Origin: Candidatus Saccharimonadota bacterium | Lineage (GTDB): Bacteria > Patescibacteriota > Saccharimonadia > Saccharimonadales > Saccharimonadaceae | Reading direction: 5' to 3' | Assembly (NCBI GenBank): GCA_017652765.1 | Contig: JAGCAJ010000021.1 | Span: 1-64,000 of the forward strand | Length of the DNA: 64,000 bases | Shown here: piece after piece, positions 1-64,000 of the stretch | Layout: each line of letters begins with the position of its first letter | Numbering within the stretch: position 1 is the first letter of the stretch | The notes under the pieces: generated by a model | Seen by the model: the letters and a program-made list of their open reading frames with translations, nothing else | The model's database searches: none | Told to the model about the DNA's origin: nothing | Made by a program: the position numbers and the translations under genes

Positions 1-126
1 GCAAGAGTGACACGTGAAGCAGTACAGAATGCAGTTTCGATTGCAAGCACGACAATAACGATGGGGGCGCTAATTGTGGACATACCAGAGAAGCAAGCTC
101 AGACGCAGACGCCTGAAATGTATTAA
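1..126 (+). CDS. groEL: Chaperonin GroEL, C-terminal end (partial)
   Basis: Reading from base 1 in frame gives 41 residues and a TAA stop. The start, ARVTREAVQNAVSIASTTIT, followed by an ALIVDIPEK segment matches the conserved C-terminal part of the GroEL equatorial domain, where other family members read TRxALQNAxSIAxLxLTTEAxVxxxPE. GroEL forms the cytosolic double-ring ATP-dependent folding chamber. The tail after PEK (QAQTQTPEMY) lacks the Gly-Met repeats found in many GroELs. The rest of the gene lies upstream of the window. A strong hairpin terminator follows at once. Confidence 0.9.
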   Translation, partial: ARVTREAVQNAVSIASTTITMGALIVDIPEKQAQTQTPEMY

Positions 127-154
127 AAAATAAGCCCCTAGGGGCTTATTTTTT
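125..154. terminator. Bidirectional intrinsic terminator between groEL and mscL
   Basis: A perfect inverted repeat (AAAAAATAAGCCCC paired with GGGGCTTATTTTTT, two-base centre) ends in a T run on the plus strand and, read in reverse, a T run on the minus strand. It sits between two convergent genes and can terminate both. Confidence 0.9.
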
Positions 155-634
155 CTATTTTTTCTTGAGTTCTTTTAGAATATATTTTAGAAGTTTGGTT
201 TGTTCGTCGGAAGCTTTCTTTTCTTCTTTTTCTTTTTTCTCTTCTTTGGTTTCTTCGGCGAGACCGAGCTTTTCGCTAGCTTTTTTGGCGGCGGCTTTGG
301 CGCGGTCGTTCATGTGATTGACGGCCTTGATAATGATGAAGAGAGAGAAGGCGATGATGAGGAAGTTGACAACATTTTGGATAAAGTTACCATAGCGGAT
401 AACAGCGGCAGTATCACCACCAAAGAAATTTGGGATAGTAATACTGAGACTAGAAAAATCTGCACCACCACCAATGAGGCTAACTATTGGCATAATAATA
501 TCGTTGACTAGGGAAGTTACAATGGCGGAAAAAGCAGCGCCGATAACTACGCCTACGGCAAGGTCCATGACGTTGCCTTGGCTAATAAAGGTTTTGAATT
601 CTTTGATAAACTTATTTTCTTTAACTCTAATCAT
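155..634 (-). CDS. mscL: Large-conductance mechanosensitive channel MscL
   Basis: A 159-residue membrane protein that opens under high membrane tension to release solutes after hypo-osmotic shock. The N-terminal amphipathic helix and first transmembrane segment carry the family signature NVMDLAVGVVIGAAF (about residues 21-35). The second transmembrane segment is near 80-103, after a periplasmic loop containing a GG-D turn. The cytoplasmic tail (110-159) is longer and more Lys/Glu-rich than the 136-residue E. coli protein. MscL forms a homopentamer. A TATAAT box lies 9 bases upstream of the ATG, so the mRNA is probably nearly leaderless. The gene is convergent with groEL and shares its terminator. 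Confidence 0.95.
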   Translation of the reverse strand: MIRVKENKFIKEFKTFISQGNVMDLAVGVVIGAAFSAIVTSLVNDIIMPIVSLIGGGADFSSLSITIPNFFGGDTAAVIRYGNFIQNVVNFLIIAFSLFIIIKAVNHMNDRAKAAAKKASEKLGLAEETKEEKKEKEEKKASDEQTKLLKYILKELKKK

Positions 635-643
635 AATGCAGAA

Positions 644-649
644 ATTATA
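644..649 (-). promoter_or_regulatory. -10 box of mscL
   Basis: TATAAT on the minus strand, nine bases before the mscL ATG. It lies just beyond the stop of the upstream minus-strand gene, so mscL can be transcribed separately. No clear -35 box was identified. Confidence 0.65.
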
Positions 650-1288
650 CTATTTTGCTTCAAAAGAGTCAAATCGATCGCGAACTTGTTCAAGATTAGC
701 GATAGATGTGGTGAGTTTGGACTTGAGATTTTCTTTTTTTGTACGGGTGATGATGTTTTCTTCTAAGCTGATAAGCATGGAAGTTTGGTAAGCGAATTCG
801 CGAGCGAAGACACGATCCAATAGGCCGTTAAGACGACCAGCCTCGAGGGTGTCGTTTAGTTCGGCACGATGGGCTTCTTCGTCTTCTAGGAGAGATTTTT
901 TCTCTGGCTCACCAACGCCTTTGGCGCCAAAATCTTCGGTGAGAGAGGTAGCTAGAATAAAGCTGTTTTCGGAAAGGATAGAGACAAGGGAAGTAGCGAT
1001 AGAACGGAGCTCGGAAGACTTAAGTTTTTTGTTGTGCTCGACAATGACTTTTTCTAAGTTGGTGGCGCGAAGATAGGCTTGGTCGACGTAGTCGCGTTCA
1101 GAATTTTTGTTGCCAGAGGTGGCAATCATGGCGATAATCATGACAAGGAAGATAGCTCCAGCGACGATGCCGAGAATTTTGAGCTGTTTCATAGAAAGAT
1201 TAAGTTTGCTACCAAAGAAGCCCGGAGCCGGTTGGGAAAGGGGGCGGTTTTCTGAGGCAATTTTGTTAAGATAATCTTTGTTATTCAT
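650..1288 (-). CDS. Hypothetical protein with one N-terminal transmembrane helix
   Basis: A 212-residue protein I cannot assign to a family. Residues 1-36 are polar and would be cytoplasmic. Residues about 37-57 form one hydrophobic helix (ILGIVAGAIFLVMIIAMIA). The remainder is a long, charged, probably all-helical domain with no cysteines or recognisable catalytic motif, suggesting a membrane-anchored extracytoplasmic coiled region. It is transcribed divergently from dnaG from a 28-base gap holding back-to-back -10 boxes, giving a nearly leaderless message. Conserved position beside mscL in relatives would support a real role. The function is unknown. Confidence 0.7.
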   Translation of the reverse strand: MNNKDYLNKIASENRPLSQPAPGFFGSKLNLSMKQLKILGIVAGAIFLVMIIAMIATSGNKNSERDYVDQAYLRATNLEKVIVEHNKKLKSSELRSIATSLVSILSENSFILATSLTEDFGAKGVGEPEKKSLLEDEEAHRAELNDTLEAGRLNGLLDRVFAREFAYQTSMLISLEENIITRTKKENLKSKLTTSIANLEQVRDRFDSFEAK

Positions 1289-1294
1289 AAGTCT

Positions 1295-1316
1295 ATTGTA
1301 GCATATTTGGTATAAT
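1295..1316. promoter_or_regulatory. Divergent -10 boxes between the 1-TM protein gene and dnaG
   Basis: The minus strand has TACAAT (1295-1300), six bases before the ATG at 1288. The plus strand has TATAAT (1311-1316), six bases before the dnaG ATG at 1323. Both genes are therefore predicted to give leaderless or nearly leaderless mRNAs from a gap of only 28-34 bases. Confidence 0.7.
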
Positions 1317-1322
1317 GTGGAT

Positions 1323-2939
1323 ATGGATGAGGCTAAAGAGGAGATAAAGGCGAGACTGGCTGTCGAGGATGTGGTGGGGCAGTATATTGAGCTGAGGCGT
1401 GCAGGTCGGACGTTAAAGGGGAGAAGTCCATGGGGTGTAGATAAAACACCTTCGTTTATGGTGAGCCCAGAAAAGGGGATTTGGCATGATTTTTCTGCGA
1501 ATAGAGGTGGTGATATTTTTACTTTTGTGATGGAAGTGGAGGGAATTTCTTTTCGGGAGGCACTAGAAAAATTAGCTTCACAGGCTGGCGTGGAGCTAAA
1601 AAAATATAATGGGGGAGATGCACAGGTTGCAAAGAAAAAAGCGCGAATGAGAGAAGCGCTAGAGCTTGCGACGAAATATTATCAGGTGGCATTAACAAAA
1701 AACAGGCCGGTTTGTGAGTATGTTTTTTACAAACGGAATATGAACAAAGCGACGGTGAAGGAATTTAGGATTGGATATTCACCAAAGACGGGAGCGGCGC
1801 TAAAAGAATTTCTGACTAAACGGGGATATTCTAAGGAAGAGCTAGATGGGGCAGGGTTACTTAATAGGTTTGGGAATGATATGTTTAAGGGGCGGATGAT
1901 GGTGCCGTTTATTGATACGAATGGGCAAGTAATTGGATATACTGCAAGGGTGCTAGATAAAACGGAGCCAAAATATTTGAACACATCGGATACGATTTTG
2001 TTTAATAAGTCGCGGTATATTTTTGGATTATACCAGGCAAAAGAAGCGATTAGAAGATCTGGATTTGTGGTGATTGTGGAAGGAAATATGGATGTAATAT
2101 CGTCGCATCAGGCCGGCGTAAAACAGACGGTGGCGACGAGTGGGACGGCGATGACGGAACAACATCTAAAGATACTATCGAGATTAACTTCTGATGTGCG
2201 ACTAGCGTATGACGGTGATGATGCAGGGGTGAATGCGACGGAGCGAGCAATAGGACTAGCATCGAATCTTGGGATAAACTTGTCGGTGATATCGGATTAT
2301 CATGGAGCTAAGGACCCGGACGAGTTAATTCAGCAGGACCCGAAGTTGTGGCAAGATGCCGTGACGAATTGCCGGCCGGCGATGGATTGGATTTTGGATA
2401 AATATGAAGAAAAGCTAGATTTAATGTCGGCACAAGGAAAAAAAGAATATTCTGATGTGGCGATGAAAATGATAAATAGCATCGTAGACTCGGTAGTGAA
2501 GAAGCACTATGAGCAGGTGGTGGCAAAGAGGCTAGATGTAACGGTGGAAGATTTGGTGGCAAAGAAAGTTGAGAAAACTAGCATAAAGAGATTAAAACAA
2601 GTAAAAACTAAAGCTCAGAATGCAAATAAAATTAAAATGCTTGAGGATGCGTTAGTTTCTATAATGTTGTTTGGGGGAGAAGCTGGGGAGGGGATTAATT
2701 TAGAAGTGCCGGAAGACGAGACAAAGTTGGAGGAGTTAGAGTTGGTTTACGAGGCGAAGTACAAAGACATGTCACCTAGCGAGCTTAAAAATGACGTGAA
2801 AGAAATGATGCGGGTTTATAAAAAGGAAGTGAGTGCGCAAAAAATTGAGGAACTGACGGCAGAACTTTTGAAATATGAAGACGATGAGGAGAAGTCAAAA
2901 GAAATTTTGCGTGAGATTCAGAAGCTACAAAAAGGTTGA
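1323..2939 (+). CDS. dnaG: DNA primase DnaG with a zinc-less N-terminal domain
   Basis: Primase makes the RNA primers for chromosomal replication. Visible parts: an N-terminal CHC2-like domain (about 1-95), a TOPRIM catalytic domain with VEGNMD (about 250-256) and YDGDDAG (about 296-302), then a helical C-terminal region that would bind helicase. The CHC2 domain keeps the fold signature (KTPSFMVSP, GGDIFTF), but the zinc-ligand positions are replaced: the CPFH-like site reads SPWG and the HCFGC-like site reads HDFSAN. ATG 1323 is preferred over GTG 1317, because 1317 directly abuts the -10 box and would lie upstream of the likely transcription start. At about 538 residues it is slightly shorter than E. 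coli DnaG. It sits directly before rpoD, as in the classical macromolecular-synthesis operon. Confidence 0.95.
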   Translation: MDEAKEEIKARLAVEDVVGQYIELRRAGRTLKGRSPWGVDKTPSFMVSPEKGIWHDFSANRGGDIFTFVMEVEGISFREALEKLASQAGVELKKYNGGDAQVAKKKARMREALELATKYYQVALTKNRPVCEYVFYKRNMNKATVKEFRIGYSPKTGAALKEFLTKRGYSKEELDGAGLLNRFGNDMFKGRMMVPFIDTNGQVIGYTARVLDKTEPKYLNTSDTILFNKSRYIFGLYQAKEAIRRSGFVVIVEGNMDVISSHQAGVKQTVATSGTAMTEQHLKILSRLTSDVRLAYDGDDAGVNATERAIGLASNLGINLSVISDYHGAKDPDELIQQDPKLWQDAVTNCRPAMDWILDKYEEKLDLMSAQGKKEYSDVAMKMINSIVDSVVKKHYEQVVAKRLDVTVEDLVAKKVEKTSIKRLKQVKTKAQNANKIKMLEDALVSIMLFGGEAGEGINLEVPEDETKLEELELVYEAKYKDMSPSELKNDVKEMMRVYKKEVSAQKIEELTAELLKYEDDEEKSKEILREIQKLQKG

Positions 2940-2958
2940 AATTTTAGATAAAATCAAG

Positions 2959-2964
2959 TATAAT
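2959..2964 (+). promoter_or_regulatory. -10 box of rpoD
   Basis: TATAAT lies seven bases before the rpoD ATG, inside the 32-base dnaG-rpoD gap. It gives rpoD its own, apparently leaderless, promoter. Confidence 0.65.
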
Positions 2965-2971
2965 TTGGCCA

Positions 2972-3943
2972 ATGGATCAAGATAAAGATGATGTTTTGAA
3001 CGCTGGCGCAACGCTTGACGTTGATGAGCCTGCGCTTGGGGATCTCTCGGAAGAAGAGGAACTTTCTGACGAGGAATTAGAGATTACAGTGGATAACGTA
3101 GACGCATTTGCGGATGATTCTGTGCGTCTATATTTGCGTGAGATTGGAAAAATTCCACTACTAACGCAGGAAGAAGAGCAGGAGCTAGCAAAGAAGGCTG
3201 CAAAGGGCAATAAAAAAGCCAAAGACAAGATGGTCGAAGCCAATATGCGCTTAGTTGTTTCTATCGCTAAACGTTATTCTGGCAGGGGACTAGATTTCTT
3301 GGATTTAATTCAAGAAGGAAACACTGGACTTCTTCGTGCGGTAGAGAAATTTGATCCGGACAAAGGATTTAAGTTTTCTACTTATGCGACGTGGTGGATT
3401 AGGCAGGCGATTACGCGCGCGATTGCGGATCAAGCTAGAACAATTCGTATTCCAGTACACATGGTGGAAACGATTAATAAAGTTTTGCGTGCAACTAGAA
3501 AGTTGACTCAGGAGCTCAACCGTGAACCGACCATTGAAGAGGTTGCTAAAGAGATGGATATGGAACCCGAGAAGGTTGAGTATGTGATGAAAATTAAGCA
3601 AGATATTGCATCGCTAGACCAGAGTGTAGGTAGAGATGGTGACGATGAAGATTCTGTACTAGGTGACTTTGTGGAAGATGAAGAGAGAATTAGTCCGGAA
3701 GATAGCGCAGCAAATCAAATCCTAAAGGAACAACTTGCGGAAATTATTTCTACGCTTTCTGAAAGGGAGCAGAAAATTATTAAATTGCGTTTTGGAATTG
3801 GGGGAGGAAGGCCGCATACTTTGGAAGAAGTAGGTGCGGAATTTTCTGTAACGAGGGAGCGTATTCGCCAGATCGAAGCGAAAGCGTTGTCGAAACTTAG
3901 GAAGCATAAAGATACTAAAAAACTACACGAATATCTAAAGTAG
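2972..3943 (+). CDS. rpoD: Primary sigma factor RpoD (sigma-70 family)
   Basis: A 323-residue principal sigma factor that directs RNA polymerase to -10/-35 promoters. The acidic N-terminus (about 1-45) is a shortened region 1.1. Region 1.2 includes [17 protein letters not shown]. Region 2 (about 85-160) has the conserved [30 protein letters not shown] and [13 protein letters not shown], the last being the -10 melting segment. Region 3 follows, then region 4.2 with the helix-turn-helix [20 protein letters not shown] near the C-terminus. There is no non-conserved insert, unlike E. coli RpoD. The consensus TTGACA/TATAAT promoters in this window fit its region 2.4 and 4.2 sequences. Confidence 0.97.
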
Positions 3944-3950
3944 GTAACTT

Positions 3951-4343
3951 ATGCGAAAATTTCTTGGAGCAATAATTAGCGCGGTGGTGATGATGGCGGG
4001 GCTGAGTGTTGTGGTGGCGCCAAGAGTTTTTGCGGAGGGGGAAGGTTGCGAAGGTATAAGAACTAGCATAATTGGTGATGGGGGATGCGTAACAGATGAT
4101 AATGGTAGTGCGATTTTTACGGTATTAAATATCGTATTACAAATTCTAACTTATGGAGTAGGTATTGTCGGCACATTTGGGGTTGTGATTTCTGGGATTC
4201 AATATATGACGGCAAAAGATAATGCTGGTCAGATGGCGGCAGCTAAAACTAGGCTGATTGCGATTGCGATTGGGTTAGCTACATATGCAGTGATTTGGGC
4301 GTTTTTGCAATGGCTACTGCCTGGTGGAATATTTGGGGAATAA
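3951..4343 (+). CDS. Small secreted membrane protein, VirB2/TrbC pilin-like
   Basis: A 130-residue protein with a signal peptide (MRKFLGAIISAVVMMAGLSV, likely cleavage after VFA near residue 28), a short extracytoplasmic stretch with two cysteines, then two hydrophobic helices (about 52-80 and 98-122) joined by a charged loop (TAKDNAGQMAAAKTR). This layout is that of VirB2/TrbC type IV secretion pilins, and small proteins of this kind are common in CPR genomes. Assignment rests on topology and the GTFGVVISGIQYM / LATYAVIWAFLQWL style, not on a firm family match. It is followed by a paralogue with the same C-terminal domain. It could form pilus-like filaments or a membrane channel. No VirB4 or VirD4 gene is in this window. 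Confidence 0.65.
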   Translation: MRKFLGAIISAVVMMAGLSVVVAPRVFAEGEGCEGIRTSIIGDGGCVTDDNGSAIFTVLNIVLQILTYGVGIVGTFGVVISGIQYMTAKDNAGQMAAAKTRLIAIAIGLATYAVIWAFLQWLLPGGIFGE

Positions 4344-4362
4344 ATAAAAAGAGGAGGTAAAA

Positions 4363-5109
4363 GTGAAGAGGAAGATTGCGATAGTATTTGGAATAATGCT
4401 TGTGGCAATGTTTGTAACGGGGGCGAAGACAGAGACAGTATGGGGTGTTTCTGAGGATAAGGCTAGAGAAGTCTGTAAAAACATGGGTGGCTCGTGGTCG
4501 TCTAGAGGGTCTGCTGGGGCGGAATGCAAGGGCGTAAAAGCTCAGCATTCTGGAACGTGTAGTAGCTATGAAGGATCTTATAATGGAAGTAGCTGTGTCT
4601 GGTCTAAGTTTGGTAGTTCGTCAAGTTCTAGTAGCAGTTCTGGTAGTAGCTCTAGTAGTAGTTCTAGTAGTGGTTCTGGTAGTAGCTCTGGGAGTAGCTC
4701 TAGCTCTGGAGGCGGCTCTGGGAGTGGCAATAGCTCTTCTGCTAATTCTACGGGGTCGACTAAGCAGGGCGGGGGCGATGCGAGTGAAACTGTGCATAAG
4801 GAATGTGAGAGTGGTGCTTCAACGAGCATTTTAGGTGGGGGAGGATGTATGTCTGATGATGGGAAAGGTAGTAGTATTTTTACGGTGTTAAATATCGCCC
4901 TGCAAGTTCTAACATGGGGAATTGGGATTGCGGGAACGTTTGGAATTGTGATTTCTGGAATCCAGTATATGACAGCAAGGGATGATCCAGCACAAATGAC
5001 AAAAGCAAAAAACAGAATTATCCATATTGCGATAGGGCTTGTTGCGTATGCGGTGATGTGGGCGTTCTTACAATGGCTATTACCGGGTGGAATATTAAAC
5101 GGGCAGTAA
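4363..5109 (+). CDS. VirB2-like membrane protein with a long Ser/Gly linker
   Basis: A 248-residue paralogue of the preceding protein, starting at GTG behind a GAGGAGG ribosome-binding site. Order: signal peptide (about 1-25), a cysteine-containing segment with a KAREVCKNMGGSW motif (three or four Cys, about 26-80), a low-complexity Ser/Gly linker (about 81-135), then a C-terminal two-helix domain nearly the same as its neighbour (SSIFTVLNIALQVLTWGIG and AYAVMWAFLQWLLPGG). The linker would place the Cys-rich head away from the membrane. It may be a tip or adhesin-like variant pilin. That is inference from architecture; no enzyme motif is present. Confidence 0.65.
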   Translation: MKRKIAIVFGIMLVAMFVTGAKTETVWGVSEDKAREVCKNMGGSWSSRGSAGAECKGVKAQHSGTCSSYEGSYNGSSCVWSKFGSSSSSSSSSGSSSSSSSSSGSGSSSGSSSSSGGGSGSGNSSSANSTGSTKQGGGDASETVHKECESGASTSILGGGGCMSDDGKGSSIFTVLNIALQVLTWGIGIAGTFGIVISGIQYMTARDDPAQMTKAKNRIIHIAIGLVAYAVMWAFLQWLLPGGILNGQ

Positions 5110-5110
5110 G

Positions 5111-6004
5111 ATGGTAAAAAGAATAATAATTGCGTATAATCCGAGATCTTCTAAACATCTAAGGATCCAGGAAGAGGTAATAAATCCGGCCCAGAAATTA
5201 AAGGGCCATATGGTGGGGAAGTTTGAGATAAAATCCGCTCCGGTGGACGAGAACGTGGAGGCGCTGTCTAAGATTCTAATGGATGGAGACCTTTTGATAG
5301 CCGCAGGTGGAGACGGTACGGCAACGGTGGGGGTGAATGCTGTGATGAAATCCTCGGCAGACGTAACGCTGGGAGTTCTAGGATATGGGAATTTTAATGA
5401 TTTTGCGAGGACTGTGAAATCAAAGAATTTGGCGCAAATTATTGCTGATTATGAACGGGGAAATATTAAGAAGTTATATCCGTTAGAAGCGTGGCTTGAT
5501 GGCAAGCTTTGGCGGTATGGAGCATGTTATTTTACGATTGGAATGTTTGCGGAAAGTACAGAAGTATTTGACAAACCGAGCACTCGCAAAGCACTAAAAC
5601 GCGGAAAAAAGAGCTTAGTTTTTTCGGTAATACAACTAGCTAAATGGTATTTTAAGAGTAGAAAAAAAGAATTCTTAGCAGTGCACGGAAAAGATGTATC
5701 GGATGTATTGTTTGTGAATGGCAGAACTGTAGCAAAAATAATGAAAGGCGGAGATTATTGGCAAAACCCGCAGGAATTTTTTGTGAGCTATGGAAGACTT
5801 ACGAATTTTTTTAGACTATGCAGATTCATGTCTAGGAGTATGTTTACAAAAATGCCTGGACAGATAAAAAAGGCAGAAGTAAAAATTGATTTTTCTGAGT
5901 CTAAAGAATTTGAGATACAGGCGGAGGGGGAATTTGCTAGAGTAAAAGCTAAGGAACTGATTGTAAAGAAAAACTCTTTGGGGATAAAAGTTGTTGTATC
6001 TTGA
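5111..6004 (+). CDS. Diacylglycerol kinase family lipid kinase
   Basis: A 297-residue protein of the DAGK catalytic superfamily (PF00781), the group including bacterial DgkB and YegS. It starts with the family strand IIIAYNPRSSK (nucleotide-binding) and has the diagnostic AAGGDGTATVGVNAV at about residues 63-78, where GGDGT binds ATP phosphates. These enzymes phosphorylate lipid substrates such as diacylglycerol at the cytosolic membrane face. The exact lipid cannot be told from the sequence. The ATG follows the previous stop by one base and its end overlaps the -10 region of the next gene, so coding and promoter sequence are shared. Confidence 0.85.
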   Translation: MVKRIIIAYNPRSSKHLRIQEEVINPAQKLKGHMVGKFEIKSAPVDENVEALSKILMDGDLLIAAGGDGTATVGVNAVMKSSADVTLGVLGYGNFNDFARTVKSKNLAQIIADYERGNIKKLYPLEAWLDGKLWRYGACYFTIGMFAESTEVFDKPSTRKALKRGKKSLVFSVIQLAKWYFKSRKKEFLAVHGKDVSDVLFVNGRTVAKIMKGGDYWQNPQEFFVSYGRLTNFFRLCRFMSRSMFTKMPGQIKKAEVKIDFSESKEFEIQAEGEFARVKAKELIVKKNSLGIKVVVS

Positions 6005-6009
6005 TATGG

Positions 6010-6015
6010 TATAAT
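6010..6015 (+). promoter_or_regulatory. -10 box of the P-loop kinase gene
   Basis: TGGTATAAT (extended -10) begins just after the lipid kinase stop and ends nine bases before ATG 6025. It argues against the upstream in-frame TTG at 6001 as the real start, because that codon would precede the promoter. Confidence 0.65.
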
Positions 6016-6024
6016 AACTGTAGT

Positions 6025-6600
6025 ATGAGCGAAAAAGAGAATTTGAAGATTGTTGCTGTTGTGGGGATGAGCGGTAGCGGAAAAAGTGTAGCAGTTGATT
6101 ATTTGACCAGGCAGGGTGTACCTAAGGTGTATTTTGGGGGGATGATATACAAGGAAATGGAAAAGCGGGGGATTGAGCGGACGCCGGATGGTGAGAGCGA
6201 GAAAAAATTTCGTGAAATGATTCGCGAGACGGAGGGGAAAGATTGGGTAGTAAAACAAGTAATTGATGAGGTGCACAATCTTTTTAATGCGGGGCAAAAG
6301 CGAATTGTATTGGACGGCGTATATTCTTGGACGGAAATGAAAACATTGAAACATGAATTTCCGGGAATGATGACGTTTATTGCGGTAGTGGTGCCAAAGA
6401 AATTGCGCTACAAAAGAGTAGCGATGCGTCCTGATAGACCGTTTTCTGAGGAGGAAATTAAGGAACGCGATAGAAGCGAGATAGAAAATCTAGAAAAAGG
6501 CGGACCAATTGCGGCGGCGGATTATTACGTTTTAAATGATGGCTCCGTAGAAAAAATGGAAGAAAAACTAGCAGAAATCTTAAAGGAAATTGATTTTTAG
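6025..6600 (+). CDS. P-loop nucleotide kinase (dephospho-CoA kinase / UPF0200-like)
   Basis: About 191 residues. Walker A is VGMSGSGKSVAVDYL near the N-terminus, followed by a YFGGMIYKEMEKRGI segment, a Walker B-like strand (IVLDGVYS) and a lid-like RPDRPFSEEEIKERD. The arrangement resembles AAA_18/UPF0200 dephospho-CoA-kinase-like proteins more than classical CoaE. It presumably phosphorylates a small metabolite or nucleotide; the substrate is not evident. ATG 6025 is chosen because the -10 box lies between it and the upstream TTG. The gene is followed after three bases by polA, suggesting co-transcription. Confidence 0.8.
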   Translation: MSEKENLKIVAVVGMSGSGKSVAVDYLTRQGVPKVYFGGMIYKEMEKRGIERTPDGESEKKFREMIRETEGKDWVVKQVIDEVHNLFNAGQKRIVLDGVYSWTEMKTLKHEFPGMMTFIAVVVPKKLRYKRVAMRPDRPFSEEEIKERDRSEIENLEKGGPIAAADYYVLNDGSVEKMEEKLAEILKEIDF

Positions 6601-6603
6601 AAA

Positions 6604-9168
6604 ATGAAAAAGTTGGTGATTATTGACGGAAAAAGTGTGTTTTATCGCGGATATTATGCGATGGGGAATCTTTCTAAGTCTGATGGAACGCCAACTGGTG
6701 GAGTGTATGGGTTTGCGGTAATTGCACTAGAAATTGTGCGCGAAATACAACCGACAAAAGTTGTGGTGGCATGGGATAAGGCCAAGACTTCTGTCAGAAA
6801 AAGAAAAGAAATTTATCCAGAATATAAAGCTGGACGAGTAAAACCGCCAGAAGATTTTTTTGTGCAGATTCCGCTTTTACAAAAATTAGTAAAGGCGCTG
6901 GGATGGGGATTCCTCGAGTGTGACGATTATGAAGCCGATGATATCATCGGAACGCTAGCACATCAGGCATCGGTTGCTACTGCGTTAGCGGATGCGCGCC
7001 TCGCTCAACGTACGCAAAGTACGTCTCACTCCGGTGCTCCCGTTGCCTTGTATCAATCCGATACTGATGCACTAGAAGACCAAATTTGGGATACGGTGAT
7101 TGTATCGTCTGATCTGGATATGCTACAAGTGGTGGATGATAATACCAGAATGTATCGACTCTTAAAAGGGTTTTCTAAGCTAGAAGAAATGGATGTCCTG
7201 GCGGTAGAAGAAAAATACGGAATCAAGAAGAACCAGTTCCTAGATCTAAAAGCACTAAAAGGTGATACGAGTGATAACATTCCGGGTGTGCCGGGAGTGG
7301 GAGAAAAGACTGCGGTAAAATTACTTAATGAATATGGAACACTAGAGGGGGTATATGAACATATTGATGAGATTACTGGCGCAGTGCAGAAGAAATTAAT
7401 TGCGGGAAAAGACAGTGCGTTTATGTCGTATAAATTAGGAAAGATTTATACGGATGCGCCGGTGAGTTTGGACGATATTCCGGATTTAGTAATTAATCCG
7501 GGGAGGATTGAAAGAGCGTTTGCTAACTTAGAATTTAATTCGCTAAAATCTAAATTCAAGGCAGAAATGACGAAACTTAGAGCTAGTAAGTTGACGGATT
7601 TTAAGATTTCTGATGAAAAAACGGATGATGATTTTGCCGAAAAAGAAGCTAGAGCGGAAGATTTAGCGAAGAGCGACAAAATTACGACGCCGGCGATTGA
7701 TTTTTCTGATTATATTATTGCAGAAGACGTAAAGAAAAAAATGCATGGCAATAAAGATATTGCTGAGCAAATTCTTGGCGGAAAAAAGTTTTGGGACCTT
7801 GCGCAGGCGAGATTTCTATTAAATCCTTTGGTGCGGGCAACTATGGACGAGCAGAGCCAGGGAGCTTTTGATTTTGGTGACAATGAGACAGAGCGACAAA
7901 AGAAAATTGTGGAAGCGAATGAACAATTAGTACAGATGTCTCAATATCCAAAGTTGGGAGAAATATATTTGCACTATGATTTACCGTTAATTCCGGTGTT
8001 ATATAAAATGGAAAAAATGGGAATTAAGATTTCGCAGGAATATTTTGCGGAATTACTTGCGGAATATAAAGCGCAAGTAGATAAATTAGAGAGTGAAGTT
8101 TTTGAGTTGGCGGGAGTGGAATTTAATGTTAATTCGCCGGTGCAATTGGCGCAAGTTTTGTTTGAAAAATTACAATTACCTACAAAGGGAATTAAGAAGA
8201 CGGCTAGAGGATATTCTACGGGAGCAAAAGAGCTAGAAAAACTAAAAGATTTACATCCGATTATTCCAAAGCTAATGGAATATCGCGAGGCGTCAAAGTT
8301 GCTATCGACTTATATTATGCCGTTGCCTGGCTTAGCAGACATGGAGGGGAGAATCCATACGACATTCACCCAAAACGTGACGGCGACGGGGCGGTTATCT
8401 AGCGTAAGTCCGAATTTGCAGAACATTCCGGTAAGATCGGAGGAGGGAAGAAGGATTAGGACTGGGTTTGTAGCCGGTGAGGGGAAGAAATTGGTGTCGG
8501 CGGACTATTCGCAGTTTGAGTTAAGGCTAGCAGCGGTTTTGTCGGGCGACCAGGCGCTAATAGCGGACTTTAATTCGGGAATTGATATTCATACAAAGAC
8601 AGCGTCGGACGTGTTCCAGGTGCCGATGAAGGACGTAACAAAAGCGCAGAGGCGTGCGGCAAAGACCATTAATTTTGGTGTAATGTATGGAATGAGTGCA
8701 AAGGGGCTAGCGGATGCAACGGGGATGACTGTGTCGGAAGCCAAGCGGTTTATTGATGACTATTTTGCGGTGAGAAAACCGATTAGGGAATACTTAAATA
8801 AAGTGTTAAAACAGGCAAGAGAAGAAGGCTATGTAGAGACGTACTATGGCAGGAGAAGACCGACGCCGGATGTTAAGTCTGCTAACTTTATGATAAGACA
8901 GGGCGCGGAAAGGGCGGCGCAGAATATGCCGATTCAGGGGACAGAAGCGGACCTAATGAAACGGGCGATGATACGGGTAGATACTAAACTCCCGGAGGGG
9001 GCAAGCCTAATTTTGCAGGTGCATGACTCGATGATTGTGGAGTGTGAAGAAGAGCAAGTAGAGGAAGTCTCTAAATTATTACAAGAGGAGATGGAAGGAA
9101 TTGCGCCGGAATTGCCGATAAAGTTGGCGGTAGAAGTGACGGCGGGCGATAACTGGGGCGAGCTGTAA
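6604..9168 (+). CDS. polA: DNA polymerase I (5' nuclease + polymerase) with an in-frame palindromic insert
   Basis: An 854-residue family A polymerase for Okazaki fragment processing and repair. The N-terminal 5'-3' exonuclease (about 1-300) has the acidic cluster ECDDYEADDIIGTLA and the helix-3-turn GVPGVGEKTA. The middle region (about 310-455) resembles a 3'-5' exonuclease fold but shows no DEDD motifs, so proofreading is probably lost. Polymerase motif A is SADYSQFELRL (about 632), motif B KTINFGVMYGMS (about 686-697), motif C VHDSMIVE (about 805). Motif C has Ser where most family A enzymes have Glu (VHDE). Residues about 120-155 are encoded by a 109-bp palindromic element inserted directly after the acidic cluster; see the separate repeat entry. 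Confidence 0.96.
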   Translation: MKKLVIIDGKSVFYRGYYAMGNLSKSDGTPTGGVYGFAVIALEIVREIQPTKVVVAWDKAKTSVRKRKEIYPEYKAGRVKPPEDFFVQIPLLQKLVKALGWGFLECDDYEADDIIGTLAHQASVATALADARLAQRTQSTSHSGAPVALYQSDTDALEDQIWDTVIVSSDLDMLQVVDDNTRMYRLLKGFSKLEEMDVLAVEEKYGIKKNQFLDLKALKGDTSDNIPGVPGVGEKTAVKLLNEYGTLEGVYEHIDEITGAVQKKLIAGKDSAFMSYKLGKIYTDAPVSLDDIPDLVINPGRIERAFANLEFNSLKSKFKAEMTKLRASKLTDFKISDEKTDDDFAEKEARAEDLAKSDKITTPAIDFSDYIIAEDVKKKMHGNKDIAEQILGGKKFWDLAQARFLLNPLVRATMDEQSQGAFDFGDNETERQKKIVEANEQLVQMSQYPKLGEIYLHYDLPLIPVLYKMEKMGIKISQEYFAELLAEYKAQVDKLESEVFELAGVEFNVNSPVQLAQVLFEKLQLPTKGIKKTARGYSTGAKELEKLKDLHPIIPKLMEYREASKLLSTYIMPLPGLADMEGRIHTTFTQNVTATGRLSSVSPNLQNIPVRSEEGRRIRTGFVAGEGKKLVSADYSQFELRLAAVLSGDQALIADFNSGIDIHTKTASDVFQVPMKDVTKAQRRAAKTINFGVMYGMSAKGLADATGMTVSEAKRFIDDYFAVRKPIREYLNKVLKQAREEGYVETYYGRRRPTPDVKSANFMIRQGAERAAQNMPIQGTEADLMKRAMIRVDTKLPEGASLILQVHDSMIVECEEEQVEEVSKLLQEEMEGIAPELPIKLAVEVTAGDNWGEL
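6961..7069. repeat. In-frame palindromic element inside polA
   Basis: The left end (CATCAGGCATCGGTTGCTAC) is the imperfect inverse of the right end (GTATCAATCCGATACTGATG). The core reads CTCGCTCAACGTAC-GCAA-AGTACG then TCTCACTCCGG. It encodes about 36 extra residues rich in Ala, Ser, Thr and Arg, with no counterpart in family members at this site. The core matches elements after ftsK and at the start of the TlyA-like gene. The insert keeps the reading frame open. Confidence 0.8.
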
Positions 9169-9175
9169 TCTGTGA

Positions 9176-9181
9176 TATAAT
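9176..9181 (+). promoter_or_regulatory. -10 box of the RhuM-Fic gene
   Basis: TATAAT immediately after the polA stop, eleven bases before the ATG at 9193, with a GGGGGTGA tract that may serve as ribosome-binding site. No clear -35 box. Confidence 0.55.
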
Positions 9182-9192
9182 GGGGGTGATTT

Positions 9193-10179
9193 ATGACAGA
9201 GAAACGAATAGAGATTTATAAGGCGATTAAGGGTGAGGTAGTTTTTAATGTCGATGCAGAGAATGAGACAATTTGGGCGACACAAGCGCAGATTGCAGAG
9301 TTGTTTGATGTTGATAGGACAGTAATAGGTCGTCATTTGAGAAATATTTTTAAGGAAGGTGAATTAGACGAGAAACGAGTATGTGCAAAAAATGCACATA
9401 CTGGTCCGGATGGTAAAACTTATCAAGTTGGGTTTTATAACCTGGACGCGATTATTTCGGTGGGATATAGAGTTAATTCTAAAAAGGCAACGAATTTTAG
9501 GATTTGGGCAACAAAGACGCTTCATCAATATGTGGTGAATGGCGTAGCGATAAACGAACATCGGTTAAAACAATTATCGAACGAGAAACTGAAAAATGTT
9601 GAGAATATGATGGGGGTAGTGAGGCGGTTAATTTCTAGACAGGAGCTAGACGCAGGGGAGGCAAATGGAGTGCTAGAAGTTATTTCTAAATATGCGGGGA
9701 GTTTTCAGGCACTAAAAGAATATGATGATGGATTTATTGACCTTTCTGGAATTAATGAAAAATCGTGTAAGAAGCAAAAATTTTTGACGGAAGAAATGTG
9801 TGAGAATGTGATTGCCAATTTACGCACGAGCGTGAAAGGTGGAGAATTATTCGGCAAAAAACGAAACGATAGTTTTAATGGAGCGCTAGCGACGATTTAC
9901 CAGAGTTTTGATGGGAAAGAATTATACCCGACGGTAGCGGAAAAAGCATCGAACCTTTTGTATTTTATTATTAAAGACCATCCGTTTTATGATGGAAATA
10001 AGAGAATTGGCGCGCTTTTGTTTATTGTGTTTCTCACGATTAATGATTTTCATTTAACAGAAAGTGGAGAGACGAAAATTTCTGATAGGGCGTTAACGGC
10101 GCTAGCACTTCTGATTGCGGAAAGTGAGCCGAGTGAGAAAGAGTTGATTGTAAGTCTAACCAGGAAATTGTTAGACTAA
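9193..10179 (+). CDS. RhuM-like DNA-binding protein fused to a Fic/DOC domain
   Basis: A 328-residue two-domain protein. The N-terminal part (about 15-115) is the RhuM/virulence-protein family, starting with a helix-turn-helix-like stretch (TWATQAQIAELFDVDRTVI is typical of the family; here it reads IWATQAQIAELFDVDRTVI), followed by the YNLDAIISVGYRVNSKKA signature. The C-terminal part is a Fic/DOC fold with HPFYDGNKRIGALLF at about 262-276, which carries the catalytic His and the phosphate-binding loop. Fic enzymes transfer AMP or other phosphate-containing groups to proteins. RhuM-Fic fusions often occur in mobile or defence-linked contexts, sometimes as toxins. No antitoxin is obvious next to it; the next gene is an AlkD-like glycosylase sharing one base. 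Confidence 0.85.
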   Translation: MTEKRIEIYKAIKGEVVFNVDAENETIWATQAQIAELFDVDRTVIGRHLRNIFKEGELDEKRVCAKNAHTGPDGKTYQVGFYNLDAIISVGYRVNSKKATNFRIWATKTLHQYVVNGVAINEHRLKQLSNEKLKNVENMMGVVRRLISRQELDAGEANGVLEVISKYAGSFQALKEYDDGFIDLSGINEKSCKKQKFLTEEMCENVIANLRTSVKGGELFGKKRNDSFNGALATIYQSFDGKELYPTVAEKASNLLYFIIKDHPFYDGNKRIGALLFIVFLTINDFHLTESGETKISDRALTALALLIAESEPSEKELIVSLTRKLLD

Positions 10180-10877
10180 TGAATAATATTAGGAATAGAA
10201 GAGACTTTTTAGCATATTTGATGAGTATTTCTGATGAGAAATATTGTAAGTTTGCGACGAAGATTACGGAATCAAAATATCCTAGAATTGGCGTAAGGGT
10301 GCCAAAATGTAGGGAGATTGCAAAAGGAATTTTGCGAGGATTTTCTGAGGAACCTTTGCGAGATTTTTTGAGTTGGAAGACGAAATATTTTGAGGAAGTG
10401 ATGATAAAGGGGTTTGTGATTTCTGGATTACCATATCCTGAAATGCGCAAGCGGATTTTTGATTTTGTGCGACTAATTGATAATTGGGAAATTTGCGATA
10501 CGTTTTGTGCGAGTTTGAAATCTGTAAAGAAAAATCTGCCGGATTTTTTGGAGATAATTGATGAGCTTTTGGAAAAGGACGAGTTCTATACAAGAGTGGC
10601 GCTGGTATGTCTAATGGATTATTATTTAACGCCAGAATATTTGGATGGTACGTTTGAGAGGGTTCTTCGTGTAAAGAATAGGGAAGAATATTATGTGAAA
10701 ATGGCGGTGGCGTGGGTGCTTGCGACAAGTTTTGCGAAGTTTCCAAAAGAAACAATGGCGTTTTTTAAGTCGGCAGAATTACCGGAGTGGACACATAATA
10801 AAACTATAGCAAAGGCAAGAGAGTCGTATAGGGTGAGTGGGGAAGTGAAAGAGGAGCTAAGGCGGCTTCGGCAGTAG
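10179..10877 (+). CDS. DNA alkylation repair protein, AlkD family (HEAT-like)
   Basis: A 232-residue all-helical protein of the PF08713 DNA alkylation repair family. The typical pattern is visible: VRVPKCREIAK near the N-terminus, DNWEICDTFC in the middle (about 103-112), YYVKMAVAWVLATSFAKFP (about 170-188) and TIAKARESYRV near the end. Family members remove N3- and N7-alkylated bases without base flipping. The conserved Trp-Asp region and the final KARES match AlkD. The ATG overlaps the previous stop by one base, so the gene is probably translated together with the RhuM-Fic gene. The functional link between them is unknown. Confidence 0.85.
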   Translation: MNNIRNRRDFLAYLMSISDEKYCKFATKITESKYPRIGVRVPKCREIAKGILRGFSEEPLRDFLSWKTKYFEEVMIKGFVISGLPYPEMRKRIFDFVRLIDNWEICDTFCASLKSVKKNLPDFLEIIDELLEKDEFYTRVALVCLMDYYLTPEYLDGTFERVLRVKNREEYYVKMAVAWVLATSFAKFPKETMAFFKSAELPEWTHNKTIAKARESYRVSGEVKEELRRLRQ

Positions 10878-10879
10878 GT

Positions 10880-11230
10880 TTTAGCCTAAACACCACTATT
10901 TTCAGGGCTAATGTGTTTGATTTTGGCGGTCAGCATATATTGCACTTTTTTCTGGTAGCAGCGCAAAGTGGCTCGTCTTCTGTCGCTCGGTTTTTGGCCT
11001 AAACACCACTATTTTCAAGGCTAACTTGGTTTCAGCCTTATCCAGATTCTTCGCAAATCCTAACTGCGCAGGACTAAACCGTGCTCGCCCAAGTATTTGC
11101 TCATCATCCTTCTAAGGTGAAATCCGCTTTTATAGCCTTGAGAAACAGTGGTGGTTTAGGCCTTAAACCAGTACTACAAAAAAATAACGCAACGGACAGA
11201 AAAACCGTAGGTCTTATAGCCCGAGTTCTT
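10880..11230. repeat. Long imperfect palindromic repeat, copy 1 (gene-free stretch)
   Basis: This 379-base gap between the AlkD-like gene and mutM holds no credible gene. A segment near 10880-10910 (GCCTAAACACCACTATTTTC) is repeated at about 10997-11029 and occurs inverted near 11131-11166 (GAAACAGTGGTGGTTTAGGC). The 65-base block 10961-11025 is almost identical (one difference seen) to 19482-19546. A second shared block, ATTTTGGCGGT then AGCATATATTGCACTTTTTT, lies near 10919-10952. A shared AACGGACAG is near the right side. It may act as a structured RNA, a MITE-like element or a transcription barrier. Confidence 0.75.
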
Positions 11231-11239
11231 TGGGGGTGG

Positions 11240-11245
11240 TATAAT
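11240..11245 (+). promoter_or_regulatory. -10 box of mutM
   Basis: TGGTATAAT (extended -10) eleven bases before the mutM ATG, at the edge of the palindromic repeat, with a very short leader. Confidence 0.65.
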
Positions 11246-11256
11246 ATATATCATAT

Positions 11257-12117
11257 ATGCCAGAGTTGCCGGAAGTTGAGACGATAAAGCGTGGGTTGAG
11301 TGATTTTTGTTTGAAGCAAAAAATTAAAAATGTTGAAGTTTGTTGTGATAAATCTTTTGTTGGACCAAAAGAAATCATAAAAGGACAGAAGATAATTAGG
11401 TTTAGAAGATTTGGGAAAGCACTCGTGGTAGATTTGTCTGGCGAGATTTCTTTAATGATACATCTAAGAATGACTGGGCAACTGATTTATGATGGGGCGG
11501 AGCGATATGCTGGAGGTCATCCGAGCGAAAATTTTGTAGATAAACTTCCGAATAAACAGACGCGGGTAATTTTTAGGCTAAATGACGGGACGTTATATTT
11601 TAATGACCAAAGAAAATTTGGTTTTGTAAAAGTGTTGCCGACAACGGAGGTAATGGAAGATAAATTTATTAAAAGTCTAGCAAAAGAGCCTTGGGAAATG
11701 GATGAGAAAAAATTTTATGAAAAATTACAAAGACATAAAAATGCGCCGATAAAGGCAGTAATTCTAGATCAAAAAATAATATGCGGGCTGGGAAATATTT
11801 ATGCGGATGAAGCGCTATATGAATCAAAAATTCATCCAAAAACTTTGGCGGGAAAATTAAATCCTGACGACGCAAAAAGATTGCTTATTGGCGCTAGAAA
11901 AGTGATGGAGGTATCTATTAATTCTGGGGGGAGCACAATGAAAACATACGTAAAGGCGGACGGGACGAAGGGGGATTATCTTGAGAAATTTGCAAAAGTG
12001 TTTCGACGAGAAGGACAACCGTGTTTACGTTGTGGGGGTGAAATTGAAAAAATAAAGATGGCGGGGAGAGGGACGCATATTTGTCCGAATTGCCAGAAAG
12101 AGGATAGGAATGATTAG
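11257..12117 (+). CDS. mutM: Formamidopyrimidine-DNA glycosylase (Fpg/MutM)
   Basis: A 286-residue bifunctional glycosylase/AP-lyase that removes 8-oxoguanine and FapyG. The N-terminus is the invariant MPELPEVETIKRGL, where Pro2 is the nucleophile and Glu3 is catalytic. The conserved MTGQL and the helix-two-turn-helix region (CGLGNIYADEALYESKIHP) are present. The C-terminal zinc finger is intact with four cysteines (CLRCGG and CPNCQ, about 255-281). Near the end KMAGRGTHICP gives the Arg that contacts DNA. The length is slightly above the usual 270 residues. The stop overlaps the holA start by eight bases. Confidence 0.97.
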   Translation: MPELPEVETIKRGLSDFCLKQKIKNVEVCCDKSFVGPKEIIKGQKIIRFRRFGKALVVDLSGEISLMIHLRMTGQLIYDGAERYAGGHPSENFVDKLPNKQTRVIFRLNDGTLYFNDQRKFGFVKVLPTTEVMEDKFIKSLAKEPWEMDEKKFYEKLQRHKNAPIKAVILDQKIICGLGNIYADEALYESKIHPKTLAGKLNPDDAKRLLIGARKVMEVSINSGGSTMKTYVKADGTKGDYLEKFAKVFRREGQPCLRCGGEIEKIKMAGRGTHICPNCQKEDRND

Positions 12118-12739
12118 GGTCTTTTCTGGGAGCGATAGAAAGAAAATTGACGCGGAAGTGAAAAAAATCCTGGGTCGAGATTATGAGGTTTTTGATGGGG
12201 AGAATCTAAAAATAGAAGATATTGTAAATATCTTTTGTGGAACGTCGCTGTTTGCGGAAAAAAGAAAAATTTTGCTTAAAGATTTGACTCCGGCAAGGGG
12301 GGTGGGGAGTGATAACGTGGATTTTTATGCGGAAATTTCTAAATATGTGGATACGGTGCACGAAATTGTAATTTGGGAAACGAATGTATCACAAAAGAAA
12401 ACGTATAAAGATTTTGTAAAAATGAAGGGCGTAGAGGCGAAGAAATTTGACTTAAAGCCTAAAATCGATATGAGGCAAGTGTTTTCTATATATGATACAG
12501 CGCTAGTGGACGGGAAACGGGCGGTAAAAATGTTGGACGGAATTATAGATGAGCAGGATCCATATATGTTTTTTGGACTTTTAGTTTCGCAGGCGATAAA
12601 AAAATATGAGTGGAGACAGGGAAGAAAAGAAATCTGCGCGCTAAAAGAATTGTCACGCGTGGATATGCAAATGAAAACCACGGCGGTGGAGCCGTGGCTT
12701 CTAATAAAAGGGTTTTTATTGCGGGTAAAGACTATTTAG
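12110..12739 (+). CDS. holA: DNA polymerase III delta subunit-like protein (HolA), short form
   Basis: A 209-residue protein resembling the clamp-loader delta subunit, which opens the sliding clamp. It begins with a strand and helix typical of the family (IRVFSGSDRKKIDAEVKKI), then SLFAEKRKILLKDL and a KKFDLKPKIDMRQVF segment matching the delta linker. The ATP-site motifs are absent, as expected for delta. It is much shorter than E. coli HolA (343 residues), as in several CPR bacteria, and ends with a weakly conserved collar domain. It overlaps mutM at its start and overlaps the convergent rpsT end by eight bases. The assignment is moderately sure. Confidence 0.7.
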   Translation: MIRVFSGSDRKKIDAEVKKILGRDYEVFDGENLKIEDIVNIFCGTSLFAEKRKILLKDLTPARGVGSDNVDFYAEISKYVDTVHEIVIWETNVSQKKTYKDFVKMKGVEAKKFDLKPKIDMRQVFSIYDTALVDGKRAVKMLDGIIDEQDPYMFFGLLVSQAIKKYEWRQGRKEICALKELSRVDMQMKTTAVEPWLLIKGFLLRVKTI

Positions 12740-13031
12740 TGGTCTTTTTGGCGGTAGCTTTTTTGGCTGGAGTAGCCTTTTTGGCTGGTTTGGCAGTAGC
12801 TTTGGTGATTTTGACAAGAGCGGATTTGCGACGAGAAGCAGTATTCTTCTTGATGAGGCCTTTTTTGGCGGCTTTGTCATATTCGCTTTGAGCCTTGGAA
12901 AGGTTGGCTGGGGTAGGGTTAGCCTTGAAGGTTTTTAGAGCGGATTTGATTGCTTTCTTGATTTCTTGATTATGCTCGGTGCGCTTGACGGCCTGGCGAG
13001 CGGCTTTTTTAGCAGATTTAATAATCGGCAT
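12732..13031 (-). CDS. rpsT: Ribosomal protein S20 with a Lys/Ala-rich tail
   Basis: A 99-residue small-subunit protein binding the 5' domain of 16S rRNA. The N-terminal part MPIIKSAKKAARQAVKRTEH and the helical body ending in KNTASRRKSALVKI match S20. The last 23 or so residues (repeats of PAKKA/TAKKT) extend beyond the usual length and resemble histone H1-like tails. A ribosome-binding site (ATAGGAAC) precedes the ATG. The gene is convergent with holA and overlaps it by eight bases. Confidence 0.95.
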   Translation of the reverse strand: MPIIKSAKKAARQAVKRTEHNQEIKKAIKSALKTFKANPTPANLSKAQSEYDKAAKKGLIKKNTASRRKSALVKITKATAKPAKKATPAKKATAKKTTK

Positions 13032-13063
13032 GTTAAATATAGTTCCTATAGGTTAATTAATAT

Positions 13064-13083
13064 ATTATATTGCGATTATTATA
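13064..13083 (-). promoter_or_regulatory. Candidate -10 boxes of rpsT
   Basis: Two TATAAT hexamers on the minus strand (13064-13069 and 13078-13083) lie about 33 and 47 bases before the rpsT ATG, giving a normal-length leader with a ribosome-binding site. Confidence 0.5.
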
Positions 13084-13125
13084 CACCTAAACCTCGAAAA
13101 TGTAAAGAGTACGGAGAAAAGGGGG

Positions 13126-13154
13126 TTTACATTTGTTGTCGCTTATGGTAAAGT
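13126..13154 (+). promoter_or_regulatory. Promoter of the DHH-like gene
   Basis: TTTACA, 17-base spacer, then TAAAGT preceded by TGG (extended -10). The start codon at 13180 is 25 bases downstream. Confidence 0.5.
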
Positions 13155-13179
13155 GAGGGTGTAATTAGGTTATATAAAA

Positions 13180-15234
13180 ATGCAAACAGACAAAAAACAA
13201 GATAATACGGATAATGTAACGCCAGAGCCAGAACCAATTGTGGAGTCTGCGCCTAAGCCTATGATAAAGACTGATGAAGTACTCAACAAGGTAGTTGAGA
13301 GAATTAATGATGCTGATAGTATTTTGGTAGCCTTGTCTAAAGACCCGACGGTCGACGAGATGACAGCGGCGCTGGGCCTAACTATGATGCTGGATAAAAT
13401 GGGGAAGCATGCGACGGCGATTTATTCTGGGAAGACGCCGAATGCGTTGGAATTTTTGAAGCCCGATGAGACTTTTGAGGCGGATACGAACTCTCTACAG
13501 GATTTTATTATTGCGCTGGCAAAGGAAAAAGCAGACCATTTGCGCTATAAGATAGAGGGGGATTTTGTAAAGGTGTATATTACGCCGTATAAGACAACAA
13601 TTACTGAGGATGATTTAGAATTTTCTCGTGGGGAAGTGAATGTGGATTTAGTGATTTCGCTAGACGTAGTAGAGGCGGAAGACCTAGATGCGGCACTGGC
13701 TACGCACGGTAGAATTATGCACAACGCAAGCCTTGTTAATATTTCTAATTCTGCACCGGGGAGACTGGGCGGAGTAGAATGGAGTGACCCGCAGGCTTCG
13801 TCTGTGTCGGAAATGATTGTAACGCTACTTGAGGCGATGGACCAAGAAATTCCAAAGGAAGTGGCGACAGCATTACTCACGGGAATTGTGGCTGCGACAG
13901 AGAGATTTTCTAATGAAAGAACGACGCCAGAGACGATGGCGCTGTCTTCTAGATTGATGCAACTTGGGGCGGATCAGCAGTTGATTGTGGCACAAATTAT
14001 GAGTGCGAAGGAAGAAGAACCGACGGAGGCACCGGCGGAAACGGTTGCCGAGGAGGAATCAGTGACGGAAGCGCCGGTAGCAACGGAAGCTCCAGCTGAA
14101 ATTCCAGTAGCGACGGAAGCTCCGACCGTAACGGAGGCACCAGCCGTGACGGAAGCGCCAATGGAGCCGAGAATGGTTGATATTAAACATGAGGAAGAGC
14201 TTTCTCCGGAACAGCAATTAGAGCAAATGTTGGCGGGGGCAGTGCCGACAACGGATAGCCCTGTTGCGCAACCGACAGTAATGCAAGAACTAAAAAACTT
14301 AGCAGAAGCACCGACTGAGGAGACTTCAATAGTGGAACCGCCGAAGATGGAGGAAATGTTAACGGAGACACCAGTAGTAACGGAGGCTCCGGTGGTGACG
14401 ATGGCGCCAGTTATGACGGAAGCGCCAGTCGTGACAGAGGCACCGATAGCAGAGAGGCCAGTGATTGAGCCATCAAAAGCGGAAGATCTGGTAGCATCGG
14501 TACCACCGTCTAAAGTGCCGGTAGATAACATCTATCAGAGGCCAGAAGATATTGTAAATATGCAAGATAAAAATATGGCGCCACTTCAAGACGAGACAGA
14601 AAAGCCAAAAGATTATGGTGCGATGATGGAAGAAGCACTAGCGGAGCCGATTAATAATCCGGCGATTATGGCGACGCCAGTAGTGCCAGCTCAGCCAGAA
14701 GTGCAACCGGCGGATGATATCAATGCGATGGTGAATCAAATGGTAAGCCAGGCACAAGCGCAACCGGTAGTGCCGGTGGCACCGGTTACGCCAGCCGTAG
14801 AGCCTCAGCCAGTGATGCAACCAGTAGTAGAACAACAGCCACAGACGATGACTGGGGGAGTAGAGTTGCCACCGCCACCAGCGCCAGATGTGGCTAGCAT
14901 GATGCCTCCGACAGTTCCAGCGTCAGCACCAATGCCTGCGCCAGCTCCGATGTCGACACCAACTCCAACGTTGGCACCAACGCCAAGTCTGCCTCCGGTG
15001 CAGGTACCAGAAATGATGCAACCTGTAGTACAAGCGCAACCAGTACAGCCAGCGCAACCCGTGGTGCAGCCGGTGCAAGAGGATGCTTCGGCGGCGCAAT
15101 TGATTCCGACGGCGCCAGAAGGCGTGAAAGTCCAGGCGGAGCCAGTAAATCCAGTAGTAGTACAACCAACTCAGAATGAGGCAACTGTAGCGCCGATAGA
15201 TGATCCTACTGCATTTAAAATTCCGGGCTTGTAA
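13180..15234 (+). CDS. DHH-phosphoesterase-like domain with long Pro/Ala/Glu/Thr-rich tail
   Basis: A 684-residue protein. Residues about 30-290 resemble the DHH/DHHA1 (nanoRNase/pAp-phosphatase) fold: ILVALSKDPTVDEMTAALGL aligns with the first motif, LVISLDVVE with the third-motif strand, and VATALLTGIVAATERFSNERT with the later family motif. The metal-binding residues (HNxDxD, DHH) are not seen, so catalysis is doubtful. From about 290 to 684 the protein is low complexity, with tandem VxTEAPV-type units (about 290-430) followed by a Pro/Gln/Val-rich region. The tail may be an extended or scaffold segment. No signal peptide or membrane helix is evident. A nearly leaderless truB follows. Confidence 0.6.
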   Translation: MQTDKKQDNTDNVTPEPEPIVESAPKPMIKTDEVLNKVVERINDADSILVALSKDPTVDEMTAALGLTMMLDKMGKHATAIYSGKTPNALEFLKPDETFEADTNSLQDFIIALAKEKADHLRYKIEGDFVKVYITPYKTTITEDDLEFSRGEVNVDLVISLDVVEAEDLDAALATHGRIMHNASLVNISNSAPGRLGGVEWSDPQASSVSEMIVTLLEAMDQEIPKEVATALLTGIVAATERFSNERTTPETMALSSRLMQLGADQQLIVAQIMSAKEEEPTEAPAETVAEEESVTEAPVATEAPAEIPVATEAPTVTEAPAVTEAPMEPRMVDIKHEEELSPEQQLEQMLAGAVPTTDSPVAQPTVMQELKNLAEAPTEETSIVEPPKMEEMLTETPVVTEAPVVTMAPVMTEAPVVTEAPIAERPVIEPSKAEDLVASVPPSKVPVDNIYQRPEDIVNMQDKNMAPLQDETEKPKDYGAMMEEALAEPINNPAIMATPVVPAQPEVQPADDINAMVNQMVSQAQAQPVVPVAPVTPAVEPQPVMQPVVEQQPQTMTGGVELPPPPAPDVASMMPPTVPASAPMPAPAPMSTPTPTLAPTPSLPPVQVPEMMQPVVQAQPVQPAQPVVQPVQEDASAAQLIPTAPEGVKVQAEPVNPVVVQPTQNEATVAPIDDPTAFKIPGL

Positions 15235-15236
15235 GA

Positions 15237-15242
15237 TATAAT
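15237..15242 (+). promoter_or_regulatory. -10 box of truB
   Basis: TATAAT directly after the previous stop codon and six bases before the truB ATG, predicting a leaderless mRNA. Confidence 0.65.
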
Positions 15243-15248
15243 ATAGGT

Positions 15249-16034
15249 ATGGATTTGTTAAATCGAGATTTTTTGTTGGTTGATAAACCAGCGGGAATGA
15301 GCTCTTTTGCGGTAGTGGCAAGAGTGCGGAGGATTTTGACGGAGCAGATGAGGGAAGATTATACTCGGCGTGGGCTAACTCCGCCAAAGAAGGCAAAGGT
15401 GGGGCATGCGGGGACGCTAGATCCGTTTGCGACAGGGCTGCTTATTTGTTTGCTTGGAAAAGGGACTAAGAAGGCGGGAGAGTTTTTGAAGAAAGATAAG
15501 AGATATGAGGCGACGATATGCTTGGGGAAGACGTCAACGACAGGAGATATCGAAGGGGAATTATCCGAATATGATATTTCTGGGGCACCGGTCGGTCGGC
15601 CCGTCGTTACGGGCGCCCTCCCTACTCCTTGCTCCCGTTGTCGCAAGATGGCCCCAGAAATACATATTCCGGATAATTCTCAAGTTCAATCTGTTATTAA
15701 GTCTTTTCAGGGACAGATAAAGCAACGGGTGCCGGCGTATTCGGCGGTAAAGATTAACGGGAGAAGGGCGTATGACCTTGCGAGGAAGGGCGTACAAGTC
15801 GAGATGCCGGAGCGAGAGGTGGAGATTTATGAGATTTCTATAATTGATTATAAGTGGCCATATCTTAAAATTGATTGCAAGGTGAGTTCGGGAACGTATA
15901 TTAGGGCGCTAGGGGAGGATATTGGAAAAGCACTAGGCGTGGGCGGGTATTTAACGGAGCTAAGGCGAACGGAGATTGGGGATTTTTCTATTAAAGATGC
16001 GGTGACGTTAGAAGATTTAGGGATTACAGATTAA
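15249..16034 (+). CDS. truB: tRNA pseudouridine-55 synthase TruB with an in-frame palindromic insert
   Basis: A 261-residue enzyme that makes pseudouridine 55 in the T-loop of tRNAs. The N-terminal LLVDKPAGMSSF and the catalytic VGHAGTLDPFATGLL (Asp near residue 58) are intact, as are YSAVKINGRRAYDLARKG and the later SGTYIRALGEDIG. Residues about 104-144 are encoded by a 122-bp palindromic element; relative to relatives this adds about 20-26 residues, including two extra cysteines, between GDIEGE and the PAYSAVK motif. The C-terminal PUA domain is short or absent, ending near GDFSIKDAVTLEDL, as in compact TruBs. Confidence 0.95.
   Translation: MDLLNRDFLLVDKPAGMSSFAVVARVRRILTEQMREDYTRRGLTPPKKAKVGHAGTLDPFATGLLICLLGKGTKKAGEFLKKDKRYEATICLGKTSTTGDIEGELSEYDISGAPVGRPVVTGALPTPCSRCRKMAPEIHIPDNSQVQSVIKSFQGQIKQRVPAYSAVKINGRRAYDLARKGVQVEMPEREVEIYEISIIDYKWPYLKIDCKVSSGTYIRALGEDIGKALGVGGYLTELRRTEIGDFSIKDAVTLEDLGITD
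15558..15679. repeat. In-frame palindromic element inside truB
   Basis: The left arm (15558-15586) and right arm (15651-15679) are near-perfect inverse repeats of about 29 bases: GAATTATCCG plus ATTTCTGGGGC on the left, GCCCCAGAAAT plus CGGATAATTC on the right. The 64-base core is GC-rich (CTCCCTACTCCTTGCTCCCG) and only loosely like the cores in polA and the TlyA-like gene. The reading frame is open across it. Confidence 0.8.
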
Positions 16035-16039
16035 GTAGC

Positions 16040-16068
16040 TTGAAATATTGATAGAGGTGTGATATAAT
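16040..16068 (+). promoter_or_regulatory. Promoter of rpsO
   Basis: TTGAAA, 17-base spacer, TATAAT (16063-16068). The rpsO ATG is seven bases after the -10 box, so the message would be leaderless. Confidence 0.75.
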
Positions 16069-16075
16069 TTATCGC

Positions 16076-16342
16076 ATGATAACAAAAGAGAAGAAAGCGG
16101 AGGCTATTTCTAAGATGGCTCGCTCTAAGAACGATGTAGGATCTCCAGAGGTCCAGGTCGCGATTCTAACTGAGCGCATCAAGGAAGTAACCGAGCACGT
16201 CAAGGAAAACAAGCACGATTTTATGGCTCGCCGTGGACTTATGCAAATGGTCGGCAAGCGCAAAAGAATGCTTAAGTACCTTGAAGAGACTGACTTCGAG
16301 AAGTATAAAGATACCGTGAAGAAGTTAGGGTTGCGTAAATAG
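16076..16342 (+). CDS. rpsO: Ribosomal protein S15
   Basis: An 88-residue protein binding the central domain of 16S rRNA. The typical S15 text is intact: DVGSPEVQVAILTERIKEVTEHVK, then KHDFMARRGLMQMVGKRKRMLKYL. Length is the usual 88-89. In many bacteria rpsO precedes pnp; here a minus-strand alarmone synthetase gene lies between them. Because the message looks leaderless, the classical S15 leader pseudoknot is unlikely. Confidence 0.98.
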   Translation: MITKEKKAEAISKMARSKNDVGSPEVQVAILTERIKEVTEHVKENKHDFMARRGLMQMVGKRKRMLKYLEETDFEKYKDTVKKLGLRK

Positions 16343-16404
16343 TAAACCGCTAATTATAAGCATCTACTTGGTTTTGAGCTTTGGCTCTGGCTCGGTGGAA
16401 TGAG

Positions 16405-16431
16405 AAAACCCGCTAATTATAGCGGGTTTTT
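16405..16431. terminator. Bidirectional terminator after rpsO / end of alarmone synthetase gene
   Basis: AAAACCCGCT and AGCGGGTTTT separated by six bases, with a T run on the plus strand. It overlaps the last codons of the minus-strand synthetase. A partial copy of the left side (CCGCTAATTATA) occurs 60 bases upstream near 16347. Confidence 0.8.
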
Positions 16432-17097
16432 GGTTGAAGAATTTGAGGTTTGGTTGAATTGAGAGACGACGCTTTTGAATTCGTCACCCCGAATATTGTC
16501 GGCATAATCGCGAAGCTCAATAGCCTTGGTGTCAAAATCGGCAAGAATTTCGCCAATGATTTTGAACTGTTTAAGATTGTCTGGGCTAGCTTTGGGATTT
16601 TTGTATCCTACGATATGCTCTAATGTAGCCCATAGGTCCATAGCTTTGTCGCGAATCTGAATTTCTACGGGGATAGCTTTGCTACTGTTCATAAAATATA
16701 TTTCCATAAAAACAATTAGATGCAAGCTACGATAGCCGTTTTTCTTGGGATGTTCAACGTAATTACGCTCATCTATGACCGTCATACTAGGCTGACGAAT
16801 GATAGCATCTCTGACGATTTTAATATCGTCACGGAAAGGCGTAACGACGCGGACACCAGCAATATCTTTGATATTGTTTTTGATACTATCCATAGTAAGC
16901 TCATAACCTTTGCGGTTACATTTTTCTATGACAGAATCAAAAGTTTTAACTCGCCATTCAAGCGAATCAAACGGCGAGCGGTCGCCACTCATCTCTGTTT
17001 CTTGGCGAAGATTTTCCAATCTAGCCATGACCGTACGCAGGGCGCATTTACACTCTGTAGCGTAGGCTTCAAATTCTTCTCTTAAATATTTTTCCAT
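16417..17097 (-). CDS. Small alarmone synthetase, RelA/SpoT synthetase domain
   Basis: A 226-residue single-domain (p)ppGpp synthetase of the RelQ/YjbM type, making alarmones from ATP and GTP or GDP. Visible motifs: IKDIAGVRVVTPF (about 75-87), EHPKKNGYRSLHLIV (about 113-127, substrate-binding) and PVEIQIRDKAMDLWATLEH (about 140-158, with the catalytic Glu). There is no HD hydrolase, TGS or ACT domain, so it cannot degrade alarmones. A good ribosome-binding site (CAGGGGG) precedes the ATG. It is likely the organism's stringent-response source if no long Rel exists elsewhere. Confidence 0.92.
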   Translation of the reverse strand: MEKYLREEFEAYATECKCALRTVMARLENLRQETEMSGDRSPFDSLEWRVKTFDSVIEKCNRKGYELTMDSIKNNIKDIAGVRVVTPFRDDIKIVRDAIIRQPSMTVIDERNYVEHPKKNGYRSLHLIVFMEIYFMNSSKAIPVEIQIRDKAMDLWATLEHIVGYKNPKASPDNLKQFKIIGEILADFDTKAIELRDYADNIRGDEFKSVVSQFNQTSNSSTKNPL

Positions 17098-17166
17098 TTT
17101 ACACCCCCTGGAACTAAAATACTATGGTTATCACCTCTGTTGAGGCAAAATCAACACATCTTGTCT

Positions 17167-17208
17167 ATTATAGCACAGATAGACTAAAAAGTCAATATGT
17201 GGTAAAAT
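17167..17208. promoter_or_regulatory. Divergent promoters of the alarmone synthetase gene and pnp
   Basis: The minus strand carries TATAAT (17167-17172), about 70 bases before the synthetase start. The plus strand carries GTGGTAAAAT (-10 box TAAAAT, 17203-17208), leading into the pnp leader. Confidence 0.55.
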
Positions 17209-17226
17209 AGAGATAGTAAATTAATA

Positions 17227-17281
17227 GGGAAGACGGCAGATAATTGCTCTCTAATCGAGATCAGCTATCTGAGGTTTTCCC
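17227..17281 (+). promoter_or_regulatory. pnp 5' leader hairpin
   Basis: A long hairpin in the pnp leader: GGGAAGAC pairs with GTTTTCCC, and CAGATA with TATCTG further in. It ends directly before the AAAGG ribosome-binding site. E. coli pnp is autoregulated through a leader hairpin cut by RNase III, so this is a likely control site here by analogy. Confidence 0.6.
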
Positions 17282-17296
17282 GGAAAGGTGTTTTTA

Positions 17297-19477
17297 ATGG
17301 ATATTATTAATCCTAAAGGGTTAAAAACTGAGCATATCTCGACGGAATGGTGTGGACGCGAGTTGACACTAGAAGTAAACAGGGTCGGGTTTAGATCAAC
17401 ATCGTCTGTGCTGGCTAGATATGGTGATACTGTAGTACTTGGTAGCGTGGTTGTATCTAAGAAGCCGGTGGAGCAGGATTTCTTCCCACTTTCTATTGAA
17501 TATGAAGAGAAGTTCTATGCGGCGGGGAAGATATCTGGGAGCAAGTTTATTAAGCGCGAGGGGAAGCCTTCTGATAATGCGATTTTGGTTGGGCGCTTGA
17601 TTGACCGTCCGATTCGTCCGCTGTTTCCAAAGGGATATCGTCAAGAGGTGCAGGTGGTGGCGACGGTGCTTTCGATGGACCCTAATTTCCGTCCAGATTG
17701 CGTAGCGATGGTGGCAGCAAGCGCAGCTTTGCACTGTGCTGGGATTCCGTTTGATGGGCCAGTAGCAGGGGTGAGAATTGGCAAAGTAAACGGGGAATTT
17801 AAGGCATTTTTGAGTGCCGAGGAAAGAGAAGCTTCTGACCTAGACCTAGTGGTCGCAGTTAGAGATGGCAAGGTGATGATGGTGGAAGCTGGTGCAAACG
17901 AAGTACCAGAAGAAGAGATTATTGAGGCGATGAAGTGGGCAACTGAAAATTGTAAGCCAGCGCTAGAGCTTCAGAATAAACTTCGCAAGATTGTGAAGCC
18001 AGAGGAATTGCCATATGAATTAACTTTGCCTGAGGAATCAATTCAGGAAAAAGTCGATAAGTGGTGCGAGTCTAAGTTTGCGGGCGGGAAAATTCGCGGA
18101 AATGTGTTGGAACGGCAAAAAATTTGTGATGAGCTACGTGAAGAAATGGATGCAGAATTTGCGCTAGGGCTTGGTGAAGGCGAAAATGATGAAGAAAAAA
18201 TCGCGGATTATGAAGCTAGATTTAAGAAAGATTATGATGAGGCGTTTGAGTTAGCCGTACATCATGAGGTACGCAGGGGAATTATCGAAGATGGCGTACG
18301 CCCAGATGGTAGAAAGACTACAGAAGTGCGTCCACTCAGCTCGCAGGTGGCGGTGCTTCCTAGGGTGCATGGATCTTCACTATTCACGCGTGGATTGACC
18401 CAGGCGATGAACATTGTAACGCTCGCGCCGATGAGTTTTGCGCAAGTAGTGGACACGATGGAAGTAACGGATGGGATTCGTCGCTATATTCACCATTATA
18501 ATGCGGCGCCGTTTACGGTGGGCGAGACCGGTAGGATTGGTAGTCCTGGACGTCGTGAGGTAGGACATGGATATTTAGCGGAAAGAGCTTTGATGCCGGT
18601 GTTGCCATCCGTAGAAGATTTTCCATATGCAATTAGAAGTGTAACAGAAATTATGTCTCAGAATGGGTCTACTTCTATGGCTGCGACTTGTTCTTCTTGC
18701 CTAGCTTTAATGGACGCAGGTGTGCCTCTAAGACGCCCTGTATCTGGCGTAGCTATGGGGCTAATGGTAGATGTGCCTAAGGGTCAGGAAATCACGGCAA
18801 AAGATATTGACAAAGCATATGTACTAACGGATTTGATGGATGCTGAGGACTTTGCGGGGGATATGGACTTTAAGGTGACCGGTACGACTAAAGGCGTAAC
18901 GGCGCTCCAGATGGATATGAAGGTACACGGTTTGCCGGTAGAAATTCTAGAGAAAGCAATTAAGCAGTCTCATGAGGGTAGGATGTTCATTCTGGACCAT
19001 ATGCTATCTGTTATCCCGGGACCACGTGAACATATTTCCGAGCATGCACCAAGGATTGAGAAGCTAAAGATTAATCCAGACAAGATTGGTGCCGTGATTG
19101 GTAAGGGTGGCGAGATGATTAATAAGATTACCACTGAGACTGGTGCAATGGTAGATATTGAGGACGATGGACTAGTGACGATTTCTGGAACTAATGCCGA
19201 GTCTATTGAGAAGGCGCTTGAGTGGGTAAAATCGCTTACGGAAGAGCCAGAAGTGGGGAAGATTTATACTGGTAAAGTCGTGACAATTAAGGATTTTGGG
19301 GCGTTCGTAAATATTCTTCCGGGAATTGATGGAATGCTACATATTTCTCAGATTTCTGATAAGAGAATTGCCAATGTAACGGATGTACTAAAAGTTGGAC
19401 AGGAAGTGAAGGTTAAGCTAGTGGCGATTGATGATAAGGGGAAGTTGTCGCTAAGTATGAAAAATATTCAACAATAA
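17297..19477 (+). CDS. pnp: Polyribonucleotide nucleotidyltransferase (PNPase)
   Basis: About 726 residues. PNPase degrades RNA phosphorolytically from the 3' end as a trimer. Domain order: first RNase PH domain (about 10-145, ending in FRPDCVAMVAASAAL), helical linker, second RNase PH domain (about 320-545; GRKTTEVRPLSSQV, EIMSQNGSTSMAATCSSCLA, DAEDFAGDMDFKV), KH domain (KIGAVIGKGGEMINKI, about 590-605) and S1 domain (GKIYTGKVVTIKDFGAFV). ATG 17297 is preferred over GTG 17288 because it sits ten bases after AAAGG. A palindromic repeat follows directly. Confidence 0.97.
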   Translation: MDIINPKGLKTEHISTEWCGRELTLEVNRVGFRSTSSVLARYGDTVVLGSVVVSKKPVEQDFFPLSIEYEEKFYAAGKISGSKFIKREGKPSDNAILVGRLIDRPIRPLFPKGYRQEVQVVATVLSMDPNFRPDCVAMVAASAALHCAGIPFDGPVAGVRIGKVNGEFKAFLSAEEREASDLDLVVAVRDGKVMMVEAGANEVPEEEIIEAMKWATENCKPALELQNKLRKIVKPEELPYELTLPEESIQEKVDKWCESKFAGGKIRGNVLERQKICDELREEMDAEFALGLGEGENDEEKIADYEARFKKDYDEAFELAVHHEVRRGIIEDGVRPDGRKTTEVRPLSSQVAVLPRVHGSSLFTRGLTQAMNIVTLAPMSFAQVVDTMEVTDGIRRYIHHYNAAPFTVGETGRIGSPGRREVGHGYLAERALMPVLPSVEDFPYAIRSVTEIMSQNGSTSMAATCSSCLALMDAGVPLRRPVSGVAMGLMVDVPKGQEITAKDIDKAYVLTDLMDAEDFAGDMDFKVTGTTKGVTALQMDMKVHGLPVEILEKAIKQSHEGRMFILDHMLSVIPGPREHISEHAPRIEKLKINPDKIGAVIGKGGEMINKITTETGAMVDIEDDGLVTISGTNAESIEKALEWVKSLTEEPEVGKIYTGKVVTIKDFGAFVNILPGIDGMLHISQISDKRIANVTDVLKVGQEVKVKLVAIDDKGKLSLSMKNIQQ

Positions 19478-19882
19478 ATTGGCGCAAAGTGGCTCGTTTT
19501 CTGTCGCTCGGTTTTTGGCCTAAACACCACTATTTTCAAGGCTAACGTGTTCGATTTTGGCGGTTAGCATATATTGCACTTTTTTCTTCAAGACTTGAAT
19601 CAAAAGCACGTATCGCTTTGCGATAAATCGCTGCTTCACTCGGAAGAGAAAACAAGTTTTCTCTTCTCTCGTTTCATTGCGAGTTCATACACTGGAAAAT
19701 CCTACGGATTTTCGTCAGGAATATACGTGTTTTGATTCAAATCTAAATAGGGTCATTCAGAAAAAAGTCAATATATGCTTCCCGCCTCTACCGCGCTCGG
19801 TAAAAAACGACACAACGGACAGTTGCTCCAATGGTTTTATAGAATGGGTAGAGCCTTGGTCGCCGGAGTATTTTTTTGTCTA
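19478..19882. repeat. Long imperfect palindromic repeat, copy 2 (gene-free stretch)
   Basis: The pnp-ftsK gap contains no credible gene. It is a large inverted repeat: AGCATATATTGCACTTTTTT plus TTGAATCAAAAGCACGTAT on the left are matched by ATACGTGTTTTGATTCAA and AAAAAAGTCAATATATGCT on the right. Nested inside is a hairpin (AGAGAAAACAAGTTTTCTCT). The first 65 bases after the pnp stop repeat the 10961-11025 block, and the right side shares AACGGACAG with copy 1. It could terminate pnp transcription, encode a structured RNA, or be a degenerate mobile element. Confidence 0.8.
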
Positions 19883-19903
19883 AGTTTTATCATAAGGGAA
19901 GAG

Positions 19904-19916
19904 CTTGTGGTATAAT
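19904..19916 (+). promoter_or_regulatory. CTTGTGGTATAAT promoter of ftsK
   Basis: The recurring 13-mer ending in a consensus -10, eight bases before the ftsK ATG. There is no good -35 box at the usual distance, suggesting an extended -10 promoter. Confidence 0.7.
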
Positions 19917-19924
19917 GGGCATAT

Positions 19925-22156
19925 ATGGCTAAGAAAAAAGCGACATCGCGGAAGAAGGGGAGCCGCAAAACAAGAGAGGTAGCGCCGGAGCATGAACTTC
20001 CGGGCGGATTTTGGCGACAAGTTGTAGCAGTGCTAATGATAGCGCTGGCAGTATTTCTAGTGTTGACTTGGTTTGGTAGCGGTGGAAAAGTGCTGAACGA
20101 CGTAGATGCGGGGGCATTCTTTGTGATTGGATATGGAAAATTCTTGCTACCGATACTGCTCGTCTATATGGCGGTAAAAATTTTCCGGACGCCAGGGAAT
20201 AGGCTTCCGGTAGTAGTGTGGATTGCTTCGATTCTGATGGTGCTTTGGGCATCGGGAATTATGGGGATTCCGACGATTGGGCAGGAAAATCCTACTGGTG
20301 GTGTAGTAGGCGAAGCACTAAACAAGGTTGCTGTGCAAATTCTGGAGCCAGGAGTGGCGGTGTTTCTTTATATTGTTTTGATATTTATTACAGCATTATT
20401 TATTTTGCAGGTGTCGCCAGCTACGGTGTTTAAGGGGTTATTTGCGATGCTTCGGTCCACTAAGAAAGAGGAAGACGCAGAGAACGCAAAGATTGTGCGC
20501 GCGGCGAACAAGGCTGCGGCGAGCGGAGACTTAGATATTAAGGTTAATTCTGGCGTAGCGACGGTGGATAGTATAGCCAAGATGAAAGTTAATGCGCCAA
20601 AGGCTGCAAAGACAGAGCCGGTAGTAGAGCGGGCGCTCGTGTCTGTGTCCGATCCTGACTGGAAGATGCCAAGCGTAGACTTATTAGAGAAAAAACAGTC
20701 GCCAGCAGATCCAGGAAATCACCAACAGAATGCATTTATTATTAAGTCAACACTCGCAGAGTTTGGGATTGATGTAGAGATGGAGGGGGCAAATGTAGGC
20801 CCTAGAGTTACTCAGTATACTATGAAGCCGCCTGCTGGGGTGAATCTTTCTAAAATCTTAGCGCGTGATAAGGAGTTAGCGCTTAATCTTGCGGTAGATA
20901 AAATTAGGATTGAAGCGCCAATTCCGGGGACTAGAAGTGTAGGTGTAGAAATTCCAAATGTGAAGCCAGCAGATGTAAGAATGCGTGGTGTGTTAGAGAG
21001 TAAGGAATGGAAAGAGGCAGAAGATCCGTTGACATTCGCAGTAGGAAAAGATATCTCTGGGCGGAGCGTGGTAGCGAATCTAGCAAAAATGCCACACCTT
21101 CTAATTGCTGGTACTACTGGTTCCGGTAAGTCCGTGATGACAAACACGCTCATATCTTCGCTTTTATATCGTAATGCACCGAGCGATATGAAGTTAATTA
21201 TTGTAGATCCAAAGCAGGTGGAAATGGTGCAATACAATGACATTCCACATCTCTTGACTCCGATTATTACCTCTGTCGATAAGGCGCTTTCTGCGATGAA
21301 GTGGGCGGTGAACGAGATGGAAAGGCGTTATTCTCTAATGGCGGAGGAGAAGGTAAAAAATATTGTTGATTATAACAAAAAGATGGCAAAGAAGGGCACT
21401 GTAACGGTGGCTGATGAGGATGGTAACGAGCAGAAGCATGATGGTGGAAAGATGCCATATATTGTAGTAGTAATTGATGAGATGGCGGACCTAATGATGA
21501 TGGCGGGGAAAGACCTAGAAATGCTAATCGTACGCATCGCACAGAAAGGTCGTGCGGCGGGTATTCACCTAGTACTAGCAACGCAGAGGCCAGAAGTTAA
21601 AGTGATTACGGGCCTAATTAAGGCAAACATTCCGGGTAGGATTGCATTTGCGGTGGGGAGCCAGATGGATTCACGTATTATGCTCGATATGGGTGGCGCA
21701 GAAAAATTACTAGGTAAAGGTGATATGTTGATGCTGACAACAGAGATGATGGGAAAGCCACGCCGTATTCAGGGTGCATGGGCGAGTGATGATGACATTA
21801 ACAAGCTCACAGATTTCTTGCGTGAGCAAAGGGCGCCAGAATATAACGATGAGGTAGTTTCTCAGGCAGTACAAATTAAGGGGCTAGGGCCGGCTGACGG
21901 GGGAGCGATTGGTGACTTAGGGCGCAAATACGATCCAAATGATCCGGTAGTGAGAAAGGCAGTAGAGATTACGCTGTCAAAGGGTAAATTCTCTACAGCG
22001 ATGCTACAGACGTATTTAGGCAAAGGGCACGGGTTTGTGTCTGGGCTTGCGATTTGGTTAGAAGAAGTAGGGGTGATTGGGCCGGCGAACGGGAATAAGC
22101 CGAGGGATGTGCTGATAGCTTCTATGGACGAGTTTGACCAGCTAGCAAACGCATAA
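19925..22156 (+). CDS. ftsK: DNA translocase FtsK/SpoIIIE
   Basis: A 743-residue septal DNA pump that moves chromosome ends through the closing septum. The N-terminal part has about four hydrophobic helices (residues 30-185), followed by a short linker. The motor follows: Walker A IAGTTGSGKSVMTN (about 395-408), KLIIVDPKQVEMVQYNDIPH, Walker B IVVVIDEMADLMM (about 511-523) and LATQRPEVKVITGLIKANIP. The C-terminal gamma winged-helix (about 680-735, KFSTAMLQTYLGKGHG) would read polar sequence tags. Total length is shorter than E. coli FtsK but normal for SpoIIIE-type proteins. A palindromic element overlaps its stop codon. Confidence 0.97.
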   Translation: MAKKKATSRKKGSRKTREVAPEHELPGGFWRQVVAVLMIALAVFLVLTWFGSGGKVLNDVDAGAFFVIGYGKFLLPILLVYMAVKIFRTPGNRLPVVVWIASILMVLWASGIMGIPTIGQENPTGGVVGEALNKVAVQILEPGVAVFLYIVLIFITALFILQVSPATVFKGLFAMLRSTKKEEDAENAKIVRAANKAAASGDLDIKVNSGVATVDSIAKMKVNAPKAAKTEPVVERALVSVSDPDWKMPSVDLLEKKQSPADPGNHQQNAFIIKSTLAEFGIDVEMEGANVGPRVTQYTMKPPAGVNLSKILARDKELALNLAVDKIRIEAPIPGTRSVGVEIPNVKPADVRMRGVLESKEWKEAEDPLTFAVGKDISGRSVVANLAKMPHLLIAGTTGSGKSVMTNTLISSLLYRNAPSDMKLIIVDPKQVEMVQYNDIPHLLTPIITSVDKALSAMKWAVNEMERRYSLMAEEKVKNIVDYNKKMAKKGTVTVADEDGNEQKHDGGKMPYIVVVIDEMADLMMMAGKDLEMLIVRIAQKGRAAGIHLVLATQRPEVKVITGLIKANIPGRIAFAVGSQMDSRIMLDMGGAEKLLGKGDMLMLTTEMMGKPRRIQGAWASDDDINKLTDFLREQRAPEYNDEVVSQAVQIKGLGPADGGAIGDLGRKYDPNDPVVRKAVEITLSKGKFSTAMLQTYLGKGHGFVSGLAIWLEEVGVIGPANGNKPRDVLIASMDEFDQLANA

Positions 22157-22255
22157 AAGCGGTCATCTACTGCTTCAGCAGATACGTTGCTCGCTCACCG
22201 TACCATAAGTACGGCTCGCTCCGCTACTCCCGCTTCATTGTATCTAACCGCTTTT
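22155..22255. repeat. Palindromic element after ftsK
   Basis: Starts within the ftsK stop codon. AAAAGCGG at the left pairs with CCGCTTTT at the right, with further pairing of TCATCTAC-type and GTATCTAA-type bases. Its core, GCTCGCTCACCGTACC-ATA-AGTACG then GCTCGCTCCGC, is nearly the same as that in polA and at the start of the TlyA-like gene. At this site it could act as a 3' mRNA hairpin. Confidence 0.8.
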
Positions 22256-22332
22256 CTGCGTTCGCCGATAAACTACTCCTAGAAACTTGCAGTACGGGGT
22301 GGTGGCGGTCAGTTAAGTGGTTTGAAAGTGTT

Positions 22333-22355
22333 TATGTTGTAAATTTTACAACATA
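22333..22355. promoter_or_regulatory. Operator-like palindrome
   Basis: TATGTTGTAAA and TTTACAACATA, perfect 11-bp arms around a single T. Such a short AT-rich dyad suggests a dimeric regulator's binding site, but there is no gene start close by. Confidence 0.4.
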
Positions 22356-22659
22356 GGATTTTTAGAATGAAATATAGGGGGAGTTGTGGGAAAGTATAGT
22401 AAAAATCCAATATTATGACATGAGGATAGCCTAAATGTCCAAAATGCAAGCGCTAGCATGATACTTTCTGTACTAGTAGGTGGAAAATATTATATTATGG
22501 GTGGAGGGGTGTGGAAAAGTAGTCTCTTTTGGCTATTTTTTGGACAAAAAACGGGCGAGTACCAGAGAAAAACAAAAAAGTAAAGCGCTAGCATTAACCT
22601 TGTGGAAAAATAACATGGATATGCTTTTATTTTCTATGTCAATCAGCCATACTGAAGGT

Positions 22660-22777
22660 GGGTTGGGAGAGAGGTGTCGGTGCAGTGGCGTGGGGGAGCA
22701 GCTCAGAAGGAGCTAAAAGCTGTTCTTGGTAAGTGGAAGACATAGAGAAGCGTCGCGCACGGCATCCCACTAAACCC
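22660..22777 (+). ncRNA. Candidate structured RNA of unknown class
   Basis: A GC-rich block in an AT-rich gap folds on inspection into a closed domain. GGGTT/AACCC and GGGA/TCCC form the base, TGTC/GGCA and GTGC/GCAC continue the stem, and GGGAGCAGCT/AGCTGTTCTT (22694-22703 with 22718-22727) forms a ten-pair upper helix with some G-U pairs. It lacks the SRP GGAAGCAGC core, the tmRNA tRNA-like end and RNase P motifs. No clear promoter or terminator was found, so the strand is a guess. Confidence 0.35.
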
Positions 22778-22811
22778 GGTAGCAGGACTTGCGAAAAAAC
22801 AAAAACTGGGG

Positions 22812-22869
22812 TATAATAGTAGAGATATTAACTAATTACTCAGCAAGTGGGTCTAGAGCCGCATTTGCT
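22812..22869 (+). promoter_or_regulatory. rpsF promoter and possible S6:S18 leader motif
   Basis: TATAAT at 22812-22817 starts a leader of about 65 bases. A hairpin lies at 22842-22869: AGCAA pairs with TTGCT, and GTGG with CCGC inside. Many bacteria control rpsF-rpsR through an S6:S18-binding leader with a conserved CCG; a CCG is present here on the 3' side, but the exact fold is not proven. Confidence 0.45.
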
Positions 22870-22888
22870 TTAACCAAAGGAGTAAATA

Positions 22889-23263
22889 ATGCGCCAGTAT
22901 GAACTGACTGTGCTGATTCATCCCGATCTTGAGATGAATTTGCAACCGGCTCTCGACAAGATTGGTAAGATTGTCGAGACCGCTGGGGGAAAGATTACCA
23001 AAGAGGTAAACGAAGGTAAAAAGCGTTTAGCCTCAAAAGTAAAGAAGCAAGAATTTGCTGTTTACTACTACTTTGAACTAGACCTGCCAAAAGGCAAGGG
23101 AGTTGCAAAGAAAGTCACCGACGCACTTGATATTCAGGATGAATATCTACGCCATCTACTTGTAACCGTAGACGAAAATCGGTTAAAGATGGAAGCAAAG
23201 CGCAAAGAGCGCAAGAGCGAGGATGATAGCGAAGCTGAAGAAGAGACTGAAGCTGAAGCTTAA
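22889..23263 (+). CDS. rpsF: Ribosomal protein S6
   Basis: A 124-residue small-subunit protein that binds 16S rRNA as a dimer with S18. The start MRQYELTVLIHPDLE and the later KKQEFAVYYYFELDLPKG match the S6 fold, and the C-terminal tail is acidic (SEDDSEAEEETEAEA). A strong AAAGGAG site lies seven bases before the ATG. It is the first gene of an rpsF-ssb-rpsR-efp cluster, the first three in the common bacterial order. Confidence 0.97.
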   Translation: MRQYELTVLIHPDLEMNLQPALDKIGKIVETAGGKITKEVNEGKKRLASKVKKQEFAVYYYFELDLPKGKGVAKKVTDALDIQDEYLRHLLVTVDENRLKMEAKRKERKSEDDSEAEEETEAEA

Positions 23264-23286
23264 ATAAAGTAAAGAAGGAGGAATAT

Positions 23287-23769
23287 ATGGCACGTGGGTT
23301 TTCTAAAGTAATACTTTGTGGGAATTTAACTCGTGATCCAGAAATGAGAGCGACGCCAAGTGGCGCACAGGTGTGTGGATTTGGTCTCGCCGTAAATAGA
23401 GTCTATAGAGACGCTAGTGGTGCAAATAGAGAAGACGTTTCTTTCTTTGACTGCTCTGCATGGGGCAGATCGGGCGAAACAATCGCACAATACGCAAAGA
23501 AGGGAACGGGAATGCTCGTCTCTGGACGTCTTGAACAGAGATCTTGGGATGACAAGAAAACTGGCGAGAAGCGTTCCAGAGTAGAAGTTATAGTTGAAGA
23601 ATTTAACTTCTTGGGCGGAGGAAATAGTGAAGGCGGTAGTTATACCGGTGGAGCAAGTTCCTCTAGAAATAACAGTCCAGCGGAGGGTGTCGATGCGGAG
23701 CCAGAAGTAGTTCCAGACGATATCCCAGCTGATGACGGGGAAGTCAAATTGGATGACATTCCATTTTAA
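23287..23769 (+). CDS. ssb: Single-stranded DNA-binding protein
   Basis: A 160-residue protein protecting single-stranded DNA during replication. The OB fold (about 1-110) starts with [20 protein letters not shown] and includes [20 protein letters not shown]. The Gly/Ser-rich linker (about 115-140) is followed by the acidic tip ending DDIPF, which recruits partner proteins. A perfect AAGGAGG ribosome-binding site lies upstream. It sits between rpsF and rpsR, as in most bacteria. Confidence 0.97.
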
Positions 23770-23786
23770 AGAAAGGAAAGATAATA

Positions 23787-23978
23787 ATGCGAAAAGTTAA
23801 GAATGATCCAAATCTTTATTTCGATTATCGCGATGTAAAGACTTTGCAACGTTATGTTGATGCTTATGGAAGAATTGAGCCAAATGCAAAAACTGGCCTA
23901 AGCCAAAAACAGCAGAAACAACTAATGACCGCTGTAAAGCGTGCTCGCCACTTAGCACTTTTGCCTTTTGTGGCCTAA
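23787..23978 (+). CDS. rpsR: Ribosomal protein S18
   Basis: A 63-residue protein, the S6 partner in the platform of the small subunit. The text [21 protein letters not shown] and [15 protein letters not shown]-like ending (here [17 protein letters not shown]) are diagnostic. No N-terminal zinc Cys cluster is present, so it is the zinc-free type. AAAGGAAAG lies before the ATG. Confidence 0.97.
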
Positions 23979-24003
23979 TAGCGATTTAGAAATAAGGAGT
24001 TTT

Positions 24004-24567
24004 ATGTACGGACCAACAGATCTTAAAAAGAATGTGTTGATTACTTTGGATGGACAGCCTTATAAGGTGATTGAATACTCGCAGAAAGTAATGGGGCGAG
24101 GCGGTTCAATCGTAAACGTCAAAGTAAAAAATTTGATTACTGGCGCGCTTCTTCCTAAAACCTTTAAGGGTCAGGAAAAGATTGAGCCAGCTGAGGTAAC
24201 AACTAAAAAAGTGCAGTATCTCTATAAGGATGATGAAAAGTTTTATTTCATGGATCCTGCTACTTTTGAGCAATATGAGCTTAATGCTGATATGGTGGGG
24301 GACTCGGCTGACTTTATGCGCGACGGCGATGAAATGGAAATTCAGTTCTATAATGGAACTCCAATTAACCTAACGCTACCTAAGAATCTATGGCTCAAGG
24401 TAACCTATACAGAGAACGCTGTAAAAGGTGATACATCTACTTCTATCACGAAGGATGCAACGCTTGAGACTGGCGTAGTAGTAAAGGTGCCAGCTTTCAT
24501 CAAGGAAGGCGATATTGTCTCCATTGACACGGAAACTAGAGCATATAGAGAACGTCAAGGGAAGTAA
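24004..24567 (+). CDS. efp: Translation elongation factor P
   Basis: A 187-residue three-domain (KOW plus two OB) factor that rescues ribosomes stalled at polyproline. It begins MYGPTDLKKNVLITLDG. The modified loop reads VMGRGGSIV, so the tip residue is Arg32 rather than the Lys used by EpmA-type systems. The C-terminal signature region (VKVPAFIKEGDIVSIDT) is intact. ATG 24004 follows an AAGGAG site by five bases; an upstream in-frame start would overlap rpsR and is unlikely. The proline-rich DHH-like protein in this window would be an obvious client. Confidence 0.95.
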   Translation: MYGPTDLKKNVLITLDGQPYKVIEYSQKVMGRGGSIVNVKVKNLITGALLPKTFKGQEKIEPAEVTTKKVQYLYKDDEKFYFMDPATFEQYELNADMVGDSADFMRDGDEMEIQFYNGTPINLTLPKNLWLKVTYTENAVKGDTSTSITKDATLETGVVVKVPAFIKEGDIVSIDTETRAYRERQGK

Positions 24568-24574
24568 AAAACAC

Positions 24575-25231
24575 ATGAGAGCACAGATTCCGTCGTCAGC
24601 AGATGCGATGCTCGCTCAACGTACCCCTAGTACGTCTCGCTCCGCTTCTCCTGCTTCCTCGGACTCTATTGCTCTCAAGCGTTTTTCTACGAGAGGCGAA
24701 TACAAACTAAAAGATGCAGTGAAGGCGTTTTCTTATGATTTTCGCGGGAAAACAGTGCTAGACATTGGGTCTAGCACTGGTGGTTTTTCTGAGTTTGCGC
24801 TAAACTCGGGAGCAAAAAAGGTGATTGCCGTAGAAAAGGGGACAAAACAGATGAAGGCCCCGCTGAGGTTTGACCCGAGAATAGAATTGCACGAAAAAAC
24901 AGATATTTTTGAGTTTAATACGGAAGAAGAAATAGATACGATTCTAGCGGACGTAAGTTTTATATCGCTAACAGAAGTTCTATTGTATGCAAAAGAACAT
25001 TTTGTGACATCTGATACGGATTTTTTGGTAATGCTAAAGCCACAGTTTGAAGCGCGTCCAGAACAGCTAGTAAAGGGCGTAGTAAAAAATGAAAAAATGC
25101 GCAGAGAAATTATCCGCGAGTTTGAAAATTTCTTAAAAAAGAATAGATTTTTAGTAATAAAAAAGCGCGATAATATTTTGGCAGGTAAAAACGGAAATGT
25201 GGAGCGTTTCTACCTTCTAAAATCACTATAA
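24575..25231 (+). CDS. TlyA-like rRNA 2'-O-methyltransferase lacking the S4 domain
   Basis: About 218 residues. The methyltransferase core is clear: FSTRGEYKLKDAV, motif I VLDIGSSTGGFSEFALNSGA (SAM-binding), then ILADVSFISLTEVL and FLVMLKPQFEARPEQLVKGVV, all typical of TlyA/hemolysin-A family enzymes that methylate ribose in 16S and 23S rRNA. The usual N-terminal S4 RNA-binding domain is missing. In its place the first 34 or so residues are encoded by a palindromic element, giving a Ser/Ala/Arg-rich head. The start at 24575 has only a weak AGGGAAG site. FtsJ/RrmJ is less likely given the TlyA-type GGF motif. Confidence 0.88.
   Translation: MRAQIPSSADAMLAQRTPSTSRSASPASSDSIALKRFSTRGEYKLKDAVKAFSYDFRGKTVLDIGSSTGGFSEFALNSGAKKVIAVEKGTKQMKAPLRFDPRIELHEKTDIFEFNTEEEIDTILADVSFISLTEVLLYAKEHFVTSDTDFLVMLKPQFEARPEQLVKGVVKNEKMRREIIREFENFLKKNRFLVIKKRDNILAGKNGNVERFYLLKSL
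24577..24676. repeat. In-frame palindromic element at the 5' end of the TlyA-like gene
   Basis: GAGAGCACAGATTCCG at the left is the imperfect inverse of CGGACTCTATTGCTCTC at the right. The core CTCGCTCAACGTACCCC-TAGTACG then TCTCGCTCCGC matches the polA core and the post-ftsK core closely. It shares its first base with the last base of the ATG and supplies about 34 codons. Confidence 0.82.
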
Positions 25232-25236
25232 TTTGC

Positions 25237-25265
25237 TTGACAGGGGAAAAGCTCATGCTTATAAT
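25237..25265 (+). promoter_or_regulatory. Consensus sigma-70 promoter of the pilus operon
   Basis: TTGACA (25237-25242), 17-base spacer, TATAAT (25260-25265): full consensus in both hexamers. The pilM ATG lies six bases after the -10 box, so the operon mRNA is predicted to be leaderless. Confidence 0.85.
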
Positions 25266-25271
25266 AATAAT

Positions 25272-26318
25272 ATGAGCTTATTGCACGGAGTGGGCGAATT
25301 CTTCGCATTGGATATGGGGACAAGCGCCTTGCGTTTGATTCAGCTAGAGGGGGACGCTATGCATGGGTTTAAGCTATCTAGGTTTGCCTATGTGCCGATT
25401 GATCCAAGGACTGCGCAAGATACAAGTGACGCCGGACAGAGAAGAATGGGGGAGATTATTCTTGGTGCAATGAAGCAAGCTGGAATTAAGACAAAGAACG
25501 TTGCAATTGGGCTTCCGGCAGGGAAGACGTTTACGGCGGTGATTGAGGTACCTAATCAGACAGAGAAAGAGCTTAAGAAAACCATTAAATACGAACTAGA
25601 CCAATATATCCCGATGGCGGTTGAGGAGGCGGAAGTGGACTATACCGTGCTCGGTCCAAGCCCTAACGACCCAAACAAGGCGGAAGTATTGTTATCTTCT
25701 TCGGCGATGGACTATGTCGAGGAACGTATGGAGGCGTTAGAGAAGTTAGGCCTAAACGTGATTGCGCAGGAACCTGAACCAATTGCGATGGCAAGGTCGC
25801 TTGCGCCGGTGGGTTCGCAAGATGCGCGTATCATTGTGGACCTTGGTGAGACGTCGACTGATATTGTGGTAGTTTATCGGGGCGCGCCAAGGTTGGTGCG
25901 TTCGATTTCTGGTGGGCTATCAGGGCTAGTAAACACTGTGGCTACATCGCTCAATGTAAGGGAAGACCAGGCAAGAAGGTTTATCTTAAAGTTTGGGCTT
26001 GCGCAAGATAAGCTAGATGGACAAGTGTTTAAGGCGCTAGACGGAAGCCTAGATAGTTTTGCGCAGGAGCTAACGAAGTCCGTAAGGTTCTTCCAGAACA
26101 AGTACGTGGGTGCGCCAGTGCTTGGGATTGTGCTTTCTGGGTTTGCAGGCGTGATACCGTTTATTGCGGAATATATTGAGATTAAGACTAATATCCAGAC
26201 TATTCAGGGTAACCCATGGCAGTTAGTACAAGTAACGCCTGATCAGCAACAGGCGCTAATGAGCGTAGCAAGTGAATTTGCGGTGGCGATTGGACTCGCA
26301 GAGAGGAGCAATGAATAA
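25272..26318 (+). CDS. pilM: Type IV pilus assembly protein PilM
   Basis: About 348 residues, an actin-like ATPase of the inner-membrane alignment complex. FFALDMGTSALRLIQL is the first phosphate-binding motif, KTIKYELDQYIPMAVEEAEVDY is the PilM-specific segment, RIIVDLGETSTDIVV the second phosphate loop, and GIVLSGFAGVIPFIAEYIE the adenosine motif. PilM binds the N-terminal tail of PilN in the cytoplasm. ATG 25272 is preferred because the -10 box ends just before it. First gene of a seven-gene cluster of pilM, three PilN/O/P-like genes, pilB, pilT and pilC. Confidence 0.93.
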   Translation: MSLLHGVGEFFALDMGTSALRLIQLEGDAMHGFKLSRFAYVPIDPRTAQDTSDAGQRRMGEIILGAMKQAGIKTKNVAIGLPAGKTFTAVIEVPNQTEKELKKTIKYELDQYIPMAVEEAEVDYTVLGPSPNDPNKAEVLLSSSAMDYVEERMEALEKLGLNVIAQEPEPIAMARSLAPVGSQDARIIVDLGETSTDIVVVYRGAPRLVRSISGGLSGLVNTVATSLNVREDQARRFILKFGLAQDKLDGQVFKALDGSLDSFAQELTKSVRFFQNKYVGAPVLGIVLSGFAGVIPFIAEYIEIKTNIQTIQGNPWQLVQVTPDQQQALMSVASEFAVAIGLAERSNE

Positions 26319-27718
26319 TGTTTGAGAATATTTTGAAAAAGCTCAAGAAAGAGTATTACGCTACTCTAAAGAATTTTGGTATTAAGGTTAAAGATAAGCC
26401 AACCATGATGACGGAACAGAAGGCGACGTACGAAATTAGCCTAGTGCCTGAGGTGAAGCGTCAGATGGTAAAGGCGATGAAGTTCCGCAATATTCTACTC
26501 TTTGTTTGTATCGTTTTGATGTCGATTTCTGGTGGCGTGGTAATGGTAATGATAACGGTCTGGGAAGGACAGAATATTACCATGAGCGGACAGGACAGTA
26601 GAATCAAGGCTATGTCTGATAAGCTTAATAATTATGATTCGCTTTCTGAATTCCTAACAATCCAAAAACAGCTAGAGCAGATTGGGCAGATTAATGGCAA
26701 CAAAAAAGTTCTGTCGCGCGTATTCCCAGTACTGTCGGTGATTTTGCCAGAAGGGCCAGATACGATTTCTCTATCAGAGTTAACAGTTAATCTAGAAGAC
26801 AGTACGCTAGTGTTTGATGCACAGGCGGACGCAAAGGTTTCTCCATACATTGATTATCGCGTGCTAGAGTCATTCAGAAAAGGCGTATCGCTAATGAAAT
26901 ATGATTATGGTCGCTACGTAACGGCGGATGGGGAAGTGATTCCAACTAGGTGTCTAGTGGAGGCTGACCAGAATGGTAATACCTTAACCGAGGAAGAGAA
27001 GGTTGGTACTGTCACGAACAAATACATCTATGCATATTGGCAGAAGGGGAAGAAGGGGTGCGACCCAGCAAGGTCTGACTTTGGGGAAGAAGAGGAAGAG
27101 GTCCCAGATGTAAACCAGCTACTTGATGAAGTCACTGAGATTGATAGCGAGGTCAAGAAAGAAACTGACGAACAAAAGATTCAGGACGAATTCAATAAAC
27201 GCATAGAGGAGATGGATGACTATGCAAAAGATTTAACCTATAAGCAGATAGAAAACGGTACTACGATGGAATATGCAGATACAGTAAAGATATATCGTAG
27301 CCCGAAGTTTTCTGAATGGTACAAGGAAGGTTATATGAATACGGATGGGTCTATTGAAGGTGTGCCGCATTTTGAGAGTGAGTGCATTACGTACACTGGA
27401 GCAGAGGCAAGCGGAACAATGAAATGGGTGTCTGATAATATATGTATGCTTTCGGCAGAAGACCCACAAATTCGTGATTCTTCAAACGGACGTGATGCGA
27501 ATGGAAACCTGGTGCTAAGGTTTAGCGCGACACTGACGCTTGATCCTGGAGTATTCTCGTTTGCGAATAAGCACGTAATGGCGATTTCTCCAAGTGGACA
27601 GAATGTGACTGACTCTTATCGCCAGATTGAAGGTATGTTTGCAGAAAGAGCAGCGGATTGTGCAGATAGTGACGTAATCTGTACAACGGCATCAACTGAT
27701 TCAGGAGGTAATGAATAA
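26318..27718 (+). CDS. PilN-like pilus assembly membrane protein
   Basis: A 466-residue bitopic protein placed where pilN normally sits after pilM. A cytoplasmic N-terminus (about 1-53, with TYEISLVPEVKRQMVKA, like the PilM-binding tail of PilN) precedes one transmembrane helix (about 54-80). The long extracytoplasmic part contains a coiled stretch, a PilN-type ferredoxin-like region near LSELTVNLEDSTLVFDAQ, and a large Glu-rich insertion (about 250-300). It is more than twice the length of typical PilN. Sequence identity to PilN is not obvious; the call leans on position and topology. The ATG overlaps the pilM stop. Confidence 0.7.
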   Translation: MFENILKKLKKEYYATLKNFGIKVKDKPTMMTEQKATYEISLVPEVKRQMVKAMKFRNILLFVCIVLMSISGGVVMVMITVWEGQNITMSGQDSRIKAMSDKLNNYDSLSEFLTIQKQLEQIGQINGNKKVLSRVFPVLSVILPEGPDTISLSELTVNLEDSTLVFDAQADAKVSPYIDYRVLESFRKGVSLMKYDYGRYVTADGEVIPTRCLVEADQNGNTLTEEEKVGTVTNKYIYAYWQKGKKGCDPARSDFGEEEEEVPDVNQLLDEVTEIDSEVKKETDEQKIQDEFNKRIEEMDDYAKDLTYKQIENGTTMEYADTVKIYRSPKFSEWYKEGYMNTDGSIEGVPHFESECITYTGAEASGTMKWVSDNICMLSAEDPQIRDSSNGRDANGNLVLRFSATLTLDPGVFSFANKHVMAISPSGQNVTDSYRQIEGMFAERAADCADSDVICTTASTDSGGNE

Positions 27719-28635
27719 TGGCGGGAGCACCACAAGACCCAAATCCAAATGGGCCAGCCGTAGAAAAAAGGCTGAAAATTTCTAAAACACAACAGCAGAC
27801 ATTGCTAATTGCGTTGATTGCCGCTGTGGTAGTTAGCGTTTGTGTAGTGCTGGCAATATACTTTGGGAAGTATATTAATTTCAACAAGAAAGTAATTGCC
27901 GCAAAGGATGAGTCAATTGAGAGCTACGAACAGACTATTAAGAATGTGGGTCTCTGTACGGATAAAGATAGAGACGGGAAGTTTTCGGATGCAGAACTAA
28001 AGGATTGTAATCCGGACGCACTTGATTCCTCAAGGCTAACTGGAACTTTACGCTATAATGTGATGGTAAATATGGCGTCCAATACAGATCTAGAAAGTGT
28101 GGCGCGTGACAGCCAGAAAGACTGCTATGAGCAGGAGGGCGAGAACAAGGGGAAGAAGATTGATTGGCAAAAGAAATTTGATAGTACAGAAAATGACGAA
28201 GAACAGTCGAAGTATCTATCAATGCTAAAGATGTGTTCGGCGCTTCGCGTAGTTCCAGATGCGTTGCCAGCTCAGGTGAATGAGGAGGCATTGATGTCGT
28301 CGTTAAACCAAATCTTTATCTTGTCTAACTGGGAACCAGAATCTATTTCTCCTTCTGGGAATGCGATTAGTGGGACATCTGGGATTTCTACGATTCCGAT
28401 TTCTCTAGTTGTTGAGACTAATAGCAAGACGACCATGACAGTGCTAAACAATATCGAAAAGTCTATTCGTACGTTTGATATGCAGACGGCGAATATCGCT
28501 TGGAGCGGACAGGAAACTTTGACAGTGAAGGCACAGGGCGTAGCATATTATACGGAGAATGCAGATTTGATTGAAACTACACAGACGGTTTATGCGTCGG
28601 ATGCAGCGCGTAAGAAAGCAACAGGAGATAAATAA
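27718..28635 (+). CDS. PilO-like membrane protein with an EF-hand-like loop
   Basis: A 305-residue bitopic protein in the pilO position. One transmembrane helix lies at about 28-50, followed by a periplasmic domain. Just outside the membrane (about 79-97) sits DKDRDGKFSDAELKDC, matching the DxDxDGxxxxxE calcium loop and flanked by cysteines. The C-terminal part (LVVETNSKTTMTVLNNIEKS) resembles the PilO/PilN ferredoxin-like fold that acts on pairs of such proteins. The start overlaps the previous stop by one base, suggesting coupled translation. The calcium role is inference. Confidence 0.65.
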   Translation: MAGAPQDPNPNGPAVEKRLKISKTQQQTLLIALIAAVVVSVCVVLAIYFGKYINFNKKVIAAKDESIESYEQTIKNVGLCTDKDRDGKFSDAELKDCNPDALDSSRLTGTLRYNVMVNMASNTDLESVARDSQKDCYEQEGENKGKKIDWQKKFDSTENDEEQSKYLSMLKMCSALRVVPDALPAQVNEEALMSSLNQIFILSNWEPESISPSGNAISGTSGISTIPISLVVETNSKTTMTVLNNIEKSIRTFDMQTANIAWSGQETLTVKAQGVAYYTENADLIETTQTVYASDAARKKATGDK

Positions 28636-29021
28636 TGAGACAATCTGATATATTTACGGTAATTGCAGTATCGGTGGTAGGGGTGATTGTATCGTTTATC
28701 TTACTCAATATGATTTTGGGTAATCCGGACGAGAAATCAGTACAGTTTAAGACGGTGGCGGTAGTAGAGCCATCGCTAACGGACCCTGATCCGGAGGTGT
28801 TTAATCTTGACGCGATTAACCCTACGGTGGAAGTCTATGTAGGTGAATGCGTAGATGTAGACCAGGATGGGCAACTTTCTGAGGCGGAGTTGATTGCTTG
28901 TGGTCGCGTAGATGGAGCAACTGACACAGGCGGGAATAATGATGAAGATAAAGAAACAGAAGAAGCCGAGAAGAGCGAAAGCAGTTCCGGGACGACTCCT
29001 ATAGATACTGGGGAGGAATAA
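28635..29021 (+). CDS. Small bitopic pilus-cluster protein with an EF-hand-like loop
   Basis: A 128-residue protein in the pilP position. There is a transmembrane helix near 7-29, then a short extracytoplasmic region with CVDVDQDGQLSEAELIAC (about 72-89), a second cysteine-flanked DxDxDGxxxxxE loop like that in the previous protein. The C-terminus is Glu/Ser-rich and probably unstructured. There is no lipobox, so it is not a PilP lipoprotein. It overlaps the previous stop by one base and lies one base from pilB. Confidence 0.6.
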   Translation: MRQSDIFTVIAVSVVGVIVSFILLNMILGNPDEKSVQFKTVAVVEPSLTDPDPEVFNLDAINPTVEVYVGECVDVDQDGQLSEAELIACGRVDGATDTGGNNDEDKETEEAEKSESSSGTTPIDTGEE

Positions 29022-29022
29022 A

Positions 29023-30783
29023 ATGGCGTTACTCACACGAGAGACGCAAGAAAAAGTCGTTAAACTTTTGGTGAATGCTGGATTAGCTGACCCAGCATTA
29101 GTTAAGAGTGCACAGGATGAAATCGTTAAAACTAAGCAACCACTAATTGCACATTTACTGTCTAAAAAAGTGATTAATACTGAGATGGTGGCACATGCTA
29201 CGGCAAGAGTGATTGGTGTACAATATGTTGACCTTAAAAATGTGACAATGGACAAGGAAATGCTACTGAACCTACCACAGGATGTAGCATCGAGAAGTAT
29301 GGTGGTGCCGGTAGGGGAGAATGGTAATCAGCTAATTGTAGCGATGATTGACGTGACGAACGTCCAGGCAACTGACTATCTTGCAACACTTACGAGTAGA
29401 CCAATTAAGGCAGTAATGTCTTCCGAGGAAGGGATTCGCTATGTGCTGTCACAGTATGTGGGTGACTTTTCTAGCGTGCGCCAGGCGGTCAAATCAACAA
29501 ACGAAGAACTGCAACAGAGGCAGTCAAACGTAAAGACGATTGTACAAGATTCGCCGATTTCTAAGGCTTTAACTTCTATCCTGGATTATGCAGTAAAGTC
29601 GAAGGCGTCGGATATTCATATTGAACCACTAGAAGAATCGCTAGTGATTAGATGTAGGATTGATGGTGTGCTTCGGCAAGTGATGGAGCTTCCAAAATCG
29701 ATTGAGCCGGCGTTAGTATCTAGGATTAAGATTTTATCAGACCTCAAAATCGATGAACACCGTGTGCCACAGGATGGTCAGTTTGCGGTACAAGTAGGGG
29801 ATAAGGAAGTAGACCTTCGTATTGCGATTGCGCCGGTGATTTGGGGTGAGCAAGTAGTGATTCGTCTTTTGGATAAGACTGGAACGACGCTTGATATTGA
29901 GCAAATGGGTATGACTGGGCGAGCGCTAAAAATGGTGTTAAATGGTATCTCTAAACCGAATGGGATGATTTTGACATCTGGGCCTACGGGTTCTGGTAAG
30001 TCCACTACGCTATACGCACTACTGAAGAAGATTAAAGATGTAAAGATTAACATTGTAACACTAGAAGATCCGGTGGAATACAAGATGGATGGAGTTAATC
30101 AAATTCAGGTGAACGTGGATGCGGGATTAACTTTTGCGTCGGGGCTAAGGTCAATTCTCCGTCAAGATCCGGACGTAGTAATGGTGGGTGAGATTCGTGA
30201 CTCGGAGACAGCAAACCTAGCGGTGCAGGCGGCGCTTACGGGGCACTTGGTGTTCTCTACGCTTCACACTAACTCGGCGGCGGGTATTTTGCCACGTTTG
30301 ACGGAAATGGGAATTGAGCCGTTTCTAATTGCGTCTACGCTTAATACTGTGATTGGGCAGAGGCTAGTGCGTAGAGTAACGGAGAAGAGAACGACGTTTA
30401 AGTCTTCGGAACTCCAGACTAGAGAGCTGAATGAAGTAGTAGGAGATATATTACCAAGAGATCAGGCACAGGTGGCACCGGTGTCAGAGAGCTTGGGCTA
30501 TCCTGGGCTTCCGATATTAAATAATGATGGGTATACATTGGTGCAAGGCGTAGATGATAAGGAATCTCCTGGCGGATATAAGGGGAGGGCTGGTCTGTAT
30601 GAGACGATTGAAGTGGATGATGATATCCAGAAGTTAATTGTGGCGCATGCAACGTCGGCAGATATTATGAAAGTAGCAAAAGCAAAGGGTACGGTAACAA
30701 TGAGACAAGACGGAATGCTAAAAGCTCTATCTGGCGTTACGACAATAGAAGAAGTAAATCGTGTGGCGTCTGATTTAGCCTAA
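29023..30783 (+). CDS. pilB: Type IV pilus assembly ATPase PilB
   Basis: A 586-residue hexameric ATPase that powers pilus extension. The N-terminal MshEN domain (about 1-150) precedes the GspE core: DYAVKSKASDIHIEP, Walker A TSGPTGSGKSTTLYAL (about 318-333), the Asp box VEYKMDGVNQIQVN, Walker B RQDPDVVMVGEIRD and the His box LTGHLVFSTLHTN. The metal-binding Cys cluster found after this in many PilB proteins is replaced by a Cys-free segment of about 60 residues (near ILPRDQAQVAPV). The C-terminal ends typically. Confidence 0.95.
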   Translation: MALLTRETQEKVVKLLVNAGLADPALVKSAQDEIVKTKQPLIAHLLSKKVINTEMVAHATARVIGVQYVDLKNVTMDKEMLLNLPQDVASRSMVVPVGENGNQLIVAMIDVTNVQATDYLATLTSRPIKAVMSSEEGIRYVLSQYVGDFSSVRQAVKSTNEELQQRQSNVKTIVQDSPISKALTSILDYAVKSKASDIHIEPLEESLVIRCRIDGVLRQVMELPKSIEPALVSRIKILSDLKIDEHRVPQDGQFAVQVGDKEVDLRIAIAPVIWGEQVVIRLLDKTGTTLDIEQMGMTGRALKMVLNGISKPNGMILTSGPTGSGKSTTLYALLKKIKDVKINIVTLEDPVEYKMDGVNQIQVNVDAGLTFASGLRSILRQDPDVVMVGEIRDSETANLAVQAALTGHLVFSTLHTNSAAGILPRLTEMGIEPFLIASTLNTVIGQRLVRRVTEKRTTFKSSELQTRELNEVVGDILPRDQAQVAPVSESLGYPGLPILNNDGYTLVQGVDDKESPGGYKGRAGLYETIEVDDDIQKLIVAHATSADIMKVAKAKGTVTMRQDGMLKALSGVTTIEEVNRVASDLA

Positions 30784-30823
30784 AACGGTGAGACTTTGTT
30801 ATTGTTTAGGATAACGGTTATGG

Positions 30824-30829
30824 TATAAT
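30824..30829 (+). promoter_or_regulatory. -10 box of pilT
   Basis: TGGTATAAT (extended -10) in the 53-base pilB-pilT gap, seven bases before the pilT ATG, giving pilT and pilC an internal leaderless promoter. Confidence 0.65.
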
Positions 30830-30836
30830 TAGAAAT

Positions 30837-32090
30837 ATGGATACTAGTGGGCAAATGAATAATCAAACACCAGCAATGGGCGCACAGCCTGTAATGGGTG
30901 CGCAGCCGGCACAGTCAGTACAGCCGGTGCAACCAGCACAAGCAACACAGCCAGCGCAACCAGCACAAGCTACGTCGGCTCCAGCAGGAGATATTGTGGC
31001 GCAGGCTGGACCAGCAACAACGGAGGCAAAATCCGTAAGGATTGAAACCTTGTTGGAGGAATGCGTAAAAAGGAATGCATCAGATTTGCATATCCAAGTA
31101 GGACTTCCACCGATTTTGCGTGTGGATGGTGCGCTAATTCCGATTGCGGGAATGTCAGTCCTAACAGAGGACGTAGTACAAAAACTAGTGTTTTCTACGC
31201 TTGACTCTGAGCAACGCGAAGAGCTAGCTAAAGACAAAGAATTTGATTACTCATTTGCGTTTGGTAATATGGCGAGGTTTCGTGTTAACGCCTTCCAAGA
31301 AAGAGGTCAACTTGCGGCTGCGTTTCGTCTAATTCCAAACAAGATGCCAACTCTAGCAGATCTTGGCCTTCCACAAGTTGTATCCACATTTGCTAATTTC
31401 TCTCAAGGTTTAGTGCTCGTGACTGGGCCTACGGGCTCTGGTAAGTCTACCACGTTGGCAGCTTTGATTGATAAAATCAACCAGGAACGCGCAGAGCATA
31501 TTATTACAATTGAGGATCCAATTGAGTTTACTCATAAGTCAAAGAAATCTGTAGTAGTGCAACGTGAAGTACACTATGATACGTATTCGTTTGCAAGGGC
31601 TTTGAAGTCTGTACTTCGCCAAGACCCAGATGTAGTGTTGCTTGGTGAGATGCGCGATCTAGAATCTATGCAGAGTGCAATTACGACCGCAGAAACAGGC
31701 CACTTAGTGTTTGCGACGCTCCACACCAACTCGGCGGCACAGTCGATTGATCGTATTGTGGACGTGTTTCCAGCAGAACAACAGCCAAGGATACGTACGC
31801 AACTCGCGGCAATTCTACAGGCGATTTGTTCGCAACGTCTAGTTCCGGCAGTTGGCGGCGGACGTGTAGCGGCTTGTGAGATTCTAGTAGCAAATACTGC
31901 GGTACGTTCGATTATCCGTGAGGGCAAAACGCACCAGCTAGATACTGCAATTCAGACGGGTGTAAATGAAGGCATGCAGACGATGGATAGAACGCTAGCA
32001 AAGCTAGTACACGAGGGAACTATTACATATGATAATGCGTTAGAATATGCGGTAGATCCAGTAGAATTTAAGAGACTGGCAAAGGGCTAA
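30837..32090 (+). CDS. pilT: Pilus retraction ATPase PilT
   Basis: A 417-residue GspE-family ATPase that drives retraction and twitching. An N-terminal low-complexity Gln/Pro/Ala head (about 1-60) is unusual for PilT. Then ECVKRNASDLHIQVGLPPILRVDG (only its start quoted here: ECVKRNASDLHIQVG), Walker A TGPTGSGKSTTLAALI (about 197-212), the Asp box, Walker B RQDPDVVLLGEMRD and the His box AETGHLVFATLHTN. The PilT-specific AIRNLIREGK-type motif appears as AVRSIIREGKTHQL. Together with PilB it indicates a dynamic pilus. Confidence 0.95.
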   Translation: MDTSGQMNNQTPAMGAQPVMGAQPAQSVQPVQPAQATQPAQPAQATSAPAGDIVAQAGPATTEAKSVRIETLLEECVKRNASDLHIQVGLPPILRVDGALIPIAGMSVLTEDVVQKLVFSTLDSEQREELAKDKEFDYSFAFGNMARFRVNAFQERGQLAAAFRLIPNKMPTLADLGLPQVVSTFANFSQGLVLVTGPTGSGKSTTLAALIDKINQERAEHIITIEDPIEFTHKSKKSVVVQREVHYDTYSFARALKSVLRQDPDVVLLGEMRDLESMQSAITTAETGHLVFATLHTNSAAQSIDRIVDVFPAEQQPRIRTQLAAILQAICSQRLVPAVGGGRVAACEILVANTAVRSIIREGKTHQLDTAIQTGVNEGMQTMDRTLAKLVHEGTITYDNALEYAVDPVEFKRLAKG

Positions 32091-32093
32091 TAA

Positions 32094-33299
32094 ATGCGAA
32101 GATACGCTTATCGGGCCAAGGATAGTAAGACTGGCAAAACAGTCAAAGGTGTAATCCAGGCGGAGAATGACCGCGCGGCTGGTAAGCTTTTGTTGGATCA
32201 GGGCTATATTCCTGATACGATAGAACAAGCAGACGAGAATAGCTGGCTAGCAAAGCTAAAGTCAAAGGTATCTAATAAAGACAAAATTGTATTTACGAGG
32301 CAATTTGCAACGTTGATTGGTGCAGGGTTGCCACTTTCTAATGCGCTTCGGACGCTGATTGAACAGACGCAAAGTCGACCGATGAGGAACGTGATTGAAG
32401 ACATCTTGCAGATGATTGAAGCTGGTAAAACTCTCATGGAAGCGTGTTCTAAGCACCCGGATGTGTTTGACCAGGTATATTTGTCACTTATTCAAGCAGG
32501 TGAGGCTAGTGGTACGCTAGATTTGGCGTTAAAGCGTTTGGCTGATCAGAAGGAAAAAGATGAAGCGATGATGTCAAAGATTAGGGGTGCTTTGACTTAT
32601 CCAATTATCGTGCTCGTGGTGATTATTGCGGTGGTGGTGTTTATGATGGTAATGGTGGTGCCACAAGTGTCAAACCTTTATGAACAGATGGGACAGGAGC
32701 TTCCATCTGCAACGAAAATTTTGGTGGCGATATCTAATTTCGTGATACATCAATGGTATATTGTACTTGTGGCGGTGGGCGTTTTTGTAATTGTATTTAT
32801 GCAATTTGTAAAAACTGAGACGGGTATTAGGATGATGGCAAACATAAAGCTACATGTGCCGGTGTTTTCTAAACTGTTTCTAAGGCTATATAATGCGCGG
32901 TTTGCTAGGACGATGCAGATGCTCCTATCAACGGGCGTGGCGCTTCTTGAGGCGATGAGGATGTCTGGCGAGGCGACGAACAACGTAGTATATTTTGAAC
33001 AGATTACGTTGGCACAGGAAAAAGTGCAAGCTGGTAAGCCACTATCTGAGGCCCTGAAAGATAAAAAATATATGATGCCACTAGTTCCACAAATGGCGTC
33101 GATTGGTGAGGAATCTGGTAAGATTGACGAGATGCTTGGGAAAGCGGCGCAAGTGTATGAAGATGAGTTGGATGAGCAGATTGCAACAATTTCTACGATG
33201 ATTGAGCCAATCCTAATGGTAATTATGGCAGGCCTTATTGGATTCATCGTGCTTGCGGTACTCATGCCGATTTACTCGCTGGTTAGCTCGGTGGGATAA
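32094..33299 (+). CDS. pilC: Type IV pilus inner-membrane platform protein PilC
   Basis: A 401-residue polytopic protein with two T2SSF domains (about 68-190 and 270-395). Signature segments: FTRQFATLIGAGLPLSNALRTL (start FTRQFATLIGAGLPL), SLIQAGEASGTLDLALKRLA and, in the second repeat, MASIGEESGKIDEMLGKAA. There are three hydrophobic helices at about 168-195, 215-240 and 370-395. It couples the PilB and PilT motors to pilin movement. No pilin or prepilin peptidase (PilD) gene is in this window. Confidence 0.95.
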   Translation: MRRYAYRAKDSKTGKTVKGVIQAENDRAAGKLLLDQGYIPDTIEQADENSWLAKLKSKVSNKDKIVFTRQFATLIGAGLPLSNALRTLIEQTQSRPMRNVIEDILQMIEAGKTLMEACSKHPDVFDQVYLSLIQAGEASGTLDLALKRLADQKEKDEAMMSKIRGALTYPIIVLVVIIAVVVFMMVMVVPQVSNLYEQMGQELPSATKILVAISNFVIHQWYIVLVAVGVFVIVFMQFVKTETGIRMMANIKLHVPVFSKLFLRLYNARFARTMQMLLSTGVALLEAMRMSGEATNNVVYFEQITLAQEKVQAGKPLSEALKDKKYMMPLVPQMASIGEESGKIDEMLGKAAQVYEDELDEQIATISTMIEPILMVIMAGLIGFIVLAVLMPIYSLVSSVG

Positions 33300-33306
33300 A
33301 ATAGGC

Positions 33307-33335
33307 TTGACTTTTTGGAATTAATTGTGTACAAT
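33307..33335 (+). promoter_or_regulatory. Promoter of the thiol-redox operon
   Basis: TTGACT, 17-base spacer, TACAAT (33330-33335). The leader of about 50 bases ends in AAAGGAAAT before the ATG at 33395. Confidence 0.7.
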
Positions 33336-33372
33336 TAGTTTATTATAGAGAATTAGTTGTATGCGATTAATT
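33323..33372. promoter_or_regulatory. Two operator-like dyads over the redox operon promoter
   Basis: Site 1, AATTGTGTACAATT (33323-33336), is a dyad with six-base arms overlapping the -10 box. Site 2, 33351-33372 (AATTAGTTG with CGATTAATT), lies just downstream. AT-rich dyads of this kind fit MarR/OhrR operators, and the operon's last gene encodes such a regulator. Confidence 0.55.
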
Positions 33373-33394
33373 TTTTAAAAGAAAGGAAATAAGT

Positions 33395-33865
33395 ATGAGT
33401 ATTTATGATTTTAAGGTGAAAAATAGAGAGGGGGAAGACGTTTCTCTTAATAAATATAGAGGAAAGGTATTGCTAATCGTAAACACGGCGACAGGTTGTG
33501 GATTTACGCCGCAATATGAAGGGCTAGAAAAGTTATATAAAAAATATCACGAGCAAGGTTTAGAGATTTTGGATTTTCCGTGTGATCAATTTGGGCATCA
33601 AGCGCCTGGAAGCGACGAGGAAATTCATCAGTTTTGTACGCTAAAATACAACACGACTTTTGATCAGCTTGCTAAGGTGGAAGTAAATGGCGATAAGGCA
33701 GAGCCGTTGTTTAATTATCTAAAGAAAGAAAAAGGTGGATTTATTAAATGGAATTTTACGAAATTTTTGGTGTCGCGTGATGGTAAAATAGTAGCAAGAT
33801 TTTCTCCAATGACTAAACCGGAGAAATTTGAAAATAAGATAAAGAAACTTTTGGAGGAAAAATAA
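33395..33865 (+). CDS. Glutathione peroxidase family thiol peroxidase
   Basis: A 156-residue single-domain peroxidase that reduces hydroperoxides, in bacteria usually with thioredoxin. Landmarks: LLIVNTATGCGFTPQY with the peroxidatic Cys near residue 35 (Cys codon, not selenocysteine), LDFPCDQFGHQAPGSDEEI (normally FPCNQF; Cys present), and KWNFTKFLVSRDGKIVARF with the catalytic Trp-Asn. First gene of a four-gene set with trxB, a thioredoxin and an OhrR-type regulator, which fits a thioredoxin-dependent electron route. Confidence 0.93.
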   Translation: MSIYDFKVKNREGEDVSLNKYRGKVLLIVNTATGCGFTPQYEGLEKLYKKYHEQGLEILDFPCDQFGHQAPGSDEEIHQFCTLKYNTTFDQLAKVEVNGDKAEPLFNYLKKEKGGFIKWNFTKFLVSRDGKIVARFSPMTKPEKFENKIKKLLEEK

Positions 33866-34758
33866 TGGAAGAATATGACATTATCATCATCGGTGGTGGC
33901 CCAGCGGGACTGACAGCAGGAATTTATGCTGGTAGAGCTGGTAAAAGTGTATTAATTCTAGAAGGAAGGGCACTTGGTGGCCAAATTATTAATGCGCCGG
34001 ATGTGAGAAATTTTCCTGGAATTCTGGCTATTTCTGGGGCTGAACTTGCTTCTAATATGTTTAAGCAAGTACAGGAGTTTGGGGGTGAGGTAAAGTTTGA
34101 GCGAGCGATGGGGATTAAAGATATGATCGTCCATACTGATGGTGGAGAATATAAGGCAAAAGCAATTATCTTGGCGACTGGTGCAGAAAATAGAAAGTTG
34201 GGCTTATATGGTGAGGATAAATTAGTTGGAAAAGGCGTATCGTATTGTGCGACTTGCGACGGAAATTTCTTTAAGAATAAGACCGTAGCAGTAGTAGGCG
34301 GGGGGAATACAGCGCTAGAAGACGCTACATACTTGTCTGCGATAGCTAAGAAAGTTTATCTAATTCATCGTAGGGACGAATTTCGTGGGGATGAGGCTAA
34401 TATTAAAAAGGTCAAAGAATGTGATAATGTTGAGATGGTTTTGTCGGCGAACGTCAAAGAAATCCTAGGTGAGGATAAAGTAACTGGACTTGTTGTAGAA
34501 CTTAAAGACGGCGAAGAGAAAGAGATTGCTGTTGATGGAGTATTCTTTGCGATCGGATATGTACCACAGGCAAGCGAGTTTGCGGATTTAGTAAAGCTAG
34601 ACAAAGATGGCTACATCGAAACTGAAGATGGTATACATACGAGCGCAAAGGGAATTTATGTGGCGGGGGATGCTAGGAAGAAAGATTTGAAACAATTAGT
34701 AACGGCTGCGTCGGACGGAGCGATTGCCGTATCAGTAGCCTTAAAGGAGATGGAGTAA
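33865..34758 (+). CDS. trxB: Thioredoxin reductase
   Basis: A 297-residue FAD- and NADPH-dependent flavoprotein. Motifs: IIIGGGPAGLTAGIYAGRAG (FAD, about 6-25), the redox-active disulfide CATCD (about 128-132), VAVVGGGNTALEDATYL (NADPH site) and GIYVAGDARKKDLKQLVTAA (C-terminal FAD contact). The NADPH loop has HRRDEFRGDE in place of the common HRRxxFRA, keeping the two Arg residues for NADPH specificity. The ATG overlaps the previous stop by one base. Confidence 0.95.
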   Translation: MEEYDIIIIGGGPAGLTAGIYAGRAGKSVLILEGRALGGQIINAPDVRNFPGILAISGAELASNMFKQVQEFGGEVKFERAMGIKDMIVHTDGGEYKAKAIILATGAENRKLGLYGEDKLVGKGVSYCATCDGNFFKNKTVAVVGGGNTALEDATYLSAIAKKVYLIHRRDEFRGDEANIKKVKECDNVEMVLSANVKEILGEDKVTGLVVELKDGEEKEIAVDGVFFAIGYVPQASEFADLVKLDKDGYIETEDGIHTSAKGIYVAGDARKKDLKQLVTAASDGAIAVSVALKEME

Positions 34759-35009
34759 TGAAAGTATTAGACTTTTATGCGGATTGGTGTGGACCGTGCC
34801 AGATGTTAAAACCAATAATAGAGCAGGTAGAAAAAGAGCATCCAGAAATAGAATTTGAGGCAATTAATATTGATGACCAGTCAGAGCTGGCGGAAAAATA
34901 TGGAGTAATGTCTATTCCGACACTGGTAATTATGGACGGAGATAAAGTAAAAGAGACGCTAGTTGGGCTAAAGTCTAAGGCGGAAATTGAAAAGGCAATC
35001 GGGGAGTAA
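34758..35009 (+). CDS. Thioredoxin
   Basis: An 83-residue compact thioredoxin with the WCGPC active site near the N-terminus (DFYADWCGPCQML) and the cis-Pro loop SIPTLVIMDGDKV. It lacks the first strand and helix of the 108-residue E. coli protein. Its place directly behind trxB indicates it is the reductase's substrate and the electron donor for the peroxidase. It overlaps trxB by one base. Confidence 0.93.
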   Translation: MKVLDFYADWCGPCQMLKPIIEQVEKEHPEIEFEAINIDDQSELAEKYGVMSIPTLVIMDGDKVKETLVGLKSKAEIEKAIGE

Positions 35010-35010
35010 G

Positions 35011-35433
35011 ATGAAGGAAGATAGGTGTTTAGAACTTGGCCGGCAACTGTGTTTTCCGCTATATGCGGCGTCACGGGAAGTGGTGCGGAAATATAAACCG
35101 TTTTTAGATGAGTTAGGGCTAACATATACACAATATATTGTGATGCTAGTATTGTGGGAAGAGGGGAAGATTTCTATGCAAGAGCTCGGAAATAGACTCT
35201 ATCTAGATTCTGGAACGCTAACGCCACTTCTTGTAAAACTGGAGGAGAAGGGATTAGTTGAAAAAGCGCGCAATGAGAAAGACGTGCGCGAGATAATTGT
35301 CTCTGTAACAGATAAGGGGGTTGGGCTCAAGGTGCAAGCTAGGGAAATTCCTGGGAAGATTGGGAAGTGTCTAAATATAAGCGTGATAGAGGCGGTGCAA
35401 CTGAAGAAGATATTAAATAAAATTTTAGAATAA
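35011..35433 (+). CDS. MarR-family peroxide sensor, OhrR-like
   Basis: A 140-residue winged-helix regulator. Near the N-terminus QLCFPLYAASREV matches the OhrR motif LCFALYxAS, with the redox-sensing Cys at position 14. The DNA-binding part includes LGNRLYLDSGTLTPLLVKLEEKG, followed by EKDVREIIVSVTDKG as the wing. In OhrR proteins oxidation of this Cys by organic hydroperoxides releases DNA. Start 35011 is chosen one base after the thioredoxin stop; the longer frame overlaps it. It likely represses its own operon through the dyads at 33323-33372. Confidence 0.9.
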   Translation: MKEDRCLELGRQLCFPLYAASREVVRKYKPFLDELGLTYTQYIVMLVLWEEGKISMQELGNRLYLDSGTLTPLLVKLEEKGLVEKARNEKDVREIIVSVTDKGVGLKVQAREIPGKIGKCLNISVIEAVQLKKILNKILE

Positions 35434-35460
35434 AAAATAAGCCCTACGGGGCTTGTTTTT
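35434..35460. terminator. Terminator of the redox operon
   Basis: AAAAATAAGCCC, three-base loop, GGGGCTTGTTTTT (one G-U pair) followed by T residues. It can also end transcription of the minus-strand tRNA-Asp. It resembles the terminator after groEL. Confidence 0.8.
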
Positions 35461-35464
35461 ATTG

Positions 35465-35541
35465 TGGCGGATCCGACGAGACTCGAACTCGCGACCTCTG
35501 CCGTGACAGGGCAGCGCTCTAACCAACTGAGCTACGAATCC
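35465..35541 (-). tRNA. tRNA-Asp (GTC)
   Basis: Full cloverleaf on the minus strand: acceptor GGATTCG, D-arm AGCTCAGTTGG, anticodon stem-loop GGCAG-CTGTCAC-redundant partner, giving loop CTGTCAC with anticodon GTC, and T-arm GTTCGAGTC. The 3' CCA is encoded. Confidence 0.93.
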
Positions 35542-35589
35542 AGCTATTAATTATTATAACTTAGTCTTGTAAAAAATGCAAGGGCTAAA

Positions 35590-35665
35590 TGGAGCCGCTG
35601 GCAGGGATCGAACCTGTGACCTGCTCGTTACGAATGAGCTGCTCTACCAACTGAGCTACAGCGGC
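35590..35665 (-). tRNA. tRNA-Thr (CGT)
   Basis: Cloverleaf on the minus strand: acceptor GCCGCTG, D-arm GCTCAGTTGG, anticodon loop TTCGTAA with anticodon CGT, T-loop GTTCGATCC. CCA is encoded. The last anticodon-stem pair appears as an A-C mismatch (GCTCA with CGAGC). Confidence 0.92.
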
Positions 35666-35707
35666 AACTTCTGTCATTATAACATATTTACGCTGTAAGG
35701 GGTAGGA

Positions 35708-36190
35708 TTATTTGCCGAGGATAACATTAAAGATACCGAAAGAAAGAGCTAACATGATAGCGCCAGCGAGAAGGACTCCGCAGATAATGGATTTAACGGT
35801 TTTCTTGTAATCTAAGTCTAAAAGCGAGGCGGCAAGAGTACCGGTCCAGGCGCCAGTACCCGGGATAGGAATACCGACAAAGAGGAAGAGTGCGAGATAG
35901 ACGCTATCGCCGGTTTTTTTCTGGAGCTTTTTGCCAGCGCGGTCGCCTTTTTTCATGCAGAAGTCGCAGAATTTTTTGATTAATTTAAATTTGCTTTCTT
36001 GGCCTAGGGTAAGAAGTTTTCTAGAGAATTTGTAGATAAATGGAACGGGAATCATATTACCAATAACGGCAATAAGAAGGGCGAGGGGCTCTGGGACACC
36101 TAGACCGACGCCAATAGGAATAGCTCCGCGAAGTTCTATTACGGGGACCATGGACACTAAGAAAACTAGTAGACAGTGTAAGATAATCAT
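35708..36190 (-). CDS. Small multidrug-export family membrane protein (COG2426)
   Basis: About 160 residues with four hydrophobic segments. The sequence VIELRGAIPIGVGLGVPEP and the paired proline motif GIPIPGTGAWTGTLAASLL match the Sm_multidrug_ex family (PF06695), integral membrane proteins of uncertain substrate. ATG 36190 is preferred: it lies just beyond the upstream LCP gene's stop and has a CAGGAA site; the longer frame would overlap that gene heavily. The name reflects an old annotation; transport has not been shown for most members. Confidence 0.8.
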   Translation of the reverse strand: MIILHCLLVFLVSMVPVIELRGAIPIGVGLGVPEPLALLIAVIGNMIPVPFIYKFSRKLLTLGQESKFKLIKKFCDFCMKKGDRAGKKLQKKTGDSVYLALFLFVGIPIPGTGAWTGTLAASLLDLDYKKTVKSIICGVLLAGAIMLALSFGIFNVILGK

Positions 36191-36191
36191 T

Positions 36192-38321
36192 TTATTCCTG
36201 GATAGTGGTTTCGGTGGTTTCTGTTGGGGCAGCTTCGACGGTACCAGCAAGAACTTCTTTAATCTTAGCCTTGGCGGTTTCTACGGTAGTTGGATCTGGG
36301 TACATGACGGAGAGGCGCTGGCTTGGGTAGCTATAAGTATAGGTCATACCGGTAGTACCATCGAGGTTGTAAGTTTCTACAGTCCAAGCTACCATGTCAG
36401 AGAGTTGCATATTGGCGAGGCTGGTAATGTCGGTAGTAGAGATGCTGGTATCAAAGGAGCCGGAGAGGGAATTTAGGATGTCAGAGTAACGGCTGATAAG
36501 AGTACTACTACTGGTTAGCTTGTTGAAGATTTTTTCGATAACTTGTTCTTGGTTTCTACCACGGTGACGGTCTCCGTCAGAGTAGGCGTAGCGTTCACGA
36601 GCGAAGGCGAGGGCGCATTTGCCATCGACTTGGTTAGCGCCTGGGTGGTAAGTACAGTTACGATCAGTCCAAGCAGTAATATTGTAATTGACATCAGAGT
36701 CAACGGTAATACCGCCAATGGCGTTGACGAGATTAATAACGAAGTTAAAGTTAACGCGAATGTAGCGGTCAAATTTGAAGTCAAGCAAATCTTCTATGGT
36801 AGCCATAGAGAGCTGGAGTCCGCCAAGGGAACCGGCGTGGGTGAGTTTGTCTGGAAGGCCGGTAGTGCCATGAAGCTGGACGTAATAGTCGCGCGGGATG
36901 GTAGTCATAAGGATGCGTTTAGTTTTTGGATTGACAGTAACAACAATGTTGACATCAGAGAGGCTACGATCGAGCATGACCCCGGAACGAGTATCGATAC
37001 CAGAGAGATAGATGATGAAACTGTCCGTAGTGAGGTCGGAATTATTTGTAATATTTTCTTTGACAACTTCGACTTTGAGCTCGCCAATGACTTTGAGGTT
37101 TTGGTTGTAGTTATTTTTGCCATCTTCTAGAGAAATAGTGGCATCCCAAGTACCGGCATTAAGGACGGCGATATAAGAGTCGTCATTGATGGCATTGTTT
37201 AGCAGAGAGATAATACCATCTTCGTAAGAAACTTCGGCGTTGGCTTGTTCACTGGCGGCGGTTTCTAGACGCTCAGTATCAACGAAGTTAGAGATACTAT
37301 GGAAGGTTTTACCTTTTACGTCGTCTAAACTGTTGTAGTTGGATTTTTTGTTGACAATGATATTGTAAACGCTGTATTCTTTGTTGTCGTTGAAATTATT
37401 ATCTAGAAAGGACATCGTTTCTTGAACTTTGATAAAGCCGAAGATACTGGCACCGGTAATGATGACGCCGAGAATGTTGAGGAAGATCAATATAGAGATA
37501 TGGGTTTTATTGCGGAAGGCTTTGAAGAGATAGAAGAGGGAAAAGACGCTGGCGATAGCGAGAGCTGGAATAAGGTATTTATTAGGGATTACGCCAGTAG
37601 TGATAACTCGAATGGCGAGCGCGATAACTGCGCCAGTAGAAGCGAGCGCGAGCAAACGAGATAACCAGCGGAAAGGCTTAGCTTTTTTGGGGGCTTTTTT
37701 GGCTCTTTTTTCTTTCTGCTCTTTTTTGACCTTTTTCTCGCTATCCTCTTTGTTTTTGAGGGGCTTAGACCCCTCTTTTTTGGAATCTTTTTCTTTTTTG
37801 CCTGTTTTATTTTCCTCTTTTTTCTCGTCTTTTTCTATGTCGTTAATTAGTTCGTCGAGATTTTGGTCGATAGCAGTGTCGTCAACAATGGCATTAGCGA
37901 CGAGTTCTTCACCGGAGACAGGGGCTTCATCTTCTGGGGCCTCTTCCTCTGGAGCGGATTCGACCTCGATTTTGACGACTTCAACTTCTTCTGTTTTTTC
38001 TGGCTCGGTTTTTGTATCGGTTTCTATGTCGGTTTCTGGAGTTTCTGTTGGGGCGTCGTCTTCTATGGCTGGCTCCTCAACGATATCATTATTAGTGCCT
38101 TCTTTAGGAGTTTCTTCTGACTCTTCTATGTTGTCGGCTTCAATAATAGTAACAGTAGTATCCTCGGAAGAGACTTCTACGGGCTCTTCTACAGGAGCCT
38201 CTGCTGGCTTTTCTTGGTTTACTTTTTTTGGCCCTTCGACCGGTTTTTTAGAAGAGGGATTTTTAGGGTTTTTGGTAAAGCCATCAATCACCTTCTTTTT
38301 CTTGGTCTTTTTTGTTGACAT
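36192..38321 (-). CDS. LytR-CpsA-Psr (LCP) family cell-wall glycopolymer ligase
   Basis: A 709-residue protein. The N-terminal 200 or so residues are low-complexity Lys/Glu/Thr-rich and would be cytoplasmic. Three hydrophobic helices follow (about 220-310). An accessory extracytoplasmic domain precedes the LCP domain (about 430-640): SGIDTRSGVMLDRSLSDVNI, LMTTIPRDYYV, AIGGITVDSD and FARERYAYSDGDRHRGRNQE, including the Arg and Asp residues that bind the polyprenyl pyrophosphate. LCP enzymes attach teichoic acids or capsule to the cell wall. It sits at the edge of the polysaccharide island and may ligate its product. Confidence 0.93.
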   Translation of the reverse strand: MSTKKTKKKKVIDGFTKNPKNPSSKKPVEGPKKVNQEKPAEAPVEEPVEVSSEDTTVTIIEADNIEESEETPKEGTNNDIVEEPAIEDDAPTETPETDIETDTKTEPEKTEEVEVVKIEVESAPEEEAPEDEAPVSGEELVANAIVDDTAIDQNLDELINDIEKDEKKEENKTGKKEKDSKKEGSKPLKNKEDSEKKVKKEQKEKRAKKAPKKAKPFRWLSRLLALASTGAVIALAIRVITTGVIPNKYLIPALAIASVFSLFYLFKAFRNKTHISILIFLNILGVIITGASIFGFIKVQETMSFLDNNFNDNKEYSVYNIIVNKKSNYNSLDDVKGKTFHSISNFVDTERLETAASEQANAEVSYEDGIISLLNNAINDDSYIAVLNAGTWDATISLEDGKNNYNQNLKVIGELKVEVVKENITNNSDLTTDSFIIYLSGIDTRSGVMLDRSLSDVNIVVTVNPKTKRILMTTIPRDYYVQLHGTTGLPDKLTHAGSLGGLQLSMATIEDLLDFKFDRYIRVNFNFVINLVNAIGGITVDSDVNYNITAWTDRNCTYHPGANQVDGKCALAFARERYAYSDGDRHRGRNQEQVIEKIFNKLTSSSTLISRYSDILNSLSGSFDTSISTTDITSLANMQLSDMVAWTVETYNLDGTTGMTYTYSYPSQRLSVMYPDPTTVETAKAKIKEVLAGTVEAAPTETTETTIQE

Positions 38322-38354
38322 AGAATAGCTATCTCCAGTTAACTAGTTAAGTTT

Positions 38355-38360
38355 ATTATA
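38355..38360 (-). promoter_or_regulatory. -10 box of the LCP gene
   Basis: TATAAT on the minus strand with a leader of about 30 bases and a CTGGAGAT ribosome-binding site before the ATG at 38321. Confidence 0.6.
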
Positions 38361-38371
38361 GCATAAAAAGA

Positions 38372-38377
38372 TATAAT
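38372..38377 (+). promoter_or_regulatory. -10 box of the sugar transferase gene
   Basis: TATAAT five bases before ATG 38383, matching the leaderless pattern. A second TATAAT at 38415-38420 lies inside the first codons and could serve a shorter form starting at 38464. Confidence 0.55.
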
Positions 38378-38382
38378 CTAAA

Positions 38383-39078
38383 ATGTCTATGGTTAAGTTT
38401 TTGAGATTATATGATATAATTGGAGTCAGAAGATTGGGGAAACCAAAAGAAGTGTCAAAAAAGATGTTCTATTTGTTTGTAAAAAGAGTTTTTGATATTG
38501 TGGTAAGTCTTGTAGGGCTGATTTTTTTGGTGCCAGTGGCACTAATTATTAAAATTGCCTATTTATGTGAAAAAGATACCCATCCAATTATCTATGGTCA
38601 GACTCGAATAGGGAAGAATGAAAAAGAATTTAAGATCTTGAAGTTTAGGTCGATGGTTTGGGATGCTGATGAAAAATTAGAAGAGCTATTAAAGAAAGAA
38701 AAATACAGAAAGCAATGGGAAGAGTTCCGAAAGATTGATGATGATCCTAGGGTTACTAAAGTTGGAAAGACCATCAGAATAGGCTCAATAGATGAAACTC
38801 CACAATTTATAAATGTTTTTCTGGGGCAAATGTCGTTGATTGGCCCGAGACCTCTGGTGCCGGGTGAGCTAAAAGCGCACAAGGGAAAGAAAGAGATTTA
38901 TTATTCCGTGAAACCTGGAATTACTGGCTATTGGGCAACGAGAGGGAGGAGTGATGTTGACTATGATGATAGGCTAAAAATGGAATATTTTTATGTAGAG
39001 AATTGTGGATTGATTTTAGATATAAAAATTTTGTTCAGGACGGTTAGGGCGATTTTTAAAAAGAACGGAGCTAAATAA
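38383..39078 (+). CDS. Polyprenyl-phosphate sugar phosphotransferase (WbaP/PglC type)
   Basis: A 231-residue bacterial sugar transferase that moves a sugar-1-phosphate from a nucleotide sugar to undecaprenyl phosphate, starting repeat-unit synthesis. A membrane helix lies at about 36-57 (RVFDIVVSLVGLIFLVPVAL). The core has YGQTRIGKNEKEFKILKFRSM, then SIDETPQFINVFLGQMSLIGPRP and YSVKPGITGYWATRGRS. The DE pair in the catalytic motif is kept (usual form DELPQ). Only the C-terminal catalytic half is present, as in PglC. Alternative ATG 38464 starts right at the membrane helix. It opens the glycan operon. Confidence 0.9.
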   Translation: MSMVKFLRLYDIIGVRRLGKPKEVSKKMFYLFVKRVFDIVVSLVGLIFLVPVALIIKIAYLCEKDTHPIIYGQTRIGKNEKEFKILKFRSMVWDADEKLEELLKKEKYRKQWEEFRKIDDDPRVTKVGKTIRIGSIDETPQFINVFLGQMSLIGPRPLVPGELKAHKGKKEIYYSVKPGITGYWATRGRSDVDYDDRLKMEYFYVENCGLILDIKILFRTVRAIFKKNGAK

Positions 39079-39938
39079 TGGGAACGACGCGAATACCGAC
39101 CGTTTCGATTGTTTGCCCGCTATATAATGCGGAAAACTCGATTTTGCAATTACATAAATCTTTGCAGAAACAAGAAGGCGTAGATATAGTAGAGATTAAG
39201 TACGTCTTAACAAAAAGTAAAGACAGGACAGAGGACCTATTAAAGATGAGTGGCGTATCATATGAGAAGATAAAGAAAAAAGATTTCTCCCATTCATTAA
39301 CTCGTGAAAGAGCCGCAATGTCAGCAAAGGGCCAGGTGATTGTGCTTTTGACGCAGGACGTGGAAATAAAAGACAAAGAGTTCATCAAAAAATTAATAGC
39401 GCCAATTGTAGATAGGGAAGTGCAGGCGACTTATGCGCGGCAGGTGACGAAATATAACAATATTGAGAAATATACTAGGGAACACAACTATCCAAGGGAG
39501 TCGTTTGTGACGTCAATGGCAGACTTGGAAGCTAAGGGGCTGAAGACGTTTTTCTTTTCTGACGCAGCGGGCGCAGTAGACGCAAAAACATTTAAAGAAT
39601 TGGGTGGGTATGATGGGAAAGATTTACCGATTTCTGAAGATATGTATTTTGCATATAAATTAATAATGGCAGGTGGAAAGATAAAATATGTGGCTGAAGC
39701 AAAAGTGTATCATTCGCATAATTTTACAGTGAAAGAATTGTATGAGCGATATAAATTGACAGGCGAGTTTATGAAAATAAACCCGGAGATTGCAAAATAC
39801 GGAGTGAATGCGGCGGGCAGTGGGATGGCAAAATATATTTTAAAGCGCGCGCTAAAAGACGGGAATTGGAAAGTGATTATTAGATATATTCCAGATATGG
39901 CAGCGAGATTTGTAGGAATGAAAGTGGGGAAGAGATGA
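39078..39938 (+). CDS. Family 2 glycosyltransferase
   Basis: A 286-residue GT-A fold enzyme. VSIVCPLYNAENSILQLHKSL is the nucleotide-sugar strand (about 8-28), and ISEDMYFAYKLIMAGGKI the catalytic ED region, with FFSDAAGAVDAKTFKELGGY before it. The lack of an early DxD and the KFSHSLTRER-like segment (KDFSHSLTRERAAMSAKG) resemble rhamnosyltransferase-type GT2 enzymes. It would add a sugar to the lipid-linked repeat on the cytoplasmic face. The sugar cannot be stated. It shares one base with the sugar transferase stop. Confidence 0.88.
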   Translation: MGTTRIPTVSIVCPLYNAENSILQLHKSLQKQEGVDIVEIKYVLTKSKDRTEDLLKMSGVSYEKIKKKDFSHSLTRERAAMSAKGQVIVLLTQDVEIKDKEFIKKLIAPIVDREVQATYARQVTKYNNIEKYTREHNYPRESFVTSMADLEAKGLKTFFFSDAAGAVDAKTFKELGGYDGKDLPISEDMYFAYKLIMAGGKIKYVAEAKVYHSHNFTVKELYERYKLTGEFMKINPEIAKYGVNAAGSGMAKYILKRALKDGNWKVIIRYIPDMAARFVGMKVGKR

Positions 39939-40939
39939 AAGAAGAGCCACTTATCAGTGTGATTGTACCGGTTTATAATGTTGGAAAATATTTGCAGAGG
40001 TGCTTAAATTCTATTATCGATCAAACATACAAAAATATAGAAGTTATTTTGATTGATGATGGTTCTACGGATGGTAGTGAAAAGATTTGCAATGAATATG
40101 CAGAGAGAGATAAACGAATTAAAGTATTCAGTCAGAGCAATAGGGGTGTTTCGGTTGCAAGGAATGTCGGATTGAAGAAAGCCAAGGGTGAATATATAGC
40201 ATTTGTAGATTCCGATGATTGTATCGATGTAAGCTATCTGCGCGAGCTATATAGTTTGATGAAAAATAAATCTGGTGACGTTTCTATTGTGGGGCAGAAA
40301 GTTGTTTATGAAACGGACGGCAGTAACTGTGGGGATGGGGTGAAAAGAAATACTGTCGAGCACGTGGAACTATTTAACGGCGCAGAGACAACTGAGCTAA
40401 TGCTGTATCAAAAGAAGATAAATAGTTCTTTATGGGGGAAACTTTTTAAGAAAGAGCTGTTTGATGGTGTTAGTTTTCCAGACGGTATGGTGCATGAAGA
40501 CTTGTTGGTGTTGTATTATATTTTCAAGAAAGCAAAAAGAATAATTTTGTCTAACACAACATTGTATTTTTATTATTTCCGCCAGGATAGTCTTTTAAAC
40601 GGGAAACGATTTGATCGACATACTATGGATATTCTTGAGATAATGACGATGATTGAGCGGGATGTTTTGAAAACTAGGAAAAGTCTTTTGCCAGCCGTAG
40701 AGAGTAGGAAGTTAAATGCAGAATTGTTTGTGATTAGGCAGATGCCAAAAAGTGCCGAGTATCTTGATGTAAGAAAAAATATAGTATGTGATATAAAAAA
40801 GAATAGGATGAAAATTTTACATAATCCGAAGGTCAGATTTAAGACTAAAGTTGGAATTATCCTAACTTTCTTTGGTATTTCTTTTATGACCAAGGCGTAT
40901 AATATTTTAAATAAATTGCATATTGCGAGGACGGTATAA
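39935..40939 (+). CDS. Family 2 glycosyltransferase (EpsJ-like)
   Basis: A 334-residue GT2 enzyme with a complete GT-A head: ISVIVPVYNVGKYLQRCLNS, VILIDDGSTDGSEKI, GVSVARNVGLKKAKGEYIAF and the DSDD metal motif (about 90-93). The second half carries GKLFKKELFDGVSFPDGMVHED (read in part: SSLWGKLFKKELF), usual for capsule glycosyltransferases of the EpsJ/CpsI type. It overlaps the previous gene by four bases. The substrate is unknown. Confidence 0.92.
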   Translation: MKEEPLISVIVPVYNVGKYLQRCLNSIIDQTYKNIEVILIDDGSTDGSEKICNEYAERDKRIKVFSQSNRGVSVARNVGLKKAKGEYIAFVDSDDCIDVSYLRELYSLMKNKSGDVSIVGQKVVYETDGSNCGDGVKRNTVEHVELFNGAETTELMLYQKKINSSLWGKLFKKELFDGVSFPDGMVHEDLLVLYYIFKKAKRIILSNTTLYFYYFRQDSLLNGKRFDRHTMDILEIMTMIERDVLKTRKSLLPAVESRKLNAELFVIRQMPKSAEYLDVRKNIVCDIKKNRMKILHNPKVRFKTKVGIILTFFGISFMTKAYNILNKLHIARTV

Positions 40940-41889
40940 TGTTGACGAAGAAAATGACTGGAAGATTAGGTAACCAAATGTTTCAGTATGCTACGATTCG
41001 GGCGATTCAGCAGAAGCTTTATCCTGAAGAAAAAATTAATTTAGATTTTTCTGAGATGTATAGGAGCGGTAAAAAATCAGATGGTTTTTCAAACCAGCTT
41101 GTAAATTTTAAGATTGACAAGAGTGATGTTGTTGTAAATAAAAAAAGCCAAATCTCTGTTTTGCAATGTGCCATGTTGTTTAAATATTATTTTGAGCGTA
41201 AAATAATTAAACTTTTTTCGAGTAAAGAATCTTATGAATGGAAGAAGCGACAATACGAGAAGTCTATTCAGAAGAGATACAATAAACACGGCCTGTATTT
41301 GTTTAGCTATGGTTTTTATAAATTTGGCCTATCAAAATGCAAGAATAAACTATTTGTTGGTTTTTTTGAGTCGCCACGTTTCTTTGATGACATAAGAGAA
41401 AGACTCTTGGAGGAATTTCAACCGACGCAGTCGCCTGGGGCAGAGAATAATGAACTGTATAAGGCGATAGATGGTTCTGAATCAGTATGCATCACGATAC
41501 GTCGCGGAGATTTTACTGAGAAAAGATTTGCGCGGTCTGCAAATGTCTGTGATGAAGAGTATTTTACTAAGGGGATACAATTAATGAAACGACATTTGAA
41601 GAATCCTAGATTTTTTGTTTTTTCTGATGACGTTTCATGGGTAAAAAATAATATGAGCTTTCCGGATGGAACCATGTTTGAAAGTGGAAATGACCCCGTA
41701 TGGGAAAAGCTGAGGCTAATGTATAGCTGTAAGCATTTTATTTTGTCGAATAGCTCCTTTTCATGGTGGGCGCAGTATCTTTCGAGAAACGAGAAGAAAA
41801 TTGTTGTAGCTCCGAGTGTTTGGCGTAAGATGGGGTATGATGGAAGGGATTTGTATGATGAGGGTTGGAAGTTGATTGAAAGGGAGTGA
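40939..41889 (+). CDS. Family 11 glycosyltransferase (alpha-1,2-fucosyltransferase type)
   Basis: A 316-residue GT11 protein. The N-terminal GRLGNQMFQYATIRAI is the family signature; CITIRRGDF corresponds to the H-x-R-R-x-D donor-binding motif (with Thr for His); FVFSDDVSWVKNNM and HFILSNSSFSWWAQYLS are motifs III and IV. Members mostly transfer fucose from GDP-fucose, some galactose. It suggests a branched or capped glycan. GDP-fucose synthesis genes are not in this window. It begins at the stop of the previous gene. Confidence 0.9.
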   Translation: MLTKKMTGRLGNQMFQYATIRAIQQKLYPEEKINLDFSEMYRSGKKSDGFSNQLVNFKIDKSDVVVNKKSQISVLQCAMLFKYYFERKIIKLFSSKESYEWKKRQYEKSIQKRYNKHGLYLFSYGFYKFGLSKCKNKLFVGFFESPRFFDDIRERLLEEFQPTQSPGAENNELYKAIDGSESVCITIRRGDFTEKRFARSANVCDEEYFTKGIQLMKRHLKNPRFFVFSDDVSWVKNNMSFPDGTMFESGNDPVWEKLRLMYSCKHFILSNSSFSWWAQYLSRNEKKIVVAPSVWRKMGYDGRDLYDEGWKLIERE

Positions 41890-41956
41890 TGCATGCGATA
41901 TAATATTTCTATGATAATACAATCTTGTAAGCGCATAAATATGAGGTCAGACGAAA

Positions 41957-43162
41957 GTGCTTAATTATTTTTGGTGGTATTCGATTTCGTGGGCTTTGGT
42001 TCTGTTTTTGTACTCATTGAATTTTGCAGATTTTAGTAGTGGCCTTGATTTTGGGATTGTAATTTTTGCGATTATTACTTCGATTATTTCTGGCGTATTT
42101 GGATATGTTTTTCGAAAAGAGTTTAGCTTTTTTAAGGAAGCTAAAGAGAATAAAAAAGAAAGTAGAACAAAAGAAGACAAACAGTACAATGGCTTTAAGG
42201 GTAATTTTTTATTTGTTTTACCAGTGGTCATTGTCTTCTTCTTTTCAGTGATTGAATTTATAATAATCCGGCAAGTTCCGTTTATTGAAGTCGTTTTTCT
42301 AAGAGATGCTTTTTATCAGGATGTTGAGTTTATACCACTATACCATGTTGCTTTGATTGCAACGGCGACATATTTAGCGGTTTGGTATTTTTATAGAGTG
42401 ATTGTAAGTAAGCAACGGAGAAAAATTGCGATTTGTTGCTACGTTGCTCTTATGTTACTCTTTTTGTTATATCTGATGCGATCTGGAATAATGATAGTCG
42501 GCTTTATTTCGATATTGATGCTTAGTGCATATTTGTTGTCAAAGGTGGGAATAAAGCTAAAATATGTATTGATTACATTTGCCGTCATTATTGCTGGATT
42601 GTTTGGGTTCGGTGTTTTTGGCAATGCGCGTCATGGCTATGACTGGAATGATCATTCTTTTATAGAAGAAATCGGGCTTTATGATAAGTGGCCGGCGTTT
42701 ATTCCGAGACAGTTAATGTGGTCGTATTCGTACGTTACGACGCCGTTAGCAAATTTAAACTATAATACTAATAATGTCTATAGTGACGATTTTAATGTCG
42801 TAGGGATAATTAGCGAATTATTGCCTGATACTATATCGAAACGAATCGTGAACGAGAAGGTAAAAGTTGATCTTGTTAAGTCATATTTTACCGCGTCTAC
42901 TGGGTATGCTAGATCTTATATATATGGTGGGTATTTTGGTTTGTATTTTATGTTTATGTTTTTGATGGGGATAGGCGTGCTTGGTGTCTTTATCAAAAAG
43001 GCTTATCGTAGCGAGCCCTTTATCATCTTTTCTGGATTCTTGTCAGCAACATATCTGTTAATGACATTTGATAATATGTTGGCGTATGTAGGTCTTTCGA
43101 TACCTCTTTGGGTAAGCTTCTTTGTATTAGTCTTTTCGTCAAAAAGAAAGGCTAAGAAATGA
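41957..43162 (+). CDS. O-antigen/capsule repeat polymerase (Wzy-like)
   Basis: A 401-residue polytopic membrane protein with about 10-11 hydrophobic helices. A charged loop of Lys/Glu (about 55-78) follows the second helix, and a large extracytoplasmic loop (about 220-320, with YVTTPLANLNYNTNNVYSD) lies near the C-terminus, as in oligosaccharide repeat-unit polymerases. Wzy proteins share little sequence, so the call rests on topology, length and position among glycosyltransferases. Start is GTG 41957. Several AT-rich -10-like words lie in the 67-base gap before it. Confidence 0.75.
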   Translation: MLNYFWWYSISWALVLFLYSLNFADFSSGLDFGIVIFAIITSIISGVFGYVFRKEFSFFKEAKENKKESRTKEDKQYNGFKGNFLFVLPVVIVFFFSVIEFIIIRQVPFIEVVFLRDAFYQDVEFIPLYHVALIATATYLAVWYFYRVIVSKQRRKIAICCYVALMLLFLLYLMRSGIMIVGFISILMLSAYLLSKVGIKLKYVLITFAVIIAGLFGFGVFGNARHGYDWNDHSFIEEIGLYDKWPAFIPRQLMWSYSYVTTPLANLNYNTNNVYSDDFNVVGIISELLPDTISKRIVNEKVKVDLVKSYFTASTGYARSYIYGGYFGLYFMFMFLMGIGVLGVFIKKAYRSEPFIIFSGFLSATYLLMTFDNMLAYVGLSIPLWVSFFVLVFSSKRKAKK

Positions 43163-44133
43163 GCACTTTTGGTGTAGTTGTGCCGGTGTATAACGGGGCG
43201 CGTTTTGTAGAGAGATGTATTGATTCTATTCTTAGCCAATCGTTTCGTGATTACGAGTTAATAGTTGTTGATGATGGGTCGACTGACGAAACATTAGACA
43301 TCGTAAAGGAAAAATTGTCTGGGTTGAAGAGCGCAAGAGTCGTGCATCAATCGCATAATGGTGTTTCTGTTGCAAGAAATCTTGGGTTATCGATGTTGAA
43401 GACGAAATGGGTAACTTTTATTGATGCCGATGATTATGTATCTTCAGATTTTCTTGAAAGTAATTTGAAAATAATAAGTAAAGATCCTGAAGTAGATATT
43501 GTAATAGGCAATTTGAATAATGACACTTTTGTTCGCAATGAAAAGGTCAAGAAGAAAGATGAACTAATGCTGGCCCTGGTGGACCCTGAATATAGTCGTA
43601 GAAGATTTAAGCATGAGTATGGTAATTGTAGGTGTATAGGGGGGAAATTCTATAAAATGGATTTTTTGAAGAAAAATGGAATAATTTTTCCTGATGGTAT
43701 GAGAACCTTTGAAGATGGTCTGTTTAATTTAAAGGCATATTATGCTGCGGATAGTATTTGTATCTGTGCGGGAAGAGGCTATTATTATAGCGTAAATAAT
43801 GCATCGGCTTCTAGATATATTGACGGAAGAGTAATTGAAGATAATAGGAAGATTGTAAGTATGCTCCAGACGTTTACGAAAGAACATGACGGAATAATTG
43901 ACGAGGCTTTGCCGTATTGCTACTGGAATTTATTAATGGGAAGTTTTCGAGCTATTTCAGGGAAAAAGATTTTTGAGTGCGTAAAAAGAATGAGGGCTGA
44001 ATATAAGAGATATTGTCCAAATTTTGATAGCAGTATAAAAGGGAAATTTCTTTCTTATAAAAGCAGGTGCGTTTTCTTTTTGGCAAAATGCGGTCTTTTT
44101 TTGCCTTTAGCTATATTATATAAGATTTTATAG
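43159..44133 (+). CDS. Family 2 glycosyltransferase
   Basis: A 324-residue GT2 enzyme with TFGVVVPVYNGARFVERCID, YELIVVDDGSTDETLDIV, GVSVARNLGLSMLKTKWVTF and the metal motif DADD (about 91-94). The later RTFEDGLFNLKAYYAA matches the ED catalytic segment. A paralogue of the 39935 gene, presumably adding a different sugar. It overlaps the polymerase end by four bases. It is the last plus-strand gene before a convergent block and overlaps the acyltransferase end by six bases. Confidence 0.9.
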   Translation: MSTFGVVVPVYNGARFVERCIDSILSQSFRDYELIVVDDGSTDETLDIVKEKLSGLKSARVVHQSHNGVSVARNLGLSMLKTKWVTFIDADDYVSSDFLESNLKIISKDPEVDIVIGNLNNDTFVRNEKVKKKDELMLALVDPEYSRRRFKHEYGNCRCIGGKFYKMDFLKKNGIIFPDGMRTFEDGLFNLKAYYAADSICICAGRGYYYSVNNASASRYIDGRVIEDNRKIVSMLQTFTKEHDGIIDEALPYCYWNLLMGSFRAISGKKIFECVKRMRAEYKRYCPNFDSSIKGKFLSYKSRCVFFLAKCGLFLPLAILYKIL

Positions 44134-45189
44134 CCTAGAGAGCAAATGATTCTTGTGAGGCTTTTCAATTAAAATAGCAGTTAGTCGTTTGAAAATAATT
44201 GATATAACTAAAGTAACTATAAGAGATGCAAAAAAGAATGGGACAGTGTATTGGCCCAAGATGGGTTGCAGAAGTATATCTGGAATGCGCTGAAGAATGT
44301 AGATTTCGAAGCCATAGGTACCAAGAAATTGAAGTATGCGATTGTTGATTTGGATGCGTGAGGTTAGAACGCTAACTGTTAGGCAGAAGAAAATAGAAAG
44401 AACATTATAAATGAATATGTATGGGAGGCCAGCAGTTTTGGTTTTGATGAAGAATAGAGTGGCGCAAATAACAATACAAAATAGCGTGCAAAGGATAGCT
44501 TTTCTTTTTAGAAGAGAATCAATCTTATCTTTAAAATGAGCTACTAGCATTCCTCCTGAAAAACAAAGTACTGTGTCTGTCCAATAAGTGGCACCTTGTT
44601 TGAAATAATTTACAAGGAAGATGTACCCAATTGTGAACATTGTGGTAATAAGGATGGTTTTTAAGTTGATTTTGCGTTTTGTGAAGAGTGCGGAAAGGTA
44701 GATGAAGATATAAAGCATTAGAATAGCAAACATAAACCAGTTACTATTACCTAGAGAAGTCCAGCCGGTGAAAGATAATAGGATATGCCAGATATTATAA
44801 GAACTACCGCGGACCAGCGCAATAATAAGATATGGAATAACAGCTAGATCAAAGAAAACGAGAGTTTTTAAGAATCGATGTTTTGGAAAAGTTTTGATAT
44901 AGTTAGGCTTCTTTTTGGCAGAGCAATAAATGCCGTAGCCAGAATAGAATAGGAATGGGGCTACCATGAGCTGACCTATGCTGGAAATGATTTTTAGATA
45001 GATATTGTCGCCAAAATTACTTTCAAGGGAGACATATGTTGTAAAATGGCTGAAAAAAATTAGAATTGCAAAGATACCACGGATGGCATTGGTCTGGCTT
45101 TTTCCGAGGTAGTCTTTAAAAATGGTTTTGAAATTAAATTTCACATTAGTCAGACAGATAGCGGTAAAAAGTAGGAGAAGCCAGATCAT
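44128..45189 (-). CDS. Acyltransferase 3 family membrane protein
   Basis: A 353-residue protein with about 10 hydrophobic helices, of the acyltransferase_3 family (OafA/WecH/NodX type). Near the start NAIRGIFAILIFFSHF supplies the conserved His that acts on acetyl donors, and FLFYSGYGIYCSAKKK is the typical second motif. The C-terminus (FLGTYGFEIYILQRIPD) fits the family helix. It likely O-acetylates a surface sugar. It is the third gene of a minus-strand trio with flippase and teichoic-acid-type polymerase, overlapping the flippase stop by four bases. Confidence 0.85.
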   Translation of the reverse strand: MIWLLLLFTAICLTNVKFNFKTIFKDYLGKSQTNAIRGIFAILIFFSHFTTYVSLESNFGDNIYLKIISSIGQLMVAPFLFYSGYGIYCSAKKKPNYIKTFPKHRFLKTLVFFDLAVIPYLIIALVRGSSYNIWHILLSFTGWTSLGNSNWFMFAILMLYIFIYLSALFTKRKINLKTILITTMFTIGYIFLVNYFKQGATYWTDTVLCFSGGMLVAHFKDKIDSLLKRKAILCTLFCIVICATLFFIKTKTAGLPYIFIYNVLSIFFCLTVSVLTSRIQINNRILQFLGTYGFEIYILQRIPDILLQPILGQYTVPFFFASLIVTLVISIIFKRLTAILIEKPHKNHLLSRL

Positions 45190-46694
45190 TTTTTCTTGAA
45201 TTTTAATACTCTACGTAATTCAGTTTTTTCTTGTTTGTTGAGGTAGATATACATGATGGAAAGATATAATGCTAAGAAAAGAACAGTGGCTGGGATGAGA
45301 CTAGTCCAACTGAATTGCATTGAATCTGTGACAAGGATAAAGGTAGTACTCATGATTGTGACTGGGATAGAAAACAGGATAAGGTTTTTCCAATATCTTG
45401 GAATATTTATACCAATTTTTTTCCAATAGAAAATATTCATAGTGATAATTTGGCCGAGACAGTTTGCAATTAGTGTGCCGATAGCGGCGCCGATACCTGC
45501 AAATTTTTGTGCAAGCGGGATGCTAATGGCTACGTTGAGAGCTGCAATGATAATATAAACGATGGAGCGGAATTGATGTTTGTTCTTGGCCTGGATGATG
45601 GAAATCCCGATGTTTTGCGTGAGAGGAACGACGGCTGGAGCGATAAGAATAACAGTAATATAATAAGCATCAAGATAATCTGGCCCAACCCAAAGCCTAA
45701 TAAAATGCTTGCCAAAAACAACAAATCCGGAAAGGATTAGAACCATAATGTACATTTGGATGCGAGAGACACGGATAAAGATATCTGAAACTTTTTTGTC
45801 GCCATCTGGCTCTTCGAGCGTTTTTGTGATTTTCGGCAAGAAGACGCTAGAGATTGCAGTGGAAAAATTCGTATTCATAATGGCAATTTTGCTAGCAATG
45901 GCGTAAACTGCGACTGCAGCGGTGCCACAAACTCCGCCGAGGATTATTTGATCGGTGTTATTGAAGACATTGTCGACGATAATGTTGAGGAAAACCCAGA
46001 AAGAATACAAGGAGATAGACTTAAGGAGGGTTTTGTCGAGATTTTTAATTTTGAAGTTGATGTGCATATGGAGCTTTTTAAAGCAATAGTACATTGTAAT
46101 AAGATGGCAACCAATAGTAAAGACGCTGGTAACTATAACCATGGCGATAGATTTGTAGCCAAGTAGCAAGAGTGGAATCATAGTGATTGGGATGGCTAGC
46201 GTCTTGAAGATTTCTAGTAGTTTTAGAAAATTAAATCTTTCTGAGGCCATAGCGTATGAGCTAAATATGCTAAGAGGGAATGAGAGGGAAACGGTACCTA
46301 CGAGGATGAGCATGATAATTTTGGCTTTTTCTAGTTCTTCTGTACTGAGAGTGCCACCGAAAATATTACCGACGTTTAGGAAGAGGATTATGCCTATTAA
46401 GAGAGCGACGAATCCAACGGCTAAATAGAGCAATAAGAAAAGGCCGTTGATTTCATGCTCTTTTTTGACGTCTTTTTTGGCTTGATTTTTGGCAATAAAA
46501 CGTACCATGGCGTTGCCAAACCCCATGTCCAGCACAGAGAGATAAGCGATGATTGAAGTGACTAGGGAATAAAGGCCATATTCGTTTTGACCCATAAGTC
46601 CGAGCATGAAAGGCGTATAAAAAATCGTAACAAGGACGTTAACTATGATGTTGATATAGCCGAGCAGCGCACCGATTTTGACTTGGCTTTTCAT
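45186..46694 (-). CDS. Oligosaccharide flippase (Wzx / polysaccharide transporter family)
   Basis: A 502-residue MOP-superfamily transporter with about 14 hydrophobic helices. It begins IGALLGYINIIVNVLVTIFY and TPFMLGLMGQNEYGLYSLV, the standard Wzx start, and later DQIILGGVCGTAAVAVYAI. It moves lipid-linked repeat units across the membrane for polymerisation by Wzy. It overlaps its neighbours by four bases on both sides, suggesting translational coupling. Confidence 0.92.
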   Translation of the reverse strand: MKSQVKIGALLGYINIIVNVLVTIFYTPFMLGLMGQNEYGLYSLVTSIIAYLSVLDMGFGNAMVRFIAKNQAKKDVKKEHEINGLFLLLYLAVGFVALLIGIILFLNVGNIFGGTLSTEELEKAKIIMLILVGTVSLSFPLSIFSSYAMASERFNFLKLLEIFKTLAIPITMIPLLLLGYKSIAMVIVTSVFTIGCHLITMYYCFKKLHMHINFKIKNLDKTLLKSISLYSFWVFLNIIVDNVFNNTDQIILGGVCGTAAVAVYAIASKIAIMNTNFSTAISSVFLPKITKTLEEPDGDKKVSDIFIRVSRIQMYIMVLILSGFVVFGKHFIRLWVGPDYLDAYYITVILIAPAVVPLTQNIGISIIQAKNKHQFRSIVYIIIAALNVAISIPLAQKFAGIGAAIGTLIANCLGQIITMNIFYWKKIGINIPRYWKNLILFSIPVTIMSTTFILVTDSMQFSWTSLIPATVLFLALYLSIMYIYLNKQEKTELRRVLKFKKK

Positions 46695-47839
46695 CTATCT
46701 TCCTCCATTTTTTCGAGCAATAGATCTATGACGCGTTTTGAAGAATTGCCATCTTTGTAGGTATGGTATTTGTCTAGTGCCCAAGCAAGCTCTTTTTTGG
46801 CTGGATCTTTGCCCGTCGCGACTAAGTTAATAAAATTAATGAGGTCTTTTAGGCTGTAAATATAATCGCCCTTTACATACTCTGTAATATCATTTGAGAT
46901 AAGGGTGCAGGTTTTGCTATATTCTTCAATATCAGGGATTGCTAGGCCGATAGGCTTTTGTGTAAGTAGGAAATCGTAATAGACTGATGAATAATCAGTG
47001 ATAAGAGCGTCAAAATCTTTTAGCATATCATAAAGTTGTGGACCAGTGGGTTTTAAAATAGAGTTTTCAAAAATTTTAATGTTGGAAAGTTTGGCGGATG
47101 TGATTTTGCTGAGATCTTCTGCTGGGTGTAACTTCAGAACCAAAAGGATGTCAGCTTTTTTGAGCATTGAGTTTAGTGTTTCTAAGTCGGATTTTGAGTC
47201 TATACATGGGACGCCAAAAGGAAAACGTATGCCAGTTCTGGTAGCGTTTTTGTTTTTGTGGTTGCGATAAGTTGGCATCCATAGAATGGTTTTTTTGCGC
47301 GATATTTCTGGGAAAATGTGGTAGTGAGTGTCGTTAAAGAATCCATCATTTCTAGGGGAGCCAAGAGTTTTGATTTGAGAATTGTTTATATTGAATAAAT
47401 CACGAAAATATTTGTCAAAGAAAGGTGAAATAGTGGTAAAATAATCAATTTCGCCAATACTACTACAATATTCGTAGGTCATTTTAATTGGGTAACCGTG
47501 GCCGAGGTGGATACGAAATTGGTTTTTCCAGATTTTTGAGACAAATATATTGCTGTCAATAATGTATTTTGCGGTTAGATGGAGTTTTCTATATTTGGAA
47601 GAAGAGCGATTGCAAAAATAAACATTCTTTATATGGACGGAAGTAAAAGGTCTTTCGTCTTGGACGATCCAATATATTTTGTAGTTTTCATTTAGCTTCC
47701 GTTTGATAAGTTCGTCAAAAACGTATTTAGTGTTATCGGAAAAATCAGGCGAGCTTTCTAAAAGAATGACATGTTTGTCCAATAAAAAGGGAAGGGATAG
47801 GAGGAGTTTCTTAAATGTGGTTTTGGTTTTGGCCTTCAT
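46691..47839 (-). CDS. CDP-glycerol/ribitol phosphotransferase (TagB/TagF-like)
   Basis: A 382-residue protein of the glycerophosphotransferase family (PF04464). Diagnostic segments: FRIHLGHGYPIKMTYEYCSS (normally WHGTPLK), ILWMPTYRNHKN, LLVLKLHPAEDLSK (active-site His-Pro) and LITDYSSVYYDFLLTQKPIG. Such enzymes polymerise glycerol-phosphate or ribitol-phosphate into teichoic acid. A TarI-like cytidylyltransferase is divergently transcribed next to it and would supply the CDP-alditol. The message is predicted to be leaderless. Confidence 0.92.
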   Translation of the reverse strand: MKAKTKTTFKKLLLSLPFLLDKHVILLESSPDFSDNTKYVFDELIKRKLNENYKIYWIVQDERPFTSVHIKNVYFCNRSSSKYRKLHLTAKYIIDSNIFVSKIWKNQFRIHLGHGYPIKMTYEYCSSIGEIDYFTTISPFFDKYFRDLFNINNSQIKTLGSPRNDGFFNDTHYHIFPEISRKKTILWMPTYRNHKNKNATRTGIRFPFGVPCIDSKSDLETLNSMLKKADILLVLKLHPAEDLSKITSAKLSNIKIFENSILKPTGPQLYDMLKDFDALITDYSSVYYDFLLTQKPIGLAIPDIEEYSKTCTLISNDITEYVKGDYIYSLKDLINFINLVATGKDPAKKELAWALDKYHTYKDGNSSKRVIDLLLEKMEEDR

Positions 47840-47846
47840 TTTTTAT

Positions 47847-47890
47847 ATTATACCATTATATTGGGGATAATGCACTAGGTATGATATAAT
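47847..47890. promoter_or_regulatory. Divergent promoters of the TagF-like and TarI-like genes
   Basis: The minus strand has TATAAT at 47847-47852 (TGG before it), seven bases from the ATG, plus another TATAAT at 47855-47860. The plus strand has TATAAT at 47885-47890, six bases before ATG 47897. Both messages look leaderless. Confidence 0.7.
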
Positions 47891-47896
47891 GGTTCT

Positions 47897-48598
47897 ATGA
47901 ATATTGCGATTATTTTTGCTGGGGGACGAGGAACGCGGATGGGCGACGTTGAGGTTCCAAAACAGTTTTTGGAGGTTGCGGGGAAGCCAATTATTATCTT
48001 GGCGATTGAAGCGTTTCAAAAAAATGAAAACATCGATAAAATTATTGTAGTTACGCTGAGTGAGTGGATTGAGCAGACCTGGAATTTTATTAGGCAGTAT
48101 GGCCTAGATAAGGTTGAGGATGTGGTTGAAGGGGGCGAGACTGGTCAGCTTTCTATCTTTAATGGGGTCAAGCGAGCCTTGGAGCTATACGGTAGAGACA
48201 ATATCATTTTGATTAATGATGGGGTGAGACCTTTTATCTCTAGCGATGATATTGAAAAAAGTATAGAAGTCGTAAAAGAAGTTGGGGCTTCTGCGGTGGC
48301 TGTGCAAGCAACTGAGACTGTGGCGAAGAAAGAAGGAGATAGTATTGATAAAATTCTCAATCGCGACGAGTGCGTTTTCTTGAAAGCGCCACAGAGTTTT
48401 TATTTGGGGGAGTTTTATGATTGTGACTCTAAGGCCGTTTCTGAGGGACGAGTGAATTTTGTCGATTCTGCAAGTTTGATGAGCTATTATGGTAAAAAAA
48501 TCGGGTTAGTGGAAACGTCTTATGACAATATAAAAATTACTACAAAGAAAGATATAATTGTAGCAGAGGCGATAAGCAAAAGAATATCTCATACTTAA
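47897..48598 (+). CDS. Alditol-phosphate cytidylyltransferase (TarI-like, IspD family)
   Basis: A 233-residue nucleotidyltransferase using CTP. IFAGGRGTRMGDVEVPKQFL has the CTP-binding glycines and the Lys; later NDGVRPFISSDDI and VFLKAPQSFYLGEFYD are family motifs. The family includes IspD (MEP pathway) and TarI (CDP-ribitol). The MGxVxxPKQFL form and the EWIEQTW segment resemble TarI, and the neighbouring TagF-like gene supports a teichoic-acid role. No other isoprenoid gene is present here. IspD remains possible. Confidence 0.82.
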   Translation: MNIAIIFAGGRGTRMGDVEVPKQFLEVAGKPIIILAIEAFQKNENIDKIIVVTLSEWIEQTWNFIRQYGLDKVEDVVEGGETGQLSIFNGVKRALELYGRDNIILINDGVRPFISSDDIEKSIEVVKEVGASAVAVQATETVAKKEGDSIDKILNRDECVFLKAPQSFYLGEFYDCDSKAVSEGRVNFVDSASLMSYYGKKIGLVETSYDNIKITTKKDIIVAEAISKRISHT

Positions 48599-48609
48599 AG
48601 TGGATATGC

Positions 48610-48615
48610 TATAAT
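48610..48615 (+). promoter_or_regulatory. -10 box of the second acyltransferase gene
   Basis: TATAAT about 35 bases before the ATG at 48651; an AGAGG site lies in the leader. It is one of the few genes here with a normal leader. Confidence 0.55.
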
Positions 48616-48650
48616 TGGAGCAGATAGGGTGGGCATAAGAGAGGTAAATT

Positions 48651-49763
48651 ATGTCTGCCCAGGCAAAAGTAAAGAAACGACAGTCTAATCTTGAGTTATT
48701 TCGGATATTTTTGATGCTAGGCATTGTGGCGCATCATTATGTAGTCCATTCTGGACTACTTGATTTAGTATATGCGAGTGGGGGAAAGCTAAGCACTCAA
48801 AATTTATTTATCGTTATCCTGGGGATGTGGGGGAAGATTGGCATTAACTGTTTTGTCTTAATCACTGGGTATTTTATGTGCAAATCTAAAATTACCCTAG
48901 AGAAATTTTTGAAATTAGTTCTCCAGGTGATATTCTATGACGCAATAATATATTTTGGGTTTGTGCTACTTGGGAAAACGGAGCTAACATTGTCTGGAAT
49001 AAAAGACGCGTTTTTTCCAATTCCGGGATTTACGGCTAATTTTACGGGATGTTTCTTAGTATTTTATTTGTTCATTCCATTTCTCAATATTCTAATTGCC
49101 AATCTGGATAGAAAAAAGCACCTCATGCTACTCGTGCTATCAATATTTTGGTTTTCGTTGGTGGCGGTGATGCCGGATTTTCCGGTGGCAGTTAACTATG
49201 TATTTTGGTTTATGATAATTTATATAATTGGAGCGTATATTAGACTGTATTTACCAAAACCGAATCGCCGACAGTTAAGAGTGTCAATAGTTATAGCTGT
49301 AGGATGCGTGGCGATTTGTATTGCCAGCGTGATTTTTGGATTGAAAATGGGGAGGGAATGGCTGTATTGGTTCGTGATGGATTCTAATAAATTCTTGGCA
49401 GTGATAATGTCGGTGGCGCTATTTATGCTATTTCTAAACATTAAAATGAAATATCATCCAGTTATCAACAAAATTGCGTCGGCGACGTTTGGAGTATTAC
49501 TAATACATGACAATGGGTGGGTAATGAGGCGGATTTTATGGGTATCGCTACTAAAAAACGCTAGTTTTTATGGGCGGAAGATGTTATATATCCATGCGCC
49601 ACTAGCGATTTTGGGTACTTTTATGGTATGCGTAATAATAGACCTCTTGAGGGCGAAATTCTTGGAAAAACCAGCGCTCAAATTAGCTTTAAGATGGTCT
49701 CGATCACGAGTTTTACGTCGGCTACTGTGCTGCCGCGAGAAAGATCAGATACGGGCTTCTTAA
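48651..49763 (+). CDS. Acyltransferase 3 family membrane protein (C-terminus overlaps pta)
   Basis: A 370-residue protein with about 10 hydrophobic helices. QSNLELFRIFLMLGIVAHHY has the conserved Arg and catalytic His-His of the family, followed by GINCFVLITGYFMCKSK. The C-terminal FLEKPALKLALRW resembles the usual family end, after which about 25 residues (to LLCCREKDQIRAS) run into the antisense strand of pta. It probably O-acetylates a surface glycan. The 86-base tail overlap with the convergent pta gene is unusual. Confidence 0.85.
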   Translation: MSAQAKVKKRQSNLELFRIFLMLGIVAHHYVVHSGLLDLVYASGGKLSTQNLFIVILGMWGKIGINCFVLITGYFMCKSKITLEKFLKLVLQVIFYDAIIYFGFVLLGKTELTLSGIKDAFFPIPGFTANFTGCFLVFYLFIPFLNILIANLDRKKHLMLLVLSIFWFSLVAVMPDFPVAVNYVFWFMIIYIIGAYIRLYLPKPNRRQLRVSIVIAVGCVAICIASVIFGLKMGREWLYWFVMDSNKFLAVIMSVALFMLFLNIKMKYHPVINKIASATFGVLLIHDNGWVMRRILWVSLLKNASFYGRKMLYIHAPLAILGTFMVCVIIDLLRAKFLEKPALKLALRWSRSRVLRRLLCCREKDQIRAS

Positions 49764-50457
49764 AGCCTTGTAAAATTGGGCCGGCAGCAACGAAGCCTCC
49801 GAATTGTTCTAGCGATTTGTAGAGAATATTGCCGGAATTTAAATCTGGAACGATTAGAACATTGGCGTGGCCGGCAACAGAAGAGGAGGGGGCTTTCTTT
49901 TGAGCGATTTCCGGATTTACTGCGCAGTCTAGTTGCATTTCGCCGTCAATTTCTATTTCTGGGTGGGTTTTATGGATTTTGGTTATGACGGAGTTAATTT
50001 TGTCGATGGAATCGTCTTTAGCGCTACCTAGGGTAGAGAAAGAGAGCATAGCAATTTTAGGGGTGTCTGTTAGGACTTTGACAGAGGTGGTATAAGTTTG
50101 AAGAACTATGTCGTATAGCTGGTCTTCTGTGGGAGTTTTGGTGACGCCGGCGTCGGCTAAAATTAGGGTCTTTAGGCCGTCGCGGGCTTGATTATTCTGC
50201 ATCACGAAGCAACTAGAGAAGGTTTTTGTGCCTTTTTCTATGCCGAGAAAATTTTTACATGACAAAACTACATCTCTTGTGGTATAATCTATACCAGTAA
50301 TAAGAGCAGAATTTTCTGGTAGAGCGACTAAACTGCAAGCCTCTTCTAGGCCAGTTGCCTTTATTGGGGTGATTTTGATGCTAGAAGGTTCGGAATTATA
50401 TTCCTCTATAGCCTGTTTAATTATGGGGTTGTCTAGTTCTGGGAAAATGATGTTCAT
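49678..50457 (-). CDS. pta: Phosphate acetyl/butyryltransferase (Pta-like)
   Basis: A 259-residue enzyme interconverting acetyl-CoA and acetyl-phosphate. The C-terminal half carries the diagnostic AGHANVLIVPDLNSGNILYK (about 195-214) and GFKKPVSDLSRGSTVADV near the end. It is shorter than the usual 325 residues at the N-terminal side (MNIIFPELDNPIIKQAI). In fermenting CPR bacteria Pta with AckA yields ATP; no ackA is in this window. It sits alone inside the polysaccharide island, with a leaderless-type promoter, and carries a CTTGTGGTATAAT word antisense near its middle. Confidence 0.9.
   Translation of the reverse strand: MNIIFPELDNPIIKQAIEEYNSEPSSIKITPIKATGLEEACSLVALPENSALITGIDYTTRDVVLSCKNFLGIEKGTKTFSSCFVMQNNQARDGLKTLILADAGVTKTPTEDQLYDIVLQTYTTSVKVLTDTPKIAMLSFSTLGSAKDDSIDKINSVITKIHKTHPEIEIDGEMQLDCAVNPEIAQKKAPSSSVAGHANVLIVPDLNSGNILYKSLEQFGGFVAAGPILQGFKKPVSDLSRGSTVADVKLVIETILKLI
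50276..50288 (+). promoter_or_regulatory. CTTGTGGTATAAT promoter word antisense to pta
   Basis: An exact copy of the recurring 13-mer on the plus strand, inside the minus-strand pta gene, with ATGACA 18 bases upstream of the -10. There is no plus-strand gene start soon after it. It may drive an antisense RNA or be coincidental. Confidence 0.4.
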
Positions 50458-50463
50458 AAGGGG

Positions 50464-50469
50464 ATTATA
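50464..50469 (-). promoter_or_regulatory. -10 box of pta
   Basis: TATAAT on the minus strand, six bases before the pta ATG at 50457, predicting a leaderless mRNA. Confidence 0.65.
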
Positions 50470-50493
50470 TCATAAAAACAAAGCATAAAGGTA

Positions 50494-50522
50494 TTGACAA
50501 ATTATACCTCTTGTGCTATAAT
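50494..50522 (+). promoter_or_regulatory. Consensus promoter of the wzz/BY-kinase operon
   Basis: TTGACA (50494-50499), 17-base spacer, TATAAT (50517-50522) preceded by CTTGTGC. The leader of about 17 bases contains AAGGGAA before ATG 50546. Confidence 0.85.
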
Positions 50523-50545
50523 GGTTGTATAAGGGAATTTTTATT

Positions 50546-51232
50546 ATGGATGAAATTAACCTAAAAGAGTTACTAAGATATATTTTATCTAAATTTTATA
50601 TTGTTATTTTGGTGCTCGTAGCAGTTGTGCTGGGTGGTGAGGTTTACTCAACCTACATTAAAACCCCACTCTATAAATCTACGGCCAAACTTGTGCTGAC
50701 GTCTTCTCAAAGCACACAAAACGGTAATAATTCCGTAGCGGTAACGAATAATGACGTGACACTTTCTAATAACCTAGTAAAAACTTATTCTGAGATTGTA
50801 AAATCTCGTGATGTGCTAGCTAAGGTTGTATCTAATCTTAATCTAGACACTACTCCAGAAGCTCTTTCTGGTAAAGTAGGCGTTTCCTCAGTAAACAATA
50901 CTCAGATTATTACACTTTCTGTATCTGACTCGGATGCGGAGCAGGCTCAGAAGATTGCTAACGAAATCGCCAAGGTATTTAAGGCAGAAATTGTAAATCT
51001 TTATAAGATTGACAACGTACAAATCGTAGATAAGGCCGAAAAAGCTGGTAGCCCATACAATATTAACGTCCTAAAACAGACGTTGCAGTTTGTGGCGGCA
51101 GGATTGGCACTTGGCCTATCTATTGTATTAATCATGTTCTATCTAGATAACACTATTAAAAATAGCAAAATCGTAGAGGATAAAGTTGGTCTAGTGGTGC
51201 TTGGTGTAGTGCCTAATGTAGGGAGGAAATAA
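50546..51232 (+). CDS. Polysaccharide chain-length / kinase-activator protein (Wzz, CapA/YveK type)
   Basis: About 228 residues with two transmembrane helices (about 16-38 and 180-205) flanking an extracytoplasmic domain. EINLKELLRYILSKFYIVIL is the standard Wzz start, and PxxP-like KAGSPYNINVLKQTL precedes the second helix. In Gram-positive systems this membrane protein activates the separate BY-kinase encoded next. ATG 50546 is preferred over TTG 50525 because the latter is too close to the -10 box. Part of a CapA-CapB-phosphatase trio. Confidence 0.9.
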   Translation: MDEINLKELLRYILSKFYIVILVLVAVVLGGEVYSTYIKTPLYKSTAKLVLTSSQSTQNGNNSVAVTNNDVTLSNNLVKTYSEIVKSRDVLAKVVSNLNLDTTPEALSGKVGVSSVNNTQIITLSVSDSDAEQAQKIANEIAKVFKAEIVNLYKIDNVQIVDKAEKAGSPYNINVLKQTLQFVAAGLALGLSIVLIMFYLDNTIKNSKIVEDKVGLVVLGVVPNVGRK

Positions 51233-51234
51233 CT

Positions 51235-52014
51235 ATGGACTTCATAAAAAATAACAAGAAATCTCCAGAGACTAGAAGAGGTGGCATAGAAGACCTTGTA
51301 GTTGCATCTAACCCAAAATCCTCTTTCTCTGAGGCGGTAAAATCCGTAAAAACTAACATTCTATTTTCGTCCGTTGATAAAGATTTGAAAACTATTCTTG
51401 TAACTTCTCCAGAATCTGGAGACGGGAAGAGCTTCCTCGTTGCTAACTTAGCTACGGCGTTTGCTCAGGACGGTAAAAAAGTACTAATTATTGACGGTGA
51501 TATGCGTAAAGGCCGCCAGCATGAAATCTTTGGTATTTCTAATGATCCTGCACTGGGATACTCTAACTATATTCTAAAGTTTAAGGAAGAAGACAGTACG
51601 GATGCAAGTAGCATGATGTCGTTTATTCAGCCAGAAATGTACATTAAAGAAACTAAGGTTTCTGGCGTATATCTACTTCCGGCAGGCCCTACGCCACCAA
51701 ACCCGCTTGAGTTAATTTCTTCCGAGAACAACCGCAAGCTTCTTGATAATTTTAAGGGCCAATATGATATTATCCTAATTGACTGTCCTCCGGCACTTGG
51801 TCTATCCGATGCATTAGTGATGTCTAAATATAGCGATGTGAACATTGTAACTATCTCTAATGCAAAAACTAAGATTGACCAGCTAGAGAGTGTAAAAAGA
51901 AGCTTTGAGAAAGTCAATTCCAAGATTTCTGGCGTAGTAATCAATAAGGCTAAAACGAAAGGTGGATCGTATTCGTCTTACTATGCGGATGAATACTACT
52001 CCAAAAATAAATAA
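51235..52014 (+). CDS. Bacterial tyrosine kinase (BY-kinase; CapB/YwqD/CpsD type)
   Basis: A 259-residue P-loop kinase. Walker A is TSPESGDGKSFLVANLATAF, Walker A' VLIIDGDMRKGRQHEIF and Walker B DIILIDCPPALGLSDALV. The C-terminal Tyr cluster (SYSSYYADEYYSK) is the autophosphorylation site. It regulates polysaccharide polymerisation and export together with the preceding membrane activator and the following phosphatase. The separate activator/kinase layout is the Firmicutes type. Confidence 0.94.
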   Translation: MDFIKNNKKSPETRRGGIEDLVVASNPKSSFSEAVKSVKTNILFSSVDKDLKTILVTSPESGDGKSFLVANLATAFAQDGKKVLIIDGDMRKGRQHEIFGISNDPALGYSNYILKFKEEDSTDASSMMSFIQPEMYIKETKVSGVYLLPAGPTPPNPLELISSENNRKLLDNFKGQYDIILIDCPPALGLSDALVMSKYSDVNIVTISNAKTKIDQLESVKRSFEKVNSKISGVVINKAKTKGGSYSSYYADEYYSKNK

Positions 52015-52751
52015 TGATTGATCTACATTGTCATATTTTGCCTAGTATTGATGATGGCGCAAAGACTTTTGACGATAGCCTAGCGATGCTAGAACAGGCA
52101 GAAAAAGCTGGAATAACTGACATAGTGCTTACACCTCATTATATGAAGGGGACCGTATACAATGCGGATAACGTAAAAAAGTGGGGGCTATATCAGGAGC
52201 TAAGAAAGCGCGCTAATGACGCTGGAATTAACATTAATCTCTATCTTGGGAATGAGATTTATATTGATGCTAAGATGGGCGAGATGTTGGCAGGATATAC
52301 TAATGAGCAATCCGAGCTAATGTATGAAGTGTCTACGCTGAACTCAACTAAATATGTGTTAGTGGAATTTCCGGTGAGAACGGAAGATAAGAGCGTAAAA
52401 ACCACATTGTTTTCTTTGGTGCAAAAGGGGTTTATCCCAGTGATTGCACATCCGGAAAGGTATTTTTATGTGCAGGATAATCAGGCATGGGTAGATGATT
52501 TAATCCATATGGGGTGTAAACTCCAAGGTAATTACATGTCGCTACTTGGGAAGTATGGCAAGGGTGCAGAAAAGACCTTGAAGAAACTGCTTCTTGAAGA
52601 TAAAATCTTTTGTTTAGCATCCGATATTCATAAACCAGAGAATTATAAGTTAGATTTGGCGCAAAAGAAATTGATGAAAATAGTGCGCGACAAAAATAAG
52701 ATTGACGAATTGCTTGTGACGAATCCGGCGATGATTATTCGCGGAAAATAA
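52014..52751 (+). CDS. PHP-family tyrosine phosphatase (CpsB/YwqE type)
   Basis: A 245-residue metal-dependent phosphatase. MIDLHCHILPSIDDGAKTFDDS carries the first metal ligands (read in part: IDLHCHILPSIDDGA); VLTPHYMKG, the Glu in YLGNEIY, FIPVIAHPERY and LASDIHKPENY supply the rest. It removes phosphates from the BY-kinase Tyr cluster. The start overlaps the kinase stop by one base. All key His and Asp residues appear to be present. Confidence 0.94.
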   Translation: MIDLHCHILPSIDDGAKTFDDSLAMLEQAEKAGITDIVLTPHYMKGTVYNADNVKKWGLYQELRKRANDAGININLYLGNEIYIDAKMGEMLAGYTNEQSELMYEVSTLNSTKYVLVEFPVRTEDKSVKTTLFSLVQKGFIPVIAHPERYFYVQDNQAWVDDLIHMGCKLQGNYMSLLGKYGKGAEKTLKKLLLEDKIFCLASDIHKPENYKLDLAQKKLMKIVRDKNKIDELLVTNPAMIIRGK

Positions 52752-52754
52752 GCT

Positions 52755-52767
52755 CTTGTGGTATAAT
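52755..52767 (+). promoter_or_regulatory. CTTGTGGTATAAT promoter
   Basis: Exact 13-mer right after the phosphatase stop, 13 bases before ATG 52781; no obvious -35 box. Confidence 0.65.
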
Positions 52768-52780
52768 AGTAGAGTCGATT

Positions 52781-53185
52781 ATGAAGACTTTACGTGAAAG
52801 TTTAGGGGAAATTTATCGTGGGCATAAAGGTCTCCTTGTTATGATGATTTTTTTGCTAGTATTAGCGCTGGCTTTTTTTGTGTTTTCTTTAGTTACGTTG
52901 TCGCCTAGTTCTGCTATCGTAAAGGTGGGATATGGAGATATTGGTAGCTTTTCTGGGGATGATTTAACTGGAATGCGTCTAGCGGGTGGATATCGGGATG
53001 GTAGCTGGGCAAGCATGCTGACGTTTCCGCTAATTGCGATAATTGTGGGGGTATTCCACAATATGATAGCGATTAGGCTGTATAAACGACGCGGAGAAGG
53101 CGTAGCAAAGGCTTTTGTGCTTATTAGTATGACAGTGCTGATTGGGGCATTCGTGGTGCTTCTAAGGCTGTTATCGGAGGGATAA
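52781..53185 (+). CDS. Hypothetical protein with three transmembrane helices
   Basis: A 134-residue membrane protein with hydrophobic helices at about 19-41, 79-98 and 108-131 and an extracytoplasmic loop (about 42-78, Gly/Asp-rich). No known family is recognised. The next gene, a membrane glycosyltransferase, begins at its last base, so the two are probably made together and may form one membrane complex. Confidence 0.65.
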   Translation: MKTLRESLGEIYRGHKGLLVMMIFLLVLALAFFVFSLVTLSPSSAIVKVGYGDIGSFSGDDLTGMRLAGGYRDGSWASMLTFPLIAIIVGVFHNMIAIRLYKRRGEGVAKAFVLISMTVLIGAFVVLLRLLSEG

Positions 53186-54828
53186 TGGACGGGGCACAGA
53201 ATTTGCACGATGATGATATTGACCTCCCACTAGGGAAGCGTACTCGGCTGTATCGGTTTTTTGAGATTTTGCCGGGGGCTTTGTCATATTCGGTGATTGG
53301 AGCGTTGTTTGTATTTTCTTTAATTTCTCCTACGGTGGCGGCGGTGTATCTTTTGATTATTATTGCGATTACATTGGTAAAAGCAGTAGGTGTAGCGGTG
53401 AGGACTGTACAGGGGTATAATGAAATTCAGCGCGCAATGAAAGTAGACTGGTCTAAGAGATTGAACCAGCTAAAGAAGCCACATGAGAATTTTGAGAGGC
53501 TAAGAGGAAGAGACAGCCAGGAGTTTGACTTTGATGCTCACGTAGAAAATCTAAGGGCACTGTCGGTAGCACCGGGGGATTATCCAGATCCGGACATAAT
53601 ATATCATGCGGTGATTATGGTGGCGTATAACGAAGGAATGGAAACCTTAGTACCAACAGTAGAAGCGGTGAGAGATACGAGTTTTCCAAATGAACGGATT
53701 ATTTTTGTAATGGGATATGAGGAGAGAGGCGGAAAGGAAATTGAAGAGAACGCCAAGAAGCTCAAGGAAATGTTCAAAGATACATTTTATGATTTTGTCG
53801 CAATAAAGCATCCGGACGGACTACCGAATGAGATAAAAGGTAAGGGCCCTAACCTAACTTATGCGGGCGAGAGGCTAGCAGAATACGTCAAGAAGAAGAA
53901 AATTCCAGAAGAGAATGTAATTGTAACGTCGCTTGATTCGGATAATAGAATGAGCGTGGGATATCTAGACTATGTGGCGTATGAATTTATTGTGCATGAA
54001 GACAGAAAGAGAATGGCGTTCCAGCCGGTGTCGCTATTTATGAATAATATTTGGGATGCAAGTGCGCCGATGCGCGTAATTGCGGTGTCTAATTCATTCT
54101 TTAACGTAATTAATGTAAAGCGTCCACACCTTCTTCGTAATTTTGCATCGCATTCGCAACCTCTAGCGGGGCTTTCTGAAATGGACTTTTGGAGTAAGAG
54201 GACAATTGTGGAAGATGGCCACCAATATTGGAGAAGTCTATTCCATTTTCGCGGGAAATATGAGGTGCTATCTATTAAGGTGCCGATTTATCAGGATGCA
54301 GTAATAGAGGAGACATTCTTAAAGACGCTAAAAGCGCAATTTATACAGCTAAGGCGCTGGGACTATGGCGCGAGCGACGTGGCGTATGTAGGGGTGAGAA
54401 TGGTAGATAAGAAGCGTAGAAGAATGCCACTATGGTATCTATGGCCGAGATTTTGGAGACTACTTGATGGGCACGTAACATTGGCGTCGATGAGCCCAAT
54501 TGTGGCGTTTGGAGGTTGGGTGCCAAGGTTGCTTAATTTCCAGACTAGGGACCTTCTAACCTATAATTTACCGGCAACAGTATCTTGGATTCAGTTGTTT
54601 GCGACGATTGGTCTTATAATTACGATTTTTATGTCGCTTAGGATGCTTCCGCCAAGACCTAGAAAGTATAACAAAATTAAATCCGTAGGGATGGTGCTAC
54701 AATGGATTTTGTCGCCGTTTGTAGCGATTCTGTATCAGAGTTTTGCAGCGTTTTATGCGCAGACAAGGCTGATGACGGGGCATTATATGGAGAATTTTGA
54801 TGTAACCCGCAAAGTTGTAAAGAAGTAG
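53185..54828 (+). CDS. Membrane-integrated family 2 glycosyltransferase
   Basis: A 547-residue protein with two N-terminal helices (about 28-70), a cytosolic GT-A domain (about 140-400), and three or more C-terminal helices (about 440-530). IYHAVIMVAYNEGMETLVPT is the nucleotide-sugar strand, VTSLDSDNRMS the DxD metal site, and QLRRWDYGASDVAYV resembles the Q-x-x-R-W motif of processive cellulose/hyaluronan-type synthases. The catalytic ED pair appears as VEDGHQYW. It may make or extend a surface polymer. The product is unknown. Confidence 0.82.
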   Translation: MDGAQNLHDDDIDLPLGKRTRLYRFFEILPGALSYSVIGALFVFSLISPTVAAVYLLIIIAITLVKAVGVAVRTVQGYNEIQRAMKVDWSKRLNQLKKPHENFERLRGRDSQEFDFDAHVENLRALSVAPGDYPDPDIIYHAVIMVAYNEGMETLVPTVEAVRDTSFPNERIIFVMGYEERGGKEIEENAKKLKEMFKDTFYDFVAIKHPDGLPNEIKGKGPNLTYAGERLAEYVKKKKIPEENVIVTSLDSDNRMSVGYLDYVAYEFIVHEDRKRMAFQPVSLFMNNIWDASAPMRVIAVSNSFFNVINVKRPHLLRNFASHSQPLAGLSEMDFWSKRTIVEDGHQYWRSLFHFRGKYEVLSIKVPIYQDAVIEETFLKTLKAQFIQLRRWDYGASDVAYVGVRMVDKKRRRMPLWYLWPRFWRLLDGHVTLASMSPIVAFGGWVPRLLNFQTRDLLTYNLPATVSWIQLFATIGLIITIFMSLRMLPPRPRKYNKIKSVGMVLQWILSPFVAILYQSFAAFYAQTRLMTGHYMENFDVTRKVVKK

Positions 54829-54835
54829 GTGAATT

Positions 54836-55672
54836 ATGAAAAATATGAAAACGTGTTTTTATGAATTTGAAACTGGCGCCAAAAAGCCAGTGAAATTTTT
54901 TGTGTTTGCGGATCTCCACATTACAGAAAAAATGGATACGGAAGTTTTGACATCGCTACATAGGAGGGCAAAAAGAAATGAGCCGGATGCGATTATCTTC
55001 CTAGGCGATTTAGTGCATACGGTGCAGTTTCTTGATAAGGAAAATAACTATAAATTACTAAAGAATTTTTTGAATGCAATGGCGGAAATTGCGCCACTTT
55101 ATTTGATTATAGGGAATCACGATATGCGTTCGGTGGCGAAGAAGCGGGGGAGGGCATTTATGGAAGAGCTAACGGGGTTTTGGGATGATTTAATGAGCAA
55201 CCCAAAGATTAAATTGCTTCGAGATGAGGTAGTAGAGACGGATAAATTTATTCTAGCGGGGATGGAACAGGGGCCGGATTGCTATAATCTAAATCGTGAA
55301 GGTGGGGCAAATGCGCTTCAAAGAAATATTTTAGTGTCAGAAAAAGCGGATGTGATGGAAAAAGAGTTGAAGAAGTTTTTGAGTAAGGTAACGATTCCGA
55401 AGAATAGTAAGAAGCCAAAGATTTTATTAGTGCACTCGGCGAGATTTTTAACGGAGAGGAATCTAGGTGGGCTAGTGGCGGATTTTGATGTGATTATGTC
55501 GGGACACCTACATAATATGGCGATGCCAGAGAGGGCGTTTAGGAAAATGATGTCGGCCTGGGGGTTAGGGCTAAAAAATGGGCATCTAGTATGCCCGCCA
55601 GTATCTACTTTTGCTAATCAAAGATTCCAGAGGCATTTTACTAGATGTTGCGCGGTTGTAAAAATAAAATAA
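54836..55672 (+). CDS. Calcineurin-like metallophosphoesterase
   Basis: A 278-residue cytosolic phosphoesterase with all metallophosphatase motifs: VFADLHI, IIFLGDLVHT, LIIGNHDMRS, KILLVHSARF and VIMSGHLHNMAMP. No signal peptide or membrane helix. The family acts on diverse phosphoesters (nucleotides, DNA, lipids, proteins), so the substrate cannot be named. It follows the membrane glycosyltransferase after seven bases and ends at a hairpin terminator. Confidence 0.88.
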   Translation: MKNMKTCFYEFETGAKKPVKFFVFADLHITEKMDTEVLTSLHRRAKRNEPDAIIFLGDLVHTVQFLDKENNYKLLKNFLNAMAEIAPLYLIIGNHDMRSVAKKRGRAFMEELTGFWDDLMSNPKIKLLRDEVVETDKFILAGMEQGPDCYNLNREGGANALQRNILVSEKADVMEKELKKFLSKVTIPKNSKKPKILLVHSARFLTERNLGGLVADFDVIMSGHLHNMAMPERAFRKMMSAWGLGLKNGHLVCPPVSTFANQRFQRHFTRCCAVVKIK

Positions 55673-55698
55673 GAGCCAGATGGGGAGGCTCTATTTGT
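55672..55698 (+). terminator. Terminator after the metallophosphoesterase gene
   Basis: AGAGCC and GGCTCT separated by nine bases, followed by ATTTGT. A weak but plausible intrinsic terminator overlapping the stop codon. Confidence 0.5.
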
Positions 55699-55715
55699 GG
55701 TGGGTTGTGAGGGGC
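55698..55715. repeat. Duplicate of the tRNA-Val 3' end
   Basis: The 18 bases TGGTGGGTTGTGAGGGGC recur exactly at 55883-55900, where they form the 3' end of tRNA-Val. The copy lies on the far side of the palindromic element, so the element is flanked by an 18-bp direct repeat, reminiscent of an attachment-site duplication. Confidence 0.75.
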
Positions 55716-55831
55716 GGTCGCTGAGCTTTGCTCAGCGACGTTTCAGGGCGTCGCCTCGGAAAAGACTGAGCGAGCTCAGTCTTTTGCTCGGCTCCTACTG
55801 AAAGCGCACCCCTACGGGGTTCTCGCCCCTC
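55709..55831. repeat. Palindromic element beside tRNA-Val
   Basis: About 123 bases closed by GAGGGGCG and CGCCCCTC, with two strong nested hairpins: GTCGCTGAGC/GCTCAGCGAC (55717-55739) and AAAAGACTGAG/CTCAGTCTTTT (55760-55785), plus TTTCAG/CTGAAA around the second. Similar in size and design to the elements in polA, truB and near ftsK, although its core differs. The gene-free stretch 55673-55882 consists mainly of this element. Confidence 0.7.
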
Positions 55832-55853
55832 GTAGCATTCTCAGAAATTAAAT

Positions 55854-55872
55854 AAAGAGCCTTTGGCTCTTT
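55854..55872. terminator. Hairpin between the palindromic element and tRNA-Val
   Basis: AAAGAGCC-TTT-GGCTCTTT followed by CTTTAATTT on the plus strand; read on the minus strand it ends tRNA-Val transcription. Confidence 0.6.
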
Positions 55873-55882
55873 CTTTAATTTC

Positions 55883-55959
55883 TGGTGGGTTGTGAGGGGC
55901 TCGAACCCCCGACCTTCTCGGTGTAAACGAGACGCTCTAGCCAACTGAGCTAACAACCC
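55883..55959 (-). tRNA. tRNA-Val (TAC)
   Basis: Cloverleaf on the minus strand: acceptor GGGTTGT, D-arm AGCTCAGTTGGC, anticodon loop TTTACAC (anticodon TAC), T-arm GGTTCGAGCC; CCA encoded. The 3' end is duplicated upstream on the far side of a palindromic element. Confidence 0.93.
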
Positions 55960-55989
55960 GGGATTTCTTTATTTTATCATATTTTGTGG

Positions 55990-55995
55990 TAAAAT
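55990..55995 (+). promoter_or_regulatory. -10 box of thrS
   Basis: TTGTGGTAAAAT, a variant of the recurring TTGTGGTATAAT word, about 27 bases before the thrS ATG, with CGGAGA as ribosome-binding site. Confidence 0.55.
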
Positions 55996-56022
55996 GGAAG
56001 TAAGAAAGAACGGAGATTTTTT

Positions 56023-57801
56023 ATGACAAAAAAACAGATTGACGAAGCCGAGCCAGATGTAGAGTTTGTAGAGAGGATGAGGCATACATTGTCGCACGTA
56101 ATGGCGGCAGCCGTAAAAGAGCTGTACCCGGATGTGAAGTTTGGGATTGGGCCGGCAATAGAGAACGGATTCTATTATGATATGGATTTTGGCACAACTA
56201 AGATCTCCGAAGAGGATTTGCCAAAAATTGAGAAAAAAATGCGTGGAATTATTCAGCGGAAACTTCCGATGGTGCGCAGGGAAGTATCTAGGAACGATGC
56301 GCTAGATTGGGCGATTGCAGAGGGCCAGACACTTAAAAAGGAGCTGATAGAAGAGCTCCCGGAAAGCGAAAAAATTACGTTCTATGATATGGGGGAATTG
56401 TTTACAGACCTTTGCAGGGGGCCACACGTAGAAGATACGGGCGAGTGCGGGCCGTTTAAGCTAATAAGGGTGGCTGGTGCGTATTGGAGGGGTGACGAAA
56501 AGCGTGAGATGCTTACGCGTATTTATGGCGTGGCATTCCAGACGCAGGGAGAACTAGACGAATACCTAGAGAGGCAAGAAGAGGCTAAGGCGCGTGACCA
56601 TAGAAAGCTGGGTAAAGAGCTAGATTTGTTTACGTTTTCTGATTTAGTAGGAGCGGGGCTTCCGATGTTTACACCTAGAGGAACAGTGCTTCGTGATGTG
56701 CTAGCTAATTATTCCTTGTCGCTACGTCAAAAGGCTGGGTTTTCTCGTGTATGGACACCACATATTACCAAGGTAGATCTCTATAAGACCTCTGGACATT
56801 ATGCAAAGTTTGGCGATGAGTTATTTATGGTACATTCGCAAGTAAACGGGGAGGAATTTGCGATGAAGCCGATGAATTGTCCACATCATACGCAGATTTT
56901 TGCGAGCAAGCCACGTACGTATAAGGAAATGCCGATACGTTATATGGAACCAACGACAGATTATCGTGATGAAAAAACTGGAGAATTAGGTGGATTGTCT
57001 AGGGTAAGGTCGCTAACTCAAGATGATAGCCACGTATTTTGTCGCTCGGGACAGATAAAAGAAGAAATCCATAATATTGTAGGGATTGTGCGCGAATTTT
57101 ATGGTGTAATGGGGATGAAATTACGCGCCAGATTATCTTATAGGAGCGATGAGGATAAATATCTTGGCGACGCAAAACTCTGGAAGATGGCTCAAGAACA
57201 GATTAAACAAGCTGCGATTGATAACGGATTAGATTTCTTTGAGGCGGAAGGCGAAGCGGCGTTTTATGGGCCAAAAATTGATTTTATGGCGGAAGATGCG
57301 ATTGGGCGCGAACATCAGGTAGCAACTGTACAGCTTGATTTTGTGATGCCAGAGAGGTTTGGACTAGAGTTTGTGAATGAAAAAGGCGAAAAAGAACGTC
57401 CGGTGATGATTCATCACGCAACGCTAGGCTCTATCGAGAGGTTTATGAGTGTATTTATTGAGCATACGGCGGGGTGGTTCCCATTCTGGACAGCTCCGGA
57501 GCAGGTGAGAGTACTGACCGTAAACGACCAGGTTTCTGATTATGTACAAAAAATTTGTTCAGAGCTATCAGGGGTAGTATTAGAGAAACCACTAGCACAT
57601 AATGAGCTACGGTACTCGGTAGATAAGTCGGACGAGTCGCTTGGCAAGAAAATTCGCAGAGCGACGGAAATGAAAATCCCTTGCGTGCTGATTGTCGGGC
57701 CAAAAGACGCTGAGGGCAAAGAGGTAAGCGTTAGGTTACGCGATAAAGAGGAAAAAGTAAAACTAAGTAAGCTGGTGGACTATCTGAAAGAACTGAAATA
57801 G
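56023..57801 (+). CDS. thrS: Threonyl-tRNA synthetase without the TGS domain
   Basis: A 592-residue class II synthetase charging tRNA-Thr. The N-terminal TGS domain of E. coli ThrS is missing; the protein begins at the editing (SAD) domain, with MRHTLSHVMAAAVKELYP and GPHVEDTGECGPFKLIRVAG. The catalytic core follows with MKPMNCPHHTQIF (zinc Cys), motif 2 region RYMEPTTDYRDEKTG, SYRSDEDKYLG and motif 3 MIHHATLGSIERF, then the anticodon-binding domain (about 490-592). A tRNA-Thr gene lies in this window at 35.6 kb. Editing of mis-charged Ser should be kept. Confidence 0.96.
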   Translation: MTKKQIDEAEPDVEFVERMRHTLSHVMAAAVKELYPDVKFGIGPAIENGFYYDMDFGTTKISEEDLPKIEKKMRGIIQRKLPMVRREVSRNDALDWAIAEGQTLKKELIEELPESEKITFYDMGELFTDLCRGPHVEDTGECGPFKLIRVAGAYWRGDEKREMLTRIYGVAFQTQGELDEYLERQEEAKARDHRKLGKELDLFTFSDLVGAGLPMFTPRGTVLRDVLANYSLSLRQKAGFSRVWTPHITKVDLYKTSGHYAKFGDELFMVHSQVNGEEFAMKPMNCPHHTQIFASKPRTYKEMPIRYMEPTTDYRDEKTGELGGLSRVRSLTQDDSHVFCRSGQIKEEIHNIVGIVREFYGVMGMKLRARLSYRSDEDKYLGDAKLWKMAQEQIKQAAIDNGLDFFEAEGEAAFYGPKIDFMAEDAIGREHQVATVQLDFVMPERFGLEFVNEKGEKERPVMIHHATLGSIERFMSVFIEHTAGWFPFWTAPEQVRVLTVNDQVSDYVQKICSELSGVVLEKPLAHNELRYSVDKSDESLGKKIRRATEMKIPCVLIVGPKDAEGKEVSVRLRDKEEKVKLSKLVDYLKELK

Positions 57802-57809
57802 GAGGCGTC

Positions 57810-58583
57810 TTGTCTCGGTATAATGGAAAAGTAATAGTCATTGTCGGGCCGACAGGGTCCGGCAAGACTGGTGTGGGGATAAAAATCGCTAAGAAGGTAG
57901 GCGGAGAGGTGATTTCTGCGGACTCCAGGGCGATTTATAAGTATATGGATATAGGCACAGCAAAGCCAATGCCGGTTGAGACGCAGGGAGTACTACACTG
58001 GGGGATAGATCTAGTGGAACCTGGAGAGAGGTTTACGGTGTCGGACTGGAAAGAATATGCCGAGCAGAAGATAGAAGAAATTAGAGAGCGCGGAAAAGTG
58101 CCAATAATTGTGGGCGGAACGGGGCTATATGTAGATGCGCTCATATATGATTATAAGTTCATGGGCAAGACTGGCGAAAAAGCAGATGAAAATGCTAGTG
58201 CTGAACAAAAAAGTTGTTCGGACAGACAAAAAATGGTAGACGGATATGCGGTTTTTGGCATCAAATGGGAAAATGAAGCACTAAAAAAGCGACTAGCAGA
58301 GCGCGTGAACAAATTATTTGTTCACGCGCTCTATGATGAGACAAAATTCTTAGTAGAAAAGTATGGCTGGGGGAGTCAAGCAATGACGAGCGACATATAT
58401 CAATATGCTTGGGGATATATGAACGGAGAAATGAGCTTAGAAGAGGCAAAAGAGAAGTGTATACTAGAAGACTATCATTTGGCGAAGCGACAGATGACTT
58501 GGTTTAAGCGAAATCCGGAAATAACCTGGCTCCCACTTGAAAAAATTGAACCCGCCGTGCTAAAATGTATACAGAATGGTTAA
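57810..58583 (+). CDS. miaA: tRNA dimethylallyltransferase MiaA, short form
   Basis: A 257-residue enzyme that isopentenylates A37 of tRNAs reading UNN codons. Walker A VIVGPTGSGKTGVGI, ISADSRAIYKYMDIGTAKP and PIIVGGTGLYVDALI are intact. The protein is about 50 residues shorter than usual: the helical insert with the HPND/RALE motif is replaced by a short linker (about 112-140). The late region, including ILEDYHLAKRQMTWFKRN, is typical. Start is TTG 57810, five bases after GGAGG. A 35-bp perfect palindrome lies in the gene at 58298-58332. Confidence 0.9.
   Translation: MSRYNGKVIVIVGPTGSGKTGVGIKIAKKVGGEVISADSRAIYKYMDIGTAKPMPVETQGVLHWGIDLVEPGERFTVSDWKEYAEQKIEEIRERGKVPIIVGGTGLYVDALIYDYKFMGKTGEKADENASAEQKSCSDRQKMVDGYAVFGIKWENEALKKRLAERVNKLFVHALYDETKFLVEKYGWGSQAMTSDIYQYAWGYMNGEMSLEEAKEKCILEDYHLAKRQMTWFKRNPEITWLPLEKIEPAVLKCIQNG
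58298..58332. repeat. Perfect palindrome inside miaA
   Basis: Sixteen-base arms (AGAGCGCGTGAACAAA and TTTGTTCACGCGCTCT) around TTA. It encodes an ordinary stretch of the protein, RVNKLFVHALYD, with no extra residues compared with relatives, so it is not an insertion. It would form a very stable mRNA hairpin or a site for a dimeric protein. Confidence 0.75.
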
Positions 58584-59184
58584 AGAAAATAATACACCAC
58601 TAGAAAAATTGTTTGGTAGCAAAACTCGCGCCAAACTTTTGAACCTATTCTTTGAAAATTCTGGGAAATCGTACTATGTAAGAGAAATCACCAGGGTGAT
58701 TGATGAGCAGATTAACTCCGTAAGAAGGGAATTAATCAATCTTGACAGTATTGGAATTATCAAAAATGAGACGTTTGATAATAAAGTTTATTATTCAGCT
58801 AATATGAAGCATCCTTATAGCCACGCACTAGTAGCGTTGTTTACGGCAAAAAACGTTGACACAAAGGACAAAGAAGTTATACAGAGAAGAAGTTGGGATG
58901 ACTACGTAAAGCCAGTAAAAAATTACTTGTCGGCGTTGATTGTAACTAATCGTGCGCCAGGTGAGGAGGGGGTAGATATGGTGATTATTGGAGATGATAG
59001 AACTAAAAAGCTGTCACATTGGGCGGAGGTAGTAGAAAGAAAAGTTGGAAAACCTCTAAATTATGTAATTTTAAGCCCGGATGACTATACATATAGAAAG
59101 AGTGTAAGGGATAGGTTCCTAATCGAAGTAATGGAAATGGAAATAACAGAGATATATGATCCAGAGAGGTTAGTAAAAGGATAA
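58576..59184 (+). CDS. Winged-helix protein with a degenerate nucleotidyltransferase-like domain
   Basis: A 202-residue protein. The N-terminal part (about 8-80) is an ArsR-like winged helix: LEKLFGSKTRAKLLNLFFEN and YVREITRVIDEQINSVRREL. The C-terminal part (about 112-195) resembles a minimal nucleotidyltransferase fold (VDMVIIGDD and LNYVILSPDDYTYRK), but the GS catalytic motif is lost. Such fusions are frequent in CPR and archaea, presumably as regulators. The target is unknown. It overlaps miaA by eight bases. Confidence 0.75.
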   Translation: MVKENNTPLEKLFGSKTRAKLLNLFFENSGKSYYVREITRVIDEQINSVRRELINLDSIGIIKNETFDNKVYYSANMKHPYSHALVALFTAKNVDTKDKEVIQRRSWDDYVKPVKNYLSALIVTNRAPGEEGVDMVIIGDDRTKKLSHWAEVVERKVGKPLNYVILSPDDYTYRKSVRDRFLIEVMEMEITEIYDPERLVKG

Positions 59185-59193
59185 GGAGGTAAA

Positions 59194-59706
59194 ATGTTTG
59201 AGATTGAGAGTAAAAAACCAGAAGAAATCACGATAATTACTAAGAAAACGACCATTACTTTTAATGTCGCACAATTTACAATTGATGCCGGACTAGAGGT
59301 GGGGAAGATTCATGGGCCGGGCGAATTCGAAATTGGCGATGCTACGATTAGGGGTATTCCTGTACCCGTGGCGGGATCTTCGGCTGAAGATACAGCTGAT
59401 GGCAAAGCTGATGGCAAGAGGCCAGAACTATCTGGTGAGACTATTTATGATGTAGAGGTTGGGGGGATACATGTAGGGATTATTGGTGATATTGATAGGG
59501 GGCTAGATGATCTTGGCGTGTCAGATATTTTATGTACATCTTCTGTACGTGCAGTAAGGGAAATTGAGCCAAAGATGGTAATCGCGACGGGGAATATCGA
59601 CGGTATGGTAACAGAGCTGAAACTGACTGCTAGGACAGAAAAGAAGCTCAAAGTGAAAAACGCAGACAGTCTACCAGCAACGCTTGAAGTGGTGGCTCTA
59701 AATTAA
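59194..59706 (+). CDS. Metallo-beta-lactamase-fold protein without metal ligands
   Basis: A 170-residue protein resembling the C-terminal part of MBL-fold hydrolases of the UlaG-like type: HGPGEFEIGDATIRGIPVP corresponds to the family GPGEYE motif. Neither the HxHxDH motif nor other metal ligands are present, so enzymatic activity is unlikely. It has a clear AAGGAGG ribosome-binding site. Possibly a structural or binding role. Neighbours are a winged-helix protein and a site-2 protease. Confidence 0.65.
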   Translation: MFEIESKKPEEITIITKKTTITFNVAQFTIDAGLEVGKIHGPGEFEIGDATIRGIPVPVAGSSAEDTADGKADGKRPELSGETIYDVEVGGIHVGIIGDIDRGLDDLGVSDILCTSSVRAVREIEPKMVIATGNIDGMVTELKLTARTEKKLKVKNADSLPATLEVVALN

Positions 59707-60350
59707 TGAGAATGAATTTTGGAATGATAGTGGTGGTACTAGGATTAATCCTGGTGTCGATGATTTTGCATGAGCTAGCGCACGGAGTGGTAGCATATAT
59801 GTTGGGGGATGATACAGCTAAAAAACAGGGGAGGCTGTCACTTAATCCATTAAAACATCTAGATCCGATTATTTCGATTGCTTTACCGCTCCTAATGTTT
59901 ATATCCGGAGGGCCAATTTTTGGAGGAGCGAAACCGGTGCCAATAAACACTAGAAACCTAAAAGGTGGAGCATGGGGAATGGCGCTAGTGGCAATAGCGG
60001 GACCGATTACAAATTTCTTGTTGGCGCTAATAGGATTTGTGATTTTTTATCATACGGGACTTCTCTCGGAAAATAATTTTATAGGGTCTGTATGTGCGAA
60101 TTTTGTAACGATTAATTTGGGATTTTTTGTGTTCAATATCTTGCCAATACCGCCGTTAGATGGGTCTAGGGTATTATATGCGATTTCTCCAGATGGAGTA
60201 AGAAATGTGCTTGAAAAATTAGAAAATACCGTAGGAATATGGCTAGTTTTTGGACTAATTTTAATTTTTTCGGCATTTTTGACAAAATTGATGAGTGGGG
60301 CGATTACAGGAATTATTCAATTCTTCTTAATGCTGGTAGGCGCTACCTAG
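59706..60350 (+). CDS. Site-2 protease family membrane metalloprotease (M50)
   Basis: A 214-residue protein with about five or six hydrophobic helices. The active-site motif HELAHG (about residues 22-27) in the first helix is the HExxH zinc site, and NILPIPPLDGSRVL (about 148-161) is the second motif with the third zinc ligand Asp. It lacks a PDZ domain, so it is a compact Rip/SpoIVFB-like protease. These cut within membrane-spanning segments, often of anti-sigma factors. It overlaps the previous gene by one base. Confidence 0.92.
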   Translation: MRMNFGMIVVVLGLILVSMILHELAHGVVAYMLGDDTAKKQGRLSLNPLKHLDPIISIALPLLMFISGGPIFGGAKPVPINTRNLKGGAWGMALVAIAGPITNFLLALIGFVIFYHTGLLSENNFIGSVCANFVTINLGFFVFNILPIPPLDGSRVLYAISPDGVRNVLEKLENTVGIWLVFGLILIFSAFLTKLMSGAITGIIQFFLMLVGAT

Positions 60351-60355
60351 ACTCT

Positions 60356-60368
60356 CTTGTGGTATAAT
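60356..60368 (+). promoter_or_regulatory. CTTGTGGTATAAT promoter of the structured leader
   Basis: Exact recurring 13-mer, ending about six bases before the first paired base of the candidate structured RNA at 60375. There is no -35 box at the usual distance. Confidence 0.7.
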
Positions 60369-60373
60369 AGAAT

Positions 60374-60510
60374 TAGCCCTGATAGCCACATGATTTTCCT
60401 GAATAATCATGAACAGGGATTTCGCGACGGCACTTCCGTGGAAGTACGTATAAGATTTTACCCACCTTGCATATATCGCAGGGAAACAAAAGAGCTATCG
60501 GGGCCATAAG
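60374..60510 (+). ncRNA. Candidate structured RNA or riboswitch-like leader
   Basis: About 135 bases between a strong promoter word and the NUDIX-RNase H gene. GCCCTGATAGC (60375-60385) pairs with GCTATCGGGGC (60494-60504) to close the domain. Inside are a perfect hairpin CATGATT/AATCATG (60389-60395 with 60405-60411) and ACTTCC/GGAAGT. CCCTG at 60376 can instead pair with CAGGG at 60414, giving two exclusive folds. The closing stem ends a few bases before the AAGGATGG ribosome-binding site. No known riboswitch class was recognised. Confidence 0.5.
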
Positions 60511-60518
60511 GATGGGCA

Positions 60519-61409
60519 ATGAAGCAACGAATCAGAGTAGTAGGTATTGTAAAGGATAAGGGGGGAGGAATTTTGCTACTCAAACGACCCCAGAGTAGGG
60601 CTGAGGAAGTTCCGGCCTGGGAGATTCTAACGGGGAAGATTCATTTTGGCGAGCAACCAGAAGAAGCGTTGGCTCGCTCTTTTTATGAGTATTTGGGGGT
60701 GGAAGTATCTAGTATTAAACTCAGAGACGCGGTAACGTTTGTAGGGCTATCTGGGAGCTCCCAGATGGAAAATTTGTATATTGTGTTTGAGGTGGTTTTG
60801 CCGGATGGGGTAAAATTAACGCCGATGGATAGATATACGGCGTTTAAGTACCTCAAAAAAACGGAGCTAACGACGGTAAGGCTAGAGGACGCTACTATGT
60901 CAGTAATAGATATCGTGAGTGGGCATAGGAGAGAAGCTATTAATATGAAGCCGACAGACGCAATAGATGACCCGAGGGGAGCGGCGAATGGCGCTACGGT
61001 GTATGTTGATGGTGGAAGTAGAGGAAATCCTGGGCCAGCGGCGATTGGGTATTATATCGTAGGGCAAGATGGGCGTGTAATAAAGAGAGGGGGAGAATTT
61101 ATTGGATTTGCAACGTCGCGTGTTGCAGAATATTATGCGATGAAAGAGGGGATGGAACAGGCAATTGAACTAGGGCTAAAGCGAGTAAGGTTTGTGGGTG
61201 ATAATCTGATGATGATAAATCAGCTAAAGGGGGTTTATCAGGTAAAAAGCTTAGATCTTTTGCCGATTTATAATGATGTGCAAAATTTACTCAAGAATTT
61301 TGATGCGGTGGCATTTTCCCACGTAAAGAGAAGCCAGAATATGGAAGCGGATAGGGAAGCGGGCAAGGCACTAGAGGGGCATTTTAACCGCAAAAAGATG
61401 AAAATGTGA
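60519..61409 (+). CDS. NUDIX-like domain fused to RNase H
   Basis: A 296-residue two-domain protein. The first half (about 1-145) has a NUDIX fold, with the box region GKIHFGEQPEEALARSFYEY; the canonical REUXEE is replaced by RSFYEY, so metal-binding Glu residues are lost. The second half (about 150-296) is an RNase H type I domain with the four acidic residues in VYVDGGSRGNPGP, AEYYAMKEG, FVGDNLMMINQL and NMEADREAGKAL. RNase H cleaves RNA in RNA-DNA hybrids. The dead NUDIX part may act as a nucleotide sensor or binding module. It is expressed behind a structured leader and just upstream of rnpB. Confidence 0.87.
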   Translation: MKQRIRVVGIVKDKGGGILLLKRPQSRAEEVPAWEILTGKIHFGEQPEEALARSFYEYLGVEVSSIKLRDAVTFVGLSGSSQMENLYIVFEVVLPDGVKLTPMDRYTAFKYLKKTELTTVRLEDATMSVIDIVSGHRREAINMKPTDAIDDPRGAANGATVYVDGGSRGNPGPAAIGYYIVGQDGRVIKRGGEFIGFATSRVAEYYAMKEGMEQAIELGLKRVRFVGDNLMMINQLKGVYQVKSLDLLPIYNDVQNLLKNFDAVAFSHVKRSQNMEADREAGKALEGHFNRKKMKM

Positions 61410-61415
61410 TAAAAT
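61410..61415 (+). promoter_or_regulatory. -10 box of rnpB
   Basis: TAAAAT (TGTGATAAAAT), directly after the RNase H stop and six bases before the RNase P RNA 5' end. Confidence 0.6.
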
Positions 61416-61420
61416 AGGGG

Positions 61421-61765
61421 GAGCTCGTAATGGCAACCGCTGGATTTATTCAGAGGAAAGTCCGGGCAGTATAGAGCACGGTAGTCGCTAACGGCGACCG
61501 TCCGAAAGGATAGGGAAAGTACCACAGAAACTTAAACTACCAGGGGCTCCAAGTCCTTGGAAAAGGTGAAAAGAGTGGGGTAAGAGCCCACAGTAGAGTA
61601 TAGTGATATATTCTAGAGGCAAACCCTACCGACTGCAAGGAGTACTAGATACCCCTGCTCGGGGATGTACGATCACCGCTTGAACCTTAGAGCAATCTAA
61701 GGTCTAGATAGATGGTTGCCCGCCTGTTTGCAGGTGACAGAACCCGGCTTAATACGAGCGCTTGC
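61421..61765 (+). ncRNA. rnpB: RNase P RNA (bacterial type)
   Basis: About 345 bases. The conserved blocks are present: GAGGAAAGTCCGGGC near the start (P4 left strand and CR-I), GGGTAAGAGCCCAC (CR-II type), CGAAAGGATAGGGAAAGT, and ACAGAACCCGGCTTA at the end (P4 right strand). The ends GAGCTCGTA and TACGAGCG pair to form P1. It processes the 5' ends of precursor tRNAs. The short spacer between its -10 box and P1 gives a natural 5' end. Ends are estimated to within a few bases. Confidence 0.96.
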
Positions 61766-61769
61766 ACTG

Positions 61770-61852
61770 TGGGACTTTCTTTCGGAAAGAAAGTCCCAAC
61801 GAAAGAAACCTAGTATAAAAAAGAACTTACGCACATGTCGTAAGTTCTTTTT
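61770..61852. terminator. Tandem hairpins after rnpB, shared with rpmB
   Basis: First hairpin GGGACTTTCTTTC/GAAAGAAAGTCCC (61770-61797) has no T run. The second, AAAAAAGAACTTACG/CGTAAGTTCTTTTT (61817-61852), has T runs on both strands and can terminate rnpB and the convergent rpmB operon. Confidence 0.8.
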
Positions 61853-61881
61853 GGTTGATGAAATAGTTTTACTTTGTAAAA

Positions 61882-62073
61882 TTACTTTAGTAGGCCCTTT
61901 TTCTTTAGGGTGCGGAGGGTGGAAGTTGCGACGTTAACGCGAACTTTGTGGCCATCCACAACTAGAGTACGTTTTTGGATGTTAGGCTTGAAGACCTTGC
62001 GAGTCTTTCTCTGGGAGAAAGAGACGTTGTGGCCGTACATTTTACCTTTGCCGGAAATTTCACAAACTGCCAT
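61882..62073 (-). CDS. rpmB: Ribosomal protein L28
   Basis: A 63-residue large-subunit protein. MAVCEISGKGKMYGHNVSFSQ and RTLVVDGHKVRVNVATSTLR match L28; the first Cys is single, so it is the zinc-free form. Last gene of an infC-rpmI-rplT-rpmB run on the minus strand; rpmB in this position is less common than in the rpmG cluster. ATG preceded by GGAGAAAT, one base after the rplT stop. Confidence 0.95.
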   Translation of the reverse strand: MAVCEISGKGKMYGHNVSFSQRKTRKVFKPNIQKRTLVVDGHKVRVNVATSTLRTLKKKGLLK

Positions 62074-62074
62074 G

Positions 62075-62422
62075 TTATTTCTCCTTTACTGTTTCAACGA
62101 TAGCTTTGAAGGCTTCTGGTTGGTTAACTGCAAGATCAGATAGGATTTTGCGATCAATATTAATGTTTTTGGCTTTCATACCAGCGATAAGCTGGGAGTA
62201 GGAAAGACCAAGCTCGCGAGACGCGTTGTTGATACGGGTAATCCAGAGAGCGCGAAGGTCGCGTTTCTTGTTACGGCGATCACGATAAGCGTAACGAAGG
62301 GCTTTAATAACACCCTGTTTAGCTAGGCGATATGACCTAGTGCGATAATGTTGCATGCCTTTGGCATTAGCAATGGTTTTCTTGTGCTTTGCGTGTGCAG
62401 GTACACCTCTTTTAACTCTCAT
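62075..62422 (-). CDS. rplT: Ribosomal protein L20
   Basis: A 115-residue protein essential for early 50S assembly. [20 protein letters not shown] (usual start MRVKRGVxARxRHKK) and [20 protein letters not shown] are diagnostic. It follows rpmI after two bases, in the standard infC-rpmI-rplT order. In E. coli and B. subtilis this operon is repressed by L20 or by infC leader control. Confidence 0.97.
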
Positions 62423-62424
62423 CT

Positions 62425-62619
62425 TTAGGCTCCTAATGCGGTCTTAATGTTTTTTGCAATTTTACCATTAATGGTAGCAGCAGTTTTCATGTTGCGTTTT
62501 CTGGCTTTCGACTTTTTAGCCAAGATGTGGTTTTTGTAAGCGCGCTCGCGAACGAGTTTACCAGAACCGGTAATTTTGATGCGCTTAGCGGTGCCTTTAT
62601 GCGTCTTTAGTTTTGGCAT
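62425..62619 (-). CDS. rpmI: Ribosomal protein L35
   Basis: A 64-residue basic protein with the standard start [20 protein letters not shown] and the motif [22 protein letters not shown] (read in part: [15 protein letters not shown]). The ribosome-binding site AAGGAG lies just before the ATG. Second gene of the infC operon. Confidence 0.97.
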
Positions 62620-62682
62620 AATTACTCCTTAGTTAAATTTATTGTTCGGAATGTACGCTATCCTGAACCGTGGAAGTCTAAG

Positions 62683-63204
62683 TTACTTCTTCCGAATCCC
62701 AATGGATAGATTGCGTCCGGCAAATTGTGGTTTACCTTCAACGACGGCAATGTCACCAATCTCGGCGAGAACCTTATCTAGGAGCTCTTGGCCAATTTCT
62801 TTGTGAGCCATTTCGCGACCACGAAAGATAATCATAATCTTGACGCGGTCACCGTCTTCGATGAAACCTTTGATTTTGCGGATTTTAATGTTAAGGTCGT
62901 TGTCGGAAATTTTGAGGCCGATTTTCATCTGTTTAAGCTCGGATTGCTTTTCGCGGGCTTTTTTACGATTTTTGGCCTGTTCTTTCATTTTCTGGTATTG
63001 GTATTTACCCCAGTCAATGACTTTGACGACAGGAGGATCGGCGTTGGCAGAGATTTCTACTAAATCTACGCCCTGATCTCTAGCAAGAAGCTGGGCTTCA
63101 CGGCTAGACATAATGCCGAGTTGCTCTCCATTAGACCCAATTACACGGACTTTTTCATAGCGAATTTCTCCGTTAATACGAGTGCGCGAATTGTTGTTAC
63201 TAAT
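62683..63204 (-). CDS. infC: Translation initiation factor IF-3, probable AUU start
   Basis: About 173 residues. IF-3 binds the 30S subunit and checks start codons. Two domains are joined by a Lys-rich helix: RINGEIRYEKVRVIGSNGEQ, DLVEISANADPPVVKVIDWG, then KIKGFIEDGDRVKIMIIFRGR near IRKIKGFIEDG. ATT at 63204 is chosen: it has GAAAGGAAT immediately upstream, while the in-frame TTG at 63234 lies only two bases from the -10 box and would not be transcribed. IF-3 genes in many bacteria start at AUU, allowing autoregulation by IF-3 discrimination. Confidence 0.93.
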   Translation of the reverse strand: MSNNNSRTRINGEIRYEKVRVIGSNGEQLGIMSSREAQLLARDQGVDLVEISANADPPVVKVIDWGKYQYQKMKEQAKNRKKAREKQSELKQMKIGLKISDNDLNIKIRKIKGFIEDGDRVKIMIIFRGREMAHKEIGQELLDKVLAEIGDIAVVEGKPQFAGRNLSIGIRKK

Positions 63205-63236
63205 GGGATTCCTTTCTCTTAACCTTAATCTCAATC

Positions 63237-63242
63237 ATTATA
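63237..63242 (-). promoter_or_regulatory. -10 box of infC
   Basis: TGGTATAAT (extended -10) on the minus strand. It places the transcription start near 63230, downstream of the alternative TTG start and about 25 bases before the AUU. Confidence 0.7.
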
Positions 63243-63283
63243 CCAAAAAAGCTTAGAAATTACAAGGGGGACAAAAGGGGAAA

Positions 63284-64000
63284 TTATAGGGCATTTTTTG
63301 CGATTTTTTGGCGGAAGGAGAGGGCTTCGGCTAGGTGAGAAGCATTAACGTCAGAAGCGCCCTCAAGATCTGCGATGGTGCGGGCGACTTTGATGATTTT
63401 GAAATAGCTACGCGCAGAGAGATCAAGTGCCGAGGCGGAGGAGTCGAGGAACTGTTTAACCTTGGGGGCTAGTGGGATATCTTTGACGATTCTAGCGGAG
63501 GGGAGGGAAGCATTAAAGATGCTGGGTTGATTATAACGGGTGGCCTGAGTCGATAAGGCCTCTGTTATGGTATTTTTTACAACATCTAGAGAGTGTTTGT
63601 CTTTTGGGGACTTGGCGAGCAAATGAGAGACGTCAATACGGCCAACTTCTACGAATAGGTCGATCCTATCCATAAGTGGGCCAGAGAGCTTTTTACGGTA
63701 GGCATCGATTTGTCCGGCGGTGCAGGTACATACATGAGTAGGGTCACCAAGGTAGCCACAGGGACAAGGGTTCATGGTGGCAATGAGCATAAAATCAGAA
63801 GGGTAGGTCACTTTGTGGCCGGCGCGAGAAATAGAGATCTGACGGTCTTCTAGAGGTTGGCGTAAAGCTTCTAGGAGGGAGCGAGGATATTCCGGGAGTT
63901 CATCCAAAAAGAGTACGCCGGCGTGAGCGAGCGAAATTTCTCCGGGGAGAGCCTTAGGCCCGCCACCGATTAGGGCGATAAGGCTACTAGTATGGTGTGG
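63284..64000 (-). CDS. comM: Mg-chelatase-like AAA ATPase ComM/YifB (partial)
   Basis: The C-terminal 238 residues of a YifB/ComM protein; the rest lies beyond the window edge. The frame stays open to base 64000 with PHHTSSLIALIGGG, then GEISLAHAGVLFLDELPEY (Walker B region), MLIATMNPCPCGYLGDP with the Cys-rich loop, SGPLMDRIDLFVEV (arginine region) and a C-terminal helical domain ending SFRQKIAKNAL. ComM is a hexameric helicase that drives branch migration during natural transformation. Together with the type IV pilus genes it fits a DNA-uptake capability; that link is inference. Confidence 0.93.
   Translation of the reverse strand, partial: PHHTSSLIALIGGGPKALPGEISLAHAGVLFLDELPEYPRSLLEALRQPLEDRQISISRAGHKVTYPSDFMLIATMNPCPCGYLGDPTHVCTCTAGQIDAYRKKLSGPLMDRIDLFVEVGRIDVSHLLAKSPKDKHSLDVVKNTITEALSTQATRYNQPSIFNASLPSARIVKDIPLAPKVKQFLDSSASALDLSARSYFKIIKVARTIADLEGASDVNASHLAEALSFRQKIAKNAL

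Follow-up and report, generated by a model that had tools for sequence, protein, structure and literature searches.

A short, conserved RNA upstream of a NUDIX-RNase H gene in Saccharibacteria is very probably a divergent 6S RNA

Introduction

Does the structured RNA that precedes a NUDIX-RNase H gene of a Candidatus Saccharimonadota bacterium act on that gene, or is it the product of a gene of its own? A sequence-only reading of the locus preferred a riboswitch or attenuator, recognised no known RNA class and named an independent small RNA as the alternative. We have analysed the window (the whole 64,000-nt stretch of DNA in which the RNA lies) together with related genomes. Our analyses favour the alternative: the RNA is conserved, its downstream context varies, and it is homologous to 6S RNA, a bacterial RNA that imitates an open promoter to hold RNA polymerase. 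We consider it very likely that the locus is a gene in its own right, encoding a divergent and very short 6S RNA (SsrS). Within the open-access literature that was covered, we found no report of a 6S RNA in Saccharibacteria, TM7, Patescibacteria or CPR.

Results

The RNA is preceded by a promoter of the form TG-G-TATAAT, with its -10 hexamer at 60363-60368 (Table 1). Among 111 same-genus RNAs with enough upstream sequence, the hexamer reads TATAAT in 102 and TACAAT in 4, and the TGn extension is present in 100. The closing stem begins 7 nt after the end of the -10 element in 68 same-genus RNAs and 8 nt after it in 24; in the window the distance is 7 nt, so that the transcript would start with the stem itself. 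No match to a -35 element was found upstream of the RNA, and a generic promoter scan did not report this promoter. What had been called a strong promoter is therefore confirmed as a conserved extended -10 element, but not as a strong one. At the other end, a T-run lies near the closing stem in only 26 of the 111 genus RNAs, and read-through into the next gene is thus likely in the window. Three loci (L185, L188 and L189) have a terminator-like hairpin and T-run directly behind the RNA. In L160, L163, L165, L156 and others, a T-run directly continues the 3′ strand of the closing stem; from this sequence arrangement, the stem could serve there as an intrinsic terminator as well.

Table 1. Positions in the window of the RNA, its parts, its promoter and its neighbouring genes
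Feature	Positions	Strand	Basis or remark
Extended -10 promoter TGGTATAAT	60360..60368	+	TATAAT/TACAAT in 106/111 same-genus RNAs, TGn in 100/111
6S-like RNA, closing stem to closing stem, 129 nt	60376..60504	+	predicted start ~60375
Closing stem, 5′ strand GCCCUGAUAGC	60376..60386	+	partner 60494-60504; compensatory changes
Closing stem, 3′ strand GCUAUCGGGGC	60494..60504	+	partner 60376-60386
Template hairpin, 7 bp, loop UUCCUGAAU, alternative to P2	60389..60411	+	pair probabilities, permuted-partner test
Predicted pRNA template	60391..60404	+	suggested by alignment with the 6S model and the E. coli start U44
P2 (downstream helix), 5′ strand	60395..60401	+	pairs with 60479-60486
P2, 3′ strand	60479..60486	+	pairs with 60395-60401
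Apical arm	60416..60463	+	GGG 60416-60418 / CCC 60461-60463 invariant; stem 60432-60436 / 60441-60445 covaries
3′ (release-type) hairpin CCUUGC/GCAGGG, P2 competitor	60465..60483	+	pair probabilities, permuted-partner test
NUDIX + RNase H-like gene, downstream neighbour	60519..61409	+	candidate only for regulation by the RNA
M50 peptidase gene, upstream, most constant neighbour	59706..60350	+	neighbour survey

The predicted fold of the window RNA is far more stable than that of shuffled sequences (-44.5 vs -28.4 kcal/mol, sd 3.6; z -4.5; 0/200 shuffles as stable), and the reverse strand folds less significantly (z -2.4). The closed domain described earlier is well supported: it is bounded by an 11-bp stem that shows compensatory variation in 112 relatives. 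Each of the 11 closing pairs is formed in 90 to 102 of the 103 distinct arm pairs found in the 112 genus RNAs, at least three standard pair types occur at every position, and all 11 pairs form in 68/112 RNAs, in tests that take the best 3′ register per sequence and so favour a sequence's own pairing. Strong covariation was also seen in the apical stem, where 84 cells changed on both sides compared with 26 in shuffles. The GGG and CCC blocks of the apical arm are invariant in 42/42 RNAs, and the template block is nearly invariant across relatives. RNAalifold recovered the apical arm alone from the order-wide alignment, since the outer helices align poorly. The length between the stem ends is 123-145 nt in the genus and reaches ~150 nt in relatives outside it.

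A DNA-similarity search detected the RNA in 34/60 relatives, namely in 34 of the 36 same-genus genomes (counting its own) and in none of the other 24. The exact core pattern occurs in at least 116 stretches; among the 80 contigs listed, 78 are from Saccharibacteria, one is from the TM7 strain Ca. Nanosyncoccus alces and one from an 'uncultured bacterium'. The covariation and conservation in relatives on which the earlier reading had staked its case are thus both present. As for sampling, sets A2 and A3 comprise 36 and 42 of ~140 distinct RNAs, respectively, and the helix permutation tests used 39 diverse RNAs. L171 is absent from A2 and present in A3, L160 and L170 are absent (missed by the pattern), and L178, probably a false positive (E 0.019 with the genus model R1 described below), was excluded.

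Three rival helices were found inside the domain: the template hairpin (60389-60395/60405-60411), P2 (60395-60401/60479-60486) and the 3′ hairpin (60465-60470/60478-60483). In the template hairpin, the block 60395-60401 finds its partner locally; in P2, its partner is 60479-60486. Similarly, 60478-60483 can take part in P2 or in the 3′ hairpin, but not in both. The internal perfect hairpin of the sequence-only reading is recovered, with CAUGAUU (60389-60395) and AAUCAUG (60405-60411) forming 7 bp at pair probabilities of 0.68-0.77. Its mutually exclusive pairings stood in a different form: these three helices do exclude one another, but the proposed choice of CCCTG between CAGGG and CGGGG did not hold up. 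The CGGGG partner belongs to the closing stem, and pairing of CCCTG (60377-60381) with CAGGG (60414-60418) has a predicted probability of 0.0 and scores 4.32 of 5 with own vs 4.29 with permuted partners, 233/2000 permutations being as good.

When own and permuted partners were compared across the 39 diverse RNAs, P2, the template hairpin and the 3′ hairpin each paired better with their own partners (0/2000 permutations), although these tests ignore relatedness and their significance is therefore overstated. Column counts for P2 on the order-wide MAFFT alignment were not above those of shuffles. Given the poor alignment of the outer helices, P2 was assessed instead by duplex energy, which came to -12.3 kcal/mol for own and -9.0 kcal/mol for permuted partners (39 RNAs, 0/2000). 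Compensation in P2 is seen as UUUUCC/GGGAAAA in the genus and as UGAUUAUCUG/CAGGUUAAUCA and UAAUCUG/CAGGUUG in other families. Column support for the template hairpin is weaker than that for the closing stem, because its fixed-column table has only 13 distinct arm combinations, several of which are disrupted or shifted in register. For the window RNA, the prediction favours the hairpin form (-43.5 kcal/mol) over the better P2 form (-36.3 kcal/mol) by ~7 kcal/mol. The free RNA is accordingly predicted to adopt the hairpin form, with a P2 probability of 0.0, and the open bubble is not its predicted ground state. Pair probabilities favour the hairpin in 109/112 genus RNAs and 15/29 others, and P2 in the remaining 3 and 14.

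The identity of the RNA was approached with Rfam's 6S model, RF00013, which gave one weak full-length match in the window (15.2 bits, E 0.49; cut-off 46.4). Among the 60 relatives, it matched two genomes of the same order (39.5 bits, E 5.0e-7; 32.4 bits, E 2.7e-5) and none of the 36 same-genus genomes. One of these two, L031, clearly shares the gene order of the locus, with M50 peptidase followed by the RNA, a tRNA, RNase H, RNase P RNA and L20; in the window, an Rfam scan places RNase P RNA at 61420-61766. Since RF00013 found a match in only 5/14 control genomes, a miss by this model is not unusual. Two covariance models were built, R1 from 30 genus RNAs and R2 from 42 order-wide RNAs. R1 matched 32/148 order genomes at E 0.1 or better. 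The cmscan analysis covered 20/30 R1 loci first, with L176-L179 scanned separately; RF00013 matches fell on those of R1 in L164 (45.8 bits), L173, L163, L161 and L174, and RNase P RNA was near the RNA in 18/20 loci.

R2 matched 129/148 order genomes, once in each. RF00013 matched 11/148, none of them over the cut-off, L164 being the best relative. All 11 of these matches coincide with R2 matches; however, those loci belonged to the R2 training set, so the independent test is the phylum. Across 239 phylum genomes, R2 had matches in 53 and RF00013 in 22 (3 over the cut-off). Both models matched in 11 genomes, always at the same place, and this includes 9/9 outside the order; the other 11 RF00013 genomes are not among the R2 matches at E 0.01. 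When RF00013 loci themselves were searched, R2 matched 10/10, including three CPR RNAs over the Rfam cut-off, for which the rough E-values are 0.0005 (partial), 0.001 and 0.003. R2 did not reach E. coli ssrS, and none of the more distant 6S loci, beyond its own range, was matched by R1. The homology thus runs through a chain of intermediates, each link of which was tested.

The RNA has a closing stem, an apical arm and P2 with a predicted template, as 6S RNAs do; it occurs as one match per genome (129 genomes) and has its own promoter, which is conserved in the genus. It falls below the Rfam gathering cut-off (15.2 of 46.4 bits) and, at ~129 nt, below the usual length of ~160-200 nt. Our analyses show homology through the tested intermediates and, besides this, the helices, their covariation, the conserved promoter, the single copy and the independent context. 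The statement that no known class could be recognised is thereby superseded, as RF00013 is linked to the RNA by intermediates. By homology, the RNA counts as 6S despite failing the Rfam score, and should function like 6S.

Discussion

The gene context bears directly on whether the RNA is a cis-acting riboswitch or attenuator, in which two folds before a ribosome-binding site would control the NUDIX-RNase H gene. In the window, a single protein (60519-61409) carries the NUDIX and RNase H-like domains as a fusion. The M50 gene lies upstream in 29/30 genus and 31/33 other loci, and the RNase H part downstream in 29/30 and 27/33, in a survey in which contig ends truncate L016 and L020. The NUDIX-RNase H gene follows directly in 29/30 genus loci, the remaining one being cut by a contig end. 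In addition, the RNA ends 3 nt upstream of a ribosome-binding-like AAGGA (60508-60512) ahead of the ATG at 60519, as the sequence-only reading had noted, and the scarcity of T-runs makes read-through likely. These points fit cis control; however, only 14/33 non-genus loci have the NUDIX part downstream, and the other 19/33 retain the RNA with no NUDIX match. A tRNA gene stands directly behind the RNA in L031, in 9/20 R1 loci of one scan and in 7/12 loci of another, and L185, L188 and L189 have terminator-like hairpins of their own. Moreover, no fold of 60376-60504 or 60366-60510 reaches the ribosome-binding site, and 60505-60518 lies outside the folded domain. On gene context and 6S homology, we rejected the riboswitch or attenuator of the earlier reading, which now appears very improbable.

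Somewhat less improbable, but still unlikely, is a 6S descendant with a changed function, such as binding of core polymerase as by Ms1, or binding of holoenzyme without pRNA release. In favour of this, 109/112 genus RNAs are predicted to take the hairpin rather than the open-promoter form when free, the RNA is unusually short, and PMC9130861 describes Ms1 as a structural relative of 6S that binds core polymerase. Nevertheless, P2 is maintained by compensatory change, the template block is nearly invariant, as would be expected for use as a template, and Rfam scans gave no Ms1 match. That the RNA is another housekeeping RNA in disguise, SRP RNA or tmRNA, is hardly conceivable, and both identities were rejected. 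SRP RNA was not found in G000 and relatives by RF00169 (0/12) or RF01854 (0/8), with positive controls, which would leave a place for it; but the window RNA has no SRP RNA match even at E 10, and tmRNA sits elsewhere (G000:C18:64959-65314), over its cut-off. Coincidence with 6S matches contradicts both. Ffh (TIGR00959) was over the cut-off in none of 10 genomes, again with positive controls, so that an SRP RNA need not exist.

Returning to 6S RNA as the preferred identity, we can predict how the RNA might work. Transcription would begin from the extended -10 promoter. One fold, with closing stem, P2, open bubble and apical arm, would mimic an open promoter and occupy the holoenzyme of the housekeeping RNA polymerase. 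With an ample supply of nucleotides, the polymerase would copy the template block from about U60404 toward the 5′ end into a short pRNA of predicted sequence AUUCAGGAAAAUCA; this start comes from alignment with the 6S model and from the E. coli start, U44. Synthesis of pRNA would open P2 and free GCAGGG for the 3′ hairpin, and the RNA would be released. In the free RNA, the conserved template-block hairpin is predicted to compete with P2 and may gate binding. Polymerase binding, pRNA start, release and gating are all deduced here. We tentatively suggest a minimal self-gated 6S RNA, an idea with a real but lesser chance of being right, in which the free template would be locked in a hairpin and P2, the template hairpin and the release hairpin would form a three-way switch, with both binding and release of polymerase under conformational control. 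If true, it would add another design to those of E. coli and B. subtilis.

The RNA shares with the 6S RNA of E. coli (RF00013) a closing stem, P2, an apical arm and a 3′ hairpin made of bubble bases and the P2 3′ strand. This composition is that of gamma-proteobacterial 6S RNAs, and in E. coli the hairpin forms once pRNA synthesis opens P2 (PMC8876501). It differs in being ~129 nt rather than 183 nt long, in scoring below the Rfam cut-off and in having the extra conserved template-block hairpin that is predicted to dominate the free RNA. E. coli ssrS too stands before a protein gene, fau, and by analogy the window arrangement possibly resembles ssrS-fau. B. subtilis 6S-1 also has a 3′ bubble hairpin, already formed in its free RNA (PMC8876501); however, the central bubble collapse helix of 6S-1 was not identified in the window RNA, whose extra hairpin uses the 5′ and not the 3′ strand of P2. 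In the same source, a 5′-bubble (template-side) hairpin of 6S-1 is a weak prediction only, unconfirmed by probing. Actinobacterial Ms1 is likewise 6S-like, poorly conserved in sequence and found with the help of gene order (PMC9130861); in contrast to Ms1, which binds core polymerase, the window RNA has no Ms1 match in Rfam and is linked to RF00013 by intermediates. With ~160 nt given in PMC9130861 as among the shortest known 6S RNAs, the ~130-nt window RNA would be shorter than one of the shortest in print. Its length of ~129 nt and its template hairpin set it apart from known 6S RNAs.

By the Rfam cut-off, 6S RNA is found in 0/148 order genomes, and by R2 in 129/148. A large group of bacteria that are reduced and depend on hosts thus probably carries a global transcription regulator missing from its annotation. 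As a promoter mimic, the RNA comes near the minimum form, and its template hairpin is conserved, so that both the minimal needs of a 6S RNA and the gating of binding could be tested on one short transcript.

Two smaller observations concern the surroundings of this RNA. The SRP pathway may be absent in the order. In the window, an inverted repeat (GGGACTTTC...GAAAGTCCC, 61772-61799) follows the RNase P RNA, and in L016 a closely similar repeat immediately precedes the 6S promoter; the two are possibly a shared terminator or repeat.
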